From: Aureispira sp. CCB-QB1
GTDB lineage: Bacteria; Bacteroidota; Bacteroidia; Chitinophagales; Saprospiraceae
Assembly (NCBI RefSeq): GCF_000724545.1
Contig: NZ_JHBV01000021.1
Coordinates: 62,001 to 126,000, forward strand
Reading direction: 5' to 3'
DNA: 64,000 nt
Under the pieces are notes generated by a model. The model saw only the letters and a list, made by a program, of their open reading frames with translations, was not told where the DNA came from and ran no database searches. Both the position numbers and the translations under genes were made by a program. Below are positions 1 through 64,000 of this stretch, one piece after another (the first letter of the stretch is position 1; every line of letters starts with the position of its first letter).

Positions 1-506
1 ATTATGCAATTCGCATTCCATATGCGTTGAGTTTTCTAGCTCACGGAGATTTTAATGCCGAAGTAGTTGGACTAGATCAAATACCAGATGATGAGGAACC
101 GCCCGTTTTAATTGTCCATCTTGCCTTTCAGATTATGATAGGAATCGGGAGTTTACTGGCATTGATTGGACTTATTTTTTTGGTCTTAAATTGGCGAAAA
201 AAAGAATGGATTTATCATACTACTTTCTTAAAGACATTGGTTTTCTGTATTCCTTTAGGTTTTATCGCGTTAGAGGCAGGTTGGACAGTTACAGAAGTAG
301 GACGACAACCATGGATTATTTATCAAGTGATGCGTACTAAGGACGCTGTCACACCAATGCCAGGTATTCAATATTCATTCTACATCACCCTCTTTGTTTA
401 TCTATTTTTATCTGCTGTTCTTTTTTGGCTCATGAAACGTCAAATTAATGCTATTCATCAACACTATCCTTTGACAACAACTACGGATAAAGAAAAAACC
501 AATTAA
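1..506 (+). CDS. cydA: Cytochrome bd ubiquinol oxidase subunit I, C-terminal part (5' end outside window)
   Basis: This is the C-terminal part of the quinol-oxidising, haem-bearing subunit of the bd-type terminal oxidase of the inner membrane. The reading frame is open from base 3 (Y-A-I-R-I-P-Y-A-L-S-F-L-A-H-G), so the TTG at 27 is not the true start; the gene begins upstream of the window. The signature GWTVTEVGRQPW, followed by a QVMRTKDAVTP-like stretch, is typical of CydA. Three hydrophobic helices are visible, the last ending in a basic tail. The stop lies one base before the cydB start, so the two are co-transcribed and probably translationally coupled. Family identity is secure; haem ligands lie in the missing part and cannot be checked. 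Confidence 0.95.
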   Translation, partial: YAIRIPYALSFLAHGDFNAEVVGLDQIPDDEEPPVLIVHLAFQIMIGIGSLLALIGLIFLVLNWRKKEWIYHTTFLKTLVFCIPLGFIALEAGWTVTEVGRQPWIIYQVMRTKDAVTPMPGIQYSFYITLFVYLFLSAVLFWLMKRQINAIHQHYPLTTTTDKEKTN

Positions 507-507
507 G

Positions 508-1500
508 ATGCTTGAATTTATTGTTTTAGTCTTAAGTATTGCCTTCTTTTTCTACACACTCTTAGGTGGAGCTGATTTTGGGGCAGGAATTATAGAATTA
601 TTAACGGGCAATAAAAGTATTCGCCCTATTTACAAAGCCATCGCTCCTGTATGGGAAGTAAACCATATGTGGCTAATTTTGGCAGTTGTGATTATCTTTA
701 ATGGATTTCCTCCTATTTTTGCACAAATGTCGATCTCTTTACATATTCCTCTATTTATTGTCTTAATGGGAATTGTATTGAGGGGAACGGCCTTTACATT
801 TAGACATTATGACACACATGTAGATGGTACCCATGTTTATTACCACTGGATTTTTCGTATTTCTAGCTTGATAACAGCTATTTTTCTTGGGGTAACCTTA
901 GGGGCTATGATGTATGGGCAAATAGATAATAATCCGAATGGAACATTTTACAGTCAATTCATTGCACCTTGGTTCAATTATTTTTGCGTTGGGGTTGGAA
1001 TTTTTGTGGCGTTAATTTTCGCTTATATCGCTAGCATTTTTATACTTGGTGAAGCCATAGAACCTAAGCAAATCCATTTTTACTCTATTGTTGCCAAGCG
1101 ATTTTCTATTGGGATGATTTTAACAGGCAGTGTTGTCCTACTATTGGCATATATTTATCAAGTTCCATTTTTTGCATTAGCCTTATCCTCTCCGATTAGT
1201 TGGATTGCATTTGTTGGGGCGACACTCCTTCTACCTTGGATATGGATGGATATTAACAAAAAATACTTTCAAAGAATTCGTATTTTAGTAGCTGTTCAGG
1301 TCGGCTTAATTATGTCTGGTTGGGCAGCTGCGCAGATTCCAATTCTGATTCATATGAAAGATGGCAATCATTTGACTGTATATAATTCTGTTGCTCCAGA
1401 AACAACACTCTATTATCTAACAATGGCACTGCTTATTGGCTCTTTACTAATATTCCCCTCTATTTATTATTTGTTTAGAATTTTTAAATTCAAGCCTTGA
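508..1500 (+). CDS. cydB: Cytochrome bd ubiquinol oxidase subunit II
   Basis: This is the second integral membrane subunit of the cytochrome bd oxidase, which reduces O2 with electrons from quinol under low oxygen. The 330-residue protein starts with a hydrophobic helix containing GGADFGAGIIEL, the hallmark of CydB, and has about eight to nine predicted membrane helices in total. Its length is at the lower end of the usual range (330-380). It follows cydA with a one-base gap and is followed by a strong terminator, so it ends the operon. No cydX-like small ORF or cydCD genes are seen downstream. Confidence is high from the N-terminal signature and gene order. Confidence 0.95.
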   Translation: MLEFIVLVLSIAFFFYTLLGGADFGAGIIELLTGNKSIRPIYKAIAPVWEVNHMWLILAVVIIFNGFPPIFAQMSISLHIPLFIVLMGIVLRGTAFTFRHYDTHVDGTHVYYHWIFRISSLITAIFLGVTLGAMMYGQIDNNPNGTFYSQFIAPWFNYFCVGVGIFVALIFAYIASIFILGEAIEPKQIHFYSIVAKRFSIGMILTGSVVLLLAYIYQVPFFALALSSPISWIAFVGATLLLPWIWMDINKKYFQRIRILVAVQVGLIMSGWAAAQIPILIHMKDGNHLTVYNSVAPETTLYYLTMALLIGSLLIFPSIYYLFRIFKFKP

Positions 1501-1536
1501 TGTACTAGTTTTTTGACAACACTACCCATTAAAAAC

Positions 1537-1575
1537 AAAAAGGATTAAGTAGCCAATAGCCGCTTAATCCTTTTT
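1537..1575. terminator. Bidirectional rho-independent terminator between cydB and the convergent secreted-protein gene
   Basis: The arms AAAAAGGATTAAG (1537-1549) and CTTAATCCTTTTT (1563-1575) pair perfectly around a 13-base loop, with an A-tract on one side and a T-tract on the other. It can stop transcription from both convergent genes. Confidence 0.85.
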
Positions 1576-1609
1576 TATTTGTTAGGTATAAATAATGACG
1601 CAACGTCAA

Positions 1610-4600
1610 TTACGATTTGACAAACTTTTTAGAAATAGCCATATCATTCCCCAATACTGTGACAACATACACACCACTTGGTTCATTACCAAAATGGATT
1701 TGTTGTTGGTATGTCTTGACTTGTTTAAGTTCTTGCCAAAACACTTGCTGCCCTACAGCATTGTGTATAATCACCTCTACATTATCCTGAGTTTTCAAAA
1801 ACTCAATATCCAATAGAAATTTATCTTTAATTGGATTAGGTGATACCGTAATAGTCGCCTTATTTTCAATTTCAGTTACATTTACATTATTAATAACTGT
1901 AATATTCAATGTATCCGAATCACTACAAGCACCATTATTCACTGTTAAAATTACTTGCTGTTGCCCATCTGTTGTAAAAGTAAAGTTGGGATCTGCTTGT
2001 GAGGAAGTAGTTCCGTCAGGAAACGTCCAATTATACGAAGCTGCATGGAGTGAATTGGTAGAGAAAAAGTTGGCTACGCCCCCTTGATTTAAGTAAACTG
2101 TAGTTGCATTAACCGAAGCAACCGCTGTTGGCTGGTTGCTGTTATTAACAACAGTCGTGATCGTAGATTGAGCCCCCAAACCATCTTGAACCGTAATCGT
2201 GTAACTACCGACAGAAAGATTATTGAAAATAGGACTAGCTTGAAATGCTCCCCCATCAATACTATAAGTAAAATTACCATCTCCTCCTAATGCTGTTACT
2301 GTAATCATTCCATCTGACATACCACACGTTGCTGGACTTTCTGATGCCCCAACAACCAAAGGAGTAGCTTGACTAACACAGAATGTCGTTGTATCTGTAT
2401 ATCCATACGAAGCACCAAAAGCTACTGTATCACCATTTATATCTGTTAACAAATAATAGCCATCACCATTACCACAACAGAGACCATTACCAGAAAGATC
2501 CAACATTACTAATGTATAACAACCCGCTGCCAAACAAATAGGTTGCTCCACCAACTGACTATCTCTACCTGCCAATGCAAATTGCCGACTCTCATATAAT
2601 GTACTTCCTGTATTATCCTTCAGATTCCAAGATACATCAACAGGACTGTTATCCAACTGTATACTAAGATTGAGTTCATTAGGTTGATAACTTACAGGAA
2701 TAGACTTTGTCACACTATCTACTCCGTTCATATTTTGAACAATCAAGGTAACATTATACACCCCTGTAGAAGGATAAACAACTTTAGGATTTTGCTCTGT
2801 AGAACTACTTGGACTTCCACCAGGAAAACGCCATAACCAACTAGGGGCATGATCTATAGAAGCATCTGAAAATTCGATTGAATCTGTTGTACAAACTTGA
2901 TCATTGCTAAATCCAAAATTAGCAGTTGGTGGCGTTGTCACAGGTTGCTTAATTGGCGATTCCCAAAGTCCTCGCCCATATGTTCCTGCACGAATTTTTC
3001 CAATCGTATAATTAATTTCCAAATCATTTACAATCACATTTGGCAAGCCAGTAGAGTAATATTGCCATCCCGCCAATAAGGAATCAGTATAATAAACTCC
3101 AGCATCTGTACCGATATAAATACCATCTGCTGAACCATTTTGGTAGACCAAACAGTTGACAGGAATATTGGGCAAATTACCTGAAATATTTGTCCAAGTC
3201 GTTCCACCATTTTCTGTCATATAGACTTTTTCTCCTATTTGTATCCCCGAAAAAGTAACCCATACTTTAAGAGGGTTGGTTGGGTGTACCGTAATAGATG
3301 ACATTGCAGAGTTAGGCAAACCTGCTGTAACATCTGTCCAATTCGCACCACTATTTGTTGTTGCAAAAATCTGACTGTAGGTACCTGCGTAAAAATGGGT
3401 GTATCCATCAGACGGTGAAATCGCTAAGTTTCGTAACAAATTCCCAGGTCCTAAGTTAAACGAAGAAATAGGGCTATCTGAATTTCCTTGATCTAAGGTT
3501 AGGTAAACTTCATCAAAACCCGCCAACAACATATCATTGTCTTGTGGGTTCATTACCAAAGGAGTCACCCAAGCACCGTCACCAGATTTGGTTGGAAAAA
3601 TACCAGAAAAGTTATAGCCACCATCATCGGAACGTCTAAAGTTTCCATATTGCGAACTTGTATAAATGACCGCAGAATCCAATGGAGAAATCAATGCTTC
3701 CATTCCATCACCACCATTGGTATGCAATGCTACACGGTTCGTGACTAAATTACAACCATTATCTTGTGTTCCTCCAACAATCTTATGAGGCACTTGTTCA
3801 GAACCACCAATACGATAAAATTGAGAAATGCTCAAACCATCAGATAAATCTGAAAAGCCATTACCACCATTGGTTGATTTAAAAATACCTCCATCACTAC
3901 CACAATACAACCGATTGCCATACATCTCCAAAACATGAATATCTGCATGGGTATACCCAACAGTTGGAGGATAATACCAATGTGATTTGATAGTATAACT
4001 AACACCACCATCTGTTGATTTCCAAACGTTAATACCTCCAATATAAATTTCTTCAGCATTGGTTGGTGATGCTGCAATAGCCATATCGTACCAACTTTGA
4101 CCAGAAGTAGTATTACTTCCTGTCATATCGTAAGCAAAAATATTTGGTGTATTAGCCTGCAAGGTAAATGAAGTTCCGCTGTTGGTAGATCGGTATAAAC
4201 CATAAAAACTCGCATCAGCCTCATTACCACAAACAAAGTATACGTAATCAGGATTGGCAGGAGTAACAGCGATCTCGGCACGATTAATATTAGAAGCCGT
4301 AGGCAATCCCACATTAACTAAACTCCACGTTGTCCCACCATCTGTCGTGCGATAAACTGTTTTATTAGCAAGGTAAATCGTATTGGGGTCACCAGGTTTT
4401 AGCTCCATATCTCGCCATACTCCTGTACGCAACAATGTCCAAGTGGCACCACCATCCGTGCTTTTATGACATCCTGTTGAAGAAGCTAAAAATACCGTAT
4501 TGTGGTCAACAGGATGAATAATTACTTTATAAATTTTAGCTCCAAATATAGATGCTGAAGAAGGAGTAACTTCTGCCCAAGTAGTTCCACCATCCGTTGT

Positions 4601-5209
4601 TTTTAACAAACCAATGCTGTAAGTGTCGTTACCATCATCGTCCCCTGTCCCTATATAAATTACATTACTATTTGTATAATCAATGGCAATTGCAGATACC
4701 CCTAATGATTGTAGATCGTCTGTTAAGACCGTCCAAGAAGCACCACCATCTGTTGATTTCCAACAACCACCAGCAGGAGCGCCAATATACAATGTATTCG
4801 GGTCATTAGGATCTTCTGCTACAGCATTGACACGACCATTTCCTGGATTATAAGAAGAAGTAGTCCAAGAATAAGGTCCCATTGGTGACCAATTGGCATT
4901 TCGAGCTCCCGAACTTGAAGATGGATAGGTTCTTTGAAAACGCAAATGTTCTTTCCATATATGTCTTACAGGAGGGCGTACTCCATGAGGAAAAACTCTA
5001 GGTTCCCAAAATGCTTCCCATCGTTTGTATTGTTTCCATCCATTGCCTCTCTCATAAGGCTTGTTGCCCCATGCAGTCTCAAAGCTCTGTTGAACAGTAT
5101 AAAAATTTACAGAACGATTTTGCATTTGATCTACCCATGTTTGCGCTTTTAGCAGATAGGGTAACAATATACATCCAATGGCCCACAGCCACACAAATAC
5201 CAATTTCAT
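1610..5209 (-). CDS. Large secreted Asp-box/BNR repeat protein with PKD domains and T9SS sorting domain
   Basis: This 1199-residue exported protein probably acts at the cell surface or is secreted; its substrate is unknown. A signal peptide ends at about residue 22 (LLKAQ). Residues ~100-760 hold at least ten Asp-box-like motifs (STDGGASW, TTDGGTTW, STNGG and similar), as in beta-propeller sialidase-like or sortilin-like folds. A PKD-like domain follows at ~765-850, then a Cys-containing domain (SGNGLCCGNGDG), a SprB-like repeat at ~955-1020 (CGMSDGMITV) and a second PKD-like domain. Residues 1111-1199 form a type A T9SS C-terminal domain, with VSPNPIKDKF near its start, VEVIIHNAVGQ in the middle and GVYVVTV near its end. 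No sialidase catalytic set was recognised, so enzymatic activity should not be assumed. The long ORFs on the opposite strand are shadows. Confidence 0.9.
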   Translation of the reverse strand: MKLVFVWLWAIGCILLPYLLKAQTWVDQMQNRSVNFYTVQQSFETAWGNKPYERGNGWKQYKRWEAFWEPRVFPHGVRPPVRHIWKEHLRFQRTYPSSSSGARNANWSPMGPYSWTTSSYNPGNGRVNAVAEDPNDPNTLYIGAPAGGCWKSTDGGASWTVLTDDLQSLGVSAIAIDYTNSNVIYIGTGDDDGNDTYSIGLLKTTDGGTTWAEVTPSSASIFGAKIYKVIIHPVDHNTVFLASSTGCHKSTDGGATWTLLRTGVWRDMELKPGDPNTIYLANKTVYRTTDGGTTWSLVNVGLPTASNINRAEIAVTPANPDYVYFVCGNEADASFYGLYRSTNSGTSFTLQANTPNIFAYDMTGSNTTSGQSWYDMAIAASPTNAEEIYIGGINVWKSTDGGVSYTIKSHWYYPPTVGYTHADIHVLEMYGNRLYCGSDGGIFKSTNGGNGFSDLSDGLSISQFYRIGGSEQVPHKIVGGTQDNGCNLVTNRVALHTNGGDGMEALISPLDSAVIYTSSQYGNFRRSDDGGYNFSGIFPTKSGDGAWVTPLVMNPQDNDMLLAGFDEVYLTLDQGNSDSPISSFNLGPGNLLRNLAISPSDGYTHFYAGTYSQIFATTNSGANWTDVTAGLPNSAMSSITVHPTNPLKVWVTFSGIQIGEKVYMTENGGTTWTNISGNLPNIPVNCLVYQNGSADGIYIGTDAGVYYTDSLLAGWQYYSTGLPNVIVNDLEINYTIGKIRAGTYGRGLWESPIKQPVTTPPTANFGFSNDQVCTTDSIEFSDASIDHAPSWLWRFPGGSPSSSTEQNPKVVYPSTGVYNVTLIVQNMNGVDSVTKSIPVSYQPNELNLSIQLDNSPVDVSWNLKDNTGSTLYESRQFALAGRDSQLVEQPICLAAGCYTLVMLDLSGNGLCCGNGDGYYLLTDINGDTVAFGASYGYTDTTTFCVSQATPLVVGASESPATCGMSDGMITVTALGGDGNFTYSIDGGAFQASPIFNNLSVGSYTITVQDGLGAQSTITTVVNNSNQPTAVASVNATTVYLNQGGVANFFSTNSLHAASYNWTFPDGTTSSQADPNFTFTTDGQQQVILTVNNGACSDSDTLNITVINNVNVTEIENKATITVSPNPIKDKFLLDIEFLKTQDNVEVIIHNAVGQQVFWQELKQVKTYQQQIHFGNEPSGVYVVTVLGNDMAISKKFVKS

Positions 5210-5277
5210 TGATAAAAATAGTTTGTTTTAAAATAATGGATTATTACACCAAAAATTTGTTGGTTGTGGGGACAAAA

Positions 5278-5285
5278 CAAAATTA
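5278..5285 (-). promoter_or_regulatory. Possible -7 box (TAATTTTG) of the secreted Asp-box protein gene
   Basis: On the minus strand TAATTTTG matches the Bacteroidota -7 consensus TAnnTTTG and lies 69 bases upstream of the ATG. No clear TTTG -33 element is found at the usual distance, so the call is tentative. Confidence 0.4.
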
Positions 5286-5407
5286 GTAAAAAGCAGCGAA
5301 GGAATTACTTTTATTTTGTCATAATTCTTAATTAATTCTTAATTTTTTGCTTTTAACTAAAAAACTCCAATCAATTTACTATAAGTAATCGTTCAGAAAA
5401 AATTCTA

Positions 5408-5437
5408 TAAACCACGAAGTAGCAGCGCAGCTAAACA
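5408..5437 (-). repeat. Dispersed intergenic repeat, copy 1 (core TTAGCTGCGCTGCTACT)
   Basis: Read on the minus strand, the core TTTAGCTGCGCTGCTACTT is followed by CGTGG. Related copies occur at 38004-38030, 38271-38297, 45318-45345 and 55851-55874, always between genes. Confidence 0.6.
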
Positions 5438-5558
5438 ACCTTCTTTTTGCACTACTCTTCATCGGAAAAATTTGCTTTAGCTCGCTAAAACCGCACTTTT
5501 CCTCTTCGATTAGCACTAAAAATAAGGCTATTTTTTACCTATAATTTTTTATGCCCAC

Positions 5559-7151
5559 TTACTTAGTTGAATCTACATTTCCAAAACAATACAAATAACC
5601 ATTTCTAGAAGCTACGTATAATTTCCCTTCATCTACAACAGGGGTTGATTCACAGCGGACTTTGACCATATCTCGAAGCTTAAAATTCATATTACTATCA
5701 AAGTCAAACAAATAAATTCCTTTGTAGCTTGCTGCAATTAGCTTGTCTTTGATAATAATTGGTGTAGAAATAGAGGAACCTGTCTTGTATTTAAAAAGAA
5801 GCGTTGGTTGAGAGAAAAAATGCGTGCTATCAAATGTTGCCTTGGGTTGAGTAAGATCTAAGGAATCTGTATTAACAACATACATAAAGCCATCAATTGC
5901 TGTAAACACCGCTATATTGGGTTCCCCAAACTTCTTAAAAGAATAGTTAACTCCTGTAGAACCGATGACCCCACCATCCCAAGTCGAAAAAGGCTTGTTT
6001 TCTGTTGGAAAAAACCATTCTACTGCTTCATTCGGACTTTTGTTAGGATTTAGCTTCAAAACACCTCCATGTCCTTTTATATACTGCTTTTCAATAGTTA
6101 CCAACAAACAGCTATCTTTTGTTACAACTGGCGAACCATCAATGTCTGATCCTACATAGTAATCCCAATCAATACTATCTGTCTGCAAATTGTATCCCCA
6201 AATATGCCCAGATCCTGAGGCAATATAAATTCGATGCCCCAACAAAGTGGGCGATGCTTCTGTTACCAAATTTCCTTGGTGTTTCTCCCAATCACTTTTT
6301 AGATAAAGGGTATCTTTGTTTTTATAAATTTGAGGCTGCAACAAACCACCTCTTTGAGTTGCGTTTTTGGGATCAGGGTCAAAAATAGTCCAAATGCTAT
6401 TCTCCAAACCAATGTAAGCCGTATCATTTACAATCAAAGCAGAAGCATCGACATCTCTACTATAACTTGCTGTCTTAGCGCTATTCAAACGCCAAAGTTC
6501 TTCCCCTGTAATCAAAGAAATAGCTCGGTAGCTTGGAATTGTTGTGGCATAAGTGCTTTTTCCTGCCCGACTTCCTTGCAGAATCACACAAAAATGTTTC
6601 AAAGAATCTGCTTGATGATTCAACCACAAACTACCAGTCCCTTTTATTACATCATCGTATTGATACTGCCAAATCAATTGCCCTGTTTTGGCATCTATTT
6701 TTTTCAAATGATGATCGTATGCTCCTTGTATCAAATACTTTTCTCCATTTTCAGCTACTATCAAAGGCTGTCCTGTCCAACCTGCCCCTTTCCATATTTT
6801 CTCCTCTGTACCTACTTTGGTAATTCCCTGCCCTAGTTTGTGCTTCCATAGTACATTCAACTGACTTGGTGCGCTATCGCCATAATAGTTTCGCATAGGA
6901 TTATGCAAAAAACTGGCATTCAATAGCTCTAACGTAAAGATACTTCCATCTTGTTTTTTGAAACTCCCCTTGTATGGATTGCGCTCGTGAGTAATAACAA
7001 CCGTTGTTTCTTTAGAAGCATCTAATTCTAATTGAGAAGCTTCCATTGTTGGAACTACAACATGCCCAAGGTGCAATTGATAAAGCAAAACAACAATTCC
7101 TCCGAAGGTAATGGCAATTATTCCAACTAAAATTTTACCTGATCTGTCCAT
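5559..7151 (-). CDS. Membrane-anchored PQQ-like beta-propeller protein
   Basis: This 530-residue protein starts with a hydrophobic segment (residues ~8-25, ILVGIIAITFGGIVVLLY) that is either an uncleaved anchor or a signal. The rest should lie in the periplasm. The body has repeats of the PQQ-enzyme/BamB type, for example KIDAKTGQLIWQYQ, LITGEELWRLN and GHIWGYNLQTDSIDWDY, giving a predicted beta-propeller of about seven to eight blades. Such proteins can be quinoproteins or non-enzymatic scaffolds. No dehydrogenase partner, cytochrome c motif or BAM gene is adjacent, so the function stays open. The gene has no partner within 300 bases on its strand. Family call is good, function is not. Confidence 0.8.
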   Translation of the reverse strand: MDRSGKILVGIIAITFGGIVVLLYQLHLGHVVVPTMEASQLELDASKETTVVITHERNPYKGSFKKQDGSIFTLELLNASFLHNPMRNYYGDSAPSQLNVLWKHKLGQGITKVGTEEKIWKGAGWTGQPLIVAENGEKYLIQGAYDHHLKKIDAKTGQLIWQYQYDDVIKGTGSLWLNHQADSLKHFCVILQGSRAGKSTYATTIPSYRAISLITGEELWRLNSAKTASYSRDVDASALIVNDTAYIGLENSIWTIFDPDPKNATQRGGLLQPQIYKNKDTLYLKSDWEKHQGNLVTEASPTLLGHRIYIASGSGHIWGYNLQTDSIDWDYYVGSDIDGSPVVTKDSCLLVTIEKQYIKGHGGVLKLNPNKSPNEAVEWFFPTENKPFSTWDGGVIGSTGVNYSFKKFGEPNIAVFTAIDGFMYVVNTDSLDLTQPKATFDSTHFFSQPTLLFKYKTGSSISTPIIIKDKLIAASYKGIYLFDFDSNMNFKLRDMVKVRCESTPVVDEGKLYVASRNGYLYCFGNVDSTK

Positions 7152-7572
7152 CTGTACTTAATTTCAATTGAAGGTGTACTTTTGGTCCTAAAAATAGCTG
7201 TTTTCTATTCAATTATTCTTTAAAACGTTATTCTTTTGATAATCAATTACTTGCAATACAAAAAACTTCTTAACAACTTACTGACTTACAAAGCACTATA
7301 AATCTTTTTTTTTAGCTTCCAACAAACTTATAAACAAGGATTTAAATCAAGGATAACCAAAATAAGAGAATCTTTATTTTTAAAACAATCGTATAGCAAA
7401 AGAAAATCCTTAACTTTGGTTATGTACATTTAATTATATCCACGAATTACTTTATTGGATTTTTTTGCTGATAACACGAACTCGTTTGCTCCTGTTTGTA
7501 GTTCTTAGCTAAAAAAAAACATCATTTAGTAAACTGCTGTTATTACTCTCAAATTAAAATAGAATAAAAATC
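7152..7572. other. Divergent intergenic region
   Basis: These 421 bases between divergently transcribed genes hold no ORF of note. A TAACTTTG match to the Bacteroidota -7 box lies at 7411-7418 on the plus strand, about 155 bases upstream of the flavin reductase gene, but without a convincing -33 element. Confidence 0.5.
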
Positions 7573-8472
7573 ATGCGTAGCATTACTCCTGGAGAAATAG
7601 AAACTAAAGATTTGCATCAATTCATATTAGGTGCGGTAGCCCCAAGACCCATTGCATTTGTGAGCACAATTGACGATAAAGGAGTGGCGAACATTGCTCC
7701 TTACAGCTTTTTTAATGCTTTTAGCTCTAATCCTCCTGTTTTAGTTTTCTCTTCCAATAGACGCGTTGCAGATAATACGACAAAAGACACCTTGCACAAT
7801 ATTGAGCTTAACCAAGAAGTCGTTGTTAACGTAGTTAATTATTCTATTGTTCGTCAAATGGCGTTGGCCAGCATTTCATACCCCTCTGATGTCAGCGAAT
7901 TTGCAAAGTCAGGACTAACTCCTTTAAAATCCGAAATGGTACAACCATTTAGAATCAAAGAATCTCCTGCTCACTTTGAATGCAAAGTAAGTGAAATCAT
8001 TACCTTAGGGGAACATGGGGGTGCAGGACATCTAATTATATGTCAGGTTTTAAAATTACATGTCAGCGAAGAGGTGCTAGATGGCGACAGAATCAACCCA
8101 CACAAAATTGATTTAGTGGGAAGAATGGGGCGAGCACACTATGTTCGAGCGAGTGGTGCTAATATTTTTGACGTCTATCAATCTGTTGTCAAACTATCAT
8201 TGGGTTTTGATCAATTACCTCCTCACTTAGTCAATAGTACCGTACTTACTGGTAATGATTTGGCTCAAATTGCAGGCTTATATGAATTCCCTAAAGATGA
8301 TTTGATTCAAGAATTATTGATGAGTAATGAAGTCCAAGAAGTATTAATTAGTGCAGAAGCTCCTGACGAAACCATGCTAGAAGGCTTGCATAAGTTAGCC
8401 AAAAAAGCATTAAATGAGGGGGAACCAGAAAAAGCATTTGGCTTTGCTATGCTTTACGAAGCAGTAGGTTAA
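7573..8472 (+). CDS. Flavin reductase family protein (FMN-binding split barrel)
   Basis: This 299-residue protein is a predicted cytoplasmic FMN-binding split-barrel protein of the flavin reductase/DIM6-NTAB family. The N-terminal half carries the family pattern GAVAPRPIAFVSTIDDKGV (residues ~16-34) followed by NIAPYSFFNAFSSNPP, where the flavin phosphate and ring are bound. The C-terminal ~100 residues (from about 190) are an alpha-helical extension seen in the Bacteroidota version of the family. It could reduce free flavin or act on an unknown substrate. It lies 45 bases upstream of the HisC-like gene on the same strand, suggesting an operon. No monooxygenase partner is adjacent. Confidence 0.85.
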   Translation: MRSITPGEIETKDLHQFILGAVAPRPIAFVSTIDDKGVANIAPYSFFNAFSSNPPVLVFSSNRRVADNTTKDTLHNIELNQEVVVNVVNYSIVRQMALASISYPSDVSEFAKSGLTPLKSEMVQPFRIKESPAHFECKVSEIITLGEHGGAGHLIICQVLKLHVSEEVLDGDRINPHKIDLVGRMGRAHYVRASGANIFDVYQSVVKLSLGFDQLPPHLVNSTVLTGNDLAQIAGLYEFPKDDLIQELLMSNEVQEVLISAEAPDETMLEGLHKLAKKALNEGEPEKAFGFAMLYEAVG

Positions 8473-8517
8473 GCCGATTCTACAATTCTTGATGCCAACA
8501 TTCTAAACAGGATAATT

Positions 8518-9684
8518 ATGGAACATACAGAAAAAATAAATGAATGGATTCCAAAATACATTCGAAAGTTAGTTGCTTCTAAAGAAGCTTTGGTCGAAAC
8601 GCTTGATATCAAAGCAGGTTTTCTGAATGCACATCGCCCTACTGGCTTGTATGGAACAGTTGGCACCGATGAAGATTATAGTCAACGTCCAGATATCAAA
8701 GCAACTCGACTCAAAGAAGAATTAGCTGCTTATACTAACTTAACGCCTCAACAAATTTGTATAGGCAACGGATCTACCGAATTGATTGATTTGGTTATTC
8801 GCACCTTTTGCCATGTTGGACAAGATCATATTATAGGATTTCAACCTTCTAACAATCGCCTAAAGCATTTTGCAAAAATGCAGGCACTTGAAATTGATTT
8901 ACTAGAATTAGGTCATAATTTTGAAATGCCTATTTATGAGGTTCGCAAATCCATTACAGAAGCCACAAAACTGCTTTTTATTGAAAACCCTAATCATATT
9001 ACGGGTTCTTGTTTTGCGAATTTTGATATTGTAGACTTAGTCACTAGTTTTGACGGAATTGTTGTGATCGATGAATCTGCTATCGACTATGCACCGAATC
9101 AGAGCTTAGTTTCCATTATCAATGAGTGTTCTAATGTTATCATCATTCAAAGTTTTTCTAGAGCATGGGGTTTAGCAGGGCTTCCAGTCGGCATGGCTTA
9201 TGCTAGTCCAGAAATTATCCGAATTTTAAATATTTTAAAACCTCCTTTTTCGGTCAATACGGTAGCTCAAAAAATGGCCACTAAAGCATTGTATGTACCC
9301 GATCAAAAAGCGAGAATTGTAACTAGAACAATTGAGGAAAGGGCGCAAGTTAAAACAATGCTAGAAAAGCTCCCTGCGGTATTAGAAGTTTTTGACAGTG
9401 AAACGAATACACTCTTAATCAAAGTTGAAGATGCTTCTATCATGACACAACACCTTCGAAAAGAAGAGCTTATTCATGTTTTAAACGTTTCTGACTTACC
9501 AGGTTTAGACAACTGCATTCGGATTACCATTGGAAAAGGCTTAGATAACATGCGTCTGGTCAAAGCATTCAAAGATATGCCTATTAAGACATCTGGAAGT
9601 CGTTTGTTCTGGAAAGCAGTTTCTGGAACACTACGCCAAGCCAGTTCTTTTTTGGGTATTTTTAAGAAAATATTAGGGGTCTAA
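8518..9684 (+). CDS. HisC-like fold-type I aminotransferase homologue lacking the PLP lysine (probable pseudoenzyme)
   Basis: This 388-residue protein is recognisably a histidinol-phosphate aminotransferase relative: IGNGSTELIDL (cf. GNGSDEVIDL), VVIDESAIDY (cf. VVDEAYIDF), QSFSRAWGLAG (cf. QTFSKAWGLA) and NCIRITIGKG (cf. NCLRITVGT). The lysine that forms the Schiff base with PLP is Arg215 (codon AGA, 9160-9162). Other cofactor contacts are also changed: the PTY tyrosine is Asn112, PNNPTG is PNHITG (158-163), the DEAY tyrosine is Ala188, and the phosphate-binding Arg of the SKAWGLAAARVG segment is Pro223. Asp185, which pairs with the pyridine nitrogen, remains. The frame is intact, with a basic/hydrophobic C-terminal tail of ~30 residues. 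It is probably not a transaminase; a regulatory or structural role is inference. It sits 45 bases after the flavin reductase gene and is followed by a terminator. Confidence 0.85.
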   Translation: MEHTEKINEWIPKYIRKLVASKEALVETLDIKAGFLNAHRPTGLYGTVGTDEDYSQRPDIKATRLKEELAAYTNLTPQQICIGNGSTELIDLVIRTFCHVGQDHIIGFQPSNNRLKHFAKMQALEIDLLELGHNFEMPIYEVRKSITEATKLLFIENPNHITGSCFANFDIVDLVTSFDGIVVIDESAIDYAPNQSLVSIINECSNVIIIQSFSRAWGLAGLPVGMAYASPEIIRILNILKPPFSVNTVAQKMATKALYVPDQKARIVTRTIEERAQVKTMLEKLPAVLEVFDSETNTLLIKVEDASIMTQHLRKEELIHVLNVSDLPGLDNCIRITIGKGLDNMRLVKAFKDMPIKTSGSRLFWKAVSGTLRQASSFLGIFKKILGV

Positions 9685-9739
9685 ATTACTATATTGACAC
9701 GCGATTATATCAATATAAATTGTGCCCATCCTTACCTAC

Positions 9740-9783
9740 AAAGCTTGTTTTTGGCAAATTAAGCTAAAAACGAGCTTTTTTTT
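9740..9783 (+). terminator. Rho-independent terminator after the HisC-like gene
   Basis: The arms AAAGCTTGTTTTTGGC (9740-9755) and GCTAAAAACGAGCTTT (9763-9778) pair over 16 positions with two wobble pairs, followed by a T-run. Confidence 0.85.
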
Positions 9784-9867
9784 GTCCATTTACTTCTGTA
9801 TTTTGTGCCATCAACAATCAAAGAATAGACACTAGTAATTTAGCTGCTGACTAATTCACAAAATTTA

Positions 9868-9895
9868 TAAACTACTTCCACCAAAATGTAGTTTA
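9868..9895 (+). other. Small inverted repeat upstream of the ArsA-type ATPase
   Basis: TAAACTAC (9868-9875) pairs with GTAGTTTA (9888-9895) around a 12-base loop, in the leader of the next gene. There is no T-tract, so it is not an obvious terminator. Its role is unknown. Confidence 0.35.
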
Positions 9896-9961
9896 ATAAT
9901 AAGGTCTGTGAGATACAAAAGAAAACCAACAGGCACATTCAAAAATCAATCAAATTTTAAT

Positions 9962-11128
9962 ATGCGAATCATACTATTTACAGGAAAAGGAGGAGTTGGA
10001 AAAACAACCACGGCTGCTGCCACAGCCTTACAATGCGCTAGAAAAGGTTTAAAAACATTAGTCGTTTCTACCGACCCTGCGCACAGTTTGTCTGATGCCC
10101 TCCATGTTGAGCTTCAGCCCGAACCTACTCTGATTACAGAAAACTTATGGGGACAAGAATTTGATGTCTACTATTCTATGAAAAAGAATTGGGAGAGTAT
10201 GCGCCACTTAATGTTGTCTATTTTTAAATGGCGAGGTGTGAACAACGTTGTTGCAGAAGAGTTATCAGTATTGCCGGGTATGGAAGAAGCCTCTGCTTTC
10301 TTGTGGATTGAAAAATATTATCAAGAAAAATTTTACGATGTCTTAATTATAGATAGTGCTCCTACAGGCGAAACATTGACATTACTCACCTTGCCTCAAG
10401 TCATGCAATCTTGGTTAACCAAAGCCTTTCCTGGGCAAAAAATGGTTATCAAAGCTGTTGGCAAAATCTTAAAAAAGACCAAAGGCATTCCGCTAGAAGA
10501 GGGCTATGAAGAACTACAAAACTTATTTAATAAGTTGGAAACTGTTCAAAAAATCATGCTCAATCCTGAAATTTGTTCTATTCGTATTGTAGCCAATCCA
10601 GAGCGCATGGTTATACAAGAAGCCAAACGTGCTTATACTTACCTCAACTTGTATGGTTACAATGTAGATGCAGTCGTTGTAAATCGAATTTTACCAGAGT
10701 TGGCTGGTGGTGCGGGGTCTGTTTTTGAGCAATATGTTCAATCTCAAAGCAAGTACCTTCAAGACATCGAAGAAAGCTTTCAACCTTTGCCTATTTTTAA
10801 AGTAGAACATCAAGGACAAGAAGTATTTGGTCTAGAATTATTACAACAAATAGCCACAGCCATCTATAGCGAAGCCAATCCTGCTAAGATATTTCATAAC
10901 GAAAGTCCTTTCAAAGTAGAAGAATTTTCAGATTACTACAAAGTCTCTATGTACCTTCCTTTTATTGGTGCCGAAGAATTTAGCTTAGAAAAATACGGCG
11001 ATGAATTAGTCATTAGTATTGGTGGACGTAAAAAAAGTGTCCTCCTTCCTCGTTTTGCTAATTTCTTGGACTTGGATGGTCATGCTTTTAATAATTCTTG
11101 GTTGCACATACGTCTAAAAAAGGGGTAA
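9962..11128 (+). CDS. ArsA/Get3-family ATPase with C-terminal HSP20-like domain
   Basis: This 388-residue cytoplasmic P-loop ATPase carries the deviant Walker A motif GKGGVGKTTTAAA (from residue 8) and the switch-like STDPAHSLSDAL, both typical of the ArsA/Get3 family. Residues ~315-388 form a beta-rich HSP20/alpha-crystallin-like domain (EFSDYYKVSMYLPF, then GDELVISIGGRKK), matching the ArsA_HSP20 type seen in bacteria and chloroplasts. It is a single ATPase unit, not the duplicated ArsA of arsenic operons, and no arsB/arsC/arsR is nearby, so arsenite export is unlikely. I chose ATG 9962 over the GTG at 9908 because the family starts directly before the first beta strand and P-loop. It is followed after one base by an acetyltransferase gene. 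Confidence 0.88.
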   Translation: MRIILFTGKGGVGKTTTAAATALQCARKGLKTLVVSTDPAHSLSDALHVELQPEPTLITENLWGQEFDVYYSMKKNWESMRHLMLSIFKWRGVNNVVAEELSVLPGMEEASAFLWIEKYYQEKFYDVLIIDSAPTGETLTLLTLPQVMQSWLTKAFPGQKMVIKAVGKILKKTKGIPLEEGYEELQNLFNKLETVQKIMLNPEICSIRIVANPERMVIQEAKRAYTYLNLYGYNVDAVVVNRILPELAGGAGSVFEQYVQSQSKYLQDIEESFQPLPIFKVEHQGQEVFGLELLQQIATAIYSEANPAKIFHNESPFKVEEFSDYYKVSMYLPFIGAEEFSLEKYGDELVISIGGRKKSVLLPRFANFLDLDGHAFNNSWLHIRLKKG

Positions 11129-11129
11129 T

Positions 11130-11588
11130 ATGACACTAAACTGGGTTTGCAAATCATTTGAAACATTATCAGGAATAGAGGTTTATCAACTTGGTCACTT
11201 GCGCCAACAAGTCTTTGTTGTAGAGCAAAACTGTCCTTATTTGGATTTTGATAACTTGGATACAATCTGTGCGCATGTTATGGCGTTCAATGACCAAAAT
11301 CAACTCATGGCGTATACTCGATTGGTTCCCAAAGGAGGATCTTATGAGCATGATATTTCAATTGGGCGTGTGGTCACCAGTCCTTTGACACGAGGCAAGG
11401 GAGTTGGGCGATTGTTAATGGAAAAATCCATTGATTATTGTTGGGGTTTGTGGGGCAAACAGAATATTCGCATTTCTGCACAGGATTACTTATTGGAATT
11501 TTATGAAAGCTTAGGTTTTAAGGATACGGGTAAAAAATACCTAGAGGACAATATCCCTCATACACAAATGTATTTGGAAGTAAAGTAG
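11130..11588 (+). CDS. ElaA-type GNAT N-acetyltransferase
   Basis: This 152-residue cytoplasmic protein matches the ElaA subgroup of GNAT acetyltransferases: LRQQVFVVEQNCPYLDFDNLD (here spanning residues ~24-44) and the acetyl-CoA pyrophosphate loop IGRVVTSPLTRGKGVGRLLM with RGKGVG. The C-terminal YESLGFKDTGKKYLEDNIPH is also family-like. The substrate is unknown. It starts one base after the stop of the ArsA-type gene, so the two are almost certainly co-transcribed. The following 187 bases before coaX contain no clear terminator. Confidence 0.9.
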   Translation: MTLNWVCKSFETLSGIEVYQLGHLRQQVFVVEQNCPYLDFDNLDTICAHVMAFNDQNQLMAYTRLVPKGGSYEHDISIGRVVTSPLTRGKGVGRLLMEKSIDYCWGLWGKQNIRISAQDYLLEFYESLGFKDTGKKYLEDNIPHTQMYLEVK

Positions 11589-11775
11589 GCAAAAATGCTT
11601 TGGGAAACTCTAAAATTGAAATTAAAACTATCCTTTCTCTTTTTAGCAACGTTTCTACAATTAGTAATTCACCAACACTTTGTTGTATATGGTGTCAAAA
11701 AATTAGCTTGTGTCAACTAGTCAACTATTTTCTTGATATCATGTAGTTCAATCAACTTGCAAAAATAATCATATA

Positions 11776-12504
11776 ATGAACCTATGCATTGATGTAGGCA
11801 ATACACAAGTAAAACTAGGGGTTTATGATGCACAGAATGTCTTACATTCATTTTCTATACATTCTGAATTATCAATCCCCCTCTTAGAAAAAGTATGTTC
11901 AGAATTTGCAATAAAACATGCCATTTTATCCTCTGTTCGGGCAGATTATCAGCAAATTATAGACTTTTTGAGCACACAGCTACAAACTGTCATTCAGTTA
12001 TCAGCAGCAACCAAGGTTCCATTAAAGAGCCAATATCAAACTCCTAAGACATTAGGGAATGACCGGCTGGCAGCTGTGGTTGGCGCAACAGTAATACATC
12101 CTACACAAGGAGTTTTGGTCGTAGATGCAGGCACTTGTATCACTTATGATTTTGTTACAGCTCAACATGTTTATATGGGAGGAAGTATTTTACCAGGTAT
12201 TCAAATGCGTTTTCGAGCTTTACACCAATTTACAGCAAAACTACCTTTGATTGAGCAAGAAAATTTGAACCACTTTATCGGTACCTCTACCAAAACATCT
12301 ATTCAAACAGGAGTACTTTATGGTGTTTTGCACGAACTGAAAGGTTTTAAATTACAATATGAACAACAATTTGGCAATATTAAGGTCATTGTGACTGGAG
12401 GCGATGCATCTTATTTTGAAAGTCAACTTAAAAATGAGATATTTGCGCAGCCTAAACTCGTTTTGATAGGTTTAAATAAGATTTTAAATTATAATACACA
12501 ATAG
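11776..12504 (+). CDS. coaX: Type III pantothenate kinase
   Basis: This enzyme phosphorylates pantothenate, the first step of coenzyme A synthesis, in the cytoplasm. The 242-residue protein shows the ASKHA-fold phosphate-1 motif CIDVGNTQVKLGVYD at the N-terminus, the substrate/phosphate-2 segment GNDRLAAVVGA and VVDAGTCITYDFV, then GGSILPGIQMR and VIVTGGDA. All match CoaX. Length is normal for the family. It lies 118 bases upstream of an outer-membrane protein gene in the same direction; I recall this neighbourhood as common in Bacteroidota, but cannot verify it here. Confidence 0.95.
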   Translation: MNLCIDVGNTQVKLGVYDAQNVLHSFSIHSELSIPLLEKVCSEFAIKHAILSSVRADYQQIIDFLSTQLQTVIQLSAATKVPLKSQYQTPKTLGNDRLAAVVGATVIHPTQGVLVVDAGTCITYDFVTAQHVYMGGSILPGIQMRFRALHQFTAKLPLIEQENLNHFIGTSTKTSIQTGVLYGVLHELKGFKLQYEQQFGNIKVIVTGGDASYFESQLKNEIFAQPKLVLIGLNKILNYNTQ

Positions 12505-12622
12505 ATTTGCCTCTGTTGCACCTTGATTTTGTTGGTTTGGCATAGAACCACCAATCTAAGTAAAAATTCAATGCCTTAGATAGACAATCAACAAACAACA
12601 GACAATTCAAAAATAAATTTTC

Positions 12623-14023
12623 ATGCAACAGCTTTTTAAGCAGACATTTACACCATTTTTAGTCCTTCTTTTGATGGGAACAATGGTAACAGCTTCTTTT
12701 GGACAATATTCTAGAGGTAATTCGCCTTATTCTCGATATGGCTTAGGAGATTTGAAAGGCTCTCTTTTTACCCCTAATGCCTCTATGAGTGGAGGATTAT
12801 CAGCTACCTACCGTAGTTATTGGGACATCAACCTAACCAACCCTGCTTCATTAGGAAAACTACGTTACACCTCTTTTCAACTTGGTCTGGACTATCGCCA
12901 CAGCGAATTATCAGAAAAAAACACAGGTTTGTCTGCACAAGCAGATAATGGGAACTTGACCTACTTGTCTTTGGCATTTCCGATTACGAAAAGTTGGGAA
13001 GTTATGCGAGATACTTTGCGCAGAGGAGCTCCTGTTCAATGGGGAATGGCTTTTAGCTTGATGCCCTATAGCCAAGTTAATTATGATGTTTCTGTAACAC
13101 GAACCGTAGGCAACATTCCTAATGTATTGTTCAATTATACAGGAGAAGGCAATAAGTATCGTGTCAATTGGTCAAATGGAGTTACCTACAAAGGCTTTTC
13201 GGCAGGACTCAATGCAGGATTATTATTTGGAAAAATTAGCAACAGCACCTATATTGATTTTAGAGATAGTTCCTATTCTTTGGCTTATGATGAGCGATTA
13301 TTAGTAGAAGAAAATGGTGTTGGCTTTATTTGGGATCTTGGATTACAATACGAGTATGTCGTTCCATCCAAAAATAAAAAAGTATCCCCAGACCCAAGTT
13401 TCAGTATCGACAATAAATTAACCATTGGTGTTTATGCTGGAGGTGTTTCTGATATCATTACTACTTCTAGCCAACAATATACTAGAGTTGGCTTATACCA
13501 CCCTATTGATTCTATCCAAAACGCTAGCGACATCAAAGGAAGTCTTAACATGCCTATAAAATTAGGTGGAGGCGTTTCATTTGGCAAAGATTTGGGACTG
13601 TTGGTCGGCGCATCTTATGAAACAGAGATGTGGTCAATGTTCCGTAGAAATGGGGAAAAAAGTCCTAATTTATCCAATTCTCATCGTTTTGCAGTGGGTT
13701 TACAAATTGTTCCTGATTTTGCCGATTATACCAGCTATTTTAATAGAATTCGCTACCGTGTAGGCGCACATTATGGGCTTGATGCTCGTACTTTTGTTGC
13801 TGCCAATGGCACTAGCTATCAACTAATGGACTATGGATTGTCTATTGGAGCAGGTTTCCCGATGCGTCCTCCCAAAGCAAAAAGTATCTTAGGTTTTGTT
13901 AACCTTGGCTTTGATGTAGGGTACTTAGGACACCCAGAGCTAATTGGCGATGTCTACTTTAAAGTTAACCTTGGTTTTGCCTTAAATGCTAGTGGATGGT
14001 TTGACCGTTCTAAGTTTAGATAA
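12623..14023 (+). CDS. Putative outer-membrane beta-barrel protein
   Basis: This 466-residue protein has a signal peptide (residues 1-27, ending SFGQ) followed by the N-terminal pattern NSPYSRYGLGDL, which is characteristic of a conserved Bacteroidota outer-membrane protein family. The rest alternates short beta strands with aromatic residues and many glycines, as expected for a beta-barrel, for example FQLGLDYRH, KLTIGVYAGGVSDI and KLGGGVSFGKDLGLLVGASYE. The function is unknown; a transport or FadL-like role would be speculation. It may be in an operon with coaX and is followed by an inverted repeat. Confidence 0.75.
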   Translation: MQQLFKQTFTPFLVLLLMGTMVTASFGQYSRGNSPYSRYGLGDLKGSLFTPNASMSGGLSATYRSYWDINLTNPASLGKLRYTSFQLGLDYRHSELSEKNTGLSAQADNGNLTYLSLAFPITKSWEVMRDTLRRGAPVQWGMAFSLMPYSQVNYDVSVTRTVGNIPNVLFNYTGEGNKYRVNWSNGVTYKGFSAGLNAGLLFGKISNSTYIDFRDSSYSLAYDERLLVEENGVGFIWDLGLQYEYVVPSKNKKVSPDPSFSIDNKLTIGVYAGGVSDIITTSSQQYTRVGLYHPIDSIQNASDIKGSLNMPIKLGGGVSFGKDLGLLVGASYETEMWSMFRRNGEKSPNLSNSHRFAVGLQIVPDFADYTSYFNRIRYRVGAHYGLDARTFVAANGTSYQLMDYGLSIGAGFPMRPPKAKSILGFVNLGFDVGYLGHPELIGDVYFKVNLGFALNASGWFDRSKFR

Positions 14024-14046
14024 AAAATAAGACAAAAAAGTCTAAG

Positions 14047-14107
14047 AGCCAATCTGAGTTGCCTTTAATAAACTTGATAATAAGTTTTTAAGTAATTCAG
14101 ATTGGCT
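14047..14107 (+). terminator. Probable nested terminator hairpin
   Basis: AGCCAATCTGA (14047-14057) pairs perfectly with TCAGATTGGCT (14097-14107), enclosing a smaller AAACTT/AAGTTT hairpin. The downstream T-tract is weak, so it could also be a structured 3' end. Confidence 0.6.
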
Positions 14108-14192
14108 TTAACATTTGGCAACCCACCAAGACTTCGAATAACTGCATCTAGTTGAGTATAGTTCGTTCCCCGCCAACTATAAACAAAGCAAT

Positions 14193-15632
14193 ATGACTTA
14201 TTCAAATTCCAATCTTTATTATCTAATTATAATTGGAATACTATACAACTCTTACATGGTTGCCCAATGCAACTCTTGGGAAGCGCACCCGCAGGGTATT
14301 GAATATGCAAAAGAACAACACGTTCTTTATCGAGATTGGCTCAACAACAAGCAATATCAGAAAGCATTTCCAATATGGAGGGCACTATTTCTAAATGTGC
14401 AATCCCCAAAAGAAGCTCCCAACAGGCACTTCAAAGATGGTATTTATCTTTATTATAACCTTGCGAAAATAGAAACCAACTCAACTAAAAAAATTGTCCT
14501 TATTGATACGCTTATCAATTTGTATCAACAACAGGAAAATTGTTTGGGTAAAAATACCTCCAACAAAGTTTGGATGGGTTATCATCTATATGTTTTACAA
14601 GCAGAACCTAGCATCGTTGTAGAAGCTTTTCAAGAAGCACTTCAATTAGGTGGTCATCAGACATCTAGTACCGTCATTTTTCCGATGGCTCAACTCTCTG
14701 TCTATTTATACCAAAAGAAGCATCCTACATTTACAAAAAAATATGTAACTGCCTTATATCACCAACTAAAAGATTTGGTTGATCAGAACAAAAACAACCC
14801 CATCTATTTAGAAAAATGGAAAAAAGCAGAACAGGAATTTCTTCGAATTCAGGATTATTTGTCTACAATCTGGGATTGTAATTTTTTTGAAAACCATTGG
14901 CGACCACTTTATCTTCAAGACTCTAATAATATAAAGCAAAATGAAGAAATTCTAAGTATTTTAGAGAAAAAGTGTGGTCAAAACACCAAATTCTACCAGC
15001 TTGTTCAACAGCAACAACAAGCCCTACAAACTCAAAATAGTCTTTCTTGTACTCTCTTTGTACCAATATCAGAATTACCGCCCTACCAACAAGGTATGCA
15101 TTACGAAATGCTTAGTAGAAAATGTCTAAAAAACAATGATTCTCTCCAATACAAAACCCATCGAGCAAATGCATTTGCTCTATATGAGGCAGCCATTGTT
15201 GCCAATGATTCTACTATAAACTCAAAAGAAAAAGCAGAATTGGCTTATAGAATCGCTTATGAGTACTTTATCCATGAAGCATTCCCTAAAGCTAAAAAAT
15301 GGTGTAGAATAGCTTCTGTACATCAACCTAAGTGGGGAGCACCTTATATTCTTGTAGGGAATTTATATATCAACAGTTATACTACTTGTAAGCTTTCTGC
15401 TCCTTCCACTTGGGAGGGCAAAGCTGTTATTTGGGTAGCACTTGATGAATGGAGAAAAGCAAAAAAAATAGATGCTAGTGTAAAAGAAATTGCTAATAAG
15501 AGAATTCAACGTTATGAAAAGTATCTGCCCTCTAGTGAAGAAGTTTTTCAACAAACACTTCAAATTGGAGCACCCTACTTTGTAGATTGTTGGATTCAGC
15601 AAAAAACCACGGTGCAAGTTGCTCCCAATTAG
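14193..15632 (+). CDS. Secreted helical-repeat (TPR-like) protein, paralogue A
   Basis: This 479-residue protein has a signal-like hydrophobic N-terminus (residues ~8-25, ending in AQC). The body is mostly alpha-helical and looks TPR-like. It is a clear tandem paralogue of the next gene: compare SWEAHPQGIEYAKEQHVLYR here with SWEAYPNGVESAKEKHVIYR there. The two also share PMAQLSVYLYQKKHP / PMAQLTVYLFKNKHP, ELAYRIAYEYF / ELAYRIAYHYF, and a C-terminal PYFVDCWI / SYTVGCWI. This copy is less charged and has drifted more. The family occurs in Bacteroidota but I cannot give it a function. It probably resides in the periplasm or on the surface. Confidence 0.75.
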   Translation: MTYSNSNLYYLIIIGILYNSYMVAQCNSWEAHPQGIEYAKEQHVLYRDWLNNKQYQKAFPIWRALFLNVQSPKEAPNRHFKDGIYLYYNLAKIETNSTKKIVLIDTLINLYQQQENCLGKNTSNKVWMGYHLYVLQAEPSIVVEAFQEALQLGGHQTSSTVIFPMAQLSVYLYQKKHPTFTKKYVTALYHQLKDLVDQNKNNPIYLEKWKKAEQEFLRIQDYLSTIWDCNFFENHWRPLYLQDSNNIKQNEEILSILEKKCGQNTKFYQLVQQQQQALQTQNSLSCTLFVPISELPPYQQGMHYEMLSRKCLKNNDSLQYKTHRANAFALYEAAIVANDSTINSKEKAELAYRIAYEYFIHEAFPKAKKWCRIASVHQPKWGAPYILVGNLYINSYTTCKLSAPSTWEGKAVIWVALDEWRKAKKIDASVKEIANKRIQRYEKYLPSSEEVFQQTLQIGAPYFVDCWIQQKTTVQVAPN

Positions 15633-15701
15633 ATTGGATAAAACTAATAATAATAAAAGATTAAGCGCCAAAAGCTTTTAGGTGTTTCCATCAATTTTTG
15701 T

Positions 15702-15709
15702 TATTTTTG
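15702..15709 (+). promoter_or_regulatory. Candidate -7 box (TATTTTTG) for paralogue B
   Basis: TATTTTTG fits TAnnTTTG and lies between the two paralogous genes, about 165 bases before the second. A CTTTTAG at 15675-15681 could serve as a poor -33 element. If real, paralogue B has its own promoter. Confidence 0.4.
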
Positions 15710-15874
15710 CACCGCTCTTGAACTAGGATTTTAAGAGTCTGATTTGCAGACATTTAGTGCACACCTAATTTACTATAAATTATTATGGCACGCTTTTGGA
15801 CTTTTATAAAACAGGAACCTACAGGTTTAAATTAGAACTAGAACTTAAATTAAGAATAAAAAATAAAAATAGTT

Positions 15875-17335
15875 ATGTTAAAAAAATGGAAATCTCTTTT
15901 GAAATTTGGTTCAGCCTTATCGCTTACTGTTTTAATGGCGGGACAAGCTTCTGCTCAATGTGAGTCATGGGAAGCGTATCCTAATGGTGTTGAGAGTGCC
16001 AAAGAAAAACATGTTATCTATAGAGACTTATTCAAATCAAAAAAATATAAAGAAGCTTTTCCTGTTTGGGAAGAATTATTTGCTACTGTAAAAATTCCGT
16101 TGCCTGCCAAAACAACGCACTTTAAAAATGGTATTACCATGTATAAAACCTTTGCTAAAGATGAAAAAGACAAAGCAAAGAAGGAAGAATACTTAAAAAA
16201 GATGATGGATCTATACGACCAAATGGCTGCTTGTCTTGGCGAGGATTCTAAAGATAGAGCGTGGGAAGGCTATTATATTTACTCGGCTCGTGGTAGTTCT
16301 GAAACGGCTATTGAGATGTTTGAAAAATCTATTGAATTGGGCAAAAATGAAACCGATGAAATGATTTTTGTTCCAATGGCTCAATTAACTGTTTATTTGT
16401 TCAAAAATAAACACCCCAAATTTACAGCTGAATACATGCGCGCTTTGTATGACCAATTAAAAGGAATTGCTGAGCATAACATTAAGAACAACCAAAAAGA
16501 GGGGGAAAAATACAAGAAAAAATGGGAAAAAGTAGAAGCTGAATTTGGAAAAATTGGTGGTGCTATCTGGGGTTGTGATTACTATGTTGATCAATACAAA
16601 CCTAAATTTGAGGGAGACAAAACTAATATGGAGCAAAATGCAGAAATATTAGATATCTTAAAGAAAAAATGTGGCGAAGAGAATGAATTGTATGTAGAAG
16701 TTCTTGCTATCTACCAACCATGGAAAGATTCAGTAGATTACGAAATTGCTAAAGATAACTTTGGCAAACTTTGCAACTTGAAAAAAGGTCAATTCCGTGA
16801 AATGGAATCTAGAAAGTTCAAAAAAGCAGGCGACGAAGAAGCTGCTGAAAGATACAAAGAGGAAGCTTTTGATTGGTATGAAAAATCTCTAGAAGATCCT
16901 AGTTCTCCAGAATGCGAGACAACGGAGGAAGAAAAAGGAGAATTGGCATATCGTATTGCTTACCACTACTTTGGGAAAGGTGCTTATAGCAAAGCAAGAA
17001 GCTTGTGTTACAAAGCTGCTGAATTAAAATCTGGATGGGGAGAACCTTATATGCTAATTGGAAATATGTACGCTTCTAGTGGGAAACGTTGTTCTGGTGG
17101 TGCTGGAACAGGATGGGATGCACAAGTAGTCGCATGGGCTGCAATGGATATGTGGGCTAAAGCTAAAAGTGTTGACCCTAGCGTTGCATCTAAAGCTAAT
17201 AGCAGTATCGCTAAATACAAAAAGTATTTACCAACCAAAGGAGATATTTTCCAACGTGGATTAAAAGAAGGTGGTAGCTATACTGTTGGATGTTGGATTG
17301 GTGCTACAACAACCATTCGTTCTAATGGAGAATAA
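15875..17335 (+). CDS. Secreted helical-repeat (TPR-like) protein, paralogue B
   Basis: This 486-residue paralogue of the upstream gene has a clear signal peptide (LTVLMAGQASAQ, cleavage near residue 28). It is rich in Lys and Glu (for example KDEKDKAKKEEYLKKMMD) and is predicted to be strongly helical, with TPR-like segments such as ETAIEMFEKSIELGKNE and GAYSKARSLCYKAAELKSGW. It has its own candidate promoter and a strong terminator, and its regular codon choice looks like that of a well-expressed gene. This suggests B is the main copy and A the derived one. Function unknown; a structural periplasmic or surface protein is the most that can be said. Confidence 0.78.
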   Translation: MLKKWKSLLKFGSALSLTVLMAGQASAQCESWEAYPNGVESAKEKHVIYRDLFKSKKYKEAFPVWEELFATVKIPLPAKTTHFKNGITMYKTFAKDEKDKAKKEEYLKKMMDLYDQMAACLGEDSKDRAWEGYYIYSARGSSETAIEMFEKSIELGKNETDEMIFVPMAQLTVYLFKNKHPKFTAEYMRALYDQLKGIAEHNIKNNQKEGEKYKKKWEKVEAEFGKIGGAIWGCDYYVDQYKPKFEGDKTNMEQNAEILDILKKKCGEENELYVEVLAIYQPWKDSVDYEIAKDNFGKLCNLKKGQFREMESRKFKKAGDEEAAERYKEEAFDWYEKSLEDPSSPECETTEEEKGELAYRIAYHYFGKGAYSKARSLCYKAAELKSGWGEPYMLIGNMYASSGKRCSGGAGTGWDAQVVAWAAMDMWAKAKSVDPSVASKANSSIAKYKKYLPTKGDIFQRGLKEGGSYTVGCWIGATTTIRSNGE

Positions 17336-17379
17336 AACAATTTGATATATAAATTAACATAACAGGTAATATTATTACC

Positions 17380-17416
17380 ACAAAAGTCATCCAATTTGGA
17401 TGGCTTTTGTTTTTTG
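17380..17416 (+). terminator. Strong rho-independent terminator
   Basis: ACAAAAGTCATCCA (17380-17393) pairs with TGGATGGCTTTTGT (17397-17410), with one G-T pair, followed by TTTTTT. Confidence 0.92.
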
Positions 17417-17869
17417 TGCTAGCTTTTAGGGTACAAATAAGTCTGTGTACCACCTAAATAGAGGTTTCTTTCCCGAATCTACCATTTTTTGTTAGTTTTG
17501 TAAGGAGGCGCTTTGTGCAAAAAATTATTCCTTGGCAAATTATTGTAGTGACTTTTCAGATTCAAAGCAGAAAGAATCTAAAGTTGTTCATTGTTGCAGG
17601 GCTCTTTTAGTTAAGTAAGTGGGTAGAAAAAGTAAGAATAAAAACTAAACTTAGTTTTAGTACCAATCAAAAAGCTCTAGCAAGCTAAAGTGTATTGCGA
17701 TAGCTACTACGTAATACTTAAATATCTTTTTCTAAACAATTACTTATCTACACTTTTTAAGCCCCCTTCTTTATATTACTAGTATAATTTCGAAAACTTG
17801 CTCAATGGCTACCCTGTCATTATTTTTTATAGAATGCATTAACACTAAAACATCAAAAATAGACAATAG
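17417..17869. other. Intergenic region with an orphan promoter-like box
   Basis: No ORF is supported in these 450 bases. TAGTTTTG at 17493-17500 matches the -7 consensus but lies ~370 bases before the next gene. A perfect inverted repeat AAAACTAA/TTAGTTTT occurs at 17641-17658. This may be a long leader or a small RNA; neither is shown. Confidence 0.4.
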
Positions 17870-20665
17870 ATGACCCACAAACATTTAATTACTTTAGTTG
17901 CTATCGCCTTGTTTTGGACAGCTTGCACAACTAATAGTAGAATTATTACGGTTGATTATACGGTTGAAAACAGAGATTTGGACACCGTTTCAGTCACGGC
18001 TTCTAGAACATCCAATTTTGAGCGCCCTGTTTACAATCCTAGTGCCACTCGTACCAATGACTTGTTGCATACCAAACTAGATGTTTCTTTTGATTGGGCA
18101 AATCAGTATTTGAATGGAAAAGCTGTTTTAGAATTAAAACCTGTTTTTCATCCAACCAATCAGGTGCGGTTGGATGCAAAGGGTTTTGATATTCACAAAG
18201 TTGCTTTAATTGGTATTGCTGGTCAAGTACCATTGCAATATAAATATGAGAACAATAAGGATCTCTATATTACCTTGGATCGAACGTATAAAGCCAACGA
18301 AGTGTATCGTTTGTACATTGTGTATACTGCTAAACCAAATGAATTGCCTGTTGGTGGTAGCGAAGCAATTACGTCCGACAAAGGACTCTATTTTATCAAT
18401 CCATTGGGAACAGAAAAGGGCAAACCTCAACAAATTTGGACACAAGGAGAAACGGAGTCTAGTTCTTGTTGGTTTCCTACCATTGATCGCCCCAACGAGC
18501 GTTGTACTCAAGAAATTTTCATTACGGTGGAAGATCGTTTCAAAACACTATCTAATGGTAACTTAGTCAATTCGGTTGAAAATTCGGATGGTACTCGTAC
18601 TGACTATTGGAAAATGGATTTGCCACATGCACCATATTTATTTGCGATGGTTGTTGGTGAGTTTGCTGTTGTCTCTGAAGAATGGAACAATAAATTGTTG
18701 CAATACTTTGTAGAGCCTAAATACGAAAAAGACGCTAAGGCTATTTATAAAAACACGCCTGAAATGTTGACCTTTTTCTCCGAAAAATTGGGAGTTAGTT
18801 ATCCTTGGCCTAAATATTCGCAAGCCGTTGTAAGAGATTATGTCTCTGGCGCTATGGAAAATACAACTGCTGTGATCTTTGGTGATTTTGTTCAAATGAC
18901 AACAAGAGAGTTAATTGATAATAGCGACCTCAACGAAGGTATTGTAGCCCATGAAATGATGCACCATTGGTTTGGTGACTTGGTAACTTGCGAAAGTTGG
19001 GCTAATCTTGCATTGAACGAATCGTTTGCAAACTATAGCGAATACCTTTGGTTTGAACACAAATACGGTAGAGATGCTGCTGATTATATCCGCAAGAATG
19101 AAATTGATGGTTATATGAACCAAGCTATCATCGGAGGCGACAAACACCCCTTAATTTACTACGGGTATGCTGATAAAGAGGATATGTTTGATGCTCATAG
19201 TTACAACAAAGGAGGAACTATTTTGCATATGTTGCGTAACTATGTTGGAGATGATGCCTTTTTTGCAAGCTTGAAAAAGTATTTGGAAGATAATAAATAT
19301 CAAGCAGCAGAGGTACACAATTTGCGTTTGGCTTTTGAAAAGGTAACAGGAGAAGATTTAAACTGGTTTTTCAACCAGTGGTTCTTTACAGCAGGGCATC
19401 CTGACTTAACTGTTACCAAGACATACGACGAAGCAACACGTACCTTAAAAGTAACCGTTAAACAAACTCAAAACTATAAAGAAAGTACTGTATTTATACT
19501 CCCCTTTGCTATTGATGTTTATACCTCGGCTAGTGGCAAACCACAACGTACGAATGTAATTATGACAGAGCAGGAGCAAACATTCTCCATTTATACAGGA
19601 AGTGCCCCTGTTTGGGTCGGAGTAGATGCAGAAAGAGTCATCTTAGGAAAACGTAAATACAAACAGAGTAAAGAAGAGTTAGTCAACCAATTTAGACTAA
19701 GCAAACGTTATCAAAATCGCTATGAAGCGTTAAAGGAATTGAGATATTCTCAGGATAAAAATCCTGATGTGCAGCGATTGTTTAGAGATGCTTTAAAAGA
19801 TCCATTTTGGTCTATCCGTGAACAAGCTATTGATGCCATTAATATTGACCCTAACGACCAATTATTGATTAATAAATTGATCGAATTGGCTCAAAAAGAC
19901 CCACGCTCTCAAGTTCGTCGTGCTGCCATGGAACGCATTGGAGGCTTGGAAGATGCTCAATACTTGGAGGTTGCCAAAAATGCGGTTGACAAAGAGCAGT
20001 CTTATATTGTCATCTCTGCCGCATTGCAAGCTATCTATAGAACTAGCCCTGCTTTGGGAACAGAATATGCGGAGCGTTTGAAGAAAGAGGATAATGTTTC
20101 TATTCTTTTGGGTATTGCCGCTATTTTTGAAAAAACTGGCGATAAAAAACATATTCCTTTTTATGAAAACAATTGGAATAAGACAGATAATTACGCTCGT
20201 TTTACTTTCTTCAATAGCTATGCAGCCTTACTAGAAAACACCAAAGACGAATCTTTGGTTAGAGAGAAAATTGATTATTTTAAAACCATTGCTACCAATG
20301 AGGATGTTTCTCAATGGGGACGTTATGCTGCTTCTAATGCTCTAAAAAAATTGCGAGATGATTATTTCTCCCAAGCAGAAAAAGAATATAAAAAAATCGA
20401 GACATCAATCCTAGATTTAAAAGGGCAAGATACCAAAGATGCTTTGACGCAACTTCAAATATTACTAAAAGACAAATCCAACGCCAATTATGAACGTGCC
20501 GTGGATGCCATTCAACGTTTAAAAGGTAATGAAATTGGTAGTATTTTAGATCGTGTAGATGAGTTTTCCAAAGTCAATACCTACGATATTATTGCAGAGG
20601 CAATAGAAGAAATTAAAGAATGGGAAGAAGATCCTACTTTATTGAGATTGTATCGTTCTTGGTAA
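17870..20665 (+). CDS. M1 family metallopeptidase (aminopeptidase N-like) lipoprotein
   Basis: This 931-residue enzyme should remove N-terminal residues from peptides. The N-terminus is a lipoprotein signal (ALFWTAC, lipid-bearing Cys19), so it is anchored in the membrane and faces the periplasm or surface. The substrate-binding motif GAMEN is at 327-331. The zinc motif HEMMH is at 361-365 with the third ligand Glu384 eighteen residues later (NESFAN), exactly the M1 spacing, and the transition-state Tyr445 is in YNKGG. Residues ~590-931 look like HEAT-type helical repeats (RSQVRRAAMERIGGL and similar), as in the C-terminal domain of the family. All catalytic residues are present. Monocistronic, ended by a strong terminator. 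Confidence 0.95.
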   Translation: MTHKHLITLVAIALFWTACTTNSRIITVDYTVENRDLDTVSVTASRTSNFERPVYNPSATRTNDLLHTKLDVSFDWANQYLNGKAVLELKPVFHPTNQVRLDAKGFDIHKVALIGIAGQVPLQYKYENNKDLYITLDRTYKANEVYRLYIVYTAKPNELPVGGSEAITSDKGLYFINPLGTEKGKPQQIWTQGETESSSCWFPTIDRPNERCTQEIFITVEDRFKTLSNGNLVNSVENSDGTRTDYWKMDLPHAPYLFAMVVGEFAVVSEEWNNKLLQYFVEPKYEKDAKAIYKNTPEMLTFFSEKLGVSYPWPKYSQAVVRDYVSGAMENTTAVIFGDFVQMTTRELIDNSDLNEGIVAHEMMHHWFGDLVTCESWANLALNESFANYSEYLWFEHKYGRDAADYIRKNEIDGYMNQAIIGGDKHPLIYYGYADKEDMFDAHSYNKGGTILHMLRNYVGDDAFFASLKKYLEDNKYQAAEVHNLRLAFEKVTGEDLNWFFNQWFFTAGHPDLTVTKTYDEATRTLKVTVKQTQNYKESTVFILPFAIDVYTSASGKPQRTNVIMTEQEQTFSIYTGSAPVWVGVDAERVILGKRKYKQSKEELVNQFRLSKRYQNRYEALKELRYSQDKNPDVQRLFRDALKDPFWSIREQAIDAINIDPNDQLLINKLIELAQKDPRSQVRRAAMERIGGLEDAQYLEVAKNAVDKEQSYIVISAALQAIYRTSPALGTEYAERLKKEDNVSILLGIAAIFEKTGDKKHIPFYENNWNKTDNYARFTFFNSYAALLENTKDESLVREKIDYFKTIATNEDVSQWGRYAASNALKKLRDDYFSQAEKEYKKIETSILDLKGQDTKDALTQLQILLKDKSNANYERAVDAIQRLKGNEIGSILDRVDEFSKVNTYDIIAEAIEEIKEWEEDPTLLRLYRSW

Positions 20666-20696
20666 TTCCTATTTATTCCTTCTTTTAAAGAATACT

Positions 20697-20733
20697 AAAA
20701 GCAGTTTGCGAATAACACGCAAACTGCTTTTTT
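20697..20733. terminator. Bidirectional rho-independent terminator
   Basis: AAAAGCAGTTTGCG (20697-20710) pairs perfectly with CGCAAACTGCTTTT (20718-20731) around a 7-base loop, followed by further T residues. It serves the M1 peptidase gene and possibly the convergent TPR gene. Confidence 0.92.
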
Positions 20734-20793
20734 AGATTTATATGACAAGTTTACCTTTGTCAAAAATGCCTGTAAAACGATCTGAATAGTTCC

Positions 20794-21906
20794 TTATTTT
20801 GCCCAACGTTCAAACTCTTTTTTATAGGGAAAAACATAATAAAACTGTCGCACAGTTTCTACTAGAGCTTCTTTAGTATGAGGCAATACTTTCTGCATTT
20901 GTTTCAAGGTTTTTATACAACCTTTGTAATCCTCTTGCCACTCCAATATGGATAATAATTCCCAATAATACAACGCTTCATTGGGTCGTTTGGCAATAGC
21001 CTTTCTAATCTGTACTTCTGCTTCTTTAAAATCCTCCAACTGTTCATAAATCACTCCTTTTTGATAATACAGATAATCGTCTTCTCCTATAAAATCCTCA
21101 ATAACTTGTACAGCAGCCAAAGCTTTCTCATACGTCTCTTCCAAAACGTACTTATCCAACATTATAAACTCAAAAGAAGGGTCGTTTGGAAATAGTTTTT
21201 GATATTCTTCAATTGTTTTAAGTATTTTTTCATTGGATTCTAGTAGGTAGCTTAAATTTAATTTTAGAATTTGATGCCCCTTTAATCGCTCATCTAAAGG
21301 AATGCCTGAAATCTTTGTATAAGCTTGTTGATATTCTTGCTTTCGCAGCAAATATGTTGCCTCTATATAAATTTCTGCGTTAGACATTCCTCGACGACTT
21401 TCTTCTCCTCCTTGAATCAATCGAATCGCCGTAGGCAGATATATTGTATTTTTCATGGTCTCACTCAAAAACTGCCCCGTCAATAAAACATAGACATCCA
21501 TTGCTATCCACTGCCCGTTGATGTATTGTAATTTAAACAAAAAGTAATTGACGCCACTCTCTTCATGCCACTGTCGGATGACTAAAGATGAGTCTTCATG
21601 TATTCGGATGTATTCGTATTTGTACTGAATCGGTTGACTGGCCAACGTTCGCCCCAAACTAAACGATCTCCATTCGTGTCGTATCTTTCGATTGAATTGT
21701 TTGATGTCCTTATTTCGAGGATTTTGAAGAATAAAACGATTTAGAAATGCTGTTTTATCAAAATACTGATCAACACTTTGGTCATGAGCATTAAGTGCTT
21801 TAGCTATCTCTTGCCCTAGCTTATCCCACTCTTTGGTTGGTATTTGTGCTTGTATAGCAAAGCTAATGAGATAGCATAATAAAAATAGAAAAGGTATCTT
21901 TTTCAT
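20794..21906 (-). CDS. Secreted tetratricopeptide-repeat protein
   Basis: This 370-residue protein has a signal peptide (FLFLLCYLISFAIQAQ). The C-terminal half, from about residue 180, contains several TPR-like helical pairs such as YQKGVIYEQLEDFKEAEVQIRKAIAKRPNEALYYW (residues ~280-315) and SFEFIMLDKYVLEETYEKALAA. The N-terminal half is of no recognised family (KALNAHDQSVDQYFDKTAF resembles the start of small Bacteroidota lipid- or stress-related proteins but this is not conclusive). It is monocistronic on the minus strand. It likely acts in the periplasm through protein-protein contacts. Confidence 0.75.
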   Translation of the reverse strand: MKKIPFLFLLCYLISFAIQAQIPTKEWDKLGQEIAKALNAHDQSVDQYFDKTAFLNRFILQNPRNKDIKQFNRKIRHEWRSFSLGRTLASQPIQYKYEYIRIHEDSSLVIRQWHEESGVNYFLFKLQYINGQWIAMDVYVLLTGQFLSETMKNTIYLPTAIRLIQGGEESRRGMSNAEIYIEATYLLRKQEYQQAYTKISGIPLDERLKGHQILKLNLSYLLESNEKILKTIEEYQKLFPNDPSFEFIMLDKYVLEETYEKALAAVQVIEDFIGEDDYLYYQKGVIYEQLEDFKEAEVQIRKAIAKRPNEALYYWELLSILEWQEDYKGCIKTLKQMQKVLPHTKEALVETVRQFYYVFPYKKEFERWAK

Positions 21907-21993
21907 GGATTTTTTTAATCAATAGTACACAAAAAACAAGCAAAAGGTTCTGTGTTCTTAAGAATTGTAAAAAATTGAATTCATAAATTATAA

Positions 21994-22026
21994 AAAAAAC
22001 GCCAACTTCGAATGAAGCCAGCGTTT
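21994..22026 (-). terminator. Probable terminator of the aldehyde dehydrogenase gene
   Basis: An imperfect hairpin (AACGC...CTTC / GAAG...GCGTT) lies about 30 bases after the stop; on the minus strand it is followed by a T-run (the A-run around 21991-21998). Confidence 0.6.
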
Positions 22027-22056
22027 GTGGTAAACCTATATTTTCTTCTATGTGAT

Positions 22057-23586
22057 TTAGAAGTCAAATTTAATTCCTTGAGCCAATGGCAACTCTGTAC
22101 TATAGTTGATTGTATTGGTTTGACGACGCATATATGCTTTCCAAGAATCAGAACCAGACTCACGTCCACCCCCTGTTTCTTTTTCACCACCAAAAGCACC
22201 TCCGATTTCAGCACCAGAAGTACCAATATTAACATTAGCAATACCACAATCAGATCCTGCTACACTCAAGAATTTTTCAGAGTCACGCAAGTTGGTTGTC
22301 ATCATGGCAGAAGAAAGACCTTGAGGTACATCATTTTGCATCTCAATAGCTTCCTCTAAGCTACTATATTTCATGACATATAAAATAGGTGCAAATGTTT
22401 CGTGTTTAACGATTTCATATTGTGCATCTACCTCTATTACGCAGGGTTTTACATAACAACCACTTTCATAACCAGCTCCTTCTAGTACGCCTCCTTCAAC
22501 CAATACTTTACCACCTGATTTTTTAGCCTCTTCAATAGAGTTATTATACATTTCAACGGCAGCAGTATCAATCAATGGTCCTACATGATTGTTTTGATCC
22601 AAAGGATCTCCAATGCGCAATTGTCCATAAGCATGAGCTAATTTTTTCACAAAATCGTCGTATACACTTTCGTGAATAATCAAACGACGTGTAGATGTAC
22701 AACGTTGACCACAAGTTCCTACAGCACCAAAAACAGATCCAACTAAAGTTACGTCTAAGTCAGCAGAAGGTGTTACAATCATAGCATTGTTTCCTCCTAA
22801 CTCCAACAAGTAACGCCCTAAACGGCTTGCTACTGTTTTAGCAACAATTTTCCCCATACGAGTAGATCCTGTTGCAGAAACCAAAGGAATACGAGCATCT
22901 GTGCTGATCCACTCTCCTACTTGGTAATCTCCTGTTACAATAGCAGAAATGCCTTCTGGCAAATCATTTTCTTTTAATACTTCTGCCAATATATTTTGAC
23001 AAGCAACAGCACATAAAGGTGTTTTCTCAGAACCTTTCCATACACAAACATTACCACAAACCATAGCAATCATTGCATTCCAAGACCAAACAGCAACAGG
23101 GAAGTTAAACGCAGAAATAATTCCCACTACTCCCATTGGATGCCATTGCTCGTACATACGATGATAAGGACGCTCAGAGTGCATGCTCAATCCATATAGT
23201 TGACGAGACAATCCAACTGCAAAGTCACAAATATCAATCATTTCTTGTACTTCTCCCCATCCTTCTTGAAGGCTTTTTCCCATTTCGTAAGAAACCAAAC
23301 GACCTAACTCATCCTTATATTTACGAAGTGCTTCGCCGTATTGTCTAACAATTTCTCCACGTTGAGGAGCAGGCATCAAACGCCAAGTCTTAAAAGCTTC
23401 TTGAGCACGTTCCATTACTTGCGCATACTCTTCTTTAGTAGTGGTGCTTACCTTTCCGATTAGCTTGCCATCTACAGGAGAGTACGATTCTATCAAGTTA
23501 GCATTGGTATTGCCAAAAAATTCTACACCTGTACTAGTTCCAAAATTTACCTCTTGAATTCCTAGTGTTTTTAGTACTTCTTGCAT
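22057..23586 (-). CDS. Aldehyde dehydrogenase of the ALDH7 (alpha-aminoadipic semialdehyde dehydrogenase) type
   Basis: This 509-residue cytoplasmic enzyme oxidises an aldehyde with NAD+, probably alpha-aminoadipic semialdehyde in lysine breakdown. Key residues are all present: Asn161 in ISAFNFPVAVWSWN, Lys184 in VWKGSEKTPL, Glu262 in LELGGNNAM and the catalytic Cys296 in TCGQRCTSTRR. The C-terminus, GGEKETGGGRESGSDSWK followed by MRRQTNTINYS, is typical of the ALDH7/antiquitin group rather than betaine- or acyl-aldehyde dehydrogenases. No other lysine-degradation gene is adjacent. The upstream ~290 bases may be a long leader (see the -7 box at 23875). Family call is strong; substrate is by homology. 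Confidence 0.92.
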   Translation of the reverse strand: MQEVLKTLGIQEVNFGTSTGVEFFGNTNANLIESYSPVDGKLIGKVSTTTKEEYAQVMERAQEAFKTWRLMPAPQRGEIVRQYGEALRKYKDELGRLVSYEMGKSLQEGWGEVQEMIDICDFAVGLSRQLYGLSMHSERPYHRMYEQWHPMGVVGIISAFNFPVAVWSWNAMIAMVCGNVCVWKGSEKTPLCAVACQNILAEVLKENDLPEGISAIVTGDYQVGEWISTDARIPLVSATGSTRMGKIVAKTVASRLGRYLLELGGNNAMIVTPSADLDVTLVGSVFGAVGTCGQRCTSTRRLIIHESVYDDFVKKLAHAYGQLRIGDPLDQNNHVGPLIDTAAVEMYNNSIEEAKKSGGKVLVEGGVLEGAGYESGCYVKPCVIEVDAQYEIVKHETFAPILYVMKYSSLEEAIEMQNDVPQGLSSAMMTTNLRDSEKFLSVAGSDCGIANVNIGTSGAEIGGAFGGEKETGGGRESGSDSWKAYMRRQTNTINYSTELPLAQGIKFDF

Positions 23587-23983
23587 AAGTTTTTACTTCA
23601 TTAAATGATTTAATTGGATAGTATATTGATTATCAATAACTATTTCTAATTAATACTAGCCACCTCAAAGCTGTATTTATGCTGGTAACCTAATCAATTA
23701 TCCATGCAATACAAAATGCTTTTTTATCGTTTTTGTTCATTCCATGAGCTACCTTTTAGGATTGAAAACTCACAAAGCTCGATTTGTCAAAATACAAGCT
23801 AGTTCTATAAACTAAAAACTCAGTGGGTGACGATATAAAGCCATGAATTAGAATTACTCATCAACTTTATGCCGCAAAGATACTATTCAAGTCTAAGAAT
23901 AAAGAGAAGAAAAGATAAATTATTATTTCTATAAGAAAAAGCCACGAAGTACTGTAAAAAATAATGAAAGCAGGATTCTATTT
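23587..23983. other. Intergenic region, possible long leader of the aldehyde dehydrogenase gene
   Basis: No ORF is supported. On the minus strand a good -7 match, TATCTTTG (23875-23882), lies 289 bases upstream of the ALDH start, without a good -33 element. A short palindrome, TTGATTATCAA, occurs near 23627-23640. Confidence 0.45.
23875..23882 (-). promoter_or_regulatory. Candidate -7 box TATCTTTG
   Basis: This exact TAnnTTTG match is followed by GCGGC on the minus strand. The usual TTTG is missing 20 bases upstream. It could start a ~280-base leader of the ALDH gene. Confidence 0.4.
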
Positions 23984-24361
23984 TCAAGCAATTATTTTTT
24001 GGTACGCTTGATTCATTAACCACAAATTGCCATACAAAATACCAATGGCCAATATATCGACCCAAGCAATATTTCCTGTACTAGCAATAACAATTCCTGA
24101 ATAAATAGGATAGAGTAACAATCCAGCAAGATGGATCATTGTCAATTTGGCAAATATGCGTTTGTATTTGATGGATTTATAAGTAAAAATCAACAAAGTA
24201 TTACTTATTGCCAAGCCTACGGCAATAAAAAAAGCCACATAAATAATAATTACTTCTGATGACCAAACACCCTCTGAGTAAGGCATTTCGAGCCAACGTT
24301 GCATGGCATAAGGAATCCAAGCAATGCTAATGAATAGATTAAAAAAGATGGCTTTCTTCAT
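23984..24361 (-). CDS. Small integral membrane protein of unknown function
   Basis: This 125-residue protein has four predicted membrane helices (about residues 5-20, 35-60, 72-92 and 98-118) and short polar loops. I do not recognise a family. It lies 64 bases downstream of ygiQ on the same strand, so it may be transcribed with it. The acidic WLEMPYSEGVWSSE segment is in the first loop. It is conserved-looking in composition, with no signal peptide distinct from the first helix. Confidence 0.65.
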   Translation of the reverse strand: MKKAIFFNLFISIAWIPYAMQRWLEMPYSEGVWSSEVIIIYVAFFIAVGLAISNTLLIFTYKSIKYKRIFAKLTMIHLAGLLLYPIYSGIVIASTGNIAWVDILAIGILYGNLWLMNQAYQKIIA

Positions 24362-24424
24362 TGAGCTATAGGTTTAAAGCATTTCTATCAACTTGCCCCC
24401 ATCTCATTCCTTAAAATCGTAATG

Positions 24425-26383
24425 TTAATGATCATTTTTTCTAGAAAGAGTGGAGTTTCGTTTCTTTTTTTTATGAAAATTTTTCTTGTAAGCCTTGTTG
24501 TTTCGTCCTTTGGGTCCTTTTCTGTTCTTAGGACTACTCCCCTTTGGAGCTGCAGAAGAGAGGAGTTGATTGATCAAATCTTGGCGATTAGCCTTGCTCA
24601 ACACATTTTTAATCCAACGATGATTTTCTTGTTTGTACCAAAAGAAAAAGCGGTGTTGGTCTCTTTTTTCATCTTCAGCTTTGGGGGTAAAAGTAGGTTG
24701 TAAGGTATATGGATGATACCCCGAATAGTAAATAATCGTTGCAACGGTCATTGGTGTTGGCGTAAAATCTTGCACCTGTTCTAGCTGAAAGCCCATATCC
24801 TTTGTTTCAGCTGCTAAATTAGCCATATCTTCCAACTCACACCCAGGATGACTAGAGATAAAATAAGGAATTAGTTGTTGCTTCAAATCATGCTTACTAT
24901 TGATTCGATCAAACATCTTTTTAAAAGAGTGAAAATGCTTAAACGATGGTTTGCGCATTATCTTTAGAACATTATCCGAAGTATGTTCTGGTGCTACTTT
25001 TAAACGACCAGATACGTGACGAGTAATCAACTGTTCAGAATATTCTTCCAAATCTGCCACATCAGCATTTTTATTAAACTCTGGCACCAACATATCATAA
25101 CGAATACCAGAACCAATAAATGCCTTTTTGACTTTAGGATGTTCGTCTACGGCTCTATATATTTCCGTCATTGGCGCATGAGACGTATCCAAGTTACTAC
25201 AAATAGTCGGCGAAATACAAGAAGGGCTAATACATTTGTCACAAATTGCTTGTACCTTTCCTTTCATCCGATACATATTGGCAGAAGGTCCTCCCAAATC
25301 ACTAATGTATCCTTTAAAATCATCGTCTTGTGTAATATGTTCAACCTCTTTTAAGATCGACTCCTTAGATCGGCTTGCTATAAACTTACCTTGGTGTGCT
25401 GAAATTGTACAAAAACTACAACCACCAAAACAACCTCTATGCATATTAACCGAAAATTTAATCATTTCGTAGGCAGGTATAGCGCCTCTCTTCTTGTATT
25501 TAGGATGTGGTTTGCGCGTATACGGCAAATCGAAAGAAGCATCTATTTCTGTTTCGGTCATGGTCTGGTAAGGAGGATTAATGACCAAGGTTTTGTCCCC
25601 AACATCTTGCAACAGACGTTTCGCATTTAGGTTATTGGATTCTTGTTCTATAAATTTAAAATTACTGGCAAAGGATTTTTTGTCCTGCAAGCAAACTTCG
25701 TGTGAATGCAAGATTTTATCTTTCCAATTTTTATTTTTAGGTAAATTTCCTTTGTCAACTAAGAATGCTGTTTGAGCAATTGTTTTCAAAGACGAAAAAG
25801 GCACTCCCTTATCCAATAAAGTAACCAAGTCCCGTAGGGGTTGTTCTCCCATGCCATACACCAAGATGTCGGCTTGTGAACTTTCTAAAATTGTTGGCAA
25901 TAACTCATCTTTCCAATAGTCGTAATGTGTTACCCGACGCAAAGAGGCTTCGATACCTCCAATCATAACAGGCACATCAGGGTAAATTTCTTTGAGAATT
26001 TTGGTATAAACAGTTGTTGTATAGTCTGGTCTAAAGCCACTTTTCCCTCCTGGACTATAAGCATCGGTAGAGCGTCTACGGCGATTGGCAGTATAATGAT
26101 TGACCATAGAATCCATACATCCCGATGTTACTCCAAAAAACAATCTTGGCTTGCCCAATTTTTTAAAATCACGCCAATCATCTTGCCAATTCGGTTGAGG
26201 AACAATGGCTACTTTGAAGCCCATGCTTTCGATAATTCGCCCTATAACGGCCGCGCCAAATGCAGGATGATCCACATAGGCATCTCCACTAAATAAGATG
26301 ACATCCAGTTCTTCCCACCCTCGTTTCTCAACTTCTTTTTTAGTAGTTGGTAGCCAATCTGTTATTTGATGTTGGTCTTGCAT
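24425..26383 (-). CDS. ygiQ: YgiQ family radical SAM protein
   Basis: This 652-residue protein belongs to the YgiQ group of radical SAM enzymes, whose reaction is not established. The N-terminal domain (residues 1-~290, FSGDAYVDHPAFGAAVIGRI) is B12-binding-like. The [4Fe-4S] motif CFGGCSFC (Cys318, Cys322, Cys325) is intact. A further Cys cluster, CDKCISPSCISPTIC, follows, typical of YgiQ. The C-terminal ~50 residues are very basic (for example KGPKGRNNKAYKKNFHKKKK), probably disordered and nucleic-acid binding. The gene has a textbook Bacteroidota promoter upstream. The ORFs on the other strand are shadows. Confidence 0.93.
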   Translation of the reverse strand: MQDQHQITDWLPTTKKEVEKRGWEELDVILFSGDAYVDHPAFGAAVIGRIIESMGFKVAIVPQPNWQDDWRDFKKLGKPRLFFGVTSGCMDSMVNHYTANRRRRSTDAYSPGGKSGFRPDYTTTVYTKILKEIYPDVPVMIGGIEASLRRVTHYDYWKDELLPTILESSQADILVYGMGEQPLRDLVTLLDKGVPFSSLKTIAQTAFLVDKGNLPKNKNWKDKILHSHEVCLQDKKSFASNFKFIEQESNNLNAKRLLQDVGDKTLVINPPYQTMTETEIDASFDLPYTRKPHPKYKKRGAIPAYEMIKFSVNMHRGCFGGCSFCTISAHQGKFIASRSKESILKEVEHITQDDDFKGYISDLGGPSANMYRMKGKVQAICDKCISPSCISPTICSNLDTSHAPMTEIYRAVDEHPKVKKAFIGSGIRYDMLVPEFNKNADVADLEEYSEQLITRHVSGRLKVAPEHTSDNVLKIMRKPSFKHFHSFKKMFDRINSKHDLKQQLIPYFISSHPGCELEDMANLAAETKDMGFQLEQVQDFTPTPMTVATIIYYSGYHPYTLQPTFTPKAEDEKRDQHRFFFWYKQENHRWIKNVLSKANRQDLINQLLSSAAPKGSSPKNRKGPKGRNNKAYKKNFHKKKKRNSTLSRKNDH

Positions 26384-26686
26384 TTTATATAATTTAAACC
26401 TGTTATTCTATGTCCTAGTTTGTTGAAGTTACGAATTCAATACAGTCAACTCACACCGACAACATTGCAAAGATAAGCCATAATAGCGATACAATCAAAT
26501 ATCCCTCAAGCATCAAGTAGTACAAATCGTCATAAGAAAACGAATCTATAACCCCTTATAATCATTCGTTACTCCATTATTTAAGTACTGTTAGGAATGC
26601 TTAAAAGTCATCAGCAATTCATTTCATTGTGTATTCAACCTCAAAAAAGGCTTCTGGTTCACCAATCATTCCAAAAAACGTACCCA
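26384..26686. other. Intergenic region
   Basis: About 300 bases holding the ygiQ promoter and AT-rich spacer. A short plus-strand ORF at 26597-26902 runs antisense into the WG-repeat gene and is not considered real. Confidence 0.5.
26468..26499 (-). promoter_or_regulatory. Bacteroidota-type promoter of ygiQ
   Basis: On the minus strand TTTG (26496-26499) is followed after 20 bases by TATCTTTG (26468-26475), an ideal match to the housekeeping consensus. It lies 85 bases upstream of the ATG. Confidence 0.82.
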
Positions 26687-27730
26687 TTAAGGCTTCATAC
26701 TCATTTCTACTATTTGATAACCATCCCATTGTACTTGGCTGGTGGTATTTTCTTTTTTAATTTCAAAAACACCATCAAAATGCTCTTTTTTGAAGTCTAT
26801 TGCATCATAATTAATCGGCAAAACAACTGTTCCTTCTTGATTCAATATTCCTCTTTTTCCATTTTTAGTAACGACAAACAAAGGCTGCTGTGCTATATTT
26901 AATGTTGTCCTAGACCATTGTACCAAATCAATTTGAGCATATGCCACCTCTAAGATTGATTTATTATCAATATCCACTACCCCCCATAGGTTCTTTTCCT
27001 TAACTAAAAATTGTGTCTTCTTTTTAGAATATTTATTCACCGTTACAATCGGCTTCAGTTGCTCTTTTTCAATCGGAATAATTGGCTTCAAATTCTCATT
27101 CAATACGCCCCATTTATCATCTTGCTGAACCAATAAAAAAGTTTCTTTTTGATTATACCTTGTATTATTAACCACCTCCTGTACCGTACTGTACGATGTA
27201 GTTAATGTCTGATTTTTGTGTTGGGGATTAAATAACTTCCATTTACCTTCATATTTTAATGCCAAAACATCATTGTACCATTCAATTTCTGAACAACTGG
27301 CAGATAGCAAAAATTTTCCATCTGTTTTTGCCAACCCCCAAGAGGTTCCTATCCGCACCAACACAACATCTCCCATCAAACGAGGCATAATACCATTGGC
27401 TTTTAACAGCGTTTCGCCTTTCAAATTCAATAGCAGTTGCTCAGCTTCTTTTTTTCCTATCAAATAGTTCGTATGCGTATATTGCATTGAATAATCTTTG
27501 GGGTTAAAATGGATTCTATCTAGTGCCAATAAAGTATCGTATTGCATTGCAACAACAGCTCGACCACCTGCCAAACAAAAGCCCCATTTCCCCTTTTGAT
27601 TTTGTGCAAAATAATGCTGCTGATCAAAATCAATTATTTTTTTCATTCTAGCGTTCTGATGTAGTTGTTGTGCTTGTGTTGCCAAATGAAGCAAACAAAG
27701 AACGATTATGTATATGGATTTTAATTGCAT
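26687..27730 (-). CDS. Secreted WG-repeat protein
   Basis: This 347-residue exported protein has a signal peptide (IVLCLLHLATQAQ). It contains at least five WG (KWGF/Y-like) repeats: GKWGFCLAGGRAVVAMQYD, TSWGLAKTDGKFLL, DDKWGVLNENLKPIIPIE, NLWGVVDIDNKSILEVAY and KRGILNQEGTVVLPINYD. Such repeats form beta-rich solenoids or propellers and occur in surface and periplasmic proteins. No other domain is visible. The function is unknown. It has its own well-formed promoter and no co-directional partner. Confidence 0.85.
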   Translation of the reverse strand: MQLKSIYIIVLCLLHLATQAQQLHQNARMKKIIDFDQQHYFAQNQKGKWGFCLAGGRAVVAMQYDTLLALDRIHFNPKDYSMQYTHTNYLIGKKEAEQLLLNLKGETLLKANGIMPRLMGDVVLVRIGTSWGLAKTDGKFLLSASCSEIEWYNDVLALKYEGKWKLFNPQHKNQTLTTSYSTVQEVVNNTRYNQKETFLLVQQDDKWGVLNENLKPIIPIEKEQLKPIVTVNKYSKKKTQFLVKEKNLWGVVDIDNKSILEVAYAQIDLVQWSRTTLNIAQQPLFVVTKNGKRGILNQEGTVVLPINYDAIDFKKEHFDGVFEIKKENTTSQVQWDGYQIVEMSMKP

Positions 27731-28098
27731 AATTTGTAGGTATTGTAATGATTATCAAAATTATATTAGTGGGAATATTTCTATTTGCTCTTTTTTTACC
27801 CAAAAAGGGGCACAAAGATACAATGTAAAAAATTATTAATCAAATAATTATCAAAAATTATTATTTTTTCATCCTTGATATTTAATGCACTATGTTTATA
27901 TAAGAGCAACTATAAGACCTAATTTTTCTATTTTTTTGTATATTTTTAGAGTGGTCTGTGAACTTTTATAGAAAATACTTAGTTTAAAATATAAGCAAAG
28001 TTGTTTTTTATTGTAACTTTATAAAAAGCAGCTTTCTAAAACTTAAACACAACAGCCAACTATTAACATCATCAACCGTGCTAAAATCAAAACGATCA
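27731..28098. other. Divergent intergenic region
   Basis: Contains the promoter of the WG-repeat gene. On the plus strand, TAACTTTA near 28013-28020 is a near match to the -7 box and could drive the prs-like/NAMPT pair. No gene is seen. Confidence 0.5.
27813..27844 (-). promoter_or_regulatory. Bacteroidota-type promoter of the WG-repeat gene
   Basis: On the minus strand TTTG (27841-27844), 20 bases and TATCTTTG (27813-27820) match the consensus exactly, 83 bases upstream of the start codon. Confidence 0.82.
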
Positions 28099-28947
28099 AT
28101 GAACACAATGAATTTGAATTTAGATCCTTTATTCACTCCCCTTGGAAAAGAAAATAGCATTCAGTTTCAGTCTTTTACTTTTTCTGGCGGCGAACCTCAC
28201 ATCAAAATCCAAAGCGACCTTAAGCTAGTAGATGAGGTGACAATTACCCATCGTATCAATTCTTTTAATGATATGGGCTTGCTTTTGATTGCAGTAGATG
28301 CACTTCAACGCTCAGGAATCAAGGCAATCAATTTGATCATTCCTTATTTTCCTGCTGCCCGCCAAGATCGAGTTATGGTAACAGGAGAAGCCTTATCTGT
28401 TAAAGTATATGCCGAATTGATCAACAATCTAGCCTTAAAACAAGTCACCATCTATGATGCCCATTCAGAAGTAGCGATTGCTCTTCTCCAAAATTGCAAT
28501 GCCGTTACCAATCATGCTTTTATACGCCAAGTCATTGCGCAAACAGGTAATGTAAAACTAGTCTCTCCCGATGGAGGAGCACTAAAAAAAATCTATAAAG
28601 TTGCCGCTGCTTTAGGAGGTATGGACGTTGTAGAAGGGTCTAAATCTAGGGATGTAAAAACTGGTCAACTATCGGGCTTTAAAGTTTATTCTGATGATTT
28701 AGAGGGTGCCGATTGTCTTGTTGTCGATGATATTTGTGATGGTGGAGGTACGTTTATGGGATTGGCGACAGAACTAAAAAATAAAAATGCAGGAAAACTA
28801 TATTTGGCAGTTAGTCATGGCATTTTCAGCAAGGGACTGAGCGACTTAGCTCAATATTATGATGTTATTTTCACTACAAATTCTATTCGTACGATGGATG
28901 CCCATCCTCAACTAGTTCAAATAAACTTAGCCAATGGCTTGCTATAG
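28099..28947 (+). CDS. Short PRPP-synthetase-like protein (ribose-phosphate pyrophosphokinase family)
   Basis: This 282-residue protein belongs to the Prs family, which moves pyrophosphate from ATP to ribose 5-phosphate. It shows ARQDR (RQDR at 88-91), the PRPP-loop VVDDICDGGGT (208-218) and the catalytic flexible-loop Lys182 and Arg184 (SKSRD, spaced as in the KRR of classical Prs). It is ~30 residues shorter than housekeeping Prs, and the usual DDIIDTAGT loop is DDICDGGGT. Start: ATG 28099 (MNTMNLNLDPLF) or 28108 fits better than the GTG at 28078. It lies 55 bases upstream of a NAMPT-like gene, so it likely supplies that enzyme with PRPP. An alternative is the ADPR-pyrophosphate synthetase of NARP1-like pathways. 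Confidence 0.85.
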   Translation: MNTMNLNLDPLFTPLGKENSIQFQSFTFSGGEPHIKIQSDLKLVDEVTITHRINSFNDMGLLLIAVDALQRSGIKAINLIIPYFPAARQDRVMVTGEALSVKVYAELINNLALKQVTIYDAHSEVAIALLQNCNAVTNHAFIRQVIAQTGNVKLVSPDGGALKKIYKVAAALGGMDVVEGSKSRDVKTGQLSGFKVYSDDLEGADCLVVDDICDGGGTFMGLATELKNKNAGKLYLAVSHGIFSKGLSDLAQYYDVIFTTNSIRTMDAHPQLVQINLANGLL

Positions 28948-29002
28948 CAAAAAAATGCCTAAACAAGATTAAAAAAATTTAAAAACAATAAAATAGAAGA
29001 CA

Positions 29003-30457
29003 ATGAATCCATTATTATATACTGACGGATATAAAGTAGACCACAGAAGACAATACCCTGATAATACATCGCTTGTCTATTCCAACTGGACACCTAGAAA
29101 AAGTAGGATAAAAGGCATTGATCAAGTTGTTTTCTTTGGTTTACAATATTTTATCAAAAAATATATCTTAGAAGATTTTCAACGCAACTTTTTTGACCAA
29201 CCTAAGGACAAGATCATCCAACAATATGCTCGTAGAATCAACAACTATTTAGGACCTAACTCGGTAGGAACAGAGCACATAGCAGCCTTACACGACTTGG
29301 GTTATATCCCCATGGTTATAAAAGCATTGCCAGAAGGAGTCAGTGTTCCTATCCGTGTGCCAATGTTTACCATGTACAATACAAAACCTGAGTTTTTTTG
29401 GTTGACAAATTATTTTGAGACACTACTATCTGCTACGGTTTGGATGCCTTGTACTTCTGCTACTTTGGCAAAAAAATATCGTCAAATTTTAGATAAGTAT
29501 GCACAAGAAACAGCCAGTGACCTTAGTTTTGTAGATTGGCAAGGACACGACTTTTCTATGCGTGGAATGGCGGGTTTAGAAGCTGGAATGATGTCTTCAG
29601 CAGGACATTTACTAAGCTTTACGGGTACCGATACCATTCCTACTATTGATTTTTTGGAGCATTACTACAATGCCGATTCGGACAAAGAATTGGTGGGAGG
29701 TAGTGTTGCTGCAACAGAACATTCTGTTATGTGTATGGGAACCAATTCTGGCGAATTAGAAACATTTGAACGTCTGGTGACAGAGATTTATCCCAATGGA
29801 GTTGTATCCATTGTATCAGATACTTGGGATTTGTGGAAGGTGCTGACAGAATATCTTCCTGCCTTAAAAGCTAAAATTTTGGCTAGAGATGGAAAAGTCG
29901 TTATTCGTCCTGATAGTGGTGATCCTATTGATATTATCTGCGGTAATCCAAATGGTAAAACGGCTATTGAGCGTAAAGGAGTTGTTGAAAGTCTGTGGGA
30001 AACATTTGGAGGAACCACTAATTCCAAAGGGTACAAAGAATTAGATCCGCATATTGGAGCTATTTATGGTGATAGCATTACTTTAGAACGTGCTACTCAA
30101 ATTTGTGAGCGTCTAAAACAAAAAGGGTTTGCTTCTACCAATGTTGTGCTAGGAATTGGTTCTTTTACTTATCAATACAATACAAGAGATACCTTTGGTT
30201 TTGCGATGAAAGCGACCTATGGTGAAGTAGATGGCGTAGGACGAGAAATTTTTAAGGACCCTATCACTGATGATGGAACCAAAAAATCAGCAAAAGGTCT
30301 CATCAAAGTCATCAAAGAAAATGGTACCTATACGTTGGTCGATCAAGTCAGTTGGGAAGAAGAGAAAAAAGGAGCCATGCAAGAGGTATTTAGAGACGGA
30401 AAATTATTAATTGATTGGAGTTTACAAGAAATTCGTACAACTCTAAAAAATTTCTAA
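29003..30457 (+). CDS. nadV: Nicotinamide phosphoribosyltransferase-like enzyme (NAMPT/NadV)
   Basis: This 484-residue cytoplasmic enzyme should make NMN from nicotinamide and PRPP. It matches human NAMPT (491 residues) throughout: TDGYKVDHRRQYP at the N-terminus, FTGTDTIP with Asp210 (the acidic residue that selects nicotinamide over nicotinic acid), ATEHSVM with catalytic His240, VIRPDSGDP for phosphate binding, NSKGYKEL and the C-terminal FKDPITDD. It follows the short Prs-like gene by 55 bases, forming a two-gene salvage unit. It is followed by a terminator. The related NARP1 enzyme Namat looks similar, so the exact phosphoribosyl donor is by inference. Confidence 0.92.
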   Translation: MNPLLYTDGYKVDHRRQYPDNTSLVYSNWTPRKSRIKGIDQVVFFGLQYFIKKYILEDFQRNFFDQPKDKIIQQYARRINNYLGPNSVGTEHIAALHDLGYIPMVIKALPEGVSVPIRVPMFTMYNTKPEFFWLTNYFETLLSATVWMPCTSATLAKKYRQILDKYAQETASDLSFVDWQGHDFSMRGMAGLEAGMMSSAGHLLSFTGTDTIPTIDFLEHYYNADSDKELVGGSVAATEHSVMCMGTNSGELETFERLVTEIYPNGVVSIVSDTWDLWKVLTEYLPALKAKILARDGKVVIRPDSGDPIDIICGNPNGKTAIERKGVVESLWETFGGTTNSKGYKELDPHIGAIYGDSITLERATQICERLKQKGFASTNVVLGIGSFTYQYNTRDTFGFAMKATYGEVDGVGREIFKDPITDDGTKKSAKGLIKVIKENGTYTLVDQVSWEEEKKGAMQEVFRDGKLLIDWSLQEIRTTLKNF

Positions 30458-30490
30458 TTCAACACAACCTCATAACTAATTGATTTACTG

Positions 30491-30528
30491 AGCAAAAATT
30501 CTATTTAGATAGGATTTTTGCTTTTTTT
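30491..30528 (+). terminator. Rho-independent terminator of the NAD salvage unit
   Basis: AGCAAAAATTCTAT (30491-30504) pairs with ATAGGATTTTTGCT (30509-30522), one wobble, then a T-run. Confidence 0.9.
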
Positions 30529-30706
30529 ATGGGAAAAATCCTACAACAGCACCAACTCACAAAAAACTAATTAACAAAATATTACACATTCTAAAATATC
30601 GCCTTTAACATTCAAAAACGAGAAATTCACAACTTATTGTTTTTGAATAGGTTAAACAGGTCAATTAGCTTTGTATAAATTCACAATCACTTAATTTATA
30701 TAAACT

Positions 30707-31693
30707 ATGAAAAAAATCTTGTATCTTTTTTGTGTGTTAGGAGTTACTCTTGCCTGTTCTAAGCAAGAATCAACTAACCTAACCAATAACGTCCCACAGG
30801 CAAGAAACAGTTCAGCTGATGTGGTTTATTATTACAAAGGGAAAACTTATCCCTTGCATTTCTTAGAAGGCAATACAGGAAACTTTGTTGAAGATGAAAA
30901 TTTAGAAGCTCTAGAACTAGCCACCAAAGGCAAACCTCTAACTAGCTTTGAATTTTCTTATCACCCTTCCAATCATCATTTCTTATTTGACTCTGAATTT
31001 GAGGCATACGACTATGTCGAGAAAAATGGCTATCCCCTTATTGGTCGAAAATTTAAACTCGCACACCGAATTGATGAATTAAGAATTTTATTACTCAACA
31101 AGTATGGAGAACGTTTGGACTTTAACAATCCTAACATTTACACCGAGGCTTTACAACATATTAAGGGCATCTATACCGAACTAAAAATTGCCAATGACTT
31201 GCCCAAACGAATAGAAGACTTTATTGGTAAAAAAGAAGCCCATAAAAATCAACGATCTGGTCCTTTAATGCAGGTATTTGTACACGATAATATGCAAGGC
31301 AATATGCTCGACATAGAAACAGCACCAAATACAGTTACTTGGACACATGGAGCTTGGGGCTGCTATAGAACAACAGCCAACCCTGACTTATCAAAGGAGT
31401 TCCAAGCCAATGGAAATAATTGGGATGGTTGTATTTCTTCATTTTGTGTAAATTATGTAGACGGCGCAGATGGTGTCTGTTATGCCTTGTATAAGGACAC
31501 GCATTATGCGCAGTATGCTTGTAGTAGGCATAAAATGGTTATAAGAGAAGGGCAAGGTATTCAAGAAGCTTGTATCCCTTCCCTAACAAACAGAGTATGG
31601 ATGCCACTCTGTGGGCATATGAACGATCAAATTTCTAGTATTCGAATCAAAGTAGCTTGGCAGGGATGCCCACTTGATTGGAGTGATTTATAA
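30707..31693 (+). CDS. Lipoprotein with predicted beta/gamma-crystallin-like C-terminal domain
   Basis: This 328-residue protein starts with a lipoprotein signal (GVTLAC, Cys17). Residues ~20-185 are of no known family (HFLEGNTGNFVEDENLEALE). From ~190 to the end a Cys-rich region (eight cysteines) resembles a beta/gamma-crystallin pair: MQVFVHDNMQGNMLDIE is strand-like. The double-clamp calcium motif (N/D)(N/D)XX(S/T)S appears as NDQISS (306-311), with a near match DGCISS (240-245). Such domains bind Ca2+ and stabilise extracellular proteins. The call rests on motif pattern only. It is followed after 16 bases by an outer-membrane protein gene, likely co-transcribed. A TAGCTTTG at 30666-30673 fits the -7 box. 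Confidence 0.65.
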   Translation: MKKILYLFCVLGVTLACSKQESTNLTNNVPQARNSSADVVYYYKGKTYPLHFLEGNTGNFVEDENLEALELATKGKPLTSFEFSYHPSNHHFLFDSEFEAYDYVEKNGYPLIGRKFKLAHRIDELRILLLNKYGERLDFNNPNIYTEALQHIKGIYTELKIANDLPKRIEDFIGKKEAHKNQRSGPLMQVFVHDNMQGNMLDIETAPNTVTWTHGAWGCYRTTANPDLSKEFQANGNNWDGCISSFCVNYVDGADGVCYALYKDTHYAQYACSRHKMVIREGQGIQEACIPSLTNRVWMPLCGHMNDQISSIRIKVAWQGCPLDWSDL

Positions 31694-31709
31694 ATTTAAA
31701 CAAAAACTA

Positions 31710-32384
31710 GTGAAAAGAAAATATTTATTCTTAATAGTATTTTTCTTACATATACTATTAACAAATAGTCAAGCACAACACAAAATCAGTGCTTATGGGG
31801 GATGGACGGCTTCTAAAATTCAAACTTTTCTAAGCCCTGATGCCAAAAAAGGTCCCATTTTTGATGACTTGTTTGCCCTTCCTGTACTTCATAAACCTTA
31901 TCTAGCTTTTGAATATGAGTACGACTGGAAAAAACTTCGACTCTCTACTGGTCTTTCTATTGCCATCTGGGGAAGTAGTGCATTTTGGGGAGATCCTGAT
32001 ATTTGGGCAGAAATGTATTTGAATCTTCCTATTATCGCTGGTTTTCGATTGGATTTGCCTAAAAACTGGAATCTAACAATAGAAAGTGGCTTTGAAGCAG
32101 GAATGCGATTGACCAATTTAGGTATTTACTTTTACCCTGATGACTATGAGTTTAAATTCAGAGGTAATCTAAATGCCATCTTAGGAGCAGAAGCCAACTG
32201 GAAACAATTTAGATTGGGTACCCGTTTACAAGTTGGATTAACAACCTTTAGGTATTGGAATGATGACATTTGGTTCAAGCATTCTGGATTAACAACCTAC
32301 TTAGGCTATACTATTTGGGATTCAAAAATTGCCAAAGAAAAACGTGCCAAGCGATTAGCAAAACAGCAAGCAGAAGAAATGTAG
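31710..32384 (+). CDS. Outer-membrane beta-barrel protein (PorT-like size)
   Basis: This 224-residue protein starts at GTG 31710, where a good signal peptide begins (KRKYLFLIVFFLHILLTNSQAQ); a TTG at 31674 would overlap the previous gene and give a worse N-terminus. The body alternates amphipathic beta strands (FEYEYDWKKLRLSTGLSIAIW, split by loops) as in small outer-membrane barrels of the PorT/outer-membrane beta-barrel group. The C-terminus ends in a charged tail (KEKRAKRLAKQQAEEM). It starts 16 bases after the crystallin-domain lipoprotein. A decayed copy of its last ~45 codons lies just downstream (32460-32590). Confidence 0.7.
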   Translation: MKRKYLFLIVFFLHILLTNSQAQHKISAYGGWTASKIQTFLSPDAKKGPIFDDLFALPVLHKPYLAFEYEYDWKKLRLSTGLSIAIWGSSAFWGDPDIWAEMYLNLPIIAGFRLDLPKNWNLTIESGFEAGMRLTNLGIYFYPDDYEFKFRGNLNAILGAEANWKQFRLGTRLQVGLTTFRYWNDDIWFKHSGLTTYLGYTIWDSKIAKEKRAKRLAKQQAEEM

Positions 32385-32405
32385 CTTATAAAATTTGAGT
32401 TTGTG

Positions 32406-32446
32406 GAGCAAGGACTTCCATTTGAGAAGTTTTTGCTCTTTTTATT
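32406..32446 (+). terminator. Rho-independent terminator
   Basis: GAGCAAGGACTTC (32406-32418) pairs with GAAGTTTTTGCTC (32426-32438), two wobbles, then a T-rich run. It lies between the outer-membrane protein gene and the decayed copy of its end. Confidence 0.85.
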
Positions 32447-32459
32447 TTTTATCAAACTT

Positions 32460-32590
32460 TAAGGCACGCATACTGCATTTCTATTTTCAGATTATAAACA
32501 CCTTGGAATCACTACCTATATTGCTTATACCATCTGAGATTCAACAATTTCCAAAGAAAAACACATCAAGCAACAACACCCATAATCAAC
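32460..32590 (+). pseudogene. Decayed partial copy of the outer-membrane protein gene at 31710-32384
   Basis: In the frame of 32505 the sequence reads YKHLGITTYIAYTI, a stop (TGA 32535-32537), then DSTISKEKHIKQQ. The intact gene ends with FKHSGLTTYLGYTI, W, then DSKIAKEKRAKRLAKQQ. The Trp codon has become a stop, and upstream similarity (TAF versus TTF) fades after ~10 codons. This is a remnant of a tandem duplication, sitting beyond the terminator of the intact gene. It is too short and broken to be coding. Confidence 0.75.
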
Positions 32591-32782
32591 TAACAATCAA
32601 CAACAAATAAAAAACAAAATAGTATTAGTTGAGGCAGACATCTCCTAGAGCATTATTTTTAACTGTTCTTCAGCAATTTATTATTGGTTTTTTATTGAAA
32701 AAAGTTATATTTATAATCCCTTTCTCTCCCAAAGTTATTGAGTATTTAATTTATTTTATAACTTTTGTTCCCCACACGTCTT

Positions 32783-35278
32783 ATGAAATGTCCCTTACTA
32801 CTTACAGTAATTTTCTGTTTGTTTTGTTTTAATAATTGGCTTCAAGCACAAAGCATAACAGGAACTGTTCTCAACCAAGAAACACAAGCTCCTATTGAAA
32901 ATGCCTTAGTCGAATTACTGAATCACAGTCCCATTATTTCAGCGACAACCAATGCTGAAGGGAAATTTGTTCTACGTGATATTCCTATAGGAAAACATCG
33001 CCTATCTATTGATGCAGAAGACTATTTGCCACAAGTATACGCTTTTGAAACAGGGCAAACAGCCCGCATACAAATCCAACTTACTCCCTTTAACGAAGAT
33101 GCCGAAACGACAGTAAGGGAACGTTTAAATACAAAAATTACAACAGCTTCTCAAAATTCAGAGAGTTTATTAAATGCACCTGCTTCTGTTCATATTGTAA
33201 CCAATCAAGAAATAGAAGAACGAGGGTATACTTCGTTAACAGATATTTTAGAAGATATTCCCGAAGTAGAAATTCAAGATAAGGCAACAGGGGTTTATTA
33301 CAACCACATCACTGTCAGAGGTATTCAAGGATCAGAACGTTTTTTGATTTTGCTAGATGGAATGCGCATCAACTCAATGGCAACTACTCAACATACTGTT
33401 GATAAAAACTTTCTCATTCGATACGCCAAACGAGTAGAAATTATTCTAGGTCCCGCTTCTGCATTATACGGAGCCGATGCCTTTACAGGCGTAATTAATA
33501 TTATTTCTAAAGATGGTTATAAAACACAACGGGCAGAAATAGAAGGCAGTTATGGTATGTACCATACTACTGAAAATAACTTTTTTACAGGATTTGGAAA
33601 TAAAGATATTTCATTTAACTTAAATGGTGGGGTTTACTATTCCAAAGAACCTAATTTGAGTAAGCTTTATCCTCAAGAATTCGCATGGCACAACAATCAA
33701 TATAGCACCAATGGTTATGTCCTTAATAACTTGTCTAGGACAGATACAACTCAAATTGATATTGCCCCCTTTGATCTTACTCGTTTGGCTTATTTTGCGC
33801 ATGGAAAACTAAATATAAAGCAGCTTGAATTAGGTGCCATGCACAATACCCAAACACATAGTTCCTCCTTGGGAAACAAACCTGGCTTTTCCCCTTATAT
33901 TCCAGAAGCACAGTATAGTATATCCTTAACCAATGCTTACGTAAAACATCTTTGGAAAAAGAAGCCTAATAGTAAAGTTTCTATTTTGTCTAGCCTCAAT
34001 TGGAATTATTACAATATCAACAACAATTCTAAATTCATCAATTTCTTTACCAGTTATAAGAAAGGGTTTAAATATGGTTTTAACCACAACATCAAATTAA
34101 ATGAGTCGATCAATATCAGTCTGCACAAGAGGCATAATTTGATTGTGGGGCTTTCCTATCAATACACCTATGGACTTCCCAAAAGTAGTGATTTGCCTTT
34201 TCAATACAACCCATTTCAACCCGCAGCAGATCAAAATTTTTATTATATAGGTACCAATGTGGAAGATAAAAATGGAACCAATCAGGCTGTTGCTTCTAAA
34301 TTTTATTTCTTTGACCAACATTATGCAGGGACATTTTTACAATATCAGGGAAACATCAATAATTTTTTGTTGATAACCCTAGGAGCTCGCTTTGATTATA
34401 GCGCCTCTAAGCTCAAAGATAGTGATAATGTACAGCAATATTATGATATTAACCCTCGCTTGGGAATTGTTATAAAACCAGTGGAGACCCTCCGTTTTAA
34501 ATTGTTTTATGGAGAAGCATTCCTAGCACCTTCTCCAGAGAAAAGATTTGAACATTTTGGGAGTTTTTCTATAGAAAATGACCAAAATGGTGATTTTAAT
34601 GCCTTTAGAGGTAATTTTTGGCATTTGCCCAATCCTGACTTAGCACCCGAAAAAATTAGAAGTGCGGAGTTTTCTACCAGTTATACCAACGAGCAATTAT
34701 CCTTAAGTTTAGGTGGGTATTATAATTCGATTACGAACTTGGTTGATTTAGAAATAACTTTTGGAGAAGAGTTTCTTGGAATTCCCATTGATGTTGTTGA
34801 GCGATCTGTTAACAAATCGACCGCTTATTCTTATGGAGGTACTTTTAAAGCTCTATTTCAACATTATTTTGACCAGAGAAAAACGACTAAAATTAACGTC
34901 TATGCAAGCTATTCTCTCTCTGATGGTCGGGTGAATGATAGTTTGCCTCTTATTTTTTCGGCACAACATACCGTCAAAGCAGGCTTAACCTTTAAGTATA
35001 AGAGATTAAATATTCACGCTCGTGGCTTCTTTAGAACATCTAGCTTCAATCAATTAGGCGTTGGGAATCAACCATTCTTTTTATTAAATGCATTTGCTAA
35101 TTATAGAATTTATGAAAGTAAACGAAAAAAGTTTGCCTTAGATATTTTTGTTAGAGTTCGCAACCTTACAAACGCACGATACTATAACATGACTCAAGTA
35201 GCAACTCCTGTATTTGAACAAGCACCACAAGATCCAATTCGAGTAACCGCAGGTTTGCGAGTACGTTTTGTAAAATAA
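32783..35278 (+). CDS. TonB-dependent receptor with N-terminal carboxypeptidase-regulatory-like domain
   Basis: This 831-residue outer-membrane receptor takes up an unknown ligand with energy from TonB-ExbBD. I chose ATG 32783 (MKCPLLLTVIF, a good signal peptide ending LQAQ) over the TTG at 32765. A CarboxypepD_reg-like domain (SITGTVLNQETQAPIENALVEL) follows at ~25-105, then a plug domain (SVHIVTNQEIEERGYTSLTDIL, DGMRINSM, GPASALYGADAFTGVINI) and a ~22-strand barrel ending in RVTAGLRVRFVK with the C-terminal aromatic/basic signature. No SusD partner is adjacent. The ligand cannot be predicted. It is also not part of a recognised uptake operon. Confidence 0.93.
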   Translation: MKCPLLLTVIFCLFCFNNWLQAQSITGTVLNQETQAPIENALVELLNHSPIISATTNAEGKFVLRDIPIGKHRLSIDAEDYLPQVYAFETGQTARIQIQLTPFNEDAETTVRERLNTKITTASQNSESLLNAPASVHIVTNQEIEERGYTSLTDILEDIPEVEIQDKATGVYYNHITVRGIQGSERFLILLDGMRINSMATTQHTVDKNFLIRYAKRVEIILGPASALYGADAFTGVINIISKDGYKTQRAEIEGSYGMYHTTENNFFTGFGNKDISFNLNGGVYYSKEPNLSKLYPQEFAWHNNQYSTNGYVLNNLSRTDTTQIDIAPFDLTRLAYFAHGKLNIKQLELGAMHNTQTHSSSLGNKPGFSPYIPEAQYSISLTNAYVKHLWKKKPNSKVSILSSLNWNYYNINNNSKFINFFTSYKKGFKYGFNHNIKLNESINISLHKRHNLIVGLSYQYTYGLPKSSDLPFQYNPFQPAADQNFYYIGTNVEDKNGTNQAVASKFYFFDQHYAGTFLQYQGNINNFLLITLGARFDYSASKLKDSDNVQQYYDINPRLGIVIKPVETLRFKLFYGEAFLAPSPEKRFEHFGSFSIENDQNGDFNAFRGNFWHLPNPDLAPEKIRSAEFSTSYTNEQLSLSLGGYYNSITNLVDLEITFGEEFLGIPIDVVERSVNKSTAYSYGGTFKALFQHYFDQRKTTKINVYASYSLSDGRVNDSLPLIFSAQHTVKAGLTFKYKRLNIHARGFFRTSSFNQLGVGNQPFFLLNAFANYRIYESKRKKFALDIFVRVRNLTNARYYNMTQVATPVFEQAPQDPIRVTAGLRVRFVK

Positions 35279-35351
35279 ATACTATCTTAGTTTAATACGT
35301 AGCTGTGTTGTTACTATTTTTTTTCGTTTTATCACCCCAATTATCACAATT

Positions 35352-35822
35352 ATGCAAACGATTATACATAGATTTTACGATGCATTTCAGAAGGCAGATG
35401 CTCAAGGAATGATTGCCTGTTATCACGATGATATTATATTTTGTGACCCTGCATTCGGGGTACTCAAAGGCAGTGATGCCAAAGCCATGTGGACCATGCT
35501 TTGTCAGAATGCTAGAGATTTAAAAATAGAGTATTCTAACGTGCAAGCAGACAACAACAAAGGCACTGCTCACTGGGAGGCGTGGTATACGTTTTCTCAA
35601 ACAGGAAGAAACGTCCACAATATCATTGATGCAAAATTTGAATTCAAGGATGGAAAAATCATTAAACATACCGATGATTTTAATTTGCGGAACTGGGCTA
35701 AACAAGCACTAGGTTTCAAAGGTTTTTTGCTAGGAGGAACTGCCTTTTTTCAGAAAAAACTACAAGAACAAACCCAAAAGTCTCTGTCTAAGTTTAAGCA
35801 ACAACAAGGGCAAACATTGTAG
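35352..35822 (+). CDS. NTF2-like (SnoaL-type) protein
   Basis: This 156-residue protein has the cone-shaped NTF2-like fold pattern: FYDAFQKADAQGMIACYHDDIIFCDPAFG at the start, then KGSDAKAMW, and DAKFEFKDGKIIKHTDDF near the end. The family includes isomerases, ketosteroid-type binders and proteins of unknown function. No signal peptide. It lies 73 bases after the TonB receptor, with no terminator in between, so it may be co-transcribed. The last 40 residues are polar and basic (KLQEQTQKSLSKFKQQQ). Confidence 0.85.
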   Translation: MQTIIHRFYDAFQKADAQGMIACYHDDIIFCDPAFGVLKGSDAKAMWTMLCQNARDLKIEYSNVQADNNKGTAHWEAWYTFSQTGRNVHNIIDAKFEFKDGKIIKHTDDFNLRNWAKQALGFKGFLLGGTAFFQKKLQEQTQKSLSKFKQQQGQTL

Positions 35823-35925
35823 TTTTTTTTTAGAATGAAAGGCGTACCAATGGGAAACCCCATAGTTTTTTCTTTACTGAAACAAGTCTATTTTTACATC
35901 TTTAGACTTTGCAAAACAACTCCTT

Positions 35926-36309
35926 ATGAATTTCAAAACAACCGAAACTAGTATCCTTGTATTTGGAATATATATGATTTTTATTCCAGGATTGGGATTA
36001 ATATTAATTCCTAATTTGCTTTTTGATTTGTTTCACATTAGCTATGGTCAAGAACTTTGGACGGCGCGTTTGGTTGGTCTATTGGCTTTACTTTTGGGTG
36101 TCTATTATTATCTAATCAGCAAACATAAAATCCATATTCTCTATAAGACAACAGCCATGCTTCGATATATAGCTGCTGCGTTTATGGTTGGACTATGGGC
36201 ATTACAACAGGTAGAAATTAGCATTCTCCTATTTGCTTTGGTTGATGCTTTAGCAGCTAGCTGGACACTATTGACCCTAAATAAGGCAAATCTATCTCAA
36301 AATGGGTAA
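35926..36309 (+). CDS. Small integral membrane protein
   Basis: This 127-residue protein has four predicted helices (about 8-30, 45-65, 75-92 and 97-118). I recognise no specific family; the overall pattern resembles DoxX/DUF-type small membrane proteins. It lies 103 bases after the NTF2-like gene on the same strand and before a bidirectional terminator. Confidence 0.65.
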   Translation: MNFKTTETSILVFGIYMIFIPGLGLILIPNLLFDLFHISYGQELWTARLVGLLALLLGVYYYLISKHKIHILYKTTAMLRYIAAAFMVGLWALQQVEISILLFALVDALAASWTLLTLNKANLSQNG

Positions 36310-36317
36310 TTTCAAAC

Positions 36318-36353
36318 AAAAAGTGCTTTGAACACAAGATCAAAGCACTTTTT
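36318..36353. terminator. Bidirectional rho-independent terminator
   Basis: AAAAAGTGCTTTGA (36318-36331) pairs perfectly with TCAAAGCACTTTTT (36340-36353), with an A-tract and a T-tract. It separates the membrane-protein gene from frr. Confidence 0.92.
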
Positions 36354-36374
36354 ATTATTATTCTATTCCAATTC

Positions 36375-36938
36375 TTATATCGTAAGAATATCTTTTTCTT
36401 TGCTTTTCATCAACTCATCTACGACATTGCTATACTTATCCGTTAGAGCTTGAACAACAGCTTCTTTCGTTTTTCCTGCATCTTCAGGATACCCTTCTTT
36501 GACTGCTTTCTTAATTTCGTTCATTGCATCACGTCTAGCATTACGGATACTAACTTTTGCATTTTCAACTAAGGTATGTGCTTGCTTAATCAATTCTTTT
36601 CGTCTTTCCTCTGTCAACATCGGTAAAACAATTCGAATTATTTCGCCATCATTCTGAGGCGTAACGCCCATATTAGCTTGAAAAATAGCTTGCTCAATAG
36701 ATTGCAACATTCCTTTTTCCCACGGAGCAATAACTAAAGTACGACCATCTTGTGCTTTTACATTAGCAACTTGTGCAATTGGCGTTTGAGAACCATAATA
36801 ATCTACTTTGACACCATCAAACATAGCAGGTGTTGCTTTTCCTGAACGAATCCTAGAAGCCTCTTTTTTGAAATGTTCAATAGAATCTTTCATGCTGTCT
36901 TCTGTTGCCTCAATGTAAAATTGTAAGTCTTCTTCCAT
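36375..36938 (-). CDS. frr: Ribosome recycling factor
   Basis: This cytoplasmic factor, with EF-G, splits the post-termination ribosome. The 187-residue protein has the full family pattern: HFKKEASRIRSGKATPAMFDGVKVDYYG, VKAQDGRTLVIAPWEK, GEIIRIVLPMLTEERRKELIK and NARRDAMNEIKK. Length is normal. It lies 135 bases after pyrH on the same strand, the classical pyrH-frr order. Confidence 0.97.
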   Translation of the reverse strand: MEEDLQFYIEATEDSMKDSIEHFKKEASRIRSGKATPAMFDGVKVDYYGSQTPIAQVANVKAQDGRTLVIAPWEKGMLQSIEQAIFQANMGVTPQNDGEIIRIVLPMLTEERRKELIKQAHTLVENAKVSIRNARRDAMNEIKKAVKEGYPEDAGKTKEAVVQALTDKYSNVVDELMKSKEKDILTI

Positions 36939-37073
36939 AATTTTGTAATATTTATAAGCTTTTGTTGTTCTCCAAGAACAGGACTTGTAGTTAATAAACG
37001 CAGTATTTTAAGACTTTCTAGTTAAACAAACAAGAATTCTAATAAGAATTATTATAAAATTCAAAAAAAGTAA

Positions 37074-37784
37074 TTATTCCACCAATGTTCCAACTAATTC
37101 ACCTTGAACAATTCTAGATAGGTTCTTAGGCTTTCCAATATTGAATACAATGATTGGCATATCGTTCTCTGCACACATTGTAAACGCCGTCATATCCATA
37201 ATGTTTAACTTGGACTTGATAACTTCAGCAAAAGATACGTTATCATATTTGGTAGCCAATGGATCTTTTTCTGGGTCAGCAGTATAGACTCCATCCACAC
37301 GGGTTCCCTTTAAAATAACATCCGCATTAATTTCACTTGCTCTAAGTGCAGCAGCAGAATCCGTTGTAAAATATGGATTTCCAGTCCCTGCCGAGAAAAT
37401 AATGACCCTTCCTTTTTCCAAGTGCGAAATAGCACGTCTACGGATATAAGGTTCTGCAATTTGATCCATTGCAATAGCCGTCATTAATCGAGTAAAAATA
37501 CCATTTTTCTCTAAAGCACTCTGCAAAGCTAGTCCATTGATAACCGTTGCTAACATTCCCATATAATCTCCTTGTACGCGACTAATATTGGACTTAGAAG
37601 CTTGTAAACCTCTAAAAATATTACCACCACCGATAACAATGGCCAATTCAACACCTTGTTTAACGATACTTGTTATTTCTTCAGCATAATGCTGTAACAT
37701 ATCAGGATTGATTCCATACTCGTCCTCGCCCATAAGCGATTCTCCACTCAATTTTAATAAAACTCTTTTGTAACGGATAGCCAT
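37074..37784 (-). CDS. pyrH: UMP kinase
   Basis: This enzyme phosphorylates UMP to UDP in pyrimidine nucleotide synthesis. I chose ATG 37784, giving [19 protein letters not shown], the normal N-terminus. Starts up to 66 bases further upstream exist but add a basic, non-family extension. Also visible are [45 protein letters not shown] and [12 protein letters not shown], all UMP kinase signatures. The protein is 236 residues, as usual. It lies upstream of frr and downstream of tsf, separated from tsf by 577 bases and a terminator. Confidence 0.96.
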
Positions 37785-38003
37785 GAATTTTTTATTTGAT
37801 AAAACAGTTTTGTGTTTTGGTTTTGCACGATTTGATTTCCTGTTTGACAATTAGAATGTTTCGATTGTCAAGGAAAATTCTGCGATACAAAAAACACGAA
37901 AAAATATTCGTTAATAGTTTCTAATCAATCTATACTTTTTCAAAAAGAATCAAAAAAGCTGATTTTCAGGTTTACTTTATATAGAATATAATGTAGTTCG
38001 TTG

Positions 38004-38030
38004 ATTAGCTGCGCTGCTACTGTGTGGTAG
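38004..38030 (+). repeat. Dispersed intergenic repeat, copy 2
   Basis: TTAGCTGCGCTGCTACT (core within 38003-38021) is followed by GTGTGGTAG and a longer tail to ~38125 with CGCTACGCTCATGA and a TTTGTGCTACTAGCACAAGC hairpin. Confidence 0.65.
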
Positions 38031-38270
38031 TTCGCTACGCTCATGACCTTGGGCTTTTGTGCTACTAGCACAAGCCTACTCGGCAAGCTTAGTTTTTTAC
38101 TTCTTTAGCTCGCTGCGCTCATGAGATCGCAAGCTTAGTTACCCAAAAGACAAAAAAGCACATTTATATTAATCTGATAATCAGAATTTTAATACAAAAC
38201 ACAGCAAACTCACAACTTATTGATTATCAACTGCACAGCACTCACGAAGTAAACTAATAAAGTTTTTCAA

Positions 38271-38297
38271 CGACCACGTAGTAGTAGCGCAGCTAAC
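38271..38297 (-). repeat. Dispersed intergenic repeat, copy 3
   Basis: Minus-strand GTTAGCTGCGCTACTACT followed by CGTGGTCG. It is inverted relative to copy 2, only 240 bases away. Confidence 0.65.
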
Positions 38298-38324
38298 TAT
38301 TGATATAACAAACTATTAAAAAAA

Positions 38325-38351
38325 AAGCGTTTCATATAAAATGAAACGCTT
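38325..38351 (-). terminator. Rho-independent terminator of tsf
   Basis: AAGCGTTTCAT (38325-38335) pairs perfectly with ATGAAACGCTT (38341-38351); on the minus strand a T-run follows (A-run 38316-38326). It ends the rplM...tsf transcript. Confidence 0.9.
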
Positions 38352-38361
38352 AAAATAAATC

Positions 38362-39201
38362 TTAACCTAAAGTTACATGTTTGAAATCAGTAACAGTAAG
38401 TTCTTTATCGATAGACTGAATATATTGTTTAACAGTCTCTTTCTTTTCAGCTTTTACGTATTCTTGGTTCAACAAGGTTTTTTCTTTGTAGAATTTCCCT
38501 AGTTTACCTTGAGCAATTTTTTCAAGCATTGCCTCTGGTTTACCCTCTTGGCGAGCTTGCTCTTTTCCAATTTCGATTTCTTTCTCAACTACAGAAGCAT
38601 CAACACCATCTTTGTCAACAGCGATAGGATGCATTGCTGCAATTTGCATTGCTACGTTTCTTCCTGCTTCTTCTAGAGAATCGTTTGCTTTGTTGAAACC
38701 AACAATAACACCTGCTTTGTGTCCCATATGAATATAAGGAACTACTTGAGTAGCTTCTAGTCTTTCGTAAGCAGCCAATTCAATTTTTTCACCAATAACA
38801 CCAGTTCTTTCAACTAATTTATCAGCAATTGTTTGACCATCCATAGTTACAGCCAACAAATCTTCTTTTGTAGCAACAAATTCTGCCAATGCTTTGTCAG
38901 CAACAGATTTAGCAAAAGCAACAAAATCATCGTTTTTAGCAACGAAATCAGTTTCACAACCGATACGAACGATAATTCCTTTAGAGTTATCCTCAGAAGT
39001 AGCAGCAACAACAACACCTTCTTTAGCATCGCGATCAGCACGCTTCTCAGTCATTTTTTGACCTTTTTTACGAAGGTATGCGATTGCTTCTTCCATATCA
39101 CCGTTTGCTTCAACAAGTGCTTTTTTGCAATCCATCATCCCTGCACCAGTTTGGTCACGCAAGGCTTTTACATCTTTGGCAGTAATTTTAATAGTAGCCA
39201 T
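38362..39201 (-). CDS. tsf: Elongation factor Ts
   Basis: This protein exchanges GDP for GTP on EF-Tu. The 279-residue sequence starts ITAKDVKALRDQTGAGMMDCKKALVEANGD, the standard N-terminus, followed by the conserved core (IVRIGCETDFVAKNDDF, HPIAVDKDGVD) and the C-terminal helices. Length is normal for the Bacteroidota form. It lies downstream of rpsB, with a large inverted repeat in the 156-base spacer, and is ended by a strong terminator. Confidence 0.97.
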   Translation of the reverse strand: MATIKITAKDVKALRDQTGAGMMDCKKALVEANGDMEEAIAYLRKKGQKMTEKRADRDAKEGVVVAATSEDNSKGIIVRIGCETDFVAKNDDFVAFAKSVADKALAEFVATKEDLLAVTMDGQTIADKLVERTGVIGEKIELAAYERLEATQVVPYIHMGHKAGVIVGFNKANDSLEEAGRNVAMQIAAMHPIAVDKDGVDASVVEKEIEIGKEQARQEGKPEAMLEKIAQGKLGKFYKEKTLLNQEYVKAEKKETVKQYIQSIDKELTVTDFKHVTLG

Positions 39202-39234
39202 GATTTTATTAAGATTTAATATATATCAAATAAA

Positions 39235-39295
39235 TACTTCATGGATTTTTTGGCAATCCATACACTTGTAAAATTACCAAAAGAGCCATGAAGTA
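39235..39295 (-). other. Large inverted repeat between rpsB and tsf
   Basis: TACTTCATGG (39235-39244) and CCATGAAGTA (39286-39295) form a perfect 10-bp stem. A second hairpin uses ATGGATT (39241-39247) and AATCCAT (39255-39261), overlapping the first arm, so the two structures are mutually exclusive. This looks like a possible switch or attenuator for tsf. Confidence 0.6.
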
Positions 39296-39357
39296 AAATC
39301 AAATTATTTAGAAAATTGTTTAACGTCAAAGCGTTTTACAAGTCAATCTACAATTAA

Positions 39358-40089
39358 TTATGCAGATGTTTCTTCTGTTTTTGCTTTTTCGTCTTTTCCT
39401 TGACTTCTTTCAGCCAAGCCTTCTTTGATAGCAGCTACCAAATAATCTGTAATGATTTTGATAGACTTAGAAGCATCATCGTTAGCAGGAATTGCAAAAT
39501 CTACTTTAGTTGGATCAGAGTTTGTATCTACAACACCAACTGTTTTGATTCCCAAACGAGTAGCTTCAGCTACAGCCAAGTGTTCGTGATTGATATCCAA
39601 AATCAACAAAGCATTTGGCAAACGGTTCAATTGAGCCATACCACCAAAAACACGCTCCAATTTAGTATGAGTGCGCGTCATGGTTAGACGCTCTTTCTTA
39701 GTAATATTATCCAAAGAACCATCGTTCAACATGGTTTGGATTTTTTGCATCTTGCGAATAGACTGACGAATCGTAGAGAAGTTTGTCATCATTCCTCCCA
39801 ACCAACGATCTGTCACGTAAGGCATTCCTACACTTTGTGCTGCTTCAGAGATAATTTCACGAGCTTGCTTTTTAGTACCAACAAACATAATTTTTTTGCC
39901 AGACTTAGCCATTTGGCGCAACGCTTTTGCTGCTGTTTCTAAACCTTCGATCGTACGATTTAGGTCGATAACATGGATCCCTTTGCGTTCCATGAAGATA
40001 TAAGGACTCATCTTTGGATTCCACTTTCTTTTCATGTGACCAAAGTGGCATCCTGCATCCAATAGTTCTTTATGAGATGGAGTTTGCAT
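39358..40089 (-). CDS. rpsB: 30S ribosomal protein S2
   Basis: This small-subunit protein is recognised by ELLDAGCHFGHMKRKWNPKM at the N-terminus, HVIDLNRTIEGL, MFVGTKKQAREII, DRWLGGMMTNFSTIR and GVVDTNSDPTKVDFAIPANDDASKSI. The protein is 243 residues, with a basic/acidic C-terminal tail. It lies 131 bases after rpsI and upstream of tsf, the typical order. Confidence 0.97.
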   Translation of the reverse strand: MQTPSHKELLDAGCHFGHMKRKWNPKMSPYIFMERKGIHVIDLNRTIEGLETAAKALRQMAKSGKKIMFVGTKKQAREIISEAAQSVGMPYVTDRWLGGMMTNFSTIRQSIRKMQKIQTMLNDGSLDNITKKERLTMTRTHTKLERVFGGMAQLNRLPNALLILDINHEHLAVAEATRLGIKTVGVVDTNSDPTKVDFAIPANDDASKSIKIITDYLVAAIKEGLAERSQGKDEKAKTEETSA

Positions 40090-40152
40090 ATTATATTATT
40101 CTTTGATTAGACTATTTATAGAAGTCTAAGGTTAATGTTAAATATAGGAAAG

Positions 40153-40185
40153 GCTTTTTGTCGAATTGCTTTTGAAAAAAAGCCA
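40153..40185 (-). other. Inverted repeat between rpsI and rpsB
   Basis: GGCTTTTT (40153-40160) pairs with AAAAAGCC (40178-40185) around 17 bases. It lies in the rpsI-rpsB spacer, on the minus strand ~65 bases before the rpsB start. It could be a weak terminator or attenuator. Confidence 0.45.
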
Positions 40186-40220
40186 ACAAGTTGCCCAACC
40201 TGAAATAGATAGACAAAAAA

Positions 40221-40607
40221 TTAACGCTTGCTAAATTGAAAGCTTTTACGTGCTTTAGGTTTACCGTATTTCTTACGCTCAACAACGCGAGAATCACGAG
40301 ATAGTAACTTAGCAGCTTTAAGAGGCTCACGAAATTCTTCGTTGATTTTGCACAATGCACGAGCAATACCCAAACGAACCGCTTCTGCTTGTCCTTTGAT
40401 ACCACCACCTCTAACGTTAACTTTTAAATCATAAATACTCAAGACATCAACCAATGTCAATGGCTCCAAAATTTTTCCTTGAACATGTTCTACAGGGAAG
40501 TACTCTTTGTAATCTTTGCCATTCACAACAACATTACCACTACCTTGCTTTAAGTAAACACGAGCAACAGCAGCTTTTCTTCTCCCTAGTCCATTTATAA
40601 TTTCCAT
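40221..40607 (-). CDS. rpsI: 30S ribosomal protein S9
   Basis: This small-subunit protein has the expected family sequence: NGLGRRKAAVARVYLKQGSG at the N-terminus, VRGGGIKGQAEAVRLGIARAL in the middle and the basic C-terminal SRVVERKKYGKPKARKSFQFSKR ending in KR, whose tail reaches the ribosomal P site. It is 128 residues. It lies 13 bases downstream of rplM, the universal rplM-rpsI pair. Confidence 0.97.
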   Translation of the reverse strand: MEIINGLGRRKAAVARVYLKQGSGNVVVNGKDYKEYFPVEHVQGKILEPLTLVDVLSIYDLKVNVRGGGIKGQAEAVRLGIARALCKINEEFREPLKAAKLLSRDSRVVERKKYGKPKARKSFQFSKR

Positions 40608-40620
40608 AATGATACTTCTT

Positions 40621-41067
40621 TTATTTTAGCTCTAGTTTAGACGGCTTTTGAGCGTTGTGTGGATGCTCTGACCCCTCGTAAACAAATAGTTTTTTGTACA
40701 TAGCATTCCCCAATTTTGTTTTAGGCAACATTCCTTTTACAGCAATCTCGATCAAACGATTTGGGTATTTTGCTAAGATTTGTGCAGGTGTTCTTTGTTT
40801 TTGCCCACCTGGGTACCCTGAATGCGTATAGTGTACTTTTTGTGTTAATTTTTTACCTGTAAGCAATACTTTTTCAGCATTAATTACAATCACATAATCA
40901 CCACAATCTACATGCGGGGTATAGCTAGCTTTGTGCTTTCCACGCAAAACTGCAGCTATTTTAGATGCCATACGGCCCAATGGCTGTCCTTCTGCATCTA
41001 TGACCAACCAAGTACGAGAAACAGTCTCCTTCTTAGCCGATTGAGTTTTATAGCTCAATGTATCCAC
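40621..41067 (-). CDS. rplM: 50S ribosomal protein L13
   Basis: This large-subunit protein is identified by [49 protein letters not shown] and [20 protein letters not shown]. The start is GTG at 41067, giving the Bacteroidota L13 N-terminus MDTLSYKT, so the non-ATG start is well supported by conservation. It is 148 residues. It is the first gene of the cluster; a candidate -7 box and a hairpin lie in its leader. Confidence 0.97.
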
Positions 41068-41108
41068 AATTATATTCTTTTAATTATTAAAAAATTGTCT
41101 CTTTAAAA

Positions 41109-41130
41109 TGAGCTAGATATACATAGCTCA
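41109..41130 (-). other. Hairpin in the rplM leader
   Basis: TGAGCTA (41109-41115) and TAGCTCA (41124-41130) form a 7-bp stem with an 8-base loop, between the candidate -7 box and the GTG start, where a ribosomal-protein autoregulatory site could lie. Confidence 0.5.
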
Positions 41131-41139
41131 AAGCGAATG

Positions 41140-41147
41140 CAAAAGTA
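41140..41147 (-). promoter_or_regulatory. Candidate -7 box (TACTTTTG) of rplM
   Basis: On the minus strand TACTTTTG fits TAnnTTTG and lies 73 bases upstream of the GTG start, followed by GCA, a typical start context. No good TTTG -33 element is visible. Confidence 0.5.
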
Positions 41148-41374
41148 CAACGAGCTTTTTTAAAAAAGAAGTTTTTTTTCCTTTTTTTTTGAAATTCATT
41201 TTATAAACCACTGAAAAACAGTAAAAAAATCGCACAGCTTTTTAAAACACCTGTTAAAAATGCGTTATTTTAGCTTTTTCAAAGGTACTTTTTAACAATT
41301 TAGTATAGTTATTGACTACCTTAATGGTATCAGATCAATAGTCGTCTATTAACTCTAAATATTCAATTATATAT

Positions 41375-42019
41375 ATGACAACAATCAAAATAATCATAAC
41401 CTCCCTCCTGCTCTATTCTGTTGGCAACTTATTCGCACAAGGAAATTCGACAGCAATTCGACATGGAGAATACTACGGCACTACAACCATCAATGGTCAT
41501 ATTGTCAAGATATTAATTATAGATGGCGATACCCTTCCTGTGGCAGATATGGAGGGCATACAAGTAACTCAAAAACGAAATTTTGCTAACAGAGAAGAAC
41601 GTAGACGCTACAAACAATGGAGAAAATATGCTGCCAAAGTATATCCCTATGCCGCTGAAGCTATTCGGCTTTATAGGGAAGTAGAAGAAGCTACTAAAGA
41701 CATGAAAAAAGGTAAAAAACGAAAATATGGTCGCAAGAAAGAAAAAGAATTAAAACCACAATATACCGAAGAGCTAAAAAAGTTAACCAAATCGCAAGGG
41801 TATATTCTTATCAAAATGGTTGAGCGGGAATTAAAAAAACCTTTCTTTGATGTTGTTGTTCAATTAGAAGGTCGTTGGAAAGCCATGCAATGGCAAACAT
41901 TAGGTAGATGGTATGGTTATAATCTAAAAACAGGATATGATCCCAAGGATGACGAGCTACTAGAATCTATTTTAGCCGATCTTAACATTACCTATGGAAC
42001 TGAAAAAGTGAAAGAATAA
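41375..42019 (+). CDS. DUF4294 family protein
   Basis: This 214-residue exported protein (signal peptide IITSLLLYSVGNLFAQ) belongs to the Bacteroidota DUF4294 family, recognised by IDGDTLPVADMEGIQV, YKQWRKYAAKVYPYAAEA and LTKSQGYILIKMVERELKKP, then RWYGYNLKTGYDP. The function is unknown. The middle is strongly basic (KDMKKGKKRKYGRKKEKE). Monocistronic, ended by a good terminator. Location is probably periplasmic or outer membrane associated. Confidence 0.88.
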   Translation: MTTIKIIITSLLLYSVGNLFAQGNSTAIRHGEYYGTTTINGHIVKILIIDGDTLPVADMEGIQVTQKRNFANREERRRYKQWRKYAAKVYPYAAEAIRLYREVEEATKDMKKGKKRKYGRKKEKELKPQYTEELKKLTKSQGYILIKMVERELKKPFFDVVVQLEGRWKAMQWQTLGRWYGYNLKTGYDPKDDELLESILADLNITYGTEKVKE

Positions 42020-42079
42020 AACCAAAGCGAATCTTATCAGAAATAAATTGGGCACAGAGTTCACCTCTGTTATTGCTAA

Positions 42080-42120
42080 ACAAAACCTACAAACCTAAAA
42101 ACTTGTAGGTTTTGTTTTTT
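42080..42120 (+). terminator. Rho-independent terminator
   Basis: ACAAAACCTACAA (42080-42092) pairs perfectly with TTGTAGGTTTTGT (42103-42115), then TTTTT. Confidence 0.92.
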
Positions 42121-42410
42121 ACTATTCTTGTCTATAATTCAACTTCTTGTATCGTTATAATACTATATTTAATAATTGGTAGTCATTACTTTATTTCTAA
42201 AAGTAGATTTACAATCTACTAAGGGATTGTTTTGAACAAAAAACTTTAAATAGGCAAAAAATTGCAACTCAAAGGTAGGGGGCAAAGTTTTTTATTCGGT
42301 ATTAACAATGGACATTGTTATTTTTTAGCCATATCTTTATTTTTTTGTCCTCTTAATAATGAATAATTAGACACAACCACACTCCCAAACGAGTATACCT
42401 TAGCCCTCTA

Positions 42411-42440
42411 TTTTTTAGATGTAAAAATCAAGTAACTTTG
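42411..42440 (+). promoter_or_regulatory. Candidate promoter of the subtilase gene
   Basis: TAACTTTG (42433-42440) matches the -7 box; a TTTTTT run (42411-42416) stands at about the -33 position instead of TTTG. It lies 98 bases upstream of the start codon. Confidence 0.55.
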
Positions 42441-42537
42441 TAACCTTACAATATCAACACTCTAAAATCCCCTTTAATTTAATATTCATTCAAAAATAAC
42501 TTAATCGCTCCCCACATCACAGACATAATAAAACAGT

Positions 42538-45210
42538 ATGAAAGGGATTATTTTTTCGATCACAATCAGCATTTTTCTTAGCACCTTCAGTCTTGCCCAA
42601 AACGAACAGTATGTTCCCAATCAGTTTTTGATTCAGATCAAGGCTCAGCATAATATCAAAGAACTAATGGCTCGATTAGTTGATTACAACCGTTCTATAG
42701 AGTGGCAAAAGCCACAACAACTCATTCCTAACATGGACATTTGGCTATTAGAGCACAACCAACCCAATTTGCAAGAAAAACTTTTACATATTTTGCAAGA
42801 CTTGTCTATGGTACAGGTTGCTCAGTACAACCACAAAGTAAACCTTCGATCGCCTAGCCCAATGGCAACGACTCCTAATGATCCTTTATTTAACAATCAA
42901 TGGCAATACATCAATACTGGAGCAGGTGGAGGCACAGCAGGTGTTGACTTAGATGCTGAATTAGCTTGGGATATTACCACAGGAGGACTGACAGCGAACA
43001 ACGATACCATTGTTGTCGCCATTTTAGACAATGGAATAAGTCCATCTCAAACCGATTTTGGCAACAATATCTGGCTCAACCATGCTGAAATCCCTAATAA
43101 CAATGTAGATGATGACGGAAATGGCTATAAAGACGACTACAAAGGTTGGAACCCCACTAGCAATACAGATTTAATTGCTGGAGGTTCACATGGAACATCA
43201 GTAGCAGGCATTATTGGTGCAAAAGGTGATAATAACAATGGAGTTGCTGGGGTAAATTGGAATGTAAAAATGATGATTATAAAAAATGATTTTAACACCA
43301 ATGAAGCCCATGTTCTGTCTTCTTATGGATATGTACTCACACAACGAAAAATTTATAATCAAACCAATGGAGCGCGTGGAGCTTATGTAGTTGCTACCAA
43401 TGCTTCTTGGGGTTTAGATAATGGACAACCCGCCAATGCACCTCTTTGGTGTTCTTTTTTTGATACCTTAGGCTCCTATGGAATACTAAACATTGCTTCT
43501 ACCGCCAATGCTAATGTAGATATAGAAGTGGTTGGTGATCTTCCAACAGCTTGCCCTAGCGATTATTTAGTAGCAGTTACCAATATTAATAAATTAGGTC
43601 AAAAAGACTTTGGTGCGGCATATGGCAATATTAGTATCGATTTAGGTGCTTTTGGTGCTGGTGTCTACACCACCAAGGCGCCATCTGGTTTTGGCACCTT
43701 TGGGGGAACTTCCGCTGCCTGTCCTCATGTAGCAGGAGCTGTTGCATTGATGTATGCTGGAGCTTGTAGTAATTTTATGTCTTACTCTTTAGCGCATCCA
43801 GACAGTGCGGCACTCAAAATGAAAACATACTTGATGAGCGGAGTAGTCCCCATTACAGATTTGGCAGGACGCAGTGTTTCAGAAGGCTACTTAAACTTAA
43901 ATAATAGTTTAAACTTATGTGTGAATGACTGTCCTACCAATACCTGTTTCTCTGTTTACGCCATTCACTCTAGTGCTGTTATTGATACACAAGCCCAAAT
44001 CAATTTCACCTTTACTCCTACCGTTAATCAAGCTCAATATCGCTACAAAGCACAAGGTGGGGCATGGTCTTCGTACAACCTTATTCCTATAGGGCAATCC
44101 AATTTTACATTGAACAATCTCACAGCCTGTACCAATTACGATGTAGAGATTGTCTCTTTTTGTAATGGCTCAACAGGTGAAAAAAACTTTTTTAGCTTCA
44201 AAACAGATGGTTGCTGTGAAGCTCCTAGAAATATCACCCATACTTCAGTTAGTCCTGATTCGGTATATGTGGAGTGGTCTAGTGTGCTAGCTGCCAATAG
44301 TTATCTAGTTGAATACAAAGAAATTAATACCACAACATGGCAACAACTGCCTAGTACAAGTAACAACAGCTACTGGTTATCTGGTCTAAATGCCTGTAGT
44401 TATTATGATTTGCGTATTCAAACGATTTGTAATAATGGTGCTAGAACCAATTATTCGGATACCATCCACTTTGTAACATTGGGCTGTGCATCTTGCAGTA
44501 CAATCAATTACTGTGCTGCCAATGGCAACAATACGACCGATGACTGGATAGATACCTTTAGGGTTGATAATTTCACCTATGCTTCTGGCAATAATAATGG
44601 CTATTTTTTATATAGCAATATTGATATTTTCCTAGGCAAAGGAGACTTTCACAACATAGCGATTAGTCAAGGTAAGAGCTTTACAGAGCATGTAAAAATT
44701 TGGTTGGATTTAAACCAAGATGGTGATTTTTGGGATCCAGGAGAAGAAATTTATAGTGCTGTTATGCCTGTTAATATGTCTACAATCTACGGTTCTATCA
44801 TTGTCCCTCCAACTGCTTTGTTGGGTGTTACTCGAATGCGTGTTGGGATTCGCTGGAACAACCCTCCATTGGTCTGTGGAGTAACCGATTTAGGAGAAAT
44901 TGAAGATTATTGTGTGCAAATAATTCCAGGAACAGCCATCCAACAACTTCCTAGTAGCCTTAGCACTTGCACCATTGCCCCTAATCCTTTTTCTGAAAAG
45001 ATTACATTAACGCTAGATTTAAACCAAGATACAGATGTTCATTTGTCAATTCTATCGGCAACAGGACAATTGGTCTACCATAATATTTTAAAAAATCAAA
45101 CAACAGGGGTTCATTCAATCGAGTTAGCTCCCAATATGCCAACAGGGGTCTATTTTCTACAAGTCAAAACACAAGACGGACAGGTCACTAAGCGAATTGT
45201 TAAATTATAA
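42538..45210 (+). CDS. Secreted S8 (subtilisin-like) serine peptidase with GEVED and T9SS domains
   Basis: This 890-residue exported protease has a signal peptide (FLSTFSLAQ), a propeptide-like region to ~125 and a subtilase domain. The catalytic triad is Asp164 (AILDNG), His218 (GGSHGTSVAG) and Ser392 (FGGTSAACPHVAG); all are present. After ~480 come fibronectin-like repeats (PRNITHTSVSPDSVYVEWSS), then a GEVED domain (WLDLNQDGDFWDPGEEIY, then DLGEIEDYCV). The last ~80 residues are a T9SS sorting domain (TIAPNPFSEKITLTLDL, GVYFLQVKTQDGQVTKRIVKL). It should be secreted through T9SS and processed at the surface. It is probably a nutrient-acquiring protease. Monocistronic, followed by a terminator. 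Confidence 0.95.
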   Translation: MKGIIFSITISIFLSTFSLAQNEQYVPNQFLIQIKAQHNIKELMARLVDYNRSIEWQKPQQLIPNMDIWLLEHNQPNLQEKLLHILQDLSMVQVAQYNHKVNLRSPSPMATTPNDPLFNNQWQYINTGAGGGTAGVDLDAELAWDITTGGLTANNDTIVVAILDNGISPSQTDFGNNIWLNHAEIPNNNVDDDGNGYKDDYKGWNPTSNTDLIAGGSHGTSVAGIIGAKGDNNNGVAGVNWNVKMMIIKNDFNTNEAHVLSSYGYVLTQRKIYNQTNGARGAYVVATNASWGLDNGQPANAPLWCSFFDTLGSYGILNIASTANANVDIEVVGDLPTACPSDYLVAVTNINKLGQKDFGAAYGNISIDLGAFGAGVYTTKAPSGFGTFGGTSAACPHVAGAVALMYAGACSNFMSYSLAHPDSAALKMKTYLMSGVVPITDLAGRSVSEGYLNLNNSLNLCVNDCPTNTCFSVYAIHSSAVIDTQAQINFTFTPTVNQAQYRYKAQGGAWSSYNLIPIGQSNFTLNNLTACTNYDVEIVSFCNGSTGEKNFFSFKTDGCCEAPRNITHTSVSPDSVYVEWSSVLAANSYLVEYKEINTTTWQQLPSTSNNSYWLSGLNACSYYDLRIQTICNNGARTNYSDTIHFVTLGCASCSTINYCAANGNNTTDDWIDTFRVDNFTYASGNNNGYFLYSNIDIFLGKGDFHNIAISQGKSFTEHVKIWLDLNQDGDFWDPGEEIYSAVMPVNMSTIYGSIIVPPTALLGVTRMRVGIRWNNPPLVCGVTDLGEIEDYCVQIIPGTAIQQLPSSLSTCTIAPNPFSEKITLTLDLNQDTDVHLSILSATGQLVYHNILKNQTTGVHSIELAPNMPTGVYFLQVKTQDGQVTKRIVKL

Positions 45211-45229
45211 AGTAGCACTTGCTTCTCTT

Positions 45230-45261
45230 AGCCAGTTTTCATGCGAAAGCTGGCTTTTTTT
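45230..45261 (+). terminator. Rho-independent terminator
   Basis: AGCCAGTTTTC (45230-45240) pairs with GAAAGCTGGCT (45245-45255), one wobble, 4-base loop, then TTTTTT. Confidence 0.92.
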
Positions 45262-45317
45262 ATCCTACTGTTACGATTAGGTTGAAACCACAAAAGCTAA
45301 CTACTAACTATCAACAG

Positions 45318-45345
45318 TTAGCTGCGCTGCTACTAAACTATACCA
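45318..45345 (+). repeat. Dispersed intergenic repeat, copy 4
   Basis: TTAGCTGCGCTGCTACT (45318-45334) is followed by AAACTATACCA. It sits between the terminator and the end of dinB. Confidence 0.65.
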
Positions 45346-45349
45346 TCAA

Positions 45350-46450
45350 TCAAAAATCATCAAAATCAAATTTAAGTTGATAACCTATACCAGGAATATC
45401 TCCTTGTTTTTGCAAATTAGATGCAGTTAGACCTATTAGTCTTATTTTTTCAAAGCTATCTATGTTATCTCGTAATAACTCGTGGGCAAACTTCCGAATT
45501 TCATCCAAAGAAGTAATATAGTACTCCTTCGACAAAGAGCGAGTCATGAGTTGAAAATCACTTGTTTTTAACTTTAGTGTAATCGTTCTACCAAAATTAT
45601 TGGCTTTGGTCAGCCGTTCAAAAAACTGTAAGATAATTGGCTCTAAGGCTATTACAATATCTTCAAATGTTGATAAATCTTCTCTAAAGGTTCGTTCTAC
45701 AGCCAACGATTTTCGAATGCGATTGGAATTAACTGGTCGGTTGTCAATTCCTCGGACAATGTTATAATAAAATCGCCCGACCTTACCAAAATATTGCGCC
45801 AACTCTAGTTTGGTCAATTTTTTAAGATCTCCTCCCGTTTGAAGACCAAGGCTACGCATTTTTTCAGCCGTTACCTTTCCGACTCCATGGAATTTTTTTA
45901 CGGGCAATTGCTCCAAAAAGGGAATAGCTTGATGAGGACGAATAACCGTAATGCCATTGGGTTTCTTTAAATCTGAAGCAATTTTAGCAATAAATTTACA
46001 GTAGGAAACACCCGCAGAACAGGTCAATTGTGTAGCTTCCCAAATGTCTTGCATGATGCTAGTGGCTACATCTGTTGCCAAGGCAATATTTTTTTTATTG
46101 GTTGTTACATCCAAATAAGCCTCATCCAACGAAAGAGGCTCTATCGAATCTGTATACGATTCAAAAATTGTACGAATCTGTTGCGAAACTTGCCGATACA
46201 CATCAAATCGAGCAGGGACAAAAATTAGTTGAGGACATAATTGCTTGGCTCTAAAGCTAGACATTGCAGAGTGCACCCCATATTTACGAGCCTCATAACT
46301 AGCCGTTGCCACCACTCCTCTAGAACCTCCTCCTCCTACAGCTATAGCTTTTCCTTTCAGTTCTGGATGGTCTCGCTGCTCTATGGAAGCATAAAATGCA
46401 TCCATATCAATGTGTATAATTCGTCTAGTATAATCAGCTTCTATTCCCAA
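45350..46450 (-). CDS. dinB: DNA polymerase IV (Y-family)
   Basis: This translesion DNA polymerase copies past damaged bases. The 366-residue protein shows IIHIDMDAFYASIEQRDHPEL (palm aspartates), PLSLDEAYLDVT (the second metal-binding pair), SAGVSYCKFIAKIASDLKKP and the helix-hairpin-helix GVGKVTAEKMRSLGL. It starts at TTG 46450; no ATG or GTG lies between this codon and the upstream in-frame stop, and the sequence enters the conserved IIHIDMD segment within ten residues. The C-terminus QLKFDFDDF may serve as a clamp-binding motif (QLxxxF-like). Monocistronic. Confidence 0.95.
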   Translation of the reverse strand: MGIEADYTRRIIHIDMDAFYASIEQRDHPELKGKAIAVGGGGSRGVVATASYEARKYGVHSAMSSFRAKQLCPQLIFVPARFDVYRQVSQQIRTIFESYTDSIEPLSLDEAYLDVTTNKKNIALATDVATSIMQDIWEATQLTCSAGVSYCKFIAKIASDLKKPNGITVIRPHQAIPFLEQLPVKKFHGVGKVTAEKMRSLGLQTGGDLKKLTKLELAQYFGKVGRFYYNIVRGIDNRPVNSNRIRKSLAVERTFREDLSTFEDIVIALEPIILQFFERLTKANNFGRTITLKLKTSDFQLMTRSLSKEYYITSLDEIRKFAHELLRDNIDSFEKIRLIGLTASNLQKQGDIPGIGYQLKFDFDDF

Positions 46451-46716
46451 TTGTAAAAACTTAAAATGCCTGTAATTTTACTACGAATATACTATGATTT
46501 ATTAGGAATAATTAGAATCATATTCTTAAATAACAACACTTCCTGCTAAAATAAAATACATTATAGCATTGCCAAAACGACGAATATGAGTTCATGTGAT
46601 ACCAATATTGCTTTTCTCTTGACGAATATGGATTTTTTCTTCACAAAAAGATTTAATAAGTTATATTAGAGTAATACTAATATTTAAATTCATTCATCAC
46701 CTAAATTTATACAACT

Positions 46717-47115
46717 ATGAAAAACTTATTTTTATGCAGTGTTTTCTTTTTCCTAATGAGTTTCTCTTATGGACAGACATTAGTTGTCACGAACTCAACA
46801 GGTTTCCCGCTTACCGTTGGAGCGCAACTGACCTGTGAATCTCCCAATGTATGTCCACCTAGTATTGGAGCGTCCGTCAACACAACGGATCCAGTTCCTG
46901 ATGGGACAACAACAACATTAACATTTCCAGACCCTGACTCAGGTTGTACAGGACCTTATCGTCCTTATAGAATTGGAGCTAGTATTTTTGGTGGGGGATC
47001 GGCGAGTTGGCAGATAAACACTTGCTGGAATCCAGCTTGTGTCACTAGTTCTGGTCCCTTTAACATTGTCATTACATTCTGTTCAGACACAGAAACTCAT
47101 GTTACTATTTTTTAG
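46717..47115 (+). CDS. Small secreted cysteine-containing protein of unknown function
   Basis: This 132-residue protein has a clear signal peptide (FFFLMSFSYGQ, cleavage near 20). The mature ~112 residues contain six cysteines (TCESPNVC, GCTGP, NTCWNPAC, FCSD), probably forming disulfides, and are rich in Thr, Pro, Gly and Ser, consistent with a beta-sandwich. I recognise no family. Gene spacing (266 bases upstream, terminator downstream) suggests it is transcribed alone. It has no T9SS domain. Confidence 0.65.
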   Translation: MKNLFLCSVFFFLMSFSYGQTLVVTNSTGFPLTVGAQLTCESPNVCPPSIGASVNTTDPVPDGTTTTLTFPDPDSGCTGPYRPYRIGASIFGGGSASWQINTCWNPACVTSSGPFNIVITFCSDTETHVTIF

Positions 47116-47152
47116 ATTGTAGCTTGTTCCCTACTTGATTTCTTTTAATATT

Positions 47153-47186
47153 AATGCTTTGTTTCTACTGGAATAAAGCATTTTTA
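47153..47186 (+). terminator. Probable terminator
   Basis: AATGCTTT (47153-47160) pairs with AAAGCATT (47175-47182), then a short T-run. Possibly bidirectional with the convergent membrane-protein gene. Confidence 0.65.
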
Positions 47187-47194
47187 TCTATACT

Positions 47195-47710
47195 TTATCG
47201 TTTCCAACGGTTGTAAATTCTCTCGCAATAAGCTTTAAAACGCCATCGAACCAACAACTCTAAGAGTATTAAAGCAGGTAAAATAGTTACCAGATACAAG
47301 ACGACTAAAGTAGGTAGAAAACTATTTAGATAAATTAGAAAAGGTTGTAATAATCCAAACATTAGGGTTGTGACAAATGGCAATAAGGTAAGCAACATAT
47401 AACAAAACAAATAAGTAGTATCGCCTTTGGGTCCCTTTTCTCGTCCCGATATTTCGGGTTTAACTCCAAAGATGTATACCACTTGCAAAAAAAGCATGGA
47501 CAAAAATGAGTAACGCCCTAACAACTTTCCATATCCCTCTAAATTATAAAACAAATCATTGAGCAAAGTAGGTAATAAGTGCGCATAACCTAACATTGCA
47601 AAGCTAGCTGCTATTAAGATCAATAGTCGAATTAATAAAAAGTCATCGGTTATAATGGTTTTTCGCTGGTGCTTTGAAGAAATTTTTTTCTCCAGGACAG
47701 GCTCTTCCAT
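47195..47710 (-). CDS. Integral membrane protein of unknown function
   Basis: This 171-residue protein has a polar basic N-terminus, then four predicted membrane helices (about 27-50, 68-85, 98-120 and 128-152) and a basic end (RWRFKAYCERIYNRWKR). I do not recognise a family. It is monocistronic. A perfect 16-bp palindrome lies ~95 bases upstream. Confidence 0.65.
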   Translation of the reverse strand: MEEPVLEKKISSKHQRKTIITDDFLLIRLLILIAASFAMLGYAHLLPTLLNDLFYNLEGYGKLLGRYSFLSMLFLQVVYIFGVKPEISGREKGPKGDTTYLFCYMLLTLLPFVTTLMFGLLQPFLIYLNSFLPTLVVLYLVTILPALILLELLVRWRFKAYCERIYNRWKR

Positions 47711-47803
47711 AATTTGGTTTTGGTGGTTGATTTTTCGAATAAAGACATAGCTTGTCTGGGGTAGGTCTAGGAAAACAAAACGTCATTTAAAAAACGCCTT
47801 AGG

Positions 47804-47819
47804 TTTTAGTTAACTAAAA
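47804..47819. other. Perfect 16-bp palindrome
   Basis: TTTTAGTTAACTAAAA is a perfect palindrome upstream of the minus-strand membrane-protein gene. It could be an operator; no regulator is nearby. Confidence 0.5.
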
Positions 47820-48033
47820 AAACAAAATAATAGTTTCACTTCAATACAAAAAAGTATTACGATCTTCTTATTAATCTATTTTTTACAACTCTCAAAGCAC
47901 TTTTTTCATAATTTTCGTTAACACTTATCACATAATAAATCTTCTGACAGCTTTTCGTTCTATTTTTAGACAACAGGCTGCTTTATACAATTACAGATTA
48001 CGCAGAAAAGACAGGCTTAATTTTTTCAAAAAA

Positions 48034-48065
48034 AAAGCCTACAGTAAATGAATACCATAGGCTTT
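48034..48065 (-). terminator. Probable terminator of the acyl-CoA dehydrogenase gene
   Basis: AAAGCCTA (48034-48041) pairs with TAGGCTTT (48058-48065); on the minus strand a T-run follows (A-run 48028-48036). Confidence 0.7.
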
Positions 48066-48118
48066 GCAATAAATTGCTATCTGTCTTACTTCAAACAAGA
48101 AGTAGAGTCTACATATTT

Positions 48119-49924
48119 TTAGTAACAATATTCGTTAGACTCAATAATTGGTTTAGCGATTGCTCTACGAGCATCTCTAACGTTTACTGTTTTGTATTTT
48201 GCATAACGTTTGATTCCCATCAACATCATACGCAATGGTTCGCCTTCTGCAAATGAGCAGAGAGCGTCTTTTGCATTTTTAGCAATTCGATCAATTGCAT
48301 CAAACAAGAACACCTCTAAGATATGTGTTGGATTGGTCACATCGCCCCCTTTCATAGCTAATTTTTGAACTCTCAACAACAAAGATTCTGCTGTAAAGAC
48401 ATCCATCATTACATCAGCAATATTCATTGTAATTTGTTGTTCCATTTTCAAATCCAAATTACCATCCATTTGAGCTTTGGCAGCACCACCAGCCACAATC
48501 AATAGAATTTTTTTCATATTCTTGACCGTGTCAATTTCCACTCCAAATGCACCTTCTGTTTTAGAAGCACTAGGCATAGATGTCAATTCTTTTTGTACCG
48601 CCCATGCTGGACCAACCAAGTCGATGTGTCCTTTCATCGCACGCTTTAAGGTCATTGCCAAAGTCAATAAGCGGTTGATTTCGTTGGTACCTTCAAAGAT
48701 ACGATTGATACGAGCATCGCGATAATGGCGTGCTGCTTCATACTCTTCAGAGAAACCATATCCTCCATGGATTTGAACCGTTTCATCGACAACATAGTCC
48801 AACATTTCTGATCCCAATACTTTTAACATAGCGCACTCTACAGCATATTCTTCAGCTGCTTGCAACTTCGCTTCTGCATAAGACATTCCTTTCCCATTAT
48901 CATACAACGCTTCTGCTTTTTGTTGCAACAACATTGACGTACGATACAAAGCCGATTCTACAGCATAAATTTGAACTGCTTGCTCTGCCAGTTTATATTG
49001 AATAGCACCAAAACTAGAAATAGGTTGTTTGAATTGGTGACGCTCATTAGAATAAGCAATACCAGCGCGTACATTGCGTTTAGCAGCTCCCAAAGCCATT
49101 ACACCTAACTTAAAGCGACCAATGTTCAATACATTAAATGCAATTAAGTGCCCTTTTCCGATTTCGCCTAAAACTGCTGATTTGTGTACTTTTACATTTT
49201 CAAAAAATACTTGACGAGTTGAAGATCCTTTGATACCCAATTTGTCCTCTTCTGCACCAAGGCTTACTCCTTCTACACCTGCTTCTACTAAGAAACCTGT
49301 AAATTTATCTCCGTCTACTTGAGCAAAAACGATAAAGACATCTGCAAATCCTGAATTCGTGATCCACATTTTTTGACCAGAAATAAGGTAGTGTTCCCCG
49401 TCTTCTGTTGGCATTGCCTTTGTTTTTGCTGCCAAAGCATCTGATCCTGAGCCTGGTTCAGTTAAACAGTAAGAAGCAACCAATTCTCCAGAACACAATC
49501 CTGGCAAATATTTTTTCTTTTGTTCTTCCGATCCATAATAAAAGATAGGAAGCATTCCAATACCAGTATGAGCAGAAACAGCAACAGAGAAACATCCTGC
49601 ATAGCCAATCTCTTCTGCTATAATGGTGTTCGTATTGGTATCCATAGGCATTCCACCGTATTCTTCTGGGATATGAGGTCCCAACAATCCTAGTTCTCCA
49701 GCAACAGCTAACTTCGCTTTTGCTAGACCTTCTTCTTGCTTTTCTAGTGCTTGGTAATTGGGTTCGATCTCTGTATTAACAAAGTCCTTTACCATTGCAC
49801 GAATCATATCCTGTTCTTCATTCGTATCTTCGGGGGTAAAAGTATCTTGAGGTAAAGAGTCTTTGATAATAAACTCACTTCCTTTTAAGACTTCTGTGGT
49901 CTTATTTTCTACTACATCTGCCAT
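48119..49924 (-). CDS. Acyl-CoA dehydrogenase, long C-terminal form
   Basis: This 601-residue FAD enzyme oxidises acyl-CoA to enoyl-CoA in fatty-acid beta-oxidation. I chose ATG 49924 (MADVVENKTTEVLKGSEFI), not the start at 50026, since the extra 34 residues do not look like the family. Characteristic segments are CLTEPGSGSDALAAKTKA, WITNSGFADVFIVFAQV, DKLGIKGSSTRQVFFENV, QFKQPISSFGAIQYKLAE and GGYGFSEEYEAARHYRDARINRIFEGTNEINR, the last holding the catalytic-base region. The C-terminal ~150 residues are an extra helical domain, as in VLCAD-like and FadE-like members. The other beta-oxidation genes are not in this window. Confidence 0.93.
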   Translation of the reverse strand: MADVVENKTTEVLKGSEFIIKDSLPQDTFTPEDTNEEQDMIRAMVKDFVNTEIEPNYQALEKQEEGLAKAKLAVAGELGLLGPHIPEEYGGMPMDTNTNTIIAEEIGYAGCFSVAVSAHTGIGMLPIFYYGSEEQKKKYLPGLCSGELVASYCLTEPGSGSDALAAKTKAMPTEDGEHYLISGQKMWITNSGFADVFIVFAQVDGDKFTGFLVEAGVEGVSLGAEEDKLGIKGSSTRQVFFENVKVHKSAVLGEIGKGHLIAFNVLNIGRFKLGVMALGAAKRNVRAGIAYSNERHQFKQPISSFGAIQYKLAEQAVQIYAVESALYRTSMLLQQKAEALYDNGKGMSYAEAKLQAAEEYAVECAMLKVLGSEMLDYVVDETVQIHGGYGFSEEYEAARHYRDARINRIFEGTNEINRLLTLAMTLKRAMKGHIDLVGPAWAVQKELTSMPSASKTEGAFGVEIDTVKNMKKILLIVAGGAAKAQMDGNLDLKMEQQITMNIADVMMDVFTAESLLLRVQKLAMKGGDVTNPTHILEVFLFDAIDRIAKNAKDALCSFAEGEPLRMMLMGIKRYAKYKTVNVRDARRAIAKPIIESNEYCY

Positions 49925-50559
49925 AATTATATTATTTAATGATTTTCTTGCTTGATTCAATACAGTACCTATACCATATTGTTTCTGCATTATTTTGTTA
50001 GTTGATTTTTGGTAATATTGGTCCATTGGTCAAGAGATTTTCACCATCAAGACTAAACTATAAACCCAATATTAGTTTAATAGTTTATCCTAAACGCAAA
50101 GAAAGAGGCAACGCTAGTGACGCGAAACCTCTCTCTTTCTCCAAAAAGGACAAAATATTCTTCGATTTATTTATACGAAGATAAGAAAAAAAATTAAAAT
50201 TTACAATTCCTATAAACAAAAGAAGGATGTTTGGTTTTCTCTCTTATTTAGATCATAACTCACGTTGACTTTACAGTTTAAGTCTCTTCATTACAATAGA
50301 GTAAGTCTCACCTATCAAAACCTCCAATTGATGGTTTAAAACCTTTGGTTGTTACAACTAAAAGATAAACACTTTTGTACTCAAAAAGTTTTCGCCATCA
50401 ATATCCCACAAACACATTTTATATATCTTATATCTACATAGCTAAAAAATAATTATAGCTCTCATACATTAATATTGCTCCTTAAGTTCGTTTATAATAA
50501 GGTTTCGTTTGTGCAACCAAATATCTTTAACAAAATATTTTAACTATCTTCTATATAAT
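49925..50559. other. Divergent intergenic region between the acyl-CoA dehydrogenase and AraC-type genes
   Basis: 635 bases. On the minus strand ATTG followed after 20 bases by TATCTTCG (about 50168-50197) could be a near-consensus promoter of the dehydrogenase. An imperfect inverted repeat (AGAAAGAGG against CCTCTCTCTTTCT, 50098-50143) encloses CGCTAGTGACGCG and could fold in the leader. No gene is seen. Confidence 0.45.
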
Positions 50560-51591
50560 ATGAATACATCTTTAAACAATCAGGTTACTTTTTCAACTTT
50601 TGAAAAAGCTATCAAAAATGCCCTTCCTCTGACTCAACAGGAAAAATTTTCTTCCTTTTTCACTTCTGTTTACAAAGTTGACTTTGACTTGCCTCAACTT
50701 GGACATATCAAAATTGAGACTAAAAAAATTAGCGATAGGTTTACCTTTCAAGTACTTGAAGTTTATCCTACTCAAGACGCTATACTTGATGTTACGGCAA
50801 AAAAGGCAACGGTAGGATTTAGTTTTTATGTTTCAGGAAAAGCAAATGGTTATTTAGTTGATAAAAAAATGACACTTCCCATGGTAGCTGATACAGGAAT
50901 TATTTGTGTCAGTAATTATGGACGCTCGCAAATCCATTTTACCAAAAATCAGCCTTTTGTAAATATTAATCTGTTTATCCTTAGCAAGCATTTTATTGAT
51001 TTTATGGGTAAATCATTCTCTTTTCTACCTAATGAATTTCAAATGGCTCTACAAGATGATAGCATTTACTACGGGATAGGAGGAGCTACAAAAGCTGAAA
51101 TTAGCCAGCATCTTTGGGATTTGCGCAACGATAATTTCACCAACCATAACGCTGCTTTTTTGAGAGAAAGTACTGCTCTAAAAATCATGGGCATCCAATT
51201 GTCGGAACTAGTCTATGACAAAAAAAAGGAAAAGGCAGAAGATATAAGAAAAATCCAATTGGCGCACGATATTATCAAAAACTCTTTAATGAATCCTCCC
51301 AAAGTAAAAGCACTTGCTCAACAAGTTGGTTTAAGTGAATTCAAATTAAAAAATGGATTTAAGAATGCATTTAAAATGCCAATTTATACTTTCCTAATCG
51401 ATTGCCGTATGAAAAAAGCTGTCGAATTATTGACTAAAAAAGGCTATAGCGTCAAAGAAACAGCTTATGATATCGGTTATTCCAACCCCAATGCTTTTTC
51501 TAATGCATTTCTAAAAAAGTACGGCGTATATCCAACCGAATTTGTAAAAAATCAAACCGTTTATAAAGATAATCCATCTACGCAACCATAA
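50560..51591 (+). CDS. AraC-family transcriptional regulator
   Basis: This 343-residue cytoplasmic regulator has an N-terminal domain of no recognised family (residues 1-~235) and a C-terminal AraC-type double helix-turn-helix (KVKALAQQVGLSEFKLKNGF ... SVKETAYDIGYSNPNAFSNAFLKKYGVYPTEF, residues ~245-330). I chose ATG 50560 (MNTSLNNQVTFSTF); the TTG at 50509 adds residues without support. It stands opposite the acyl-CoA dehydrogenase, and upstream of the giant T9SS protein, either of which could be its target, though nothing shows it. Confidence 0.9.
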   Translation: MNTSLNNQVTFSTFEKAIKNALPLTQQEKFSSFFTSVYKVDFDLPQLGHIKIETKKISDRFTFQVLEVYPTQDAILDVTAKKATVGFSFYVSGKANGYLVDKKMTLPMVADTGIICVSNYGRSQIHFTKNQPFVNINLFILSKHFIDFMGKSFSFLPNEFQMALQDDSIYYGIGGATKAEISQHLWDLRNDNFTNHNAAFLRESTALKIMGIQLSELVYDKKKEKAEDIRKIQLAHDIIKNSLMNPPKVKALAQQVGLSEFKLKNGFKNAFKMPIYTFLIDCRMKKAVELLTKKGYSVKETAYDIGYSNPNAFSNAFLKKYGVYPTEFVKNQTVYKDNPSTQP

Positions 51592-51781
51592 AGCTAGTAA
51601 GGGTGTTGCTCCGTTTTGAGTAGATTTTTCTGTAAAAATAGTAGATACTTATGCTCTAAATAGACGTAATTTGCCTTATTAACTTTCCCTTTCTTAATCA
51701 TTCCCTTTTCATAACAACTACTTAATAAATAAGTAGTTGAGGCACTTTATTATTTTTATTTAACCCATTATTATTATTATT

Positions 51782-54700
51782 ATGAAAAAACATTTTTGGA
51801 TTATTTTATTCTTATTTGGTTGTCAATTATCCATCGCCCAAATAAAACTAGAGTGGGATACTCATCCATCAACTACCACACAACTTAACGAAACCCTTTG
51901 TGACCCTCAAGTCTATATTTTATATTTTGAATGGGACTCTGGAAGTGATGTACTAAAAGCAGATACAAGTGCTAATTCTGATGACTATGATGAAGTGACC
52001 CTGAGCCTAAAAGAAGAAATATCTGGGCAATGGACCACATTACAAAATGTAGGAGGTACAGGGGTTGTATTAAATACCAAACAGGTCAACCCTGGTAGCC
52101 CCTATGGTGGAATCTATGGCGTTTTTAGTGGCACTTCTTCTGGTACTAGAAAGTTCAAACTATTTGTCACTAAAAAGAACTTTGTTCCTGTTAAGGGAGG
52201 CGGATACACTAGCACTATTTACAGCCAAACAGAATCAGCCCCTTATATCCTTAAGGTTACTATGAAACCACTACAAGTTTCTTGTAAATTAAAAGCAGGA
52301 ACACAGCTATTGAATAGCAATGCATCTTTCTCTGCAACTAATGTTGTTTGTGACCATGATTTAATTCTCACCAATATTACATCCTCTTGTGCAAAAGAAT
52401 TTAGGATTAATATAGAGGAATATAATTCTAATGGTCAATCGTTAGGAGTAATACACACATCAGGGATTCTGTCTAGTTCTATTTTATCTCCTAGTATAAA
52501 CCTTAATACCTTTTTCAATGGATTAATCCAAAAAGACAAATTATATAGAATTAATTTAAGAGTAAAAAAGGGGAATAATTGGACAAGTGTTAATAGTAAC
52601 GTATTCTTCATCAATTACCACCAATCCAAAAACCCTACAATTTCTATCAATACCCCAAAAGATATTTGTATTGGAACTCCTGTTACGATTACCTTATCCG
52701 ATCCACCCAACAACTTTCAATGGACATCAACAAGTGGGACATTACCAACAGGCATTAGCAGCACCATTACTCCCACTCAATCGGGCTTATACAATATAAC
52801 ATCTAGTGACTATTGTGTCAATTTACCCAATGATTTGGAACTGAATGTCAACCCTCTTCCCACTATTGATCTTAGCCAGAATCCAGCCGTACACTGTGCC
52901 AATGTTCACAACTTAGTGCATTTCTCTGCCATCACAAATCCAACAGGAGGCACAGGAAATTGGTCGATCAACACAGGATCTATTTCTAGTACGGGGGTAT
53001 TCAATCCAACTCTAAATTTTATTCCCGCTAATTTTGTAGCCACTTATACTTATACCGACCCCAATGGCTGTACTGATAGCGAAGATTTTTCCTTTACGTA
53101 TTATAATCCATCTACATTTACAACAAATGTCAACCATCTAAGTTGTTATGGTGCTAACGATGGGGAAATCTTCCCCGTAGCAACAGGCTATCCTCCTTAC
53201 AATTATACCCTTAATGGTAATTCACTTCCGCCAGGCTTTTCAGGACTAGCTGCAGGAACCCATCAAGTAGCATTAACGGACGGGCACAATTGTGTTTCAA
53301 CAAAAAGTATTGTCATTACTCAACCTCAAGCACTCACAGCCTCACTAAGTCTGCCTTCTCCTCAAAACCTTTCTTGTTATGGCACAGGCGTTTACGTACA
53401 AGTCAACAACGTACAAGGAGGAACAGGAACCTACTCCTATGATTTTGGAAATGGTTTTTCATCTAATTATGGTCAACTTCTTTACCCCAAAGCAAGCCCT
53501 TATCAAATTCGAGTCAAAGACCAAAATGGTTGTATCAAAACCTTTTCTTTTCAGGTTAATGGTCCTTCTGCTCCGATTAGTGTTACTCCATCGTCTACAG
53601 ATCCTTATTGCAATGGACAATCGAATGGAACCATTTCTTTGTCTGTTAGCAATGCCGTTGCTCCATTAAGTATTACTTGGAATAATGGAATGTCAGGTGC
53701 TAACCTTTCAAATTTATCAGCAGGTACCTATGCTTATACTATTGTCGATGCCAATGGCTGCCATAAAACAGGTACGGTTACCTTAAACTATCAAAATCCT
53801 ACTGGAGATATTTCCGTTAATCCTTCAATAACCCACAGTGCTTGCTTAGGTACTAACGGAGGTTCAATACACCTATCGGCTCCTACTAGTGCTAACTATA
53901 GTTATGCTTGGAGTACAGGAAGTAATAACAATAATATTGTTAATCTAGTTAGTGGTAATTATAATGTTACCATTACAAACAATACAGCTCCCTTTAGCGG
54001 TTGTAAGGTGGTCAAACATTATGGTATCAACGATAACAATACTTCTAATTGGCACAAGAACACCCAAAATACAGTAAGTCAAGAAGACAAGATTATCAAA
54101 GTTATTACAGATGCACAAAATAATGTTTATGCTCTAGGAGAGTTTATTGGTAGTTCTCAAATAGATGGTCAGTCTTTTCAAGCGAATAACAACAACAGCA
54201 ATCAAAAAGGAATCTTTGTTAGCAAACACGATGCTTGCGGGCAACTAAGATGGGTAGATTATACCAACAGTACTAGTACAATTGATATCAAAGGATTGGA
54301 AATTGAGTTTGATGGAACAGAGCATTTAAGAGTTTTCGGACAACTAGAAAATCAAGGAACAGCAAATTTTGATGTCCAATCATCCAATGGCTCTAACATA
54401 ACGCTTGCACCAACTGGCAATAACGATGTATTTAGTGTCCGCATCCGAAAAGGAACAGGTGCTCTATCTGCTCCTATAACATACGCAATCCCTTACACAG
54501 ATAAAGTAAATGCCGTAGACATTGATAACAACACGCATTACTTTGCTGGTAATTTTGGTGGGTTTGCTCAAGTTAAAAAACAAATTAATAATAACCTTAC
54601 TGTTGTTTTTGGAGAAACGAACGCAAGTGGTAATAATGAAATGAGTAGCATTGCTGTTGATGGTGCGGATATTTATGCTACTGCTAATTTGAATACTAGT

Positions 54701-55759
54701 ACCAATTTTAATGGCACTACCATTATTAGTAATGGAAAAGAAGGCGTTTTATTCCATTATAACAATGGTGCTTTATCGTGGAACAATGCTAACGCTGAAC
54801 AGATAACATTAAATGACATCTTGATTGCAAGTAACAATACAATATGGGTAGCAGGTTCTTTGGCTGGTCCTATGAATTGGGGCAATAACTTAGTTGCCAA
54901 ATATCAAACAGCTATTGTATGCGAATTTAATAGTAGTTTGACGAATAACAATGTTTTTTATATTGATGACAAAAACTCTGTCTTTTCTACAGCAGCAGCG
55001 ATTGCTTTATCTGAACGAAATGGGCAATTATACGCAGCAGGTACGTATGTTGGTCAAACAATTGGTATGAAACAGGTTTCGAATCCTAATAATTTAGTCC
55101 AAGTATCGGGTGGTCTTAACAATCATGCTGCCATGTGGTTAGCCTCTTTGAATTTAACTTCAACGGCTTCAATTAACTGGATCAATAATTCATACAGCAA
55201 TCAACCCATTCAAGTATACGATGTCGCAACTGATGGCTTTAATAGTTATGTCGTTGGAAACTATAAAGACAACATTCAACTCCCTCCTTCTTCTAATCTA
55301 AGCAATCCAACCAATGGTTCGTTAAATTTGGGGTATATCATTAGAGGAGGAGATGCCTATGGTCAACCTGTATTTTATAAACCAGCATCGAGTAATATTA
55401 TAACGAACACACAAACTGCTTTGTCAGAACAAACGACCGCCAACAACCCGACCAATTCATCTATCTACCAATCACTGCTTGAAGTAGACAAATTAAACGT
55501 TTCTACCTCCTCTTATCTAAAACTATTTCCTAATCCCAATAAAGGATATTTTACAGTACAAATAGAAGCGCCTGAAACGGGTAAGATACACTTAAGCATA
55601 ACCGATGTGTCGGGCAAAGTTATACATCAGCAGATAGCTACTAAAACAACTCCAATAACTACATTGGACGTTCGCCCTATGCATTTACCTCAGGGTGCTT
55701 ATATTTTACATATCACCCACAATGGTCATCAACAACATCAAAAATTCTTAGTTCAATAA
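51782..55759 (+). CDS. Giant secreted SprB-like protein with T9SS sorting domain
   Basis: This 1325-residue exported protein has a signal peptide (ILFLFGCQLSIAQ). Residues ~1-340 are of unrecognised beta-rich type, then Ig/PKD-like segments. Around 450-720 are SprB-like repeats: LSCYGANDGEIFPVATGYPPY, LSCYGTGVYVQVNNVQGGTG and YCNGQSNGTISLSV. The middle (about 740-1230) has beta-propeller-like repeats (NAVDIDNNTHYFAGNF, DGADIYATANLN). The last ~80 residues are a T9SS type A domain (LKLFPNPNKGYFTVQIEA, LPQGAYILHITHNG). SprB is a gliding adhesin in flavobacteria, and similar repeats occur in many surface proteins; adhesion is therefore likely but not shown. Monocistronic with a terminator. Confidence 0.88.
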   Translation: MKKHFWIILFLFGCQLSIAQIKLEWDTHPSTTTQLNETLCDPQVYILYFEWDSGSDVLKADTSANSDDYDEVTLSLKEEISGQWTTLQNVGGTGVVLNTKQVNPGSPYGGIYGVFSGTSSGTRKFKLFVTKKNFVPVKGGGYTSTIYSQTESAPYILKVTMKPLQVSCKLKAGTQLLNSNASFSATNVVCDHDLILTNITSSCAKEFRINIEEYNSNGQSLGVIHTSGILSSSILSPSINLNTFFNGLIQKDKLYRINLRVKKGNNWTSVNSNVFFINYHQSKNPTISINTPKDICIGTPVTITLSDPPNNFQWTSTSGTLPTGISSTITPTQSGLYNITSSDYCVNLPNDLELNVNPLPTIDLSQNPAVHCANVHNLVHFSAITNPTGGTGNWSINTGSISSTGVFNPTLNFIPANFVATYTYTDPNGCTDSEDFSFTYYNPSTFTTNVNHLSCYGANDGEIFPVATGYPPYNYTLNGNSLPPGFSGLAAGTHQVALTDGHNCVSTKSIVITQPQALTASLSLPSPQNLSCYGTGVYVQVNNVQGGTGTYSYDFGNGFSSNYGQLLYPKASPYQIRVKDQNGCIKTFSFQVNGPSAPISVTPSSTDPYCNGQSNGTISLSVSNAVAPLSITWNNGMSGANLSNLSAGTYAYTIVDANGCHKTGTVTLNYQNPTGDISVNPSITHSACLGTNGGSIHLSAPTSANYSYAWSTGSNNNNIVNLVSGNYNVTITNNTAPFSGCKVVKHYGINDNNTSNWHKNTQNTVSQEDKIIKVITDAQNNVYALGEFIGSSQIDGQSFQANNNNSNQKGIFVSKHDACGQLRWVDYTNSTSTIDIKGLEIEFDGTEHLRVFGQLENQGTANFDVQSSNGSNITLAPTGNNDVFSVRIRKGTGALSAPITYAIPYTDKVNAVDIDNNTHYFAGNFGGFAQVKKQINNNLTVVFGETNASGNNEMSSIAVDGADIYATANLNTSTNFNGTTIISNGKEGVLFHYNNGALSWNNANAEQITLNDILIASNNTIWVAGSLAGPMNWGNNLVAKYQTAIVCEFNSSLTNNNVFYIDDKNSVFSTAAAIALSERNGQLYAAGTYVGQTIGMKQVSNPNNLVQVSGGLNNHAAMWLASLNLTSTASINWINNSYSNQPIQVYDVATDGFNSYVVGNYKDNIQLPPSSNLSNPTNGSLNLGYIIRGGDAYGQPVFYKPASSNIITNTQTALSEQTTANNPTNSSIYQSLLEVDKLNVSTSSYLKLFPNPNKGYFTVQIEAPETGKIHLSITDVSGKVIHQQIATKTTPITTLDVRPMHLPQGAYILHITHNGHQQHQKFLVQ

Positions 55760-55791
55760 TATTTGATTGTTACAAAACGGTTCTCTTTTAC

Positions 55792-55825
55792 AAGGCAAGT
55801 CTCTAAAACGGACTTGCCTTTTTTT
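55792..55825 (+). terminator. Rho-independent terminator
   Basis: AAGGCAAGTC (55792-55801) pairs perfectly with GACTTGCCTT (55811-55820), then TTTTT. Confidence 0.92.
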
Positions 55826-55850
55826 GAATCAGAAATTCCATTTATAATAC

Positions 55851-55874
55851 TTAACTACGCTGCTATATCATACC
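55851..55874 (+). repeat. Dispersed intergenic repeat, copy 5 (degenerate)
   Basis: TTAACTACGCTGCTATATCATACCA resembles copy 4 (core plus ATACCA), and ~25 bases on, CTTTGTACGCTTAGCACAAGC resembles the tail hairpin of copy 2. So the larger unit may be conserved. Confidence 0.55.
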
Positions 55875-56081
55875 ATTTAACGAATAACGCCTTTGTACGC
55901 TTAGCACAAGCCCAATTGCCTTTACTTTATACATAATAATACTTAAAATAAATAAAACAATCATTTATTTTTTTTACTAACTTTTATTTGTAGCTTAATG
56001 GTATTACAAATCAAATGACTATAATTTTTACAAAAAAATATAGTTAATTTTTCCAAACCGTTCTTTAAAAACATCCCTGTT

Positions 56082-59000
56082 ATGGCATCACCTTCTTTAA
56101 AAAAGTGGAGCACCGAATTCGCACGTCTATTAGAAAGTACATTTTCTGGCACAATTACTCCTCCTGAAACTATTGCAATTATTGAGTCCTACCTTTTGGA
56201 AGATGGCACTACTCTTAGCCCTCACCTAAACAAACAAAACCCTGGTTCAAAAGTGTTTAAAGGTATGCTGCAATCAATTCTAGAAGAAACTCATTCTTCC
56301 GATGAAAGTGTCAAGGACTATTTGGCCAATGTTATTCAAGCTTATTTAGAACATGATGAACAATCTTTAGATCGTTACATTAATGAATCTGGATCTGGCG
56401 CTTTATTATTCAAAGAAAAAGCAGAAATGGTAAAAGCCGATGGGACAATTGTGTTGGGTATTCCTGGCTCGGTAAAACATACTGCCATCAAAGAGAAAAG
56501 AGCCCAAGAACGGATGTCCTTGCCTGGCGACTGGTCTTTGTATACCTGCCAATCTATTCACAACAGAGACACTCCTCAAAAAGAAAAACACGATGGTATT
56601 ATTAACTGGGTTCGAGTAACGCTTCCTGAAAAAGATGCCCCTTTTTTGGAGCCACACAAAAACGACATCAAAACACCAATTGGTTGGGTACGAGCTTGTG
56701 ACCACTTGGCATTTTCCAATGAAGGACTCCGTCGATATGTGTTTAATGACAACTATCCTAATGGCATCGATCAACCTGGCGAGCACCAACAATTACCACC
56801 ATTCAAACGAGTAGATTTAGTAACACCTGCACGTTATGACTTGGTAAGATTTGCCCCTTTAGCTATTTTTATTGGTTACGAAGAAGAAGATTCTACTACC
56901 CCCCTATTTTATATTTTAGAAGGGGGCAATGCTTTGGGGCAAGCCAAGGTAATGTATGCTTCTAGTACCGATTTAAACAAGCCTATCTTAATGGAATCTG
57001 GCTATAAGCCAACTCCTTTTGCCAATCCCGAGAATTATTATTTATCTAAAGTATTGTTTCACGAAATGGATCCTATCCATGTTTCTATCAAAGTATTCAC
57101 AGAGGATGAGATAGAGCAAGGAGAAGATAAATACCATTTTCACATTGACTTAACCCTAGAACGTACCTCCTTAGAACAAGTGGCTAGCGTTGACAACTTT
57201 ATTCCGCCAGCCAAACAACTATTGGATGCGTTTTTAAGAATTGTAGAACTCGAGTGCATGGGTGTTCCTGTCGTCAAAACAACACTTCTTGAAGATAGAA
57301 TTATGTTGCTCAAGCAGAGGATTACCAAAGAAGAATCGGCAGGACATGATGTTAGGGTTAAAGCATTAGAACGCCGACTAATGCAATTAGAACAACAACT
57401 AAACCAAGCTCCTAGACAAGACATAAAAGGTTTGCTTCAAGATTTGAACCAACAAGGGTTAACGCCTAATTTACTAGACAAATTAAAACATCATAGCACA
57501 CACAATGAATCCATTTTAAAAGATGAACTAGGTAAACAAAAACATCCGTTCATCGATCCTGGTACACACCAAAAATGGGAAAATCAATTGGCCAACCAAG
57601 TTGTTGAACCATTGCACTTGTTTAAACCTCAAACCTTAAATGGTGCTAGTGACCCCGATTCTGTCGTTTCCATCTTAAAACGTGCTGTAGCAACAGGAAA
57701 TACCGTCAAAGCGGCAGGATCTGGGCACTCATACTCTGATGTTGCAACAACACCTGATTTTTTTGTCGATACTCATGGACTTAATAGCATTTCTAGCATA
57801 GCCAAGCCCATTTCGGGGCAGTTATCAACAGATATGCTACGAAGCAACTTACCTTTAGCTGTTGACAAAGTAACATTCCCCGATAATAATCCAACCAACC
57901 CTAAAGACAGAGAAAAAAATCTAGCTTTATTTGAAACTGAAGCAGGAATTAGAATAAAAGATCTAAACAACGCACTTGCAAAGAGAAATGTTGGTCTAAA
58001 AAATATGGGTGGTTATGATGGGCAAACCATTATGGGAGCTATTTCTACTTCTACGCATGGCTCTGGAATTACGCTTCCTCCTTTTCCTGATATGTTGCGC
58101 TCTCTAGTTTTAGCCACAACAGGAAAATGGGATGGAAAAACCATTAGTGGCAACGATGGTGATGAGGGCGTTTATTTGTATCGAATAGAACCTAGTGATG
58201 GAATTACAGACCCTACTAAATATAATCATCCCGACATTCAACTCATACAAGACGATGATTGTTTCTACAGTGTTATATGTAGTATGGGATGTATGGGGAT
58301 TGTCTATTCTATTGTGTTAGAAGTCATGCAAATGTATTGGTTAGAGGAAACACGTGAAATTACGACACTAGACAAAGTTTTTGAATTGCTACAATCGGAA
58401 GATGGCTCTATCCCTAATATTCTAAATGAATACCGCAACTTTGAGGTTTTAGTACATCCATACCCTATGGATGCTAATTACAAAGTTATAGACATGGATC
58501 CAAGTCTCCCACCAGAACACTATTACCCCAACTTTAGATGTCTACTTACCAAACGAAATATTGCACAAGATCCAGGAGGATTAGATCATAGAAAAGGTCA
58601 TCGTCAACCACTAACACAATTCATGAGTCATTTTGGTCTTTCATTTGAACTAACAGCAGCATTGATTAACGCTATTCCTAAACTAACACCTGATATTATT
58701 GACTTAGCATTAAATGGATTAACAGACAGTGGCTACATCAACAAGTATTGGCATATTTATAATCTTGGATTAAATGGAAATGCAGGATTTGCGACAGAAA
58801 TTGGTTTTTCACTCGAAGATGATGAAGGCAAATATACCTCAGAGCATTTTAAAGCAGCAGTAGATAAAATTCACTTAGTCGCTCAAAATGCTCGTATCAA
58901 TGGAGAACAATATCAATCCTCTCCCTTTTCATTGCGTTTTGTCAAAGCATCCAATGCCCATCTTTCGATGATGGAAGGTGTTAATACTTGTATGATTGAA

Positions 59001-59255
59001 ATGGATATGGTGACGGGTACTTATGGTGGCATGGAAATTATGATGCGCTACCAAGATAGTATGTATATGTTGGGTGGTCGCCCACATTGGGGTTTAGAAT
59101 TTGACCATTTGACAGGAAGCAATAATTTAATTGCGGATATGTATCCTAAGTTGGATAAGTGGTTGGCGGTCTATGAGCAATTCAACGAACTAGGAACATT
59201 TAACAATCGTTTTACCGATCGTGTTGGATTTACCAAACATACGTTTACTCGATAA
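56082..59255 (+). CDS. Large FAD-linked oxidase with an unusual N-terminal half
   Basis: This 1057-residue protein has no signal peptide. The C-terminal half (from about 515) is a FAD_binding_4/lactone-oxidase type protein: VAAGSGHSYSD-like KAAGSGHSYSDVATTPDFFV with His549 in the position that is covalently flavinylated in aldonolactone oxidases, GAISTSTHGSG, and GMVYSIVLEV-like GIVYSIVLEVMQ. Residues 1-~490 match nothing I know: an N-terminal helical part (to ~115), a mixed alpha/beta part and a coiled-coil-like ALERRLMQLEQQLNQ. The length is twice that of typical family members. The ORF is intact and the fusion looks genuine. Likely substrate: a sugar or lactone alcohol, by family only. Confidence 0.85.
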   Translation: MASPSLKKWSTEFARLLESTFSGTITPPETIAIIESYLLEDGTTLSPHLNKQNPGSKVFKGMLQSILEETHSSDESVKDYLANVIQAYLEHDEQSLDRYINESGSGALLFKEKAEMVKADGTIVLGIPGSVKHTAIKEKRAQERMSLPGDWSLYTCQSIHNRDTPQKEKHDGIINWVRVTLPEKDAPFLEPHKNDIKTPIGWVRACDHLAFSNEGLRRYVFNDNYPNGIDQPGEHQQLPPFKRVDLVTPARYDLVRFAPLAIFIGYEEEDSTTPLFYILEGGNALGQAKVMYASSTDLNKPILMESGYKPTPFANPENYYLSKVLFHEMDPIHVSIKVFTEDEIEQGEDKYHFHIDLTLERTSLEQVASVDNFIPPAKQLLDAFLRIVELECMGVPVVKTTLLEDRIMLLKQRITKEESAGHDVRVKALERRLMQLEQQLNQAPRQDIKGLLQDLNQQGLTPNLLDKLKHHSTHNESILKDELGKQKHPFIDPGTHQKWENQLANQVVEPLHLFKPQTLNGASDPDSVVSILKRAVATGNTVKAAGSGHSYSDVATTPDFFVDTHGLNSISSIAKPISGQLSTDMLRSNLPLAVDKVTFPDNNPTNPKDREKNLALFETEAGIRIKDLNNALAKRNVGLKNMGGYDGQTIMGAISTSTHGSGITLPPFPDMLRSLVLATTGKWDGKTISGNDGDEGVYLYRIEPSDGITDPTKYNHPDIQLIQDDDCFYSVICSMGCMGIVYSIVLEVMQMYWLEETREITTLDKVFELLQSEDGSIPNILNEYRNFEVLVHPYPMDANYKVIDMDPSLPPEHYYPNFRCLLTKRNIAQDPGGLDHRKGHRQPLTQFMSHFGLSFELTAALINAIPKLTPDIIDLALNGLTDSGYINKYWHIYNLGLNGNAGFATEIGFSLEDDEGKYTSEHFKAAVDKIHLVAQNARINGEQYQSSPFSLRFVKASNAHLSMMEGVNTCMIEMDMVTGTYGGMEIMMRYQDSMYMLGGRPHWGLEFDHLTGSNNLIADMYPKLDKWLAVYEQFNELGTFNNRFTDRVGFTKHTFTR

Positions 59256-59268
59256 CAAGGAAATAATT

Positions 59269-59303
59269 GAGAGGAAGGGCACTGCTCTTGCTCTCTTTTT
59301 TTT
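59269..59303 (+). terminator. Probable terminator of the FAD oxidoreductase gene
   Basis: GAGAGGAAGGG (59269-59279) pairs imperfectly with CTCTTGCTCTC (59285-59295), followed by TTTTTTTT. Confidence 0.65.
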
Positions 59304-59317
59304 ACAGAAATACTTGC

Positions 59318-60094
59318 TTACGATACGATTGAATACCACTCATACGCTTGCCCCAAAAACACAAATTGCGCCTCTAATTCCTCTTTCATTTCTTCAACTG
59401 TTGGGTATTTGATCTTCGCTATTCTTTTGACAATACCTTTGGATGCCTTGTTTTCATCGTGTGTATGAAAGATTGTTTGAGGGTTCAAAACTTTTGCCAA
59501 CTCCAATGCATTTGTTTTGCCAGGATTGACTACCCCACCCAAAAAGAAAGGAAGTTCAAAGGACGAAAATCCAACTATTAATGCCTTTACTTGATATCGA
59601 GATAAATACGTTTGCTGCTCTAATGTTAATTCAAAACCATGCGGACAATAAACTATTAATTCATGCTCGTTTCGAATCAAAATAGCATCAAAAGCAGCTG
59701 ATAAAACTTTGGAAGATTTTAAGTATGCAATATCAACATTGCCAAACCTAAGCCATTCTTTTTTATCCCAAAGAGGTAAGGTCTCTATTTCTCTTTTTTC
59801 AAATTCTTTGACCAAACGCTTTTTAGCTTTGGGATTGACCAACAATGGCACTGAGTTTAGCTGATGCAACGTCTCTTCATGACAATGGTCTGAAAAAGGT
59901 TGCGAGATCACAATAGCATGATAAACTCCCAACAAGTCGATAGAAATTGGCGGAACAGTATGCCACTGCTCATTAAACCAAGCAAAACCGTCTATCTCTG
60001 ATCCTTGCAACCAAGGGTCAATCAATAAAATGGTTTGCCCCCACTGCAACTGCCAACTAGTATCCATATTTAGCCTTCGTATCTGTAACATCAT
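59318..60094 (-). CDS. Metallo-beta-lactamase-fold protein with an altered metal motif
   Basis: This 258-residue protein has the MBL fold pattern: TILLIDPWLQGSEIDGF (first strands), then AIVISQPFSDHCHEET in place of the metal-binding HxHxDH. There Gln65 and Phe67 replace the two first His, while Asp69 and His70 remain; His72 is new. Near the end IFHTHDENKASKG resembles the last His motif. Similar DHCH-type motifs occur in a plant/bacterial subgroup of the family, as far as I recall. So it may bind metal differently or not at all. It lies between two terminators, with no partner. Function unknown; a hydrolase activity is not assured. Confidence 0.8.
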   Translation of the reverse strand: MMLQIRRLNMDTSWQLQWGQTILLIDPWLQGSEIDGFAWFNEQWHTVPPISIDLLGVYHAIVISQPFSDHCHEETLHQLNSVPLLVNPKAKKRLVKEFEKREIETLPLWDKKEWLRFGNVDIAYLKSSKVLSAAFDAILIRNEHELIVYCPHGFELTLEQQTYLSRYQVKALIVGFSSFELPFFLGGVVNPGKTNALELAKVLNPQTIFHTHDENKASKGIVKRIAKIKYPTVEEMKEELEAQFVFLGQAYEWYSIVS

Positions 60095-60186
60095 TTAAAT
60101 TTTTCACAAAGCCACATATTCTGAGGCGAGCTTATACGCCCCATTTATTAGGAAATAAAGAGCCATAAAATTAGTTAAATAACGAC

Positions 60187-60231
60187 AAAAAAAATGCTTT
60201 ATTGGAGAACAACAACGTTCCAATAAAGCAT
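60187..60231 (-). terminator. Rho-independent terminator of the ECF sigma gene
   Basis: ATGCTTTATTGGA (60194-60206) pairs perfectly with TCCAATAAAGCAT (60219-60231) around a 12-base loop; on the minus strand a T-run follows (A-run 60187-60194). Confidence 0.92.
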
Positions 60232-60337
60232 CCTTTTTCGAAGTAGTGAGAAAACAACAACTTTTTGACACTACTTACATTTGCAACCCAATATTTCTAG
60301 AGCTCCCCCTAGATTTATGATATGGCTACAAATTCAT

Positions 60338-60351
60338 TTTACTTACTTACA
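60338..60351. repeat. Direct repeat flanking the sigma factor gene, downstream copy
   Basis: TTTACTTACTTACA, identical to 60955-60968. It lies just after the stop codon of the sigma factor gene. Confidence 0.6.
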
Positions 60352-60358
60352 TTCGACC

Positions 60359-60943
60359 TTACTGTAGGCTAATTTGGTGCTCACCAATCATCTTACGAAT
60401 ATTGATTAATGCATAACGCATTCGACCTAATGCAGTATTAATACTAACATTGGTTAGTTCTGCAATTTCTTTGAAGCTTAATTCTGCATAATGTCTAAGC
60501 AAAATCACTTCTTTCTGTTCTTGTGGCAACGCTTCGACTAATTGTCGCACCTTGGCATAGGTTTGATTCTTAATCATCTTACTTTCTTCATTGTCCTCAT
60601 TACTGTTAATCAGATTAAAGATGTCAAAATCTTCTGATGGCGTAATAGTTTTTCTTCGCTTGTTTTTGCGAAAAAAGTCAATGCATAGATTGTAAGAGAT
60701 GCGTAGTGCCCACTGTAGGAATTTTCCTTCTTCATTATATTTTCCAGATCGGAAAGTATCTATAATTTTAATGAAGGTTTCTTGAAAAATGTCATTGGCC
60801 AAATCTGTATCCTTTACAAACATATAAATGGACGTATAGATTTTGCCTTTGTGGCGGGTGAGCAATGTTTCAAATGCTCTCTCATCTCCACGTATATACG
60901 TACGGATGAGGTCTCTGTCGGTACAAGACTTACTACTTTGCAT
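60359..60943 (-). CDS. ECF-type RNA polymerase sigma factor
   Basis: This 194-residue sigma-70 family protein directs RNA polymerase to a special promoter set. Region 2 (residues ~10-85) shows YIRGDERAFETLLTRHKGKIY and DLANDIFQETFIKII, with WALRISYNLCIDFFRKNKR at its end. Region 4 (about 135-185) has ALPQEQKEVILLRHYAELSFKEIAELTNVSINTALGRMRYAL. There is no anti-sigma gene or FecR-like partner next to it, so its control is not clear. The core is standard; the gene is alone, with a good terminator and a repeated TGTAAGTAAGTAAA motif on both sides. Confidence 0.94.
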   Translation of the reverse strand: MQSSKSCTDRDLIRTYIRGDERAFETLLTRHKGKIYTSIYMFVKDTDLANDIFQETFIKIIDTFRSGKYNEEGKFLQWALRISYNLCIDFFRKNKRRKTITPSEDFDIFNLINSNEDNEESKMIKNQTYAKVRQLVEALPQEQKEVILLRHYAELSFKEIAELTNVSINTALGRMRYALINIRKMIGEHQISLQ

Positions 60944-61516
60944 AATTACTTTTATTTACTTACTTACAACTAAAAAAATGCTAGGGAGTAAAATTTTCGA
61001 CGATAGGCGATATTGTTTTTTGTTTAAGAAATAATATTTTTTTTTTGTTTAAAAGAAATAGACTTCACCAAGAACCTTTTTATTTTTGTATTCTTGAATA
61101 AACGAAAGCTATTCAAATTTTAGGACAAGCACAAAGTTTATTCTGTGATATAAGGCTTTGAACAAATAAAGTTAACTTTTTTGTTAGAAATTACGTTATC
61201 TTTAAACTGTTTTTTCAGTTATTTAACAGTTATATACCCTGTGATTGATAAAACGATTGTTCTTTTTTTTTGTTTTTGCTTGTAGATTGCATGATCACGT
61301 GTCTGTTGATTATTCACCAAAATAAGATTTGTTATCTTGTTATTTTATAAATAATAGTCCGCTAATTTTTAAAGTAGACTACTCTTTAATATTATCAACT
61401 TAGGTAAAATCAGCTTTATTTTTTTGATTTTAGATGTGATATCATTCGCAGTTATTTATGTGTTCTTTTTTTTCACTAAACTAATTACGCTAATTTAGTT
61501 TATAAGGTTTCAATTA
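60944..61516. other. Divergent intergenic region between the sigma factor and uvrA
   Basis: 573 bases, very AT-rich with several T-runs. No gene or clear TAnnTTTG box was found for either gene; a weak TTTG...TTATCTTG lies near 61327-61340. Confidence 0.5.
60955..60968. repeat. Direct repeat flanking the sigma factor gene, upstream copy
   Basis: TTTACTTACTTACA, in the leader of the sigma factor gene, 12 bases before its ATG on the minus strand. Identical copy at 60338-60351. Confidence 0.6.
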
Positions 61517-64000
61517 ATGACGAAAAAAAAATCTATCCATATTCAAGGCGCTCGTGCCAACAATTTACAAAACATTGATATTGAAATTCCTTACAATCAA
61601 CTTATCGTTGTTACTGGAGTTTCTGGGTCGGGCAAATCGTCTTTGACAATCGACACCCTATATGCAGAAGGGCAACGTCGATATGTAGAAAGTTTGTCCT
61701 CTTATGCGCGTCAATTTTTGATGCGAATGAAAAAACCAGATGTTGACAATATCAAAGGTCTTTGTCCTGCTATTGCCATTGAACAGAAAGTCGGCACCAA
61801 AAATGCCCGTTCAACAGTCGGCACATTAACAGAGATTTACGACTACTTACGTATTCTCTACGCTCGAATAGGAAAAACGTTTTCTCCTATATCTAATCAA
61901 GAGGTCAAAAAGCATACCGTTTCTGATGTAGTAGACTATGTTTTGTCTTTGGAGGAAGGAACAAAGGTTATGTTGCTAATCCCTTTTATGCAACGAGAAG
62001 GGCAAACCTTACCTAAAACGCTCAATTTTTTGCTACAAAAAGGCTATACTAGGGTTTTGCACAACGGAAAGCTTCAAAAAATAGAAGTTTTAATCGAAAA
62101 TCCAGATAGTGTAAAAAATCCTAAAGAAGATTTAAAAATTTTAATTGATCGTTTCGCAGCCACCCAAAATGACGAAGATAACGCCAAGCGAATTGCTGAT
62201 TCTTCTCAAATAGCTCTTCAAGAGGGTCAAGGTATTTGTATGATTCAAGATACCAATGGAAACGAGACTATTTTTAATAATAAATTTGAGTTGGATGGGA
62301 TTCTTTTTGAAGAACCAACACCTCAATTATTTAATTTTAATAGTTCATTTGGAGCCTGTCCTTCTTGCGAGGGATATGGTCAAGTTATGGGCATAGACGA
62401 AGACAAAGTTGTTCCTGACAAAACAAAATCTGTTTTCGAAGAAGCCATTGTTTGTTGGAGAGGTGAAAAAGTCGGGCGTTGGCGTCAAAAATTCTTAAAT
62501 GTCGCTCACCAGCTTGATTTCCCTGTGCACACTCCTTATAGAGATTTAACAGAAGAACAACGTCAATTATTGTGGACAGGCAACGAACTTTTTGATGGTA
62601 TCAATGCCTTTTTTGAAGAATTAGAATCCAAGACATATAAAATTCAAAACAGAGTTTTATTGGCTCGTTATCGAGGCAAAACAAAATGCCCTACGTGCTC
62701 TGGGTCTCGTCTTCGAAAGGAGGCATTACATGTCTATATTGACGGAAAAACCATTGCCGATTTAATTCATATTCCAATCGAAGATTTTTATGCCTTTTTT
62801 GAAAACATAAACCTTTCAGATACCGATTATGAAATTGCTCGTCGTTTAATTATAGAAATTACAACACGACTTCAATTTATGTTGGATGTTGGATTAAATT
62901 ATTTGTCAATAGATCGGATCTCTTCGACATTATCTGGTGGAGAAATTCAACGCATCCATTTAACTCGCTCCTTGGGCTCTAACTTAACTAGTTCTTTGTA
63001 TATTTTGGATGAGCCAAGTATTGGGTTGCACCCTAGAGATACAACTCGTCTAGTCAAGGTGCTTAAAGCACTAAGGGATTTAGGTAATACAGTAGTGGTT
63101 GTCGAACACGAAGAGGACATTATTGCCAATGCTGATTATTTGGTTGATATTGGTCCTCAAGCAGGGGTACATGGTGGCAAAGTTGTTTTTGCAGGTCCTT
63201 ATGAGAATATCCATAGCGAGGCTGCCGATTGCTTAACCGCCAAATATATGAGTGGTCGGATGGAAATTCCAGTTCCTCAACATCGTCGCACATCGACACA
63301 GTCTATTACTATAAAAGGAGCTAGACAACACAATTTAAAAGACATAGATGTTACCTTTCCTCTAAATACCTTTATTGCTGTTTCAGGAGTAAGTGGAAGT
63401 GGAAAGACAACTCTTATCAAGCAAATTTTATATCCTGCTATGATGCACCAACTAGGCGAAGGAACTGAAAAGCCTGGGGCACATAGTGCTATAGAGGGAG
63501 ATACAAAAGCAATCCATCGAGTAGAAATGGTCAATCAACAGCCTATAGGCAAGTCTTCTAGGTCTAATCCTGTTACTTATGTCAAAGCTTATGATGCCAT
63601 TCGTAAACTATTTTCTAGCCAACAAGCTGCCAAAATAAAAGGTTTTAAGCCCAAACACTTTTCTTTTAATGTGGAAGGTGGTCGATGTGAAACTTGTAAA
63701 GGTGCAGGCGAGACAATTGTCAGCATGCAGTTTTTGGCAGATGTGCGATTGACTTGTGATGATTGTAATGGTTTCCGCTTCCAAAGTGAGGTATTGAGTG
63801 TTCGTTATAAGGATAAAAATATTTATGATGTTCTTAATCTGACGGTAGAGGAAGCGCTGGTTTTCTTTGAAGACAATGAAGAAATTATCTCAAAAATACA
63901 ACCACTTTACGATGTAGGTTTGGGGTACATTGGTTTGGGACAACCTTCGAGCACCTTGAGTGGTGGGGAAGCTCAACGGGTAAAATTAGCTTCTTTCTTG
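61517..64000 (+). CDS. uvrA: Excinuclease ABC subunit A, 3' end outside window
   Basis: This damage-recognition ATPase of nucleotide excision repair is open to the window end (828 codons, of about 940-950 expected). The first Walker A, GVSGSGKSS, is at residues 34-42. The UvrB-interaction region (about 70-240) is present. The zinc finger has CPSC...CPTC (FGACPSCEGYG, KTKCPTCSGSR), and the first signature LSGGE is at 472-476. ILDEPSIGLHP is the first Walker B. The second Walker A, GVSGSGKTT, and second zinc finger, CETCKGAG...CDDCNG, follow, with the second signature LSGGEAQRVKL at the very end. The C/H pair of the UvrB-binding zinc module of E. coli UvrA is replaced by SPIS, as I recall for other Bacteroidota. 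Confidence 0.96.
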   Translation, partial: MTKKKSIHIQGARANNLQNIDIEIPYNQLIVVTGVSGSGKSSLTIDTLYAEGQRRYVESLSSYARQFLMRMKKPDVDNIKGLCPAIAIEQKVGTKNARSTVGTLTEIYDYLRILYARIGKTFSPISNQEVKKHTVSDVVDYVLSLEEGTKVMLLIPFMQREGQTLPKTLNFLLQKGYTRVLHNGKLQKIEVLIENPDSVKNPKEDLKILIDRFAATQNDEDNAKRIADSSQIALQEGQGICMIQDTNGNETIFNNKFELDGILFEEPTPQLFNFNSSFGACPSCEGYGQVMGIDEDKVVPDKTKSVFEEAIVCWRGEKVGRWRQKFLNVAHQLDFPVHTPYRDLTEEQRQLLWTGNELFDGINAFFEELESKTYKIQNRVLLARYRGKTKCPTCSGSRLRKEALHVYIDGKTIADLIHIPIEDFYAFFENINLSDTDYEIARRLIIEITTRLQFMLDVGLNYLSIDRISSTLSGGEIQRIHLTRSLGSNLTSSLYILDEPSIGLHPRDTTRLVKVLKALRDLGNTVVVVEHEEDIIANADYLVDIGPQAGVHGGKVVFAGPYENIHSEAADCLTAKYMSGRMEIPVPQHRRTSTQSITIKGARQHNLKDIDVTFPLNTFIAVSGVSGSGKTTLIKQILYPAMMHQLGEGTEKPGAHSAIEGDTKAIHRVEMVNQQPIGKSSRSNPVTYVKAYDAIRKLFSSQQAAKIKGFKPKHFSFNVEGGRCETCKGAGETIVSMQFLADVRLTCDDCNGFRFQSEVLSVRYKDKNIYDVLNLTVEEALVFFEDNEEIISKIQPLYDVGLGYIGLGQPSSTLSGGEAQRVKLASFL

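Follow-up and report, generated by a model that had tools for sequence, protein, structure and literature searches.

The window (the whole stretch of 64,000 nucleotides of DNA that was analysed) is part of contig C21 of the genome of Aureispira sp. CCB-QB1 (G000), and contains a gene for a HisC-like protein, here called pseudo-HisC, next to a gene for a flavin reductase-like protein (Table 1).

Table 1. Features of the pseudo-HisC locus (positions in the window; residue numbers of pseudo-HisC in brackets)
Feature	Position	Strand	Basis or remark
Flavin reductase-like protein, 299 aa	7573..8472	+	PF01613; 45 bases upstream of pseudo-HisC
Pseudo-HisC CDS, 388 aa	8518..9684	+	ORF, HisC profile, orthologues
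ENPNHITG (156-163)	8983..9006	+	CSPNNPTG in HisC; E156 and N157 invariant 7/7
DESAIDY (185-191)	9070..9090	+	mostly DEAYIDF in HisC; invariant 7/7
Arg215 codon AGA, position of PLP lysine (SKAWG)	9160..9162	+	K in 78/78 HisC; R in 6/7 and G in 1/7 pseudo-HisC
C-terminal extension (357-388), past the HisC end	9586..9681	+	predicted helix 362-386, low confidence; genus-conserved
Terminator-like hairpin, 16 pairs and T run	9740..9778	+	from a pattern match alone; region has 4 such sites, 1.9 expected

The pseudo-HisC locus and its neighbours

The original prediction of a HisC-type fold with an intact reading frame was confirmed. The frame contained 0 internal stops, and a profile search with TIGR01141 (HisC) gave 223.6 bits, which is below the curated equivalog cut-off of 276.55. 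The seven pseudo-HisC proteins of the genus scored 203 to 227 bits with the same profile, and the real HisC of G000 reached 349.9 bits. PF00155 (Aminotran_1_2) matched with 122 bits, which assigns the protein to the class I/II aminotransferase fold, and pseudo-HisC is by descent a member of the fold-type I PLP-enzyme superfamily. An AlphaFold model from a 30-row alignment had a pLDDT of 83.8 and a pTM of 0.81, and the best PDB matches by Foldseek were the HisC structures 7szp, 1gew, 1gex and 1fg3 (best E 4.4e-29; TM about 0.75 by query length). A weak MEIOC Pfam match was below its own cut-off and was taken as chance.

The flavin-reductase neighbour pointed out in the original prediction was conserved, as a flavin reductase gene lay directly upstream of pseudo-HisC in all seven genomes with a full-length copy. 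Of 40 genomes searched, 37 (30 from outside Aureispira) had a strong match to the reductase itself (E at most 5e-60), and 38 had a match at E 0.001. No pseudo-HisC-matching ORF was observed beside the reductase in 23 loci from outside the genus (L154-L176, flanks of about 1.5 kb), and the reductase therefore does not need pseudo-HisC. The hairpin after pseudo-HisC would close a two-gene unit with the flavin reductase. A terminator-like site 3' of pseudo-HisC was also present in G003, and a weak one of 5 pairs overlapped the stop in G005. In G006, G001, G004 and G002, no such site was found after the gene. Promoter-like sites were at chance level, and no Rfam family matched at gathering score in positions 7000-12700.

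On the other side, pseudo-HisC adjoins a gene (window 9908-11128) for an ATPase of the ArsA/Get3 type, which carries an HSP20-like domain (PF17886) at its C-terminus and is well conserved in the genus. It was downstream of pseudo-HisC in G000, G006, G001, G003 and G004, followed one phosphoesterase-like gene in G005, and in G007 adjoined a fragment of the pseudo-HisC tail; it was not in the stretch fetched for G002. A partnership with the ATPase is weakened by this last absence, by the intervening gene of G005 and by the hairpin after pseudo-HisC in the window. Further downstream, two adjacent genes (14193-15632 and 15875-17335) encode proteins that look similar by eye. The product of the first diverges faster (50 vs 81% identity to G003), and had no best match in the G005 stretch.

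Orthologues and selection

Eight genomes of the genus were searched, including that of the window, and seven harboured a full-length pseudo-HisC; in the remaining one, G007, nothing but the C-terminal tail was seen, where a contig ends. Identities to the window protein were 82% in G006, 81% in G001, 72% in G003, 58% in G005, 54% in G004 and 44% in G002. The contigs of 84,980 species were scanned with two patterns, one of which described the NNPTG loop as it occurs in pseudo-HisC. From the 231 relatives found, the best 80 were compared: five were pseudo-HisC (43 to 82% identity), and the other 75 had at most 37% identity and retained the PLP lysine. No match to pseudo-HisC above 36% identity was present in 32 genomes of the family and order. 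Within these searches (best 80 of 231 relatives), pseudo-HisC was found only in the genus Aureispira.

A sequencing error at the lysine codon is excluded by the identical AGA in another assembly of this species (G319, two contigs; 2 differences in 1167 bases) and by the orthologues, as the lysine was missing in all seven full-length genus members. The six orthologues other than the window protein had Arg (five) or Gly (one) at this position.

In a tree of 97 rows, the seven pseudo-HisC formed one clade (100/100), separate from the real HisC of Aureispira, which clustered with a Saprospiraceae sequence (98/91). The pseudo-HisC clade sat on a very long branch (3.53), so its placement among Bacteroidota HisC is unsafe.

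Rates of dN/dS were calculated by the Nei-Gojobori method, by which 14 of the 21 pairs were not computable because of saturation. For the closest pair, G006-G001, pseudo-HisC had a dN/dS of 0.065 (dS 1.07), and the next two closest pairs gave 0.067 and 0.072 at dS values near saturation (1.7 and 1.5). The dN/dS check proposed with the original prediction thus pointed to purifying selection, and pseudo-HisC is under purifying selection. For the same three pairs, dN/dS was 0.022 to 0.038 for the flavin reductase, 0.024 to 0.036 for ArsA and 0.132 to 0.139 for CoaX. The real HisC had values of 0.144 and 0.122 (two of its three pairs were computable). Pseudo-HisC was more conserved than the real HisC in all three shared species pairs (82 vs 74, 72 vs 67 and 73 vs 66% identity).

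Cofactor contacts and new invariant residues

Two sets of HisC sequences were used for reference, one of 76 (75 of the 80 scan loci plus the real HisC of G000) and one of 78, which contains three real Aureispira HisC. The predicted change of the SKAWG lysine to Arg215 was borne out, the residue being Lys in all 76 HisC, as were the four further substitutions at PLP contacts (position 112, PNHITG, 188 and 223). Asn160, Tyr188 and Arg223 were likewise present in 76 of 76 HisC, and were His, Ala and Pro in the window protein; position 112 was Tyr in 67 and Phe in 9 HisC, and Asn in the window protein. These five named losses hold, but they do not make up the full list, as Tyr21, Tyr57 and Arg324 have been lost too. 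This follows from 11 positions which we take, from HisC structures, to be the HisC cofactor and substrate contacts: eight were replaced in the window protein (Tyr21, Tyr57, Tyr112, Asn160, Tyr188, Lys215, Arg223 and Arg324), and Asp185, Ser214 and Arg335 were kept.

Only two of the 11 contacts, Asp185 and Arg335, were common to all seven species. Asn160 and Tyr188 were gone from all seven orthologues, and Tyr57 and Arg223 from six. Ten of the contacts, including the lysine, are conserved to at least 95% in HisC; at 7 of these 10 the HisC residue was left in at most one of the seven orthologues, compared with 18 of 59 other positions of the same conservation (Fisher one-sided p 0.022). By a stricter count, of positions where the HisC residue was absent from all seven, the difference was not significant (5 of 10 contacts vs 16 of 59 others, p 0.14).

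The predicted set of Arg, Asn, Ala and Pro is not fixed among the orthologues. The codon at the lysine position was AGA or AGG in six species and GGA in G002, the most divergent species, which has Gly215, Arg223 and Tyr57; position 112 was Asn, Asp, Ser or Gln. The changes Lys215 to Arg and Arg223 to Pro each occurred in six of seven orthologues, and exactly one arginine was found at 215 or 223 in each species (R215/P223 in six, G215/R223 in G002). As G002 retains both Arg223 and Tyr57, these two residues may have been lost later than the others.

A pattern scan for F-x-[HQR]-A-W-G was performed on 396 genomes of the order; this pattern is blind to arginine encoded by AGA or AGG and so misses pseudo-HisC itself, of which it is no survey. 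It matched in 4 of the 396 genomes, with a HisC-like protein as one of the four matches; the corresponding pattern with Lys had matches in 100. A HisC-like protein of G031 (L065:7347-8390), with His for the PLP lysine and PNNPTG and DEAY intact, seems to have lost the lysine independently within this order. The gene beside it (L065:6781-7350) encodes a lone HAD-phosphatase domain that by eye resembles the front part of HisB, without IGPD.

Thirty-six positions had switched between pseudo-HisC and HisC, a switch being one residue in at least six of seven pseudo-HisC and a different one in at least 70% of the 78 HisC. Six of these were invariant in all seven pseudo-HisC and opposed a HisC residue conserved to at least 95% of the 78 (M114R, C156E, S157N, A187S, Y188A and F298T), and V117H was also invariant in pseudo-HisC. 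Residues E156, N157, S187 and A188 are within the motifs that bear Asn160 and Asp185. As the loss of the lysine and of other contacts was accompanied by new invariant residues, the former active site looks rebuilt, and not emptied or decayed.

The C-terminal extension was present in all seven pseudo-HisC, although shorter in G002, and up to E 10 nothing else in the genome of the window matched it. Its helical moment was matched or exceeded by 358 of 5000 shuffled sequences, which makes a membrane-targeting tail a weak proposal. The conservation of the extension, together with the invariant residues of the N-terminal helix (P12, R16, K17 and K22), would suit a pure structural scaffold or oligomer adaptor, in which the replacements only hold the fold and the function lies in the surface and tail. 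This explanation is possible but rather unlikely, as the new residues of the active-site motifs are invariant down to 41% identity, which goes beyond obvious packing needs.

The protein could also be an enzyme that still uses PLP or PMP, either doing without the usual lysine or relying on a different one that extends into the site. PMP-dependent sugar dehydratases use His in place of the lysine; in pseudo-HisC the position is occupied by Arg or Gly. All seven proteins share the lysines K17 and K22, and K22, at a position that is Ser in 62 of 78 HisC, adjoins the lost Tyr21; the retention of Asp185 and Arg335 also favours such an enzyme. Against it are the loss of Asn160 and Tyr188 from every orthologue and that of Tyr57 and Arg223 from all but one, and we consider a lysine-independent enzyme improbable.

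Histidine synthesis and possible roles of pseudo-HisC

Among the eight genus genomes, HisC above the cut-off was present in three (G000, G003 and G006), IGPD in three, HisG in four and HisD in five. For G001, G002, G004 and G005, which all retain pseudo-HisC, hisG, IGPD and an above-cut-off hisC were not found; the estimated completeness of these genomes is 92, 97, 92 and 99%, respectively, and MAG incompleteness may explain the missing genes. In G007, hisG and the start of hisD were located at a contig end. Pseudo-HisC was located away from the his genes: in G000, hisG, hisD, hisC and IGPD are together on C43, and in G003 pseudo-HisC and the real hisC are at 3.0 and 6.3 Mb of one contig. An isolated histidinol-dehydrogenase-like gene was observed in G002 (L062:8676-9962; PF00815, 508 bits), and its surroundings showed no his genes. 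The product has PQH for PEH and NSI for NHT of four compared HisD, at positions which we take to be catalytic, and may be another histidine enzyme that was put to a new use.

If pseudo-HisC regulated the real HisC or histidine synthesis, or served there as an inactive partner subunit, it would have a parallel in SPT1/LCB1, a lysine-less subunit of the same fold which its active partner requires (PMC6148460), and an above-cut-off HisC does exist in G000, G003 and G006. Such a role is disfavoured, and in our view very improbable, as pseudo-HisC persists in the four genomes where no his operon was found, one of them estimated as 99% complete, and lies far from the real hisC elsewhere. A decaying gene or an artefact, to which the long tree branch and the score below the HisC cut-off might point, has practically no likelihood left and is rejected, being effectively refuted by the low dN/dS and the frames open in all seven full-length copies, with the same gene in a second assembly.

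On sequence grounds, with catalytic residues lost under purifying selection, pseudo-HisC is very probably a pseudoenzyme maintained by selection. Its retention for another role, as first proposed, is supported by the lysine missing in seven of seven species, the purifying selection, the persistence in genomes where no his operon was found and the constant reductase neighbour. The loss of cofactor-holding parts under strong selection suggests that the old enzyme was given a different job. Its constant adjacency and its new invariant residues lead us to infer that pseudo-HisC works with the flavin reductase.

A duplicate of HisC might have lost its PLP chemistry at an early stage of the Aureispira lineage and would then have been retained as a non-transaminase protein. 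The former PLP site would have become a charged network of E156, D185, R114, H117 and one arginine (215 in six species, 223 in the seventh), R114 and T298 being putatively oriented to the pocket. This network might stabilise a cofactor-free fold and bind a small anionic ligand or a partner protein. Pseudo-HisC would be co-produced with the flavin reductase and would modulate or localise it, with the C-terminal tail as a candidate docking or membrane-contact element. The chances are about even that this picture as a whole is right, namely a neofunctionalised HisC, probably PLP-free, that accompanies the flavin reductase and binds a ligand or partner via the rebuilt pocket or the tail. A narrower version, in which the pocket was rebuilt as a PLP-free site for a flavin- or redox-related ligand and coupled to the reductase as a cofactor-free redox or ligand sensor, is doubtful. 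The site that such a sensor would use, E156, R114, H117, D185 and S187 plus an arginine from either of two positions, is an equally speculative assignment.

Fold-type I enzymes are the standard example of PLP chemistry that depends on a lysine, and to our knowledge few of their inactive relatives have been studied; within the results of the literature searches made, no paper on a HisC pseudoenzyme was found. The Aureispira series, in which the protein persists also where histidine synthesis has seemingly been lost, and which includes the less changed Gly/Arg species (G002), is a natural set for tracing the way from a cofactor-dependent enzyme to a binding protein. Naming by similarity would label pseudo-HisC as HisC and would credit a histidine enzyme to species seemingly without histidine synthesis.

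The flavin reductase-like proteins (PF01613) are the family of the constant neighbour and not that of pseudo-HisC. SPT1/LCB1 of serine palmitoyltransferase is, like pseudo-HisC, a relative of PLP enzymes that lacks the PLP lysine, and it is still required (PMC6148460). Unlike pseudo-HisC, it belongs to the AOS family and pairs with an active homologue, whereas four of the genomes with pseudo-HisC show no above-cut-off HisC. Pseudo-HisC differs from HisC in the missing PLP lysine, in the loss of most of the cofactor and substrate contacts considered, in its C-terminal extension, in its location apart from the his genes and in its sub-cut-off score, and has 34 to 36% identity to the real HisC of Aureispira over about 300 residues. 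It has the fold of HisC (TIGR01141; 1fg3, 1gew, 7szp) and has kept Asp185 and Arg335 as well as several of the glycines.
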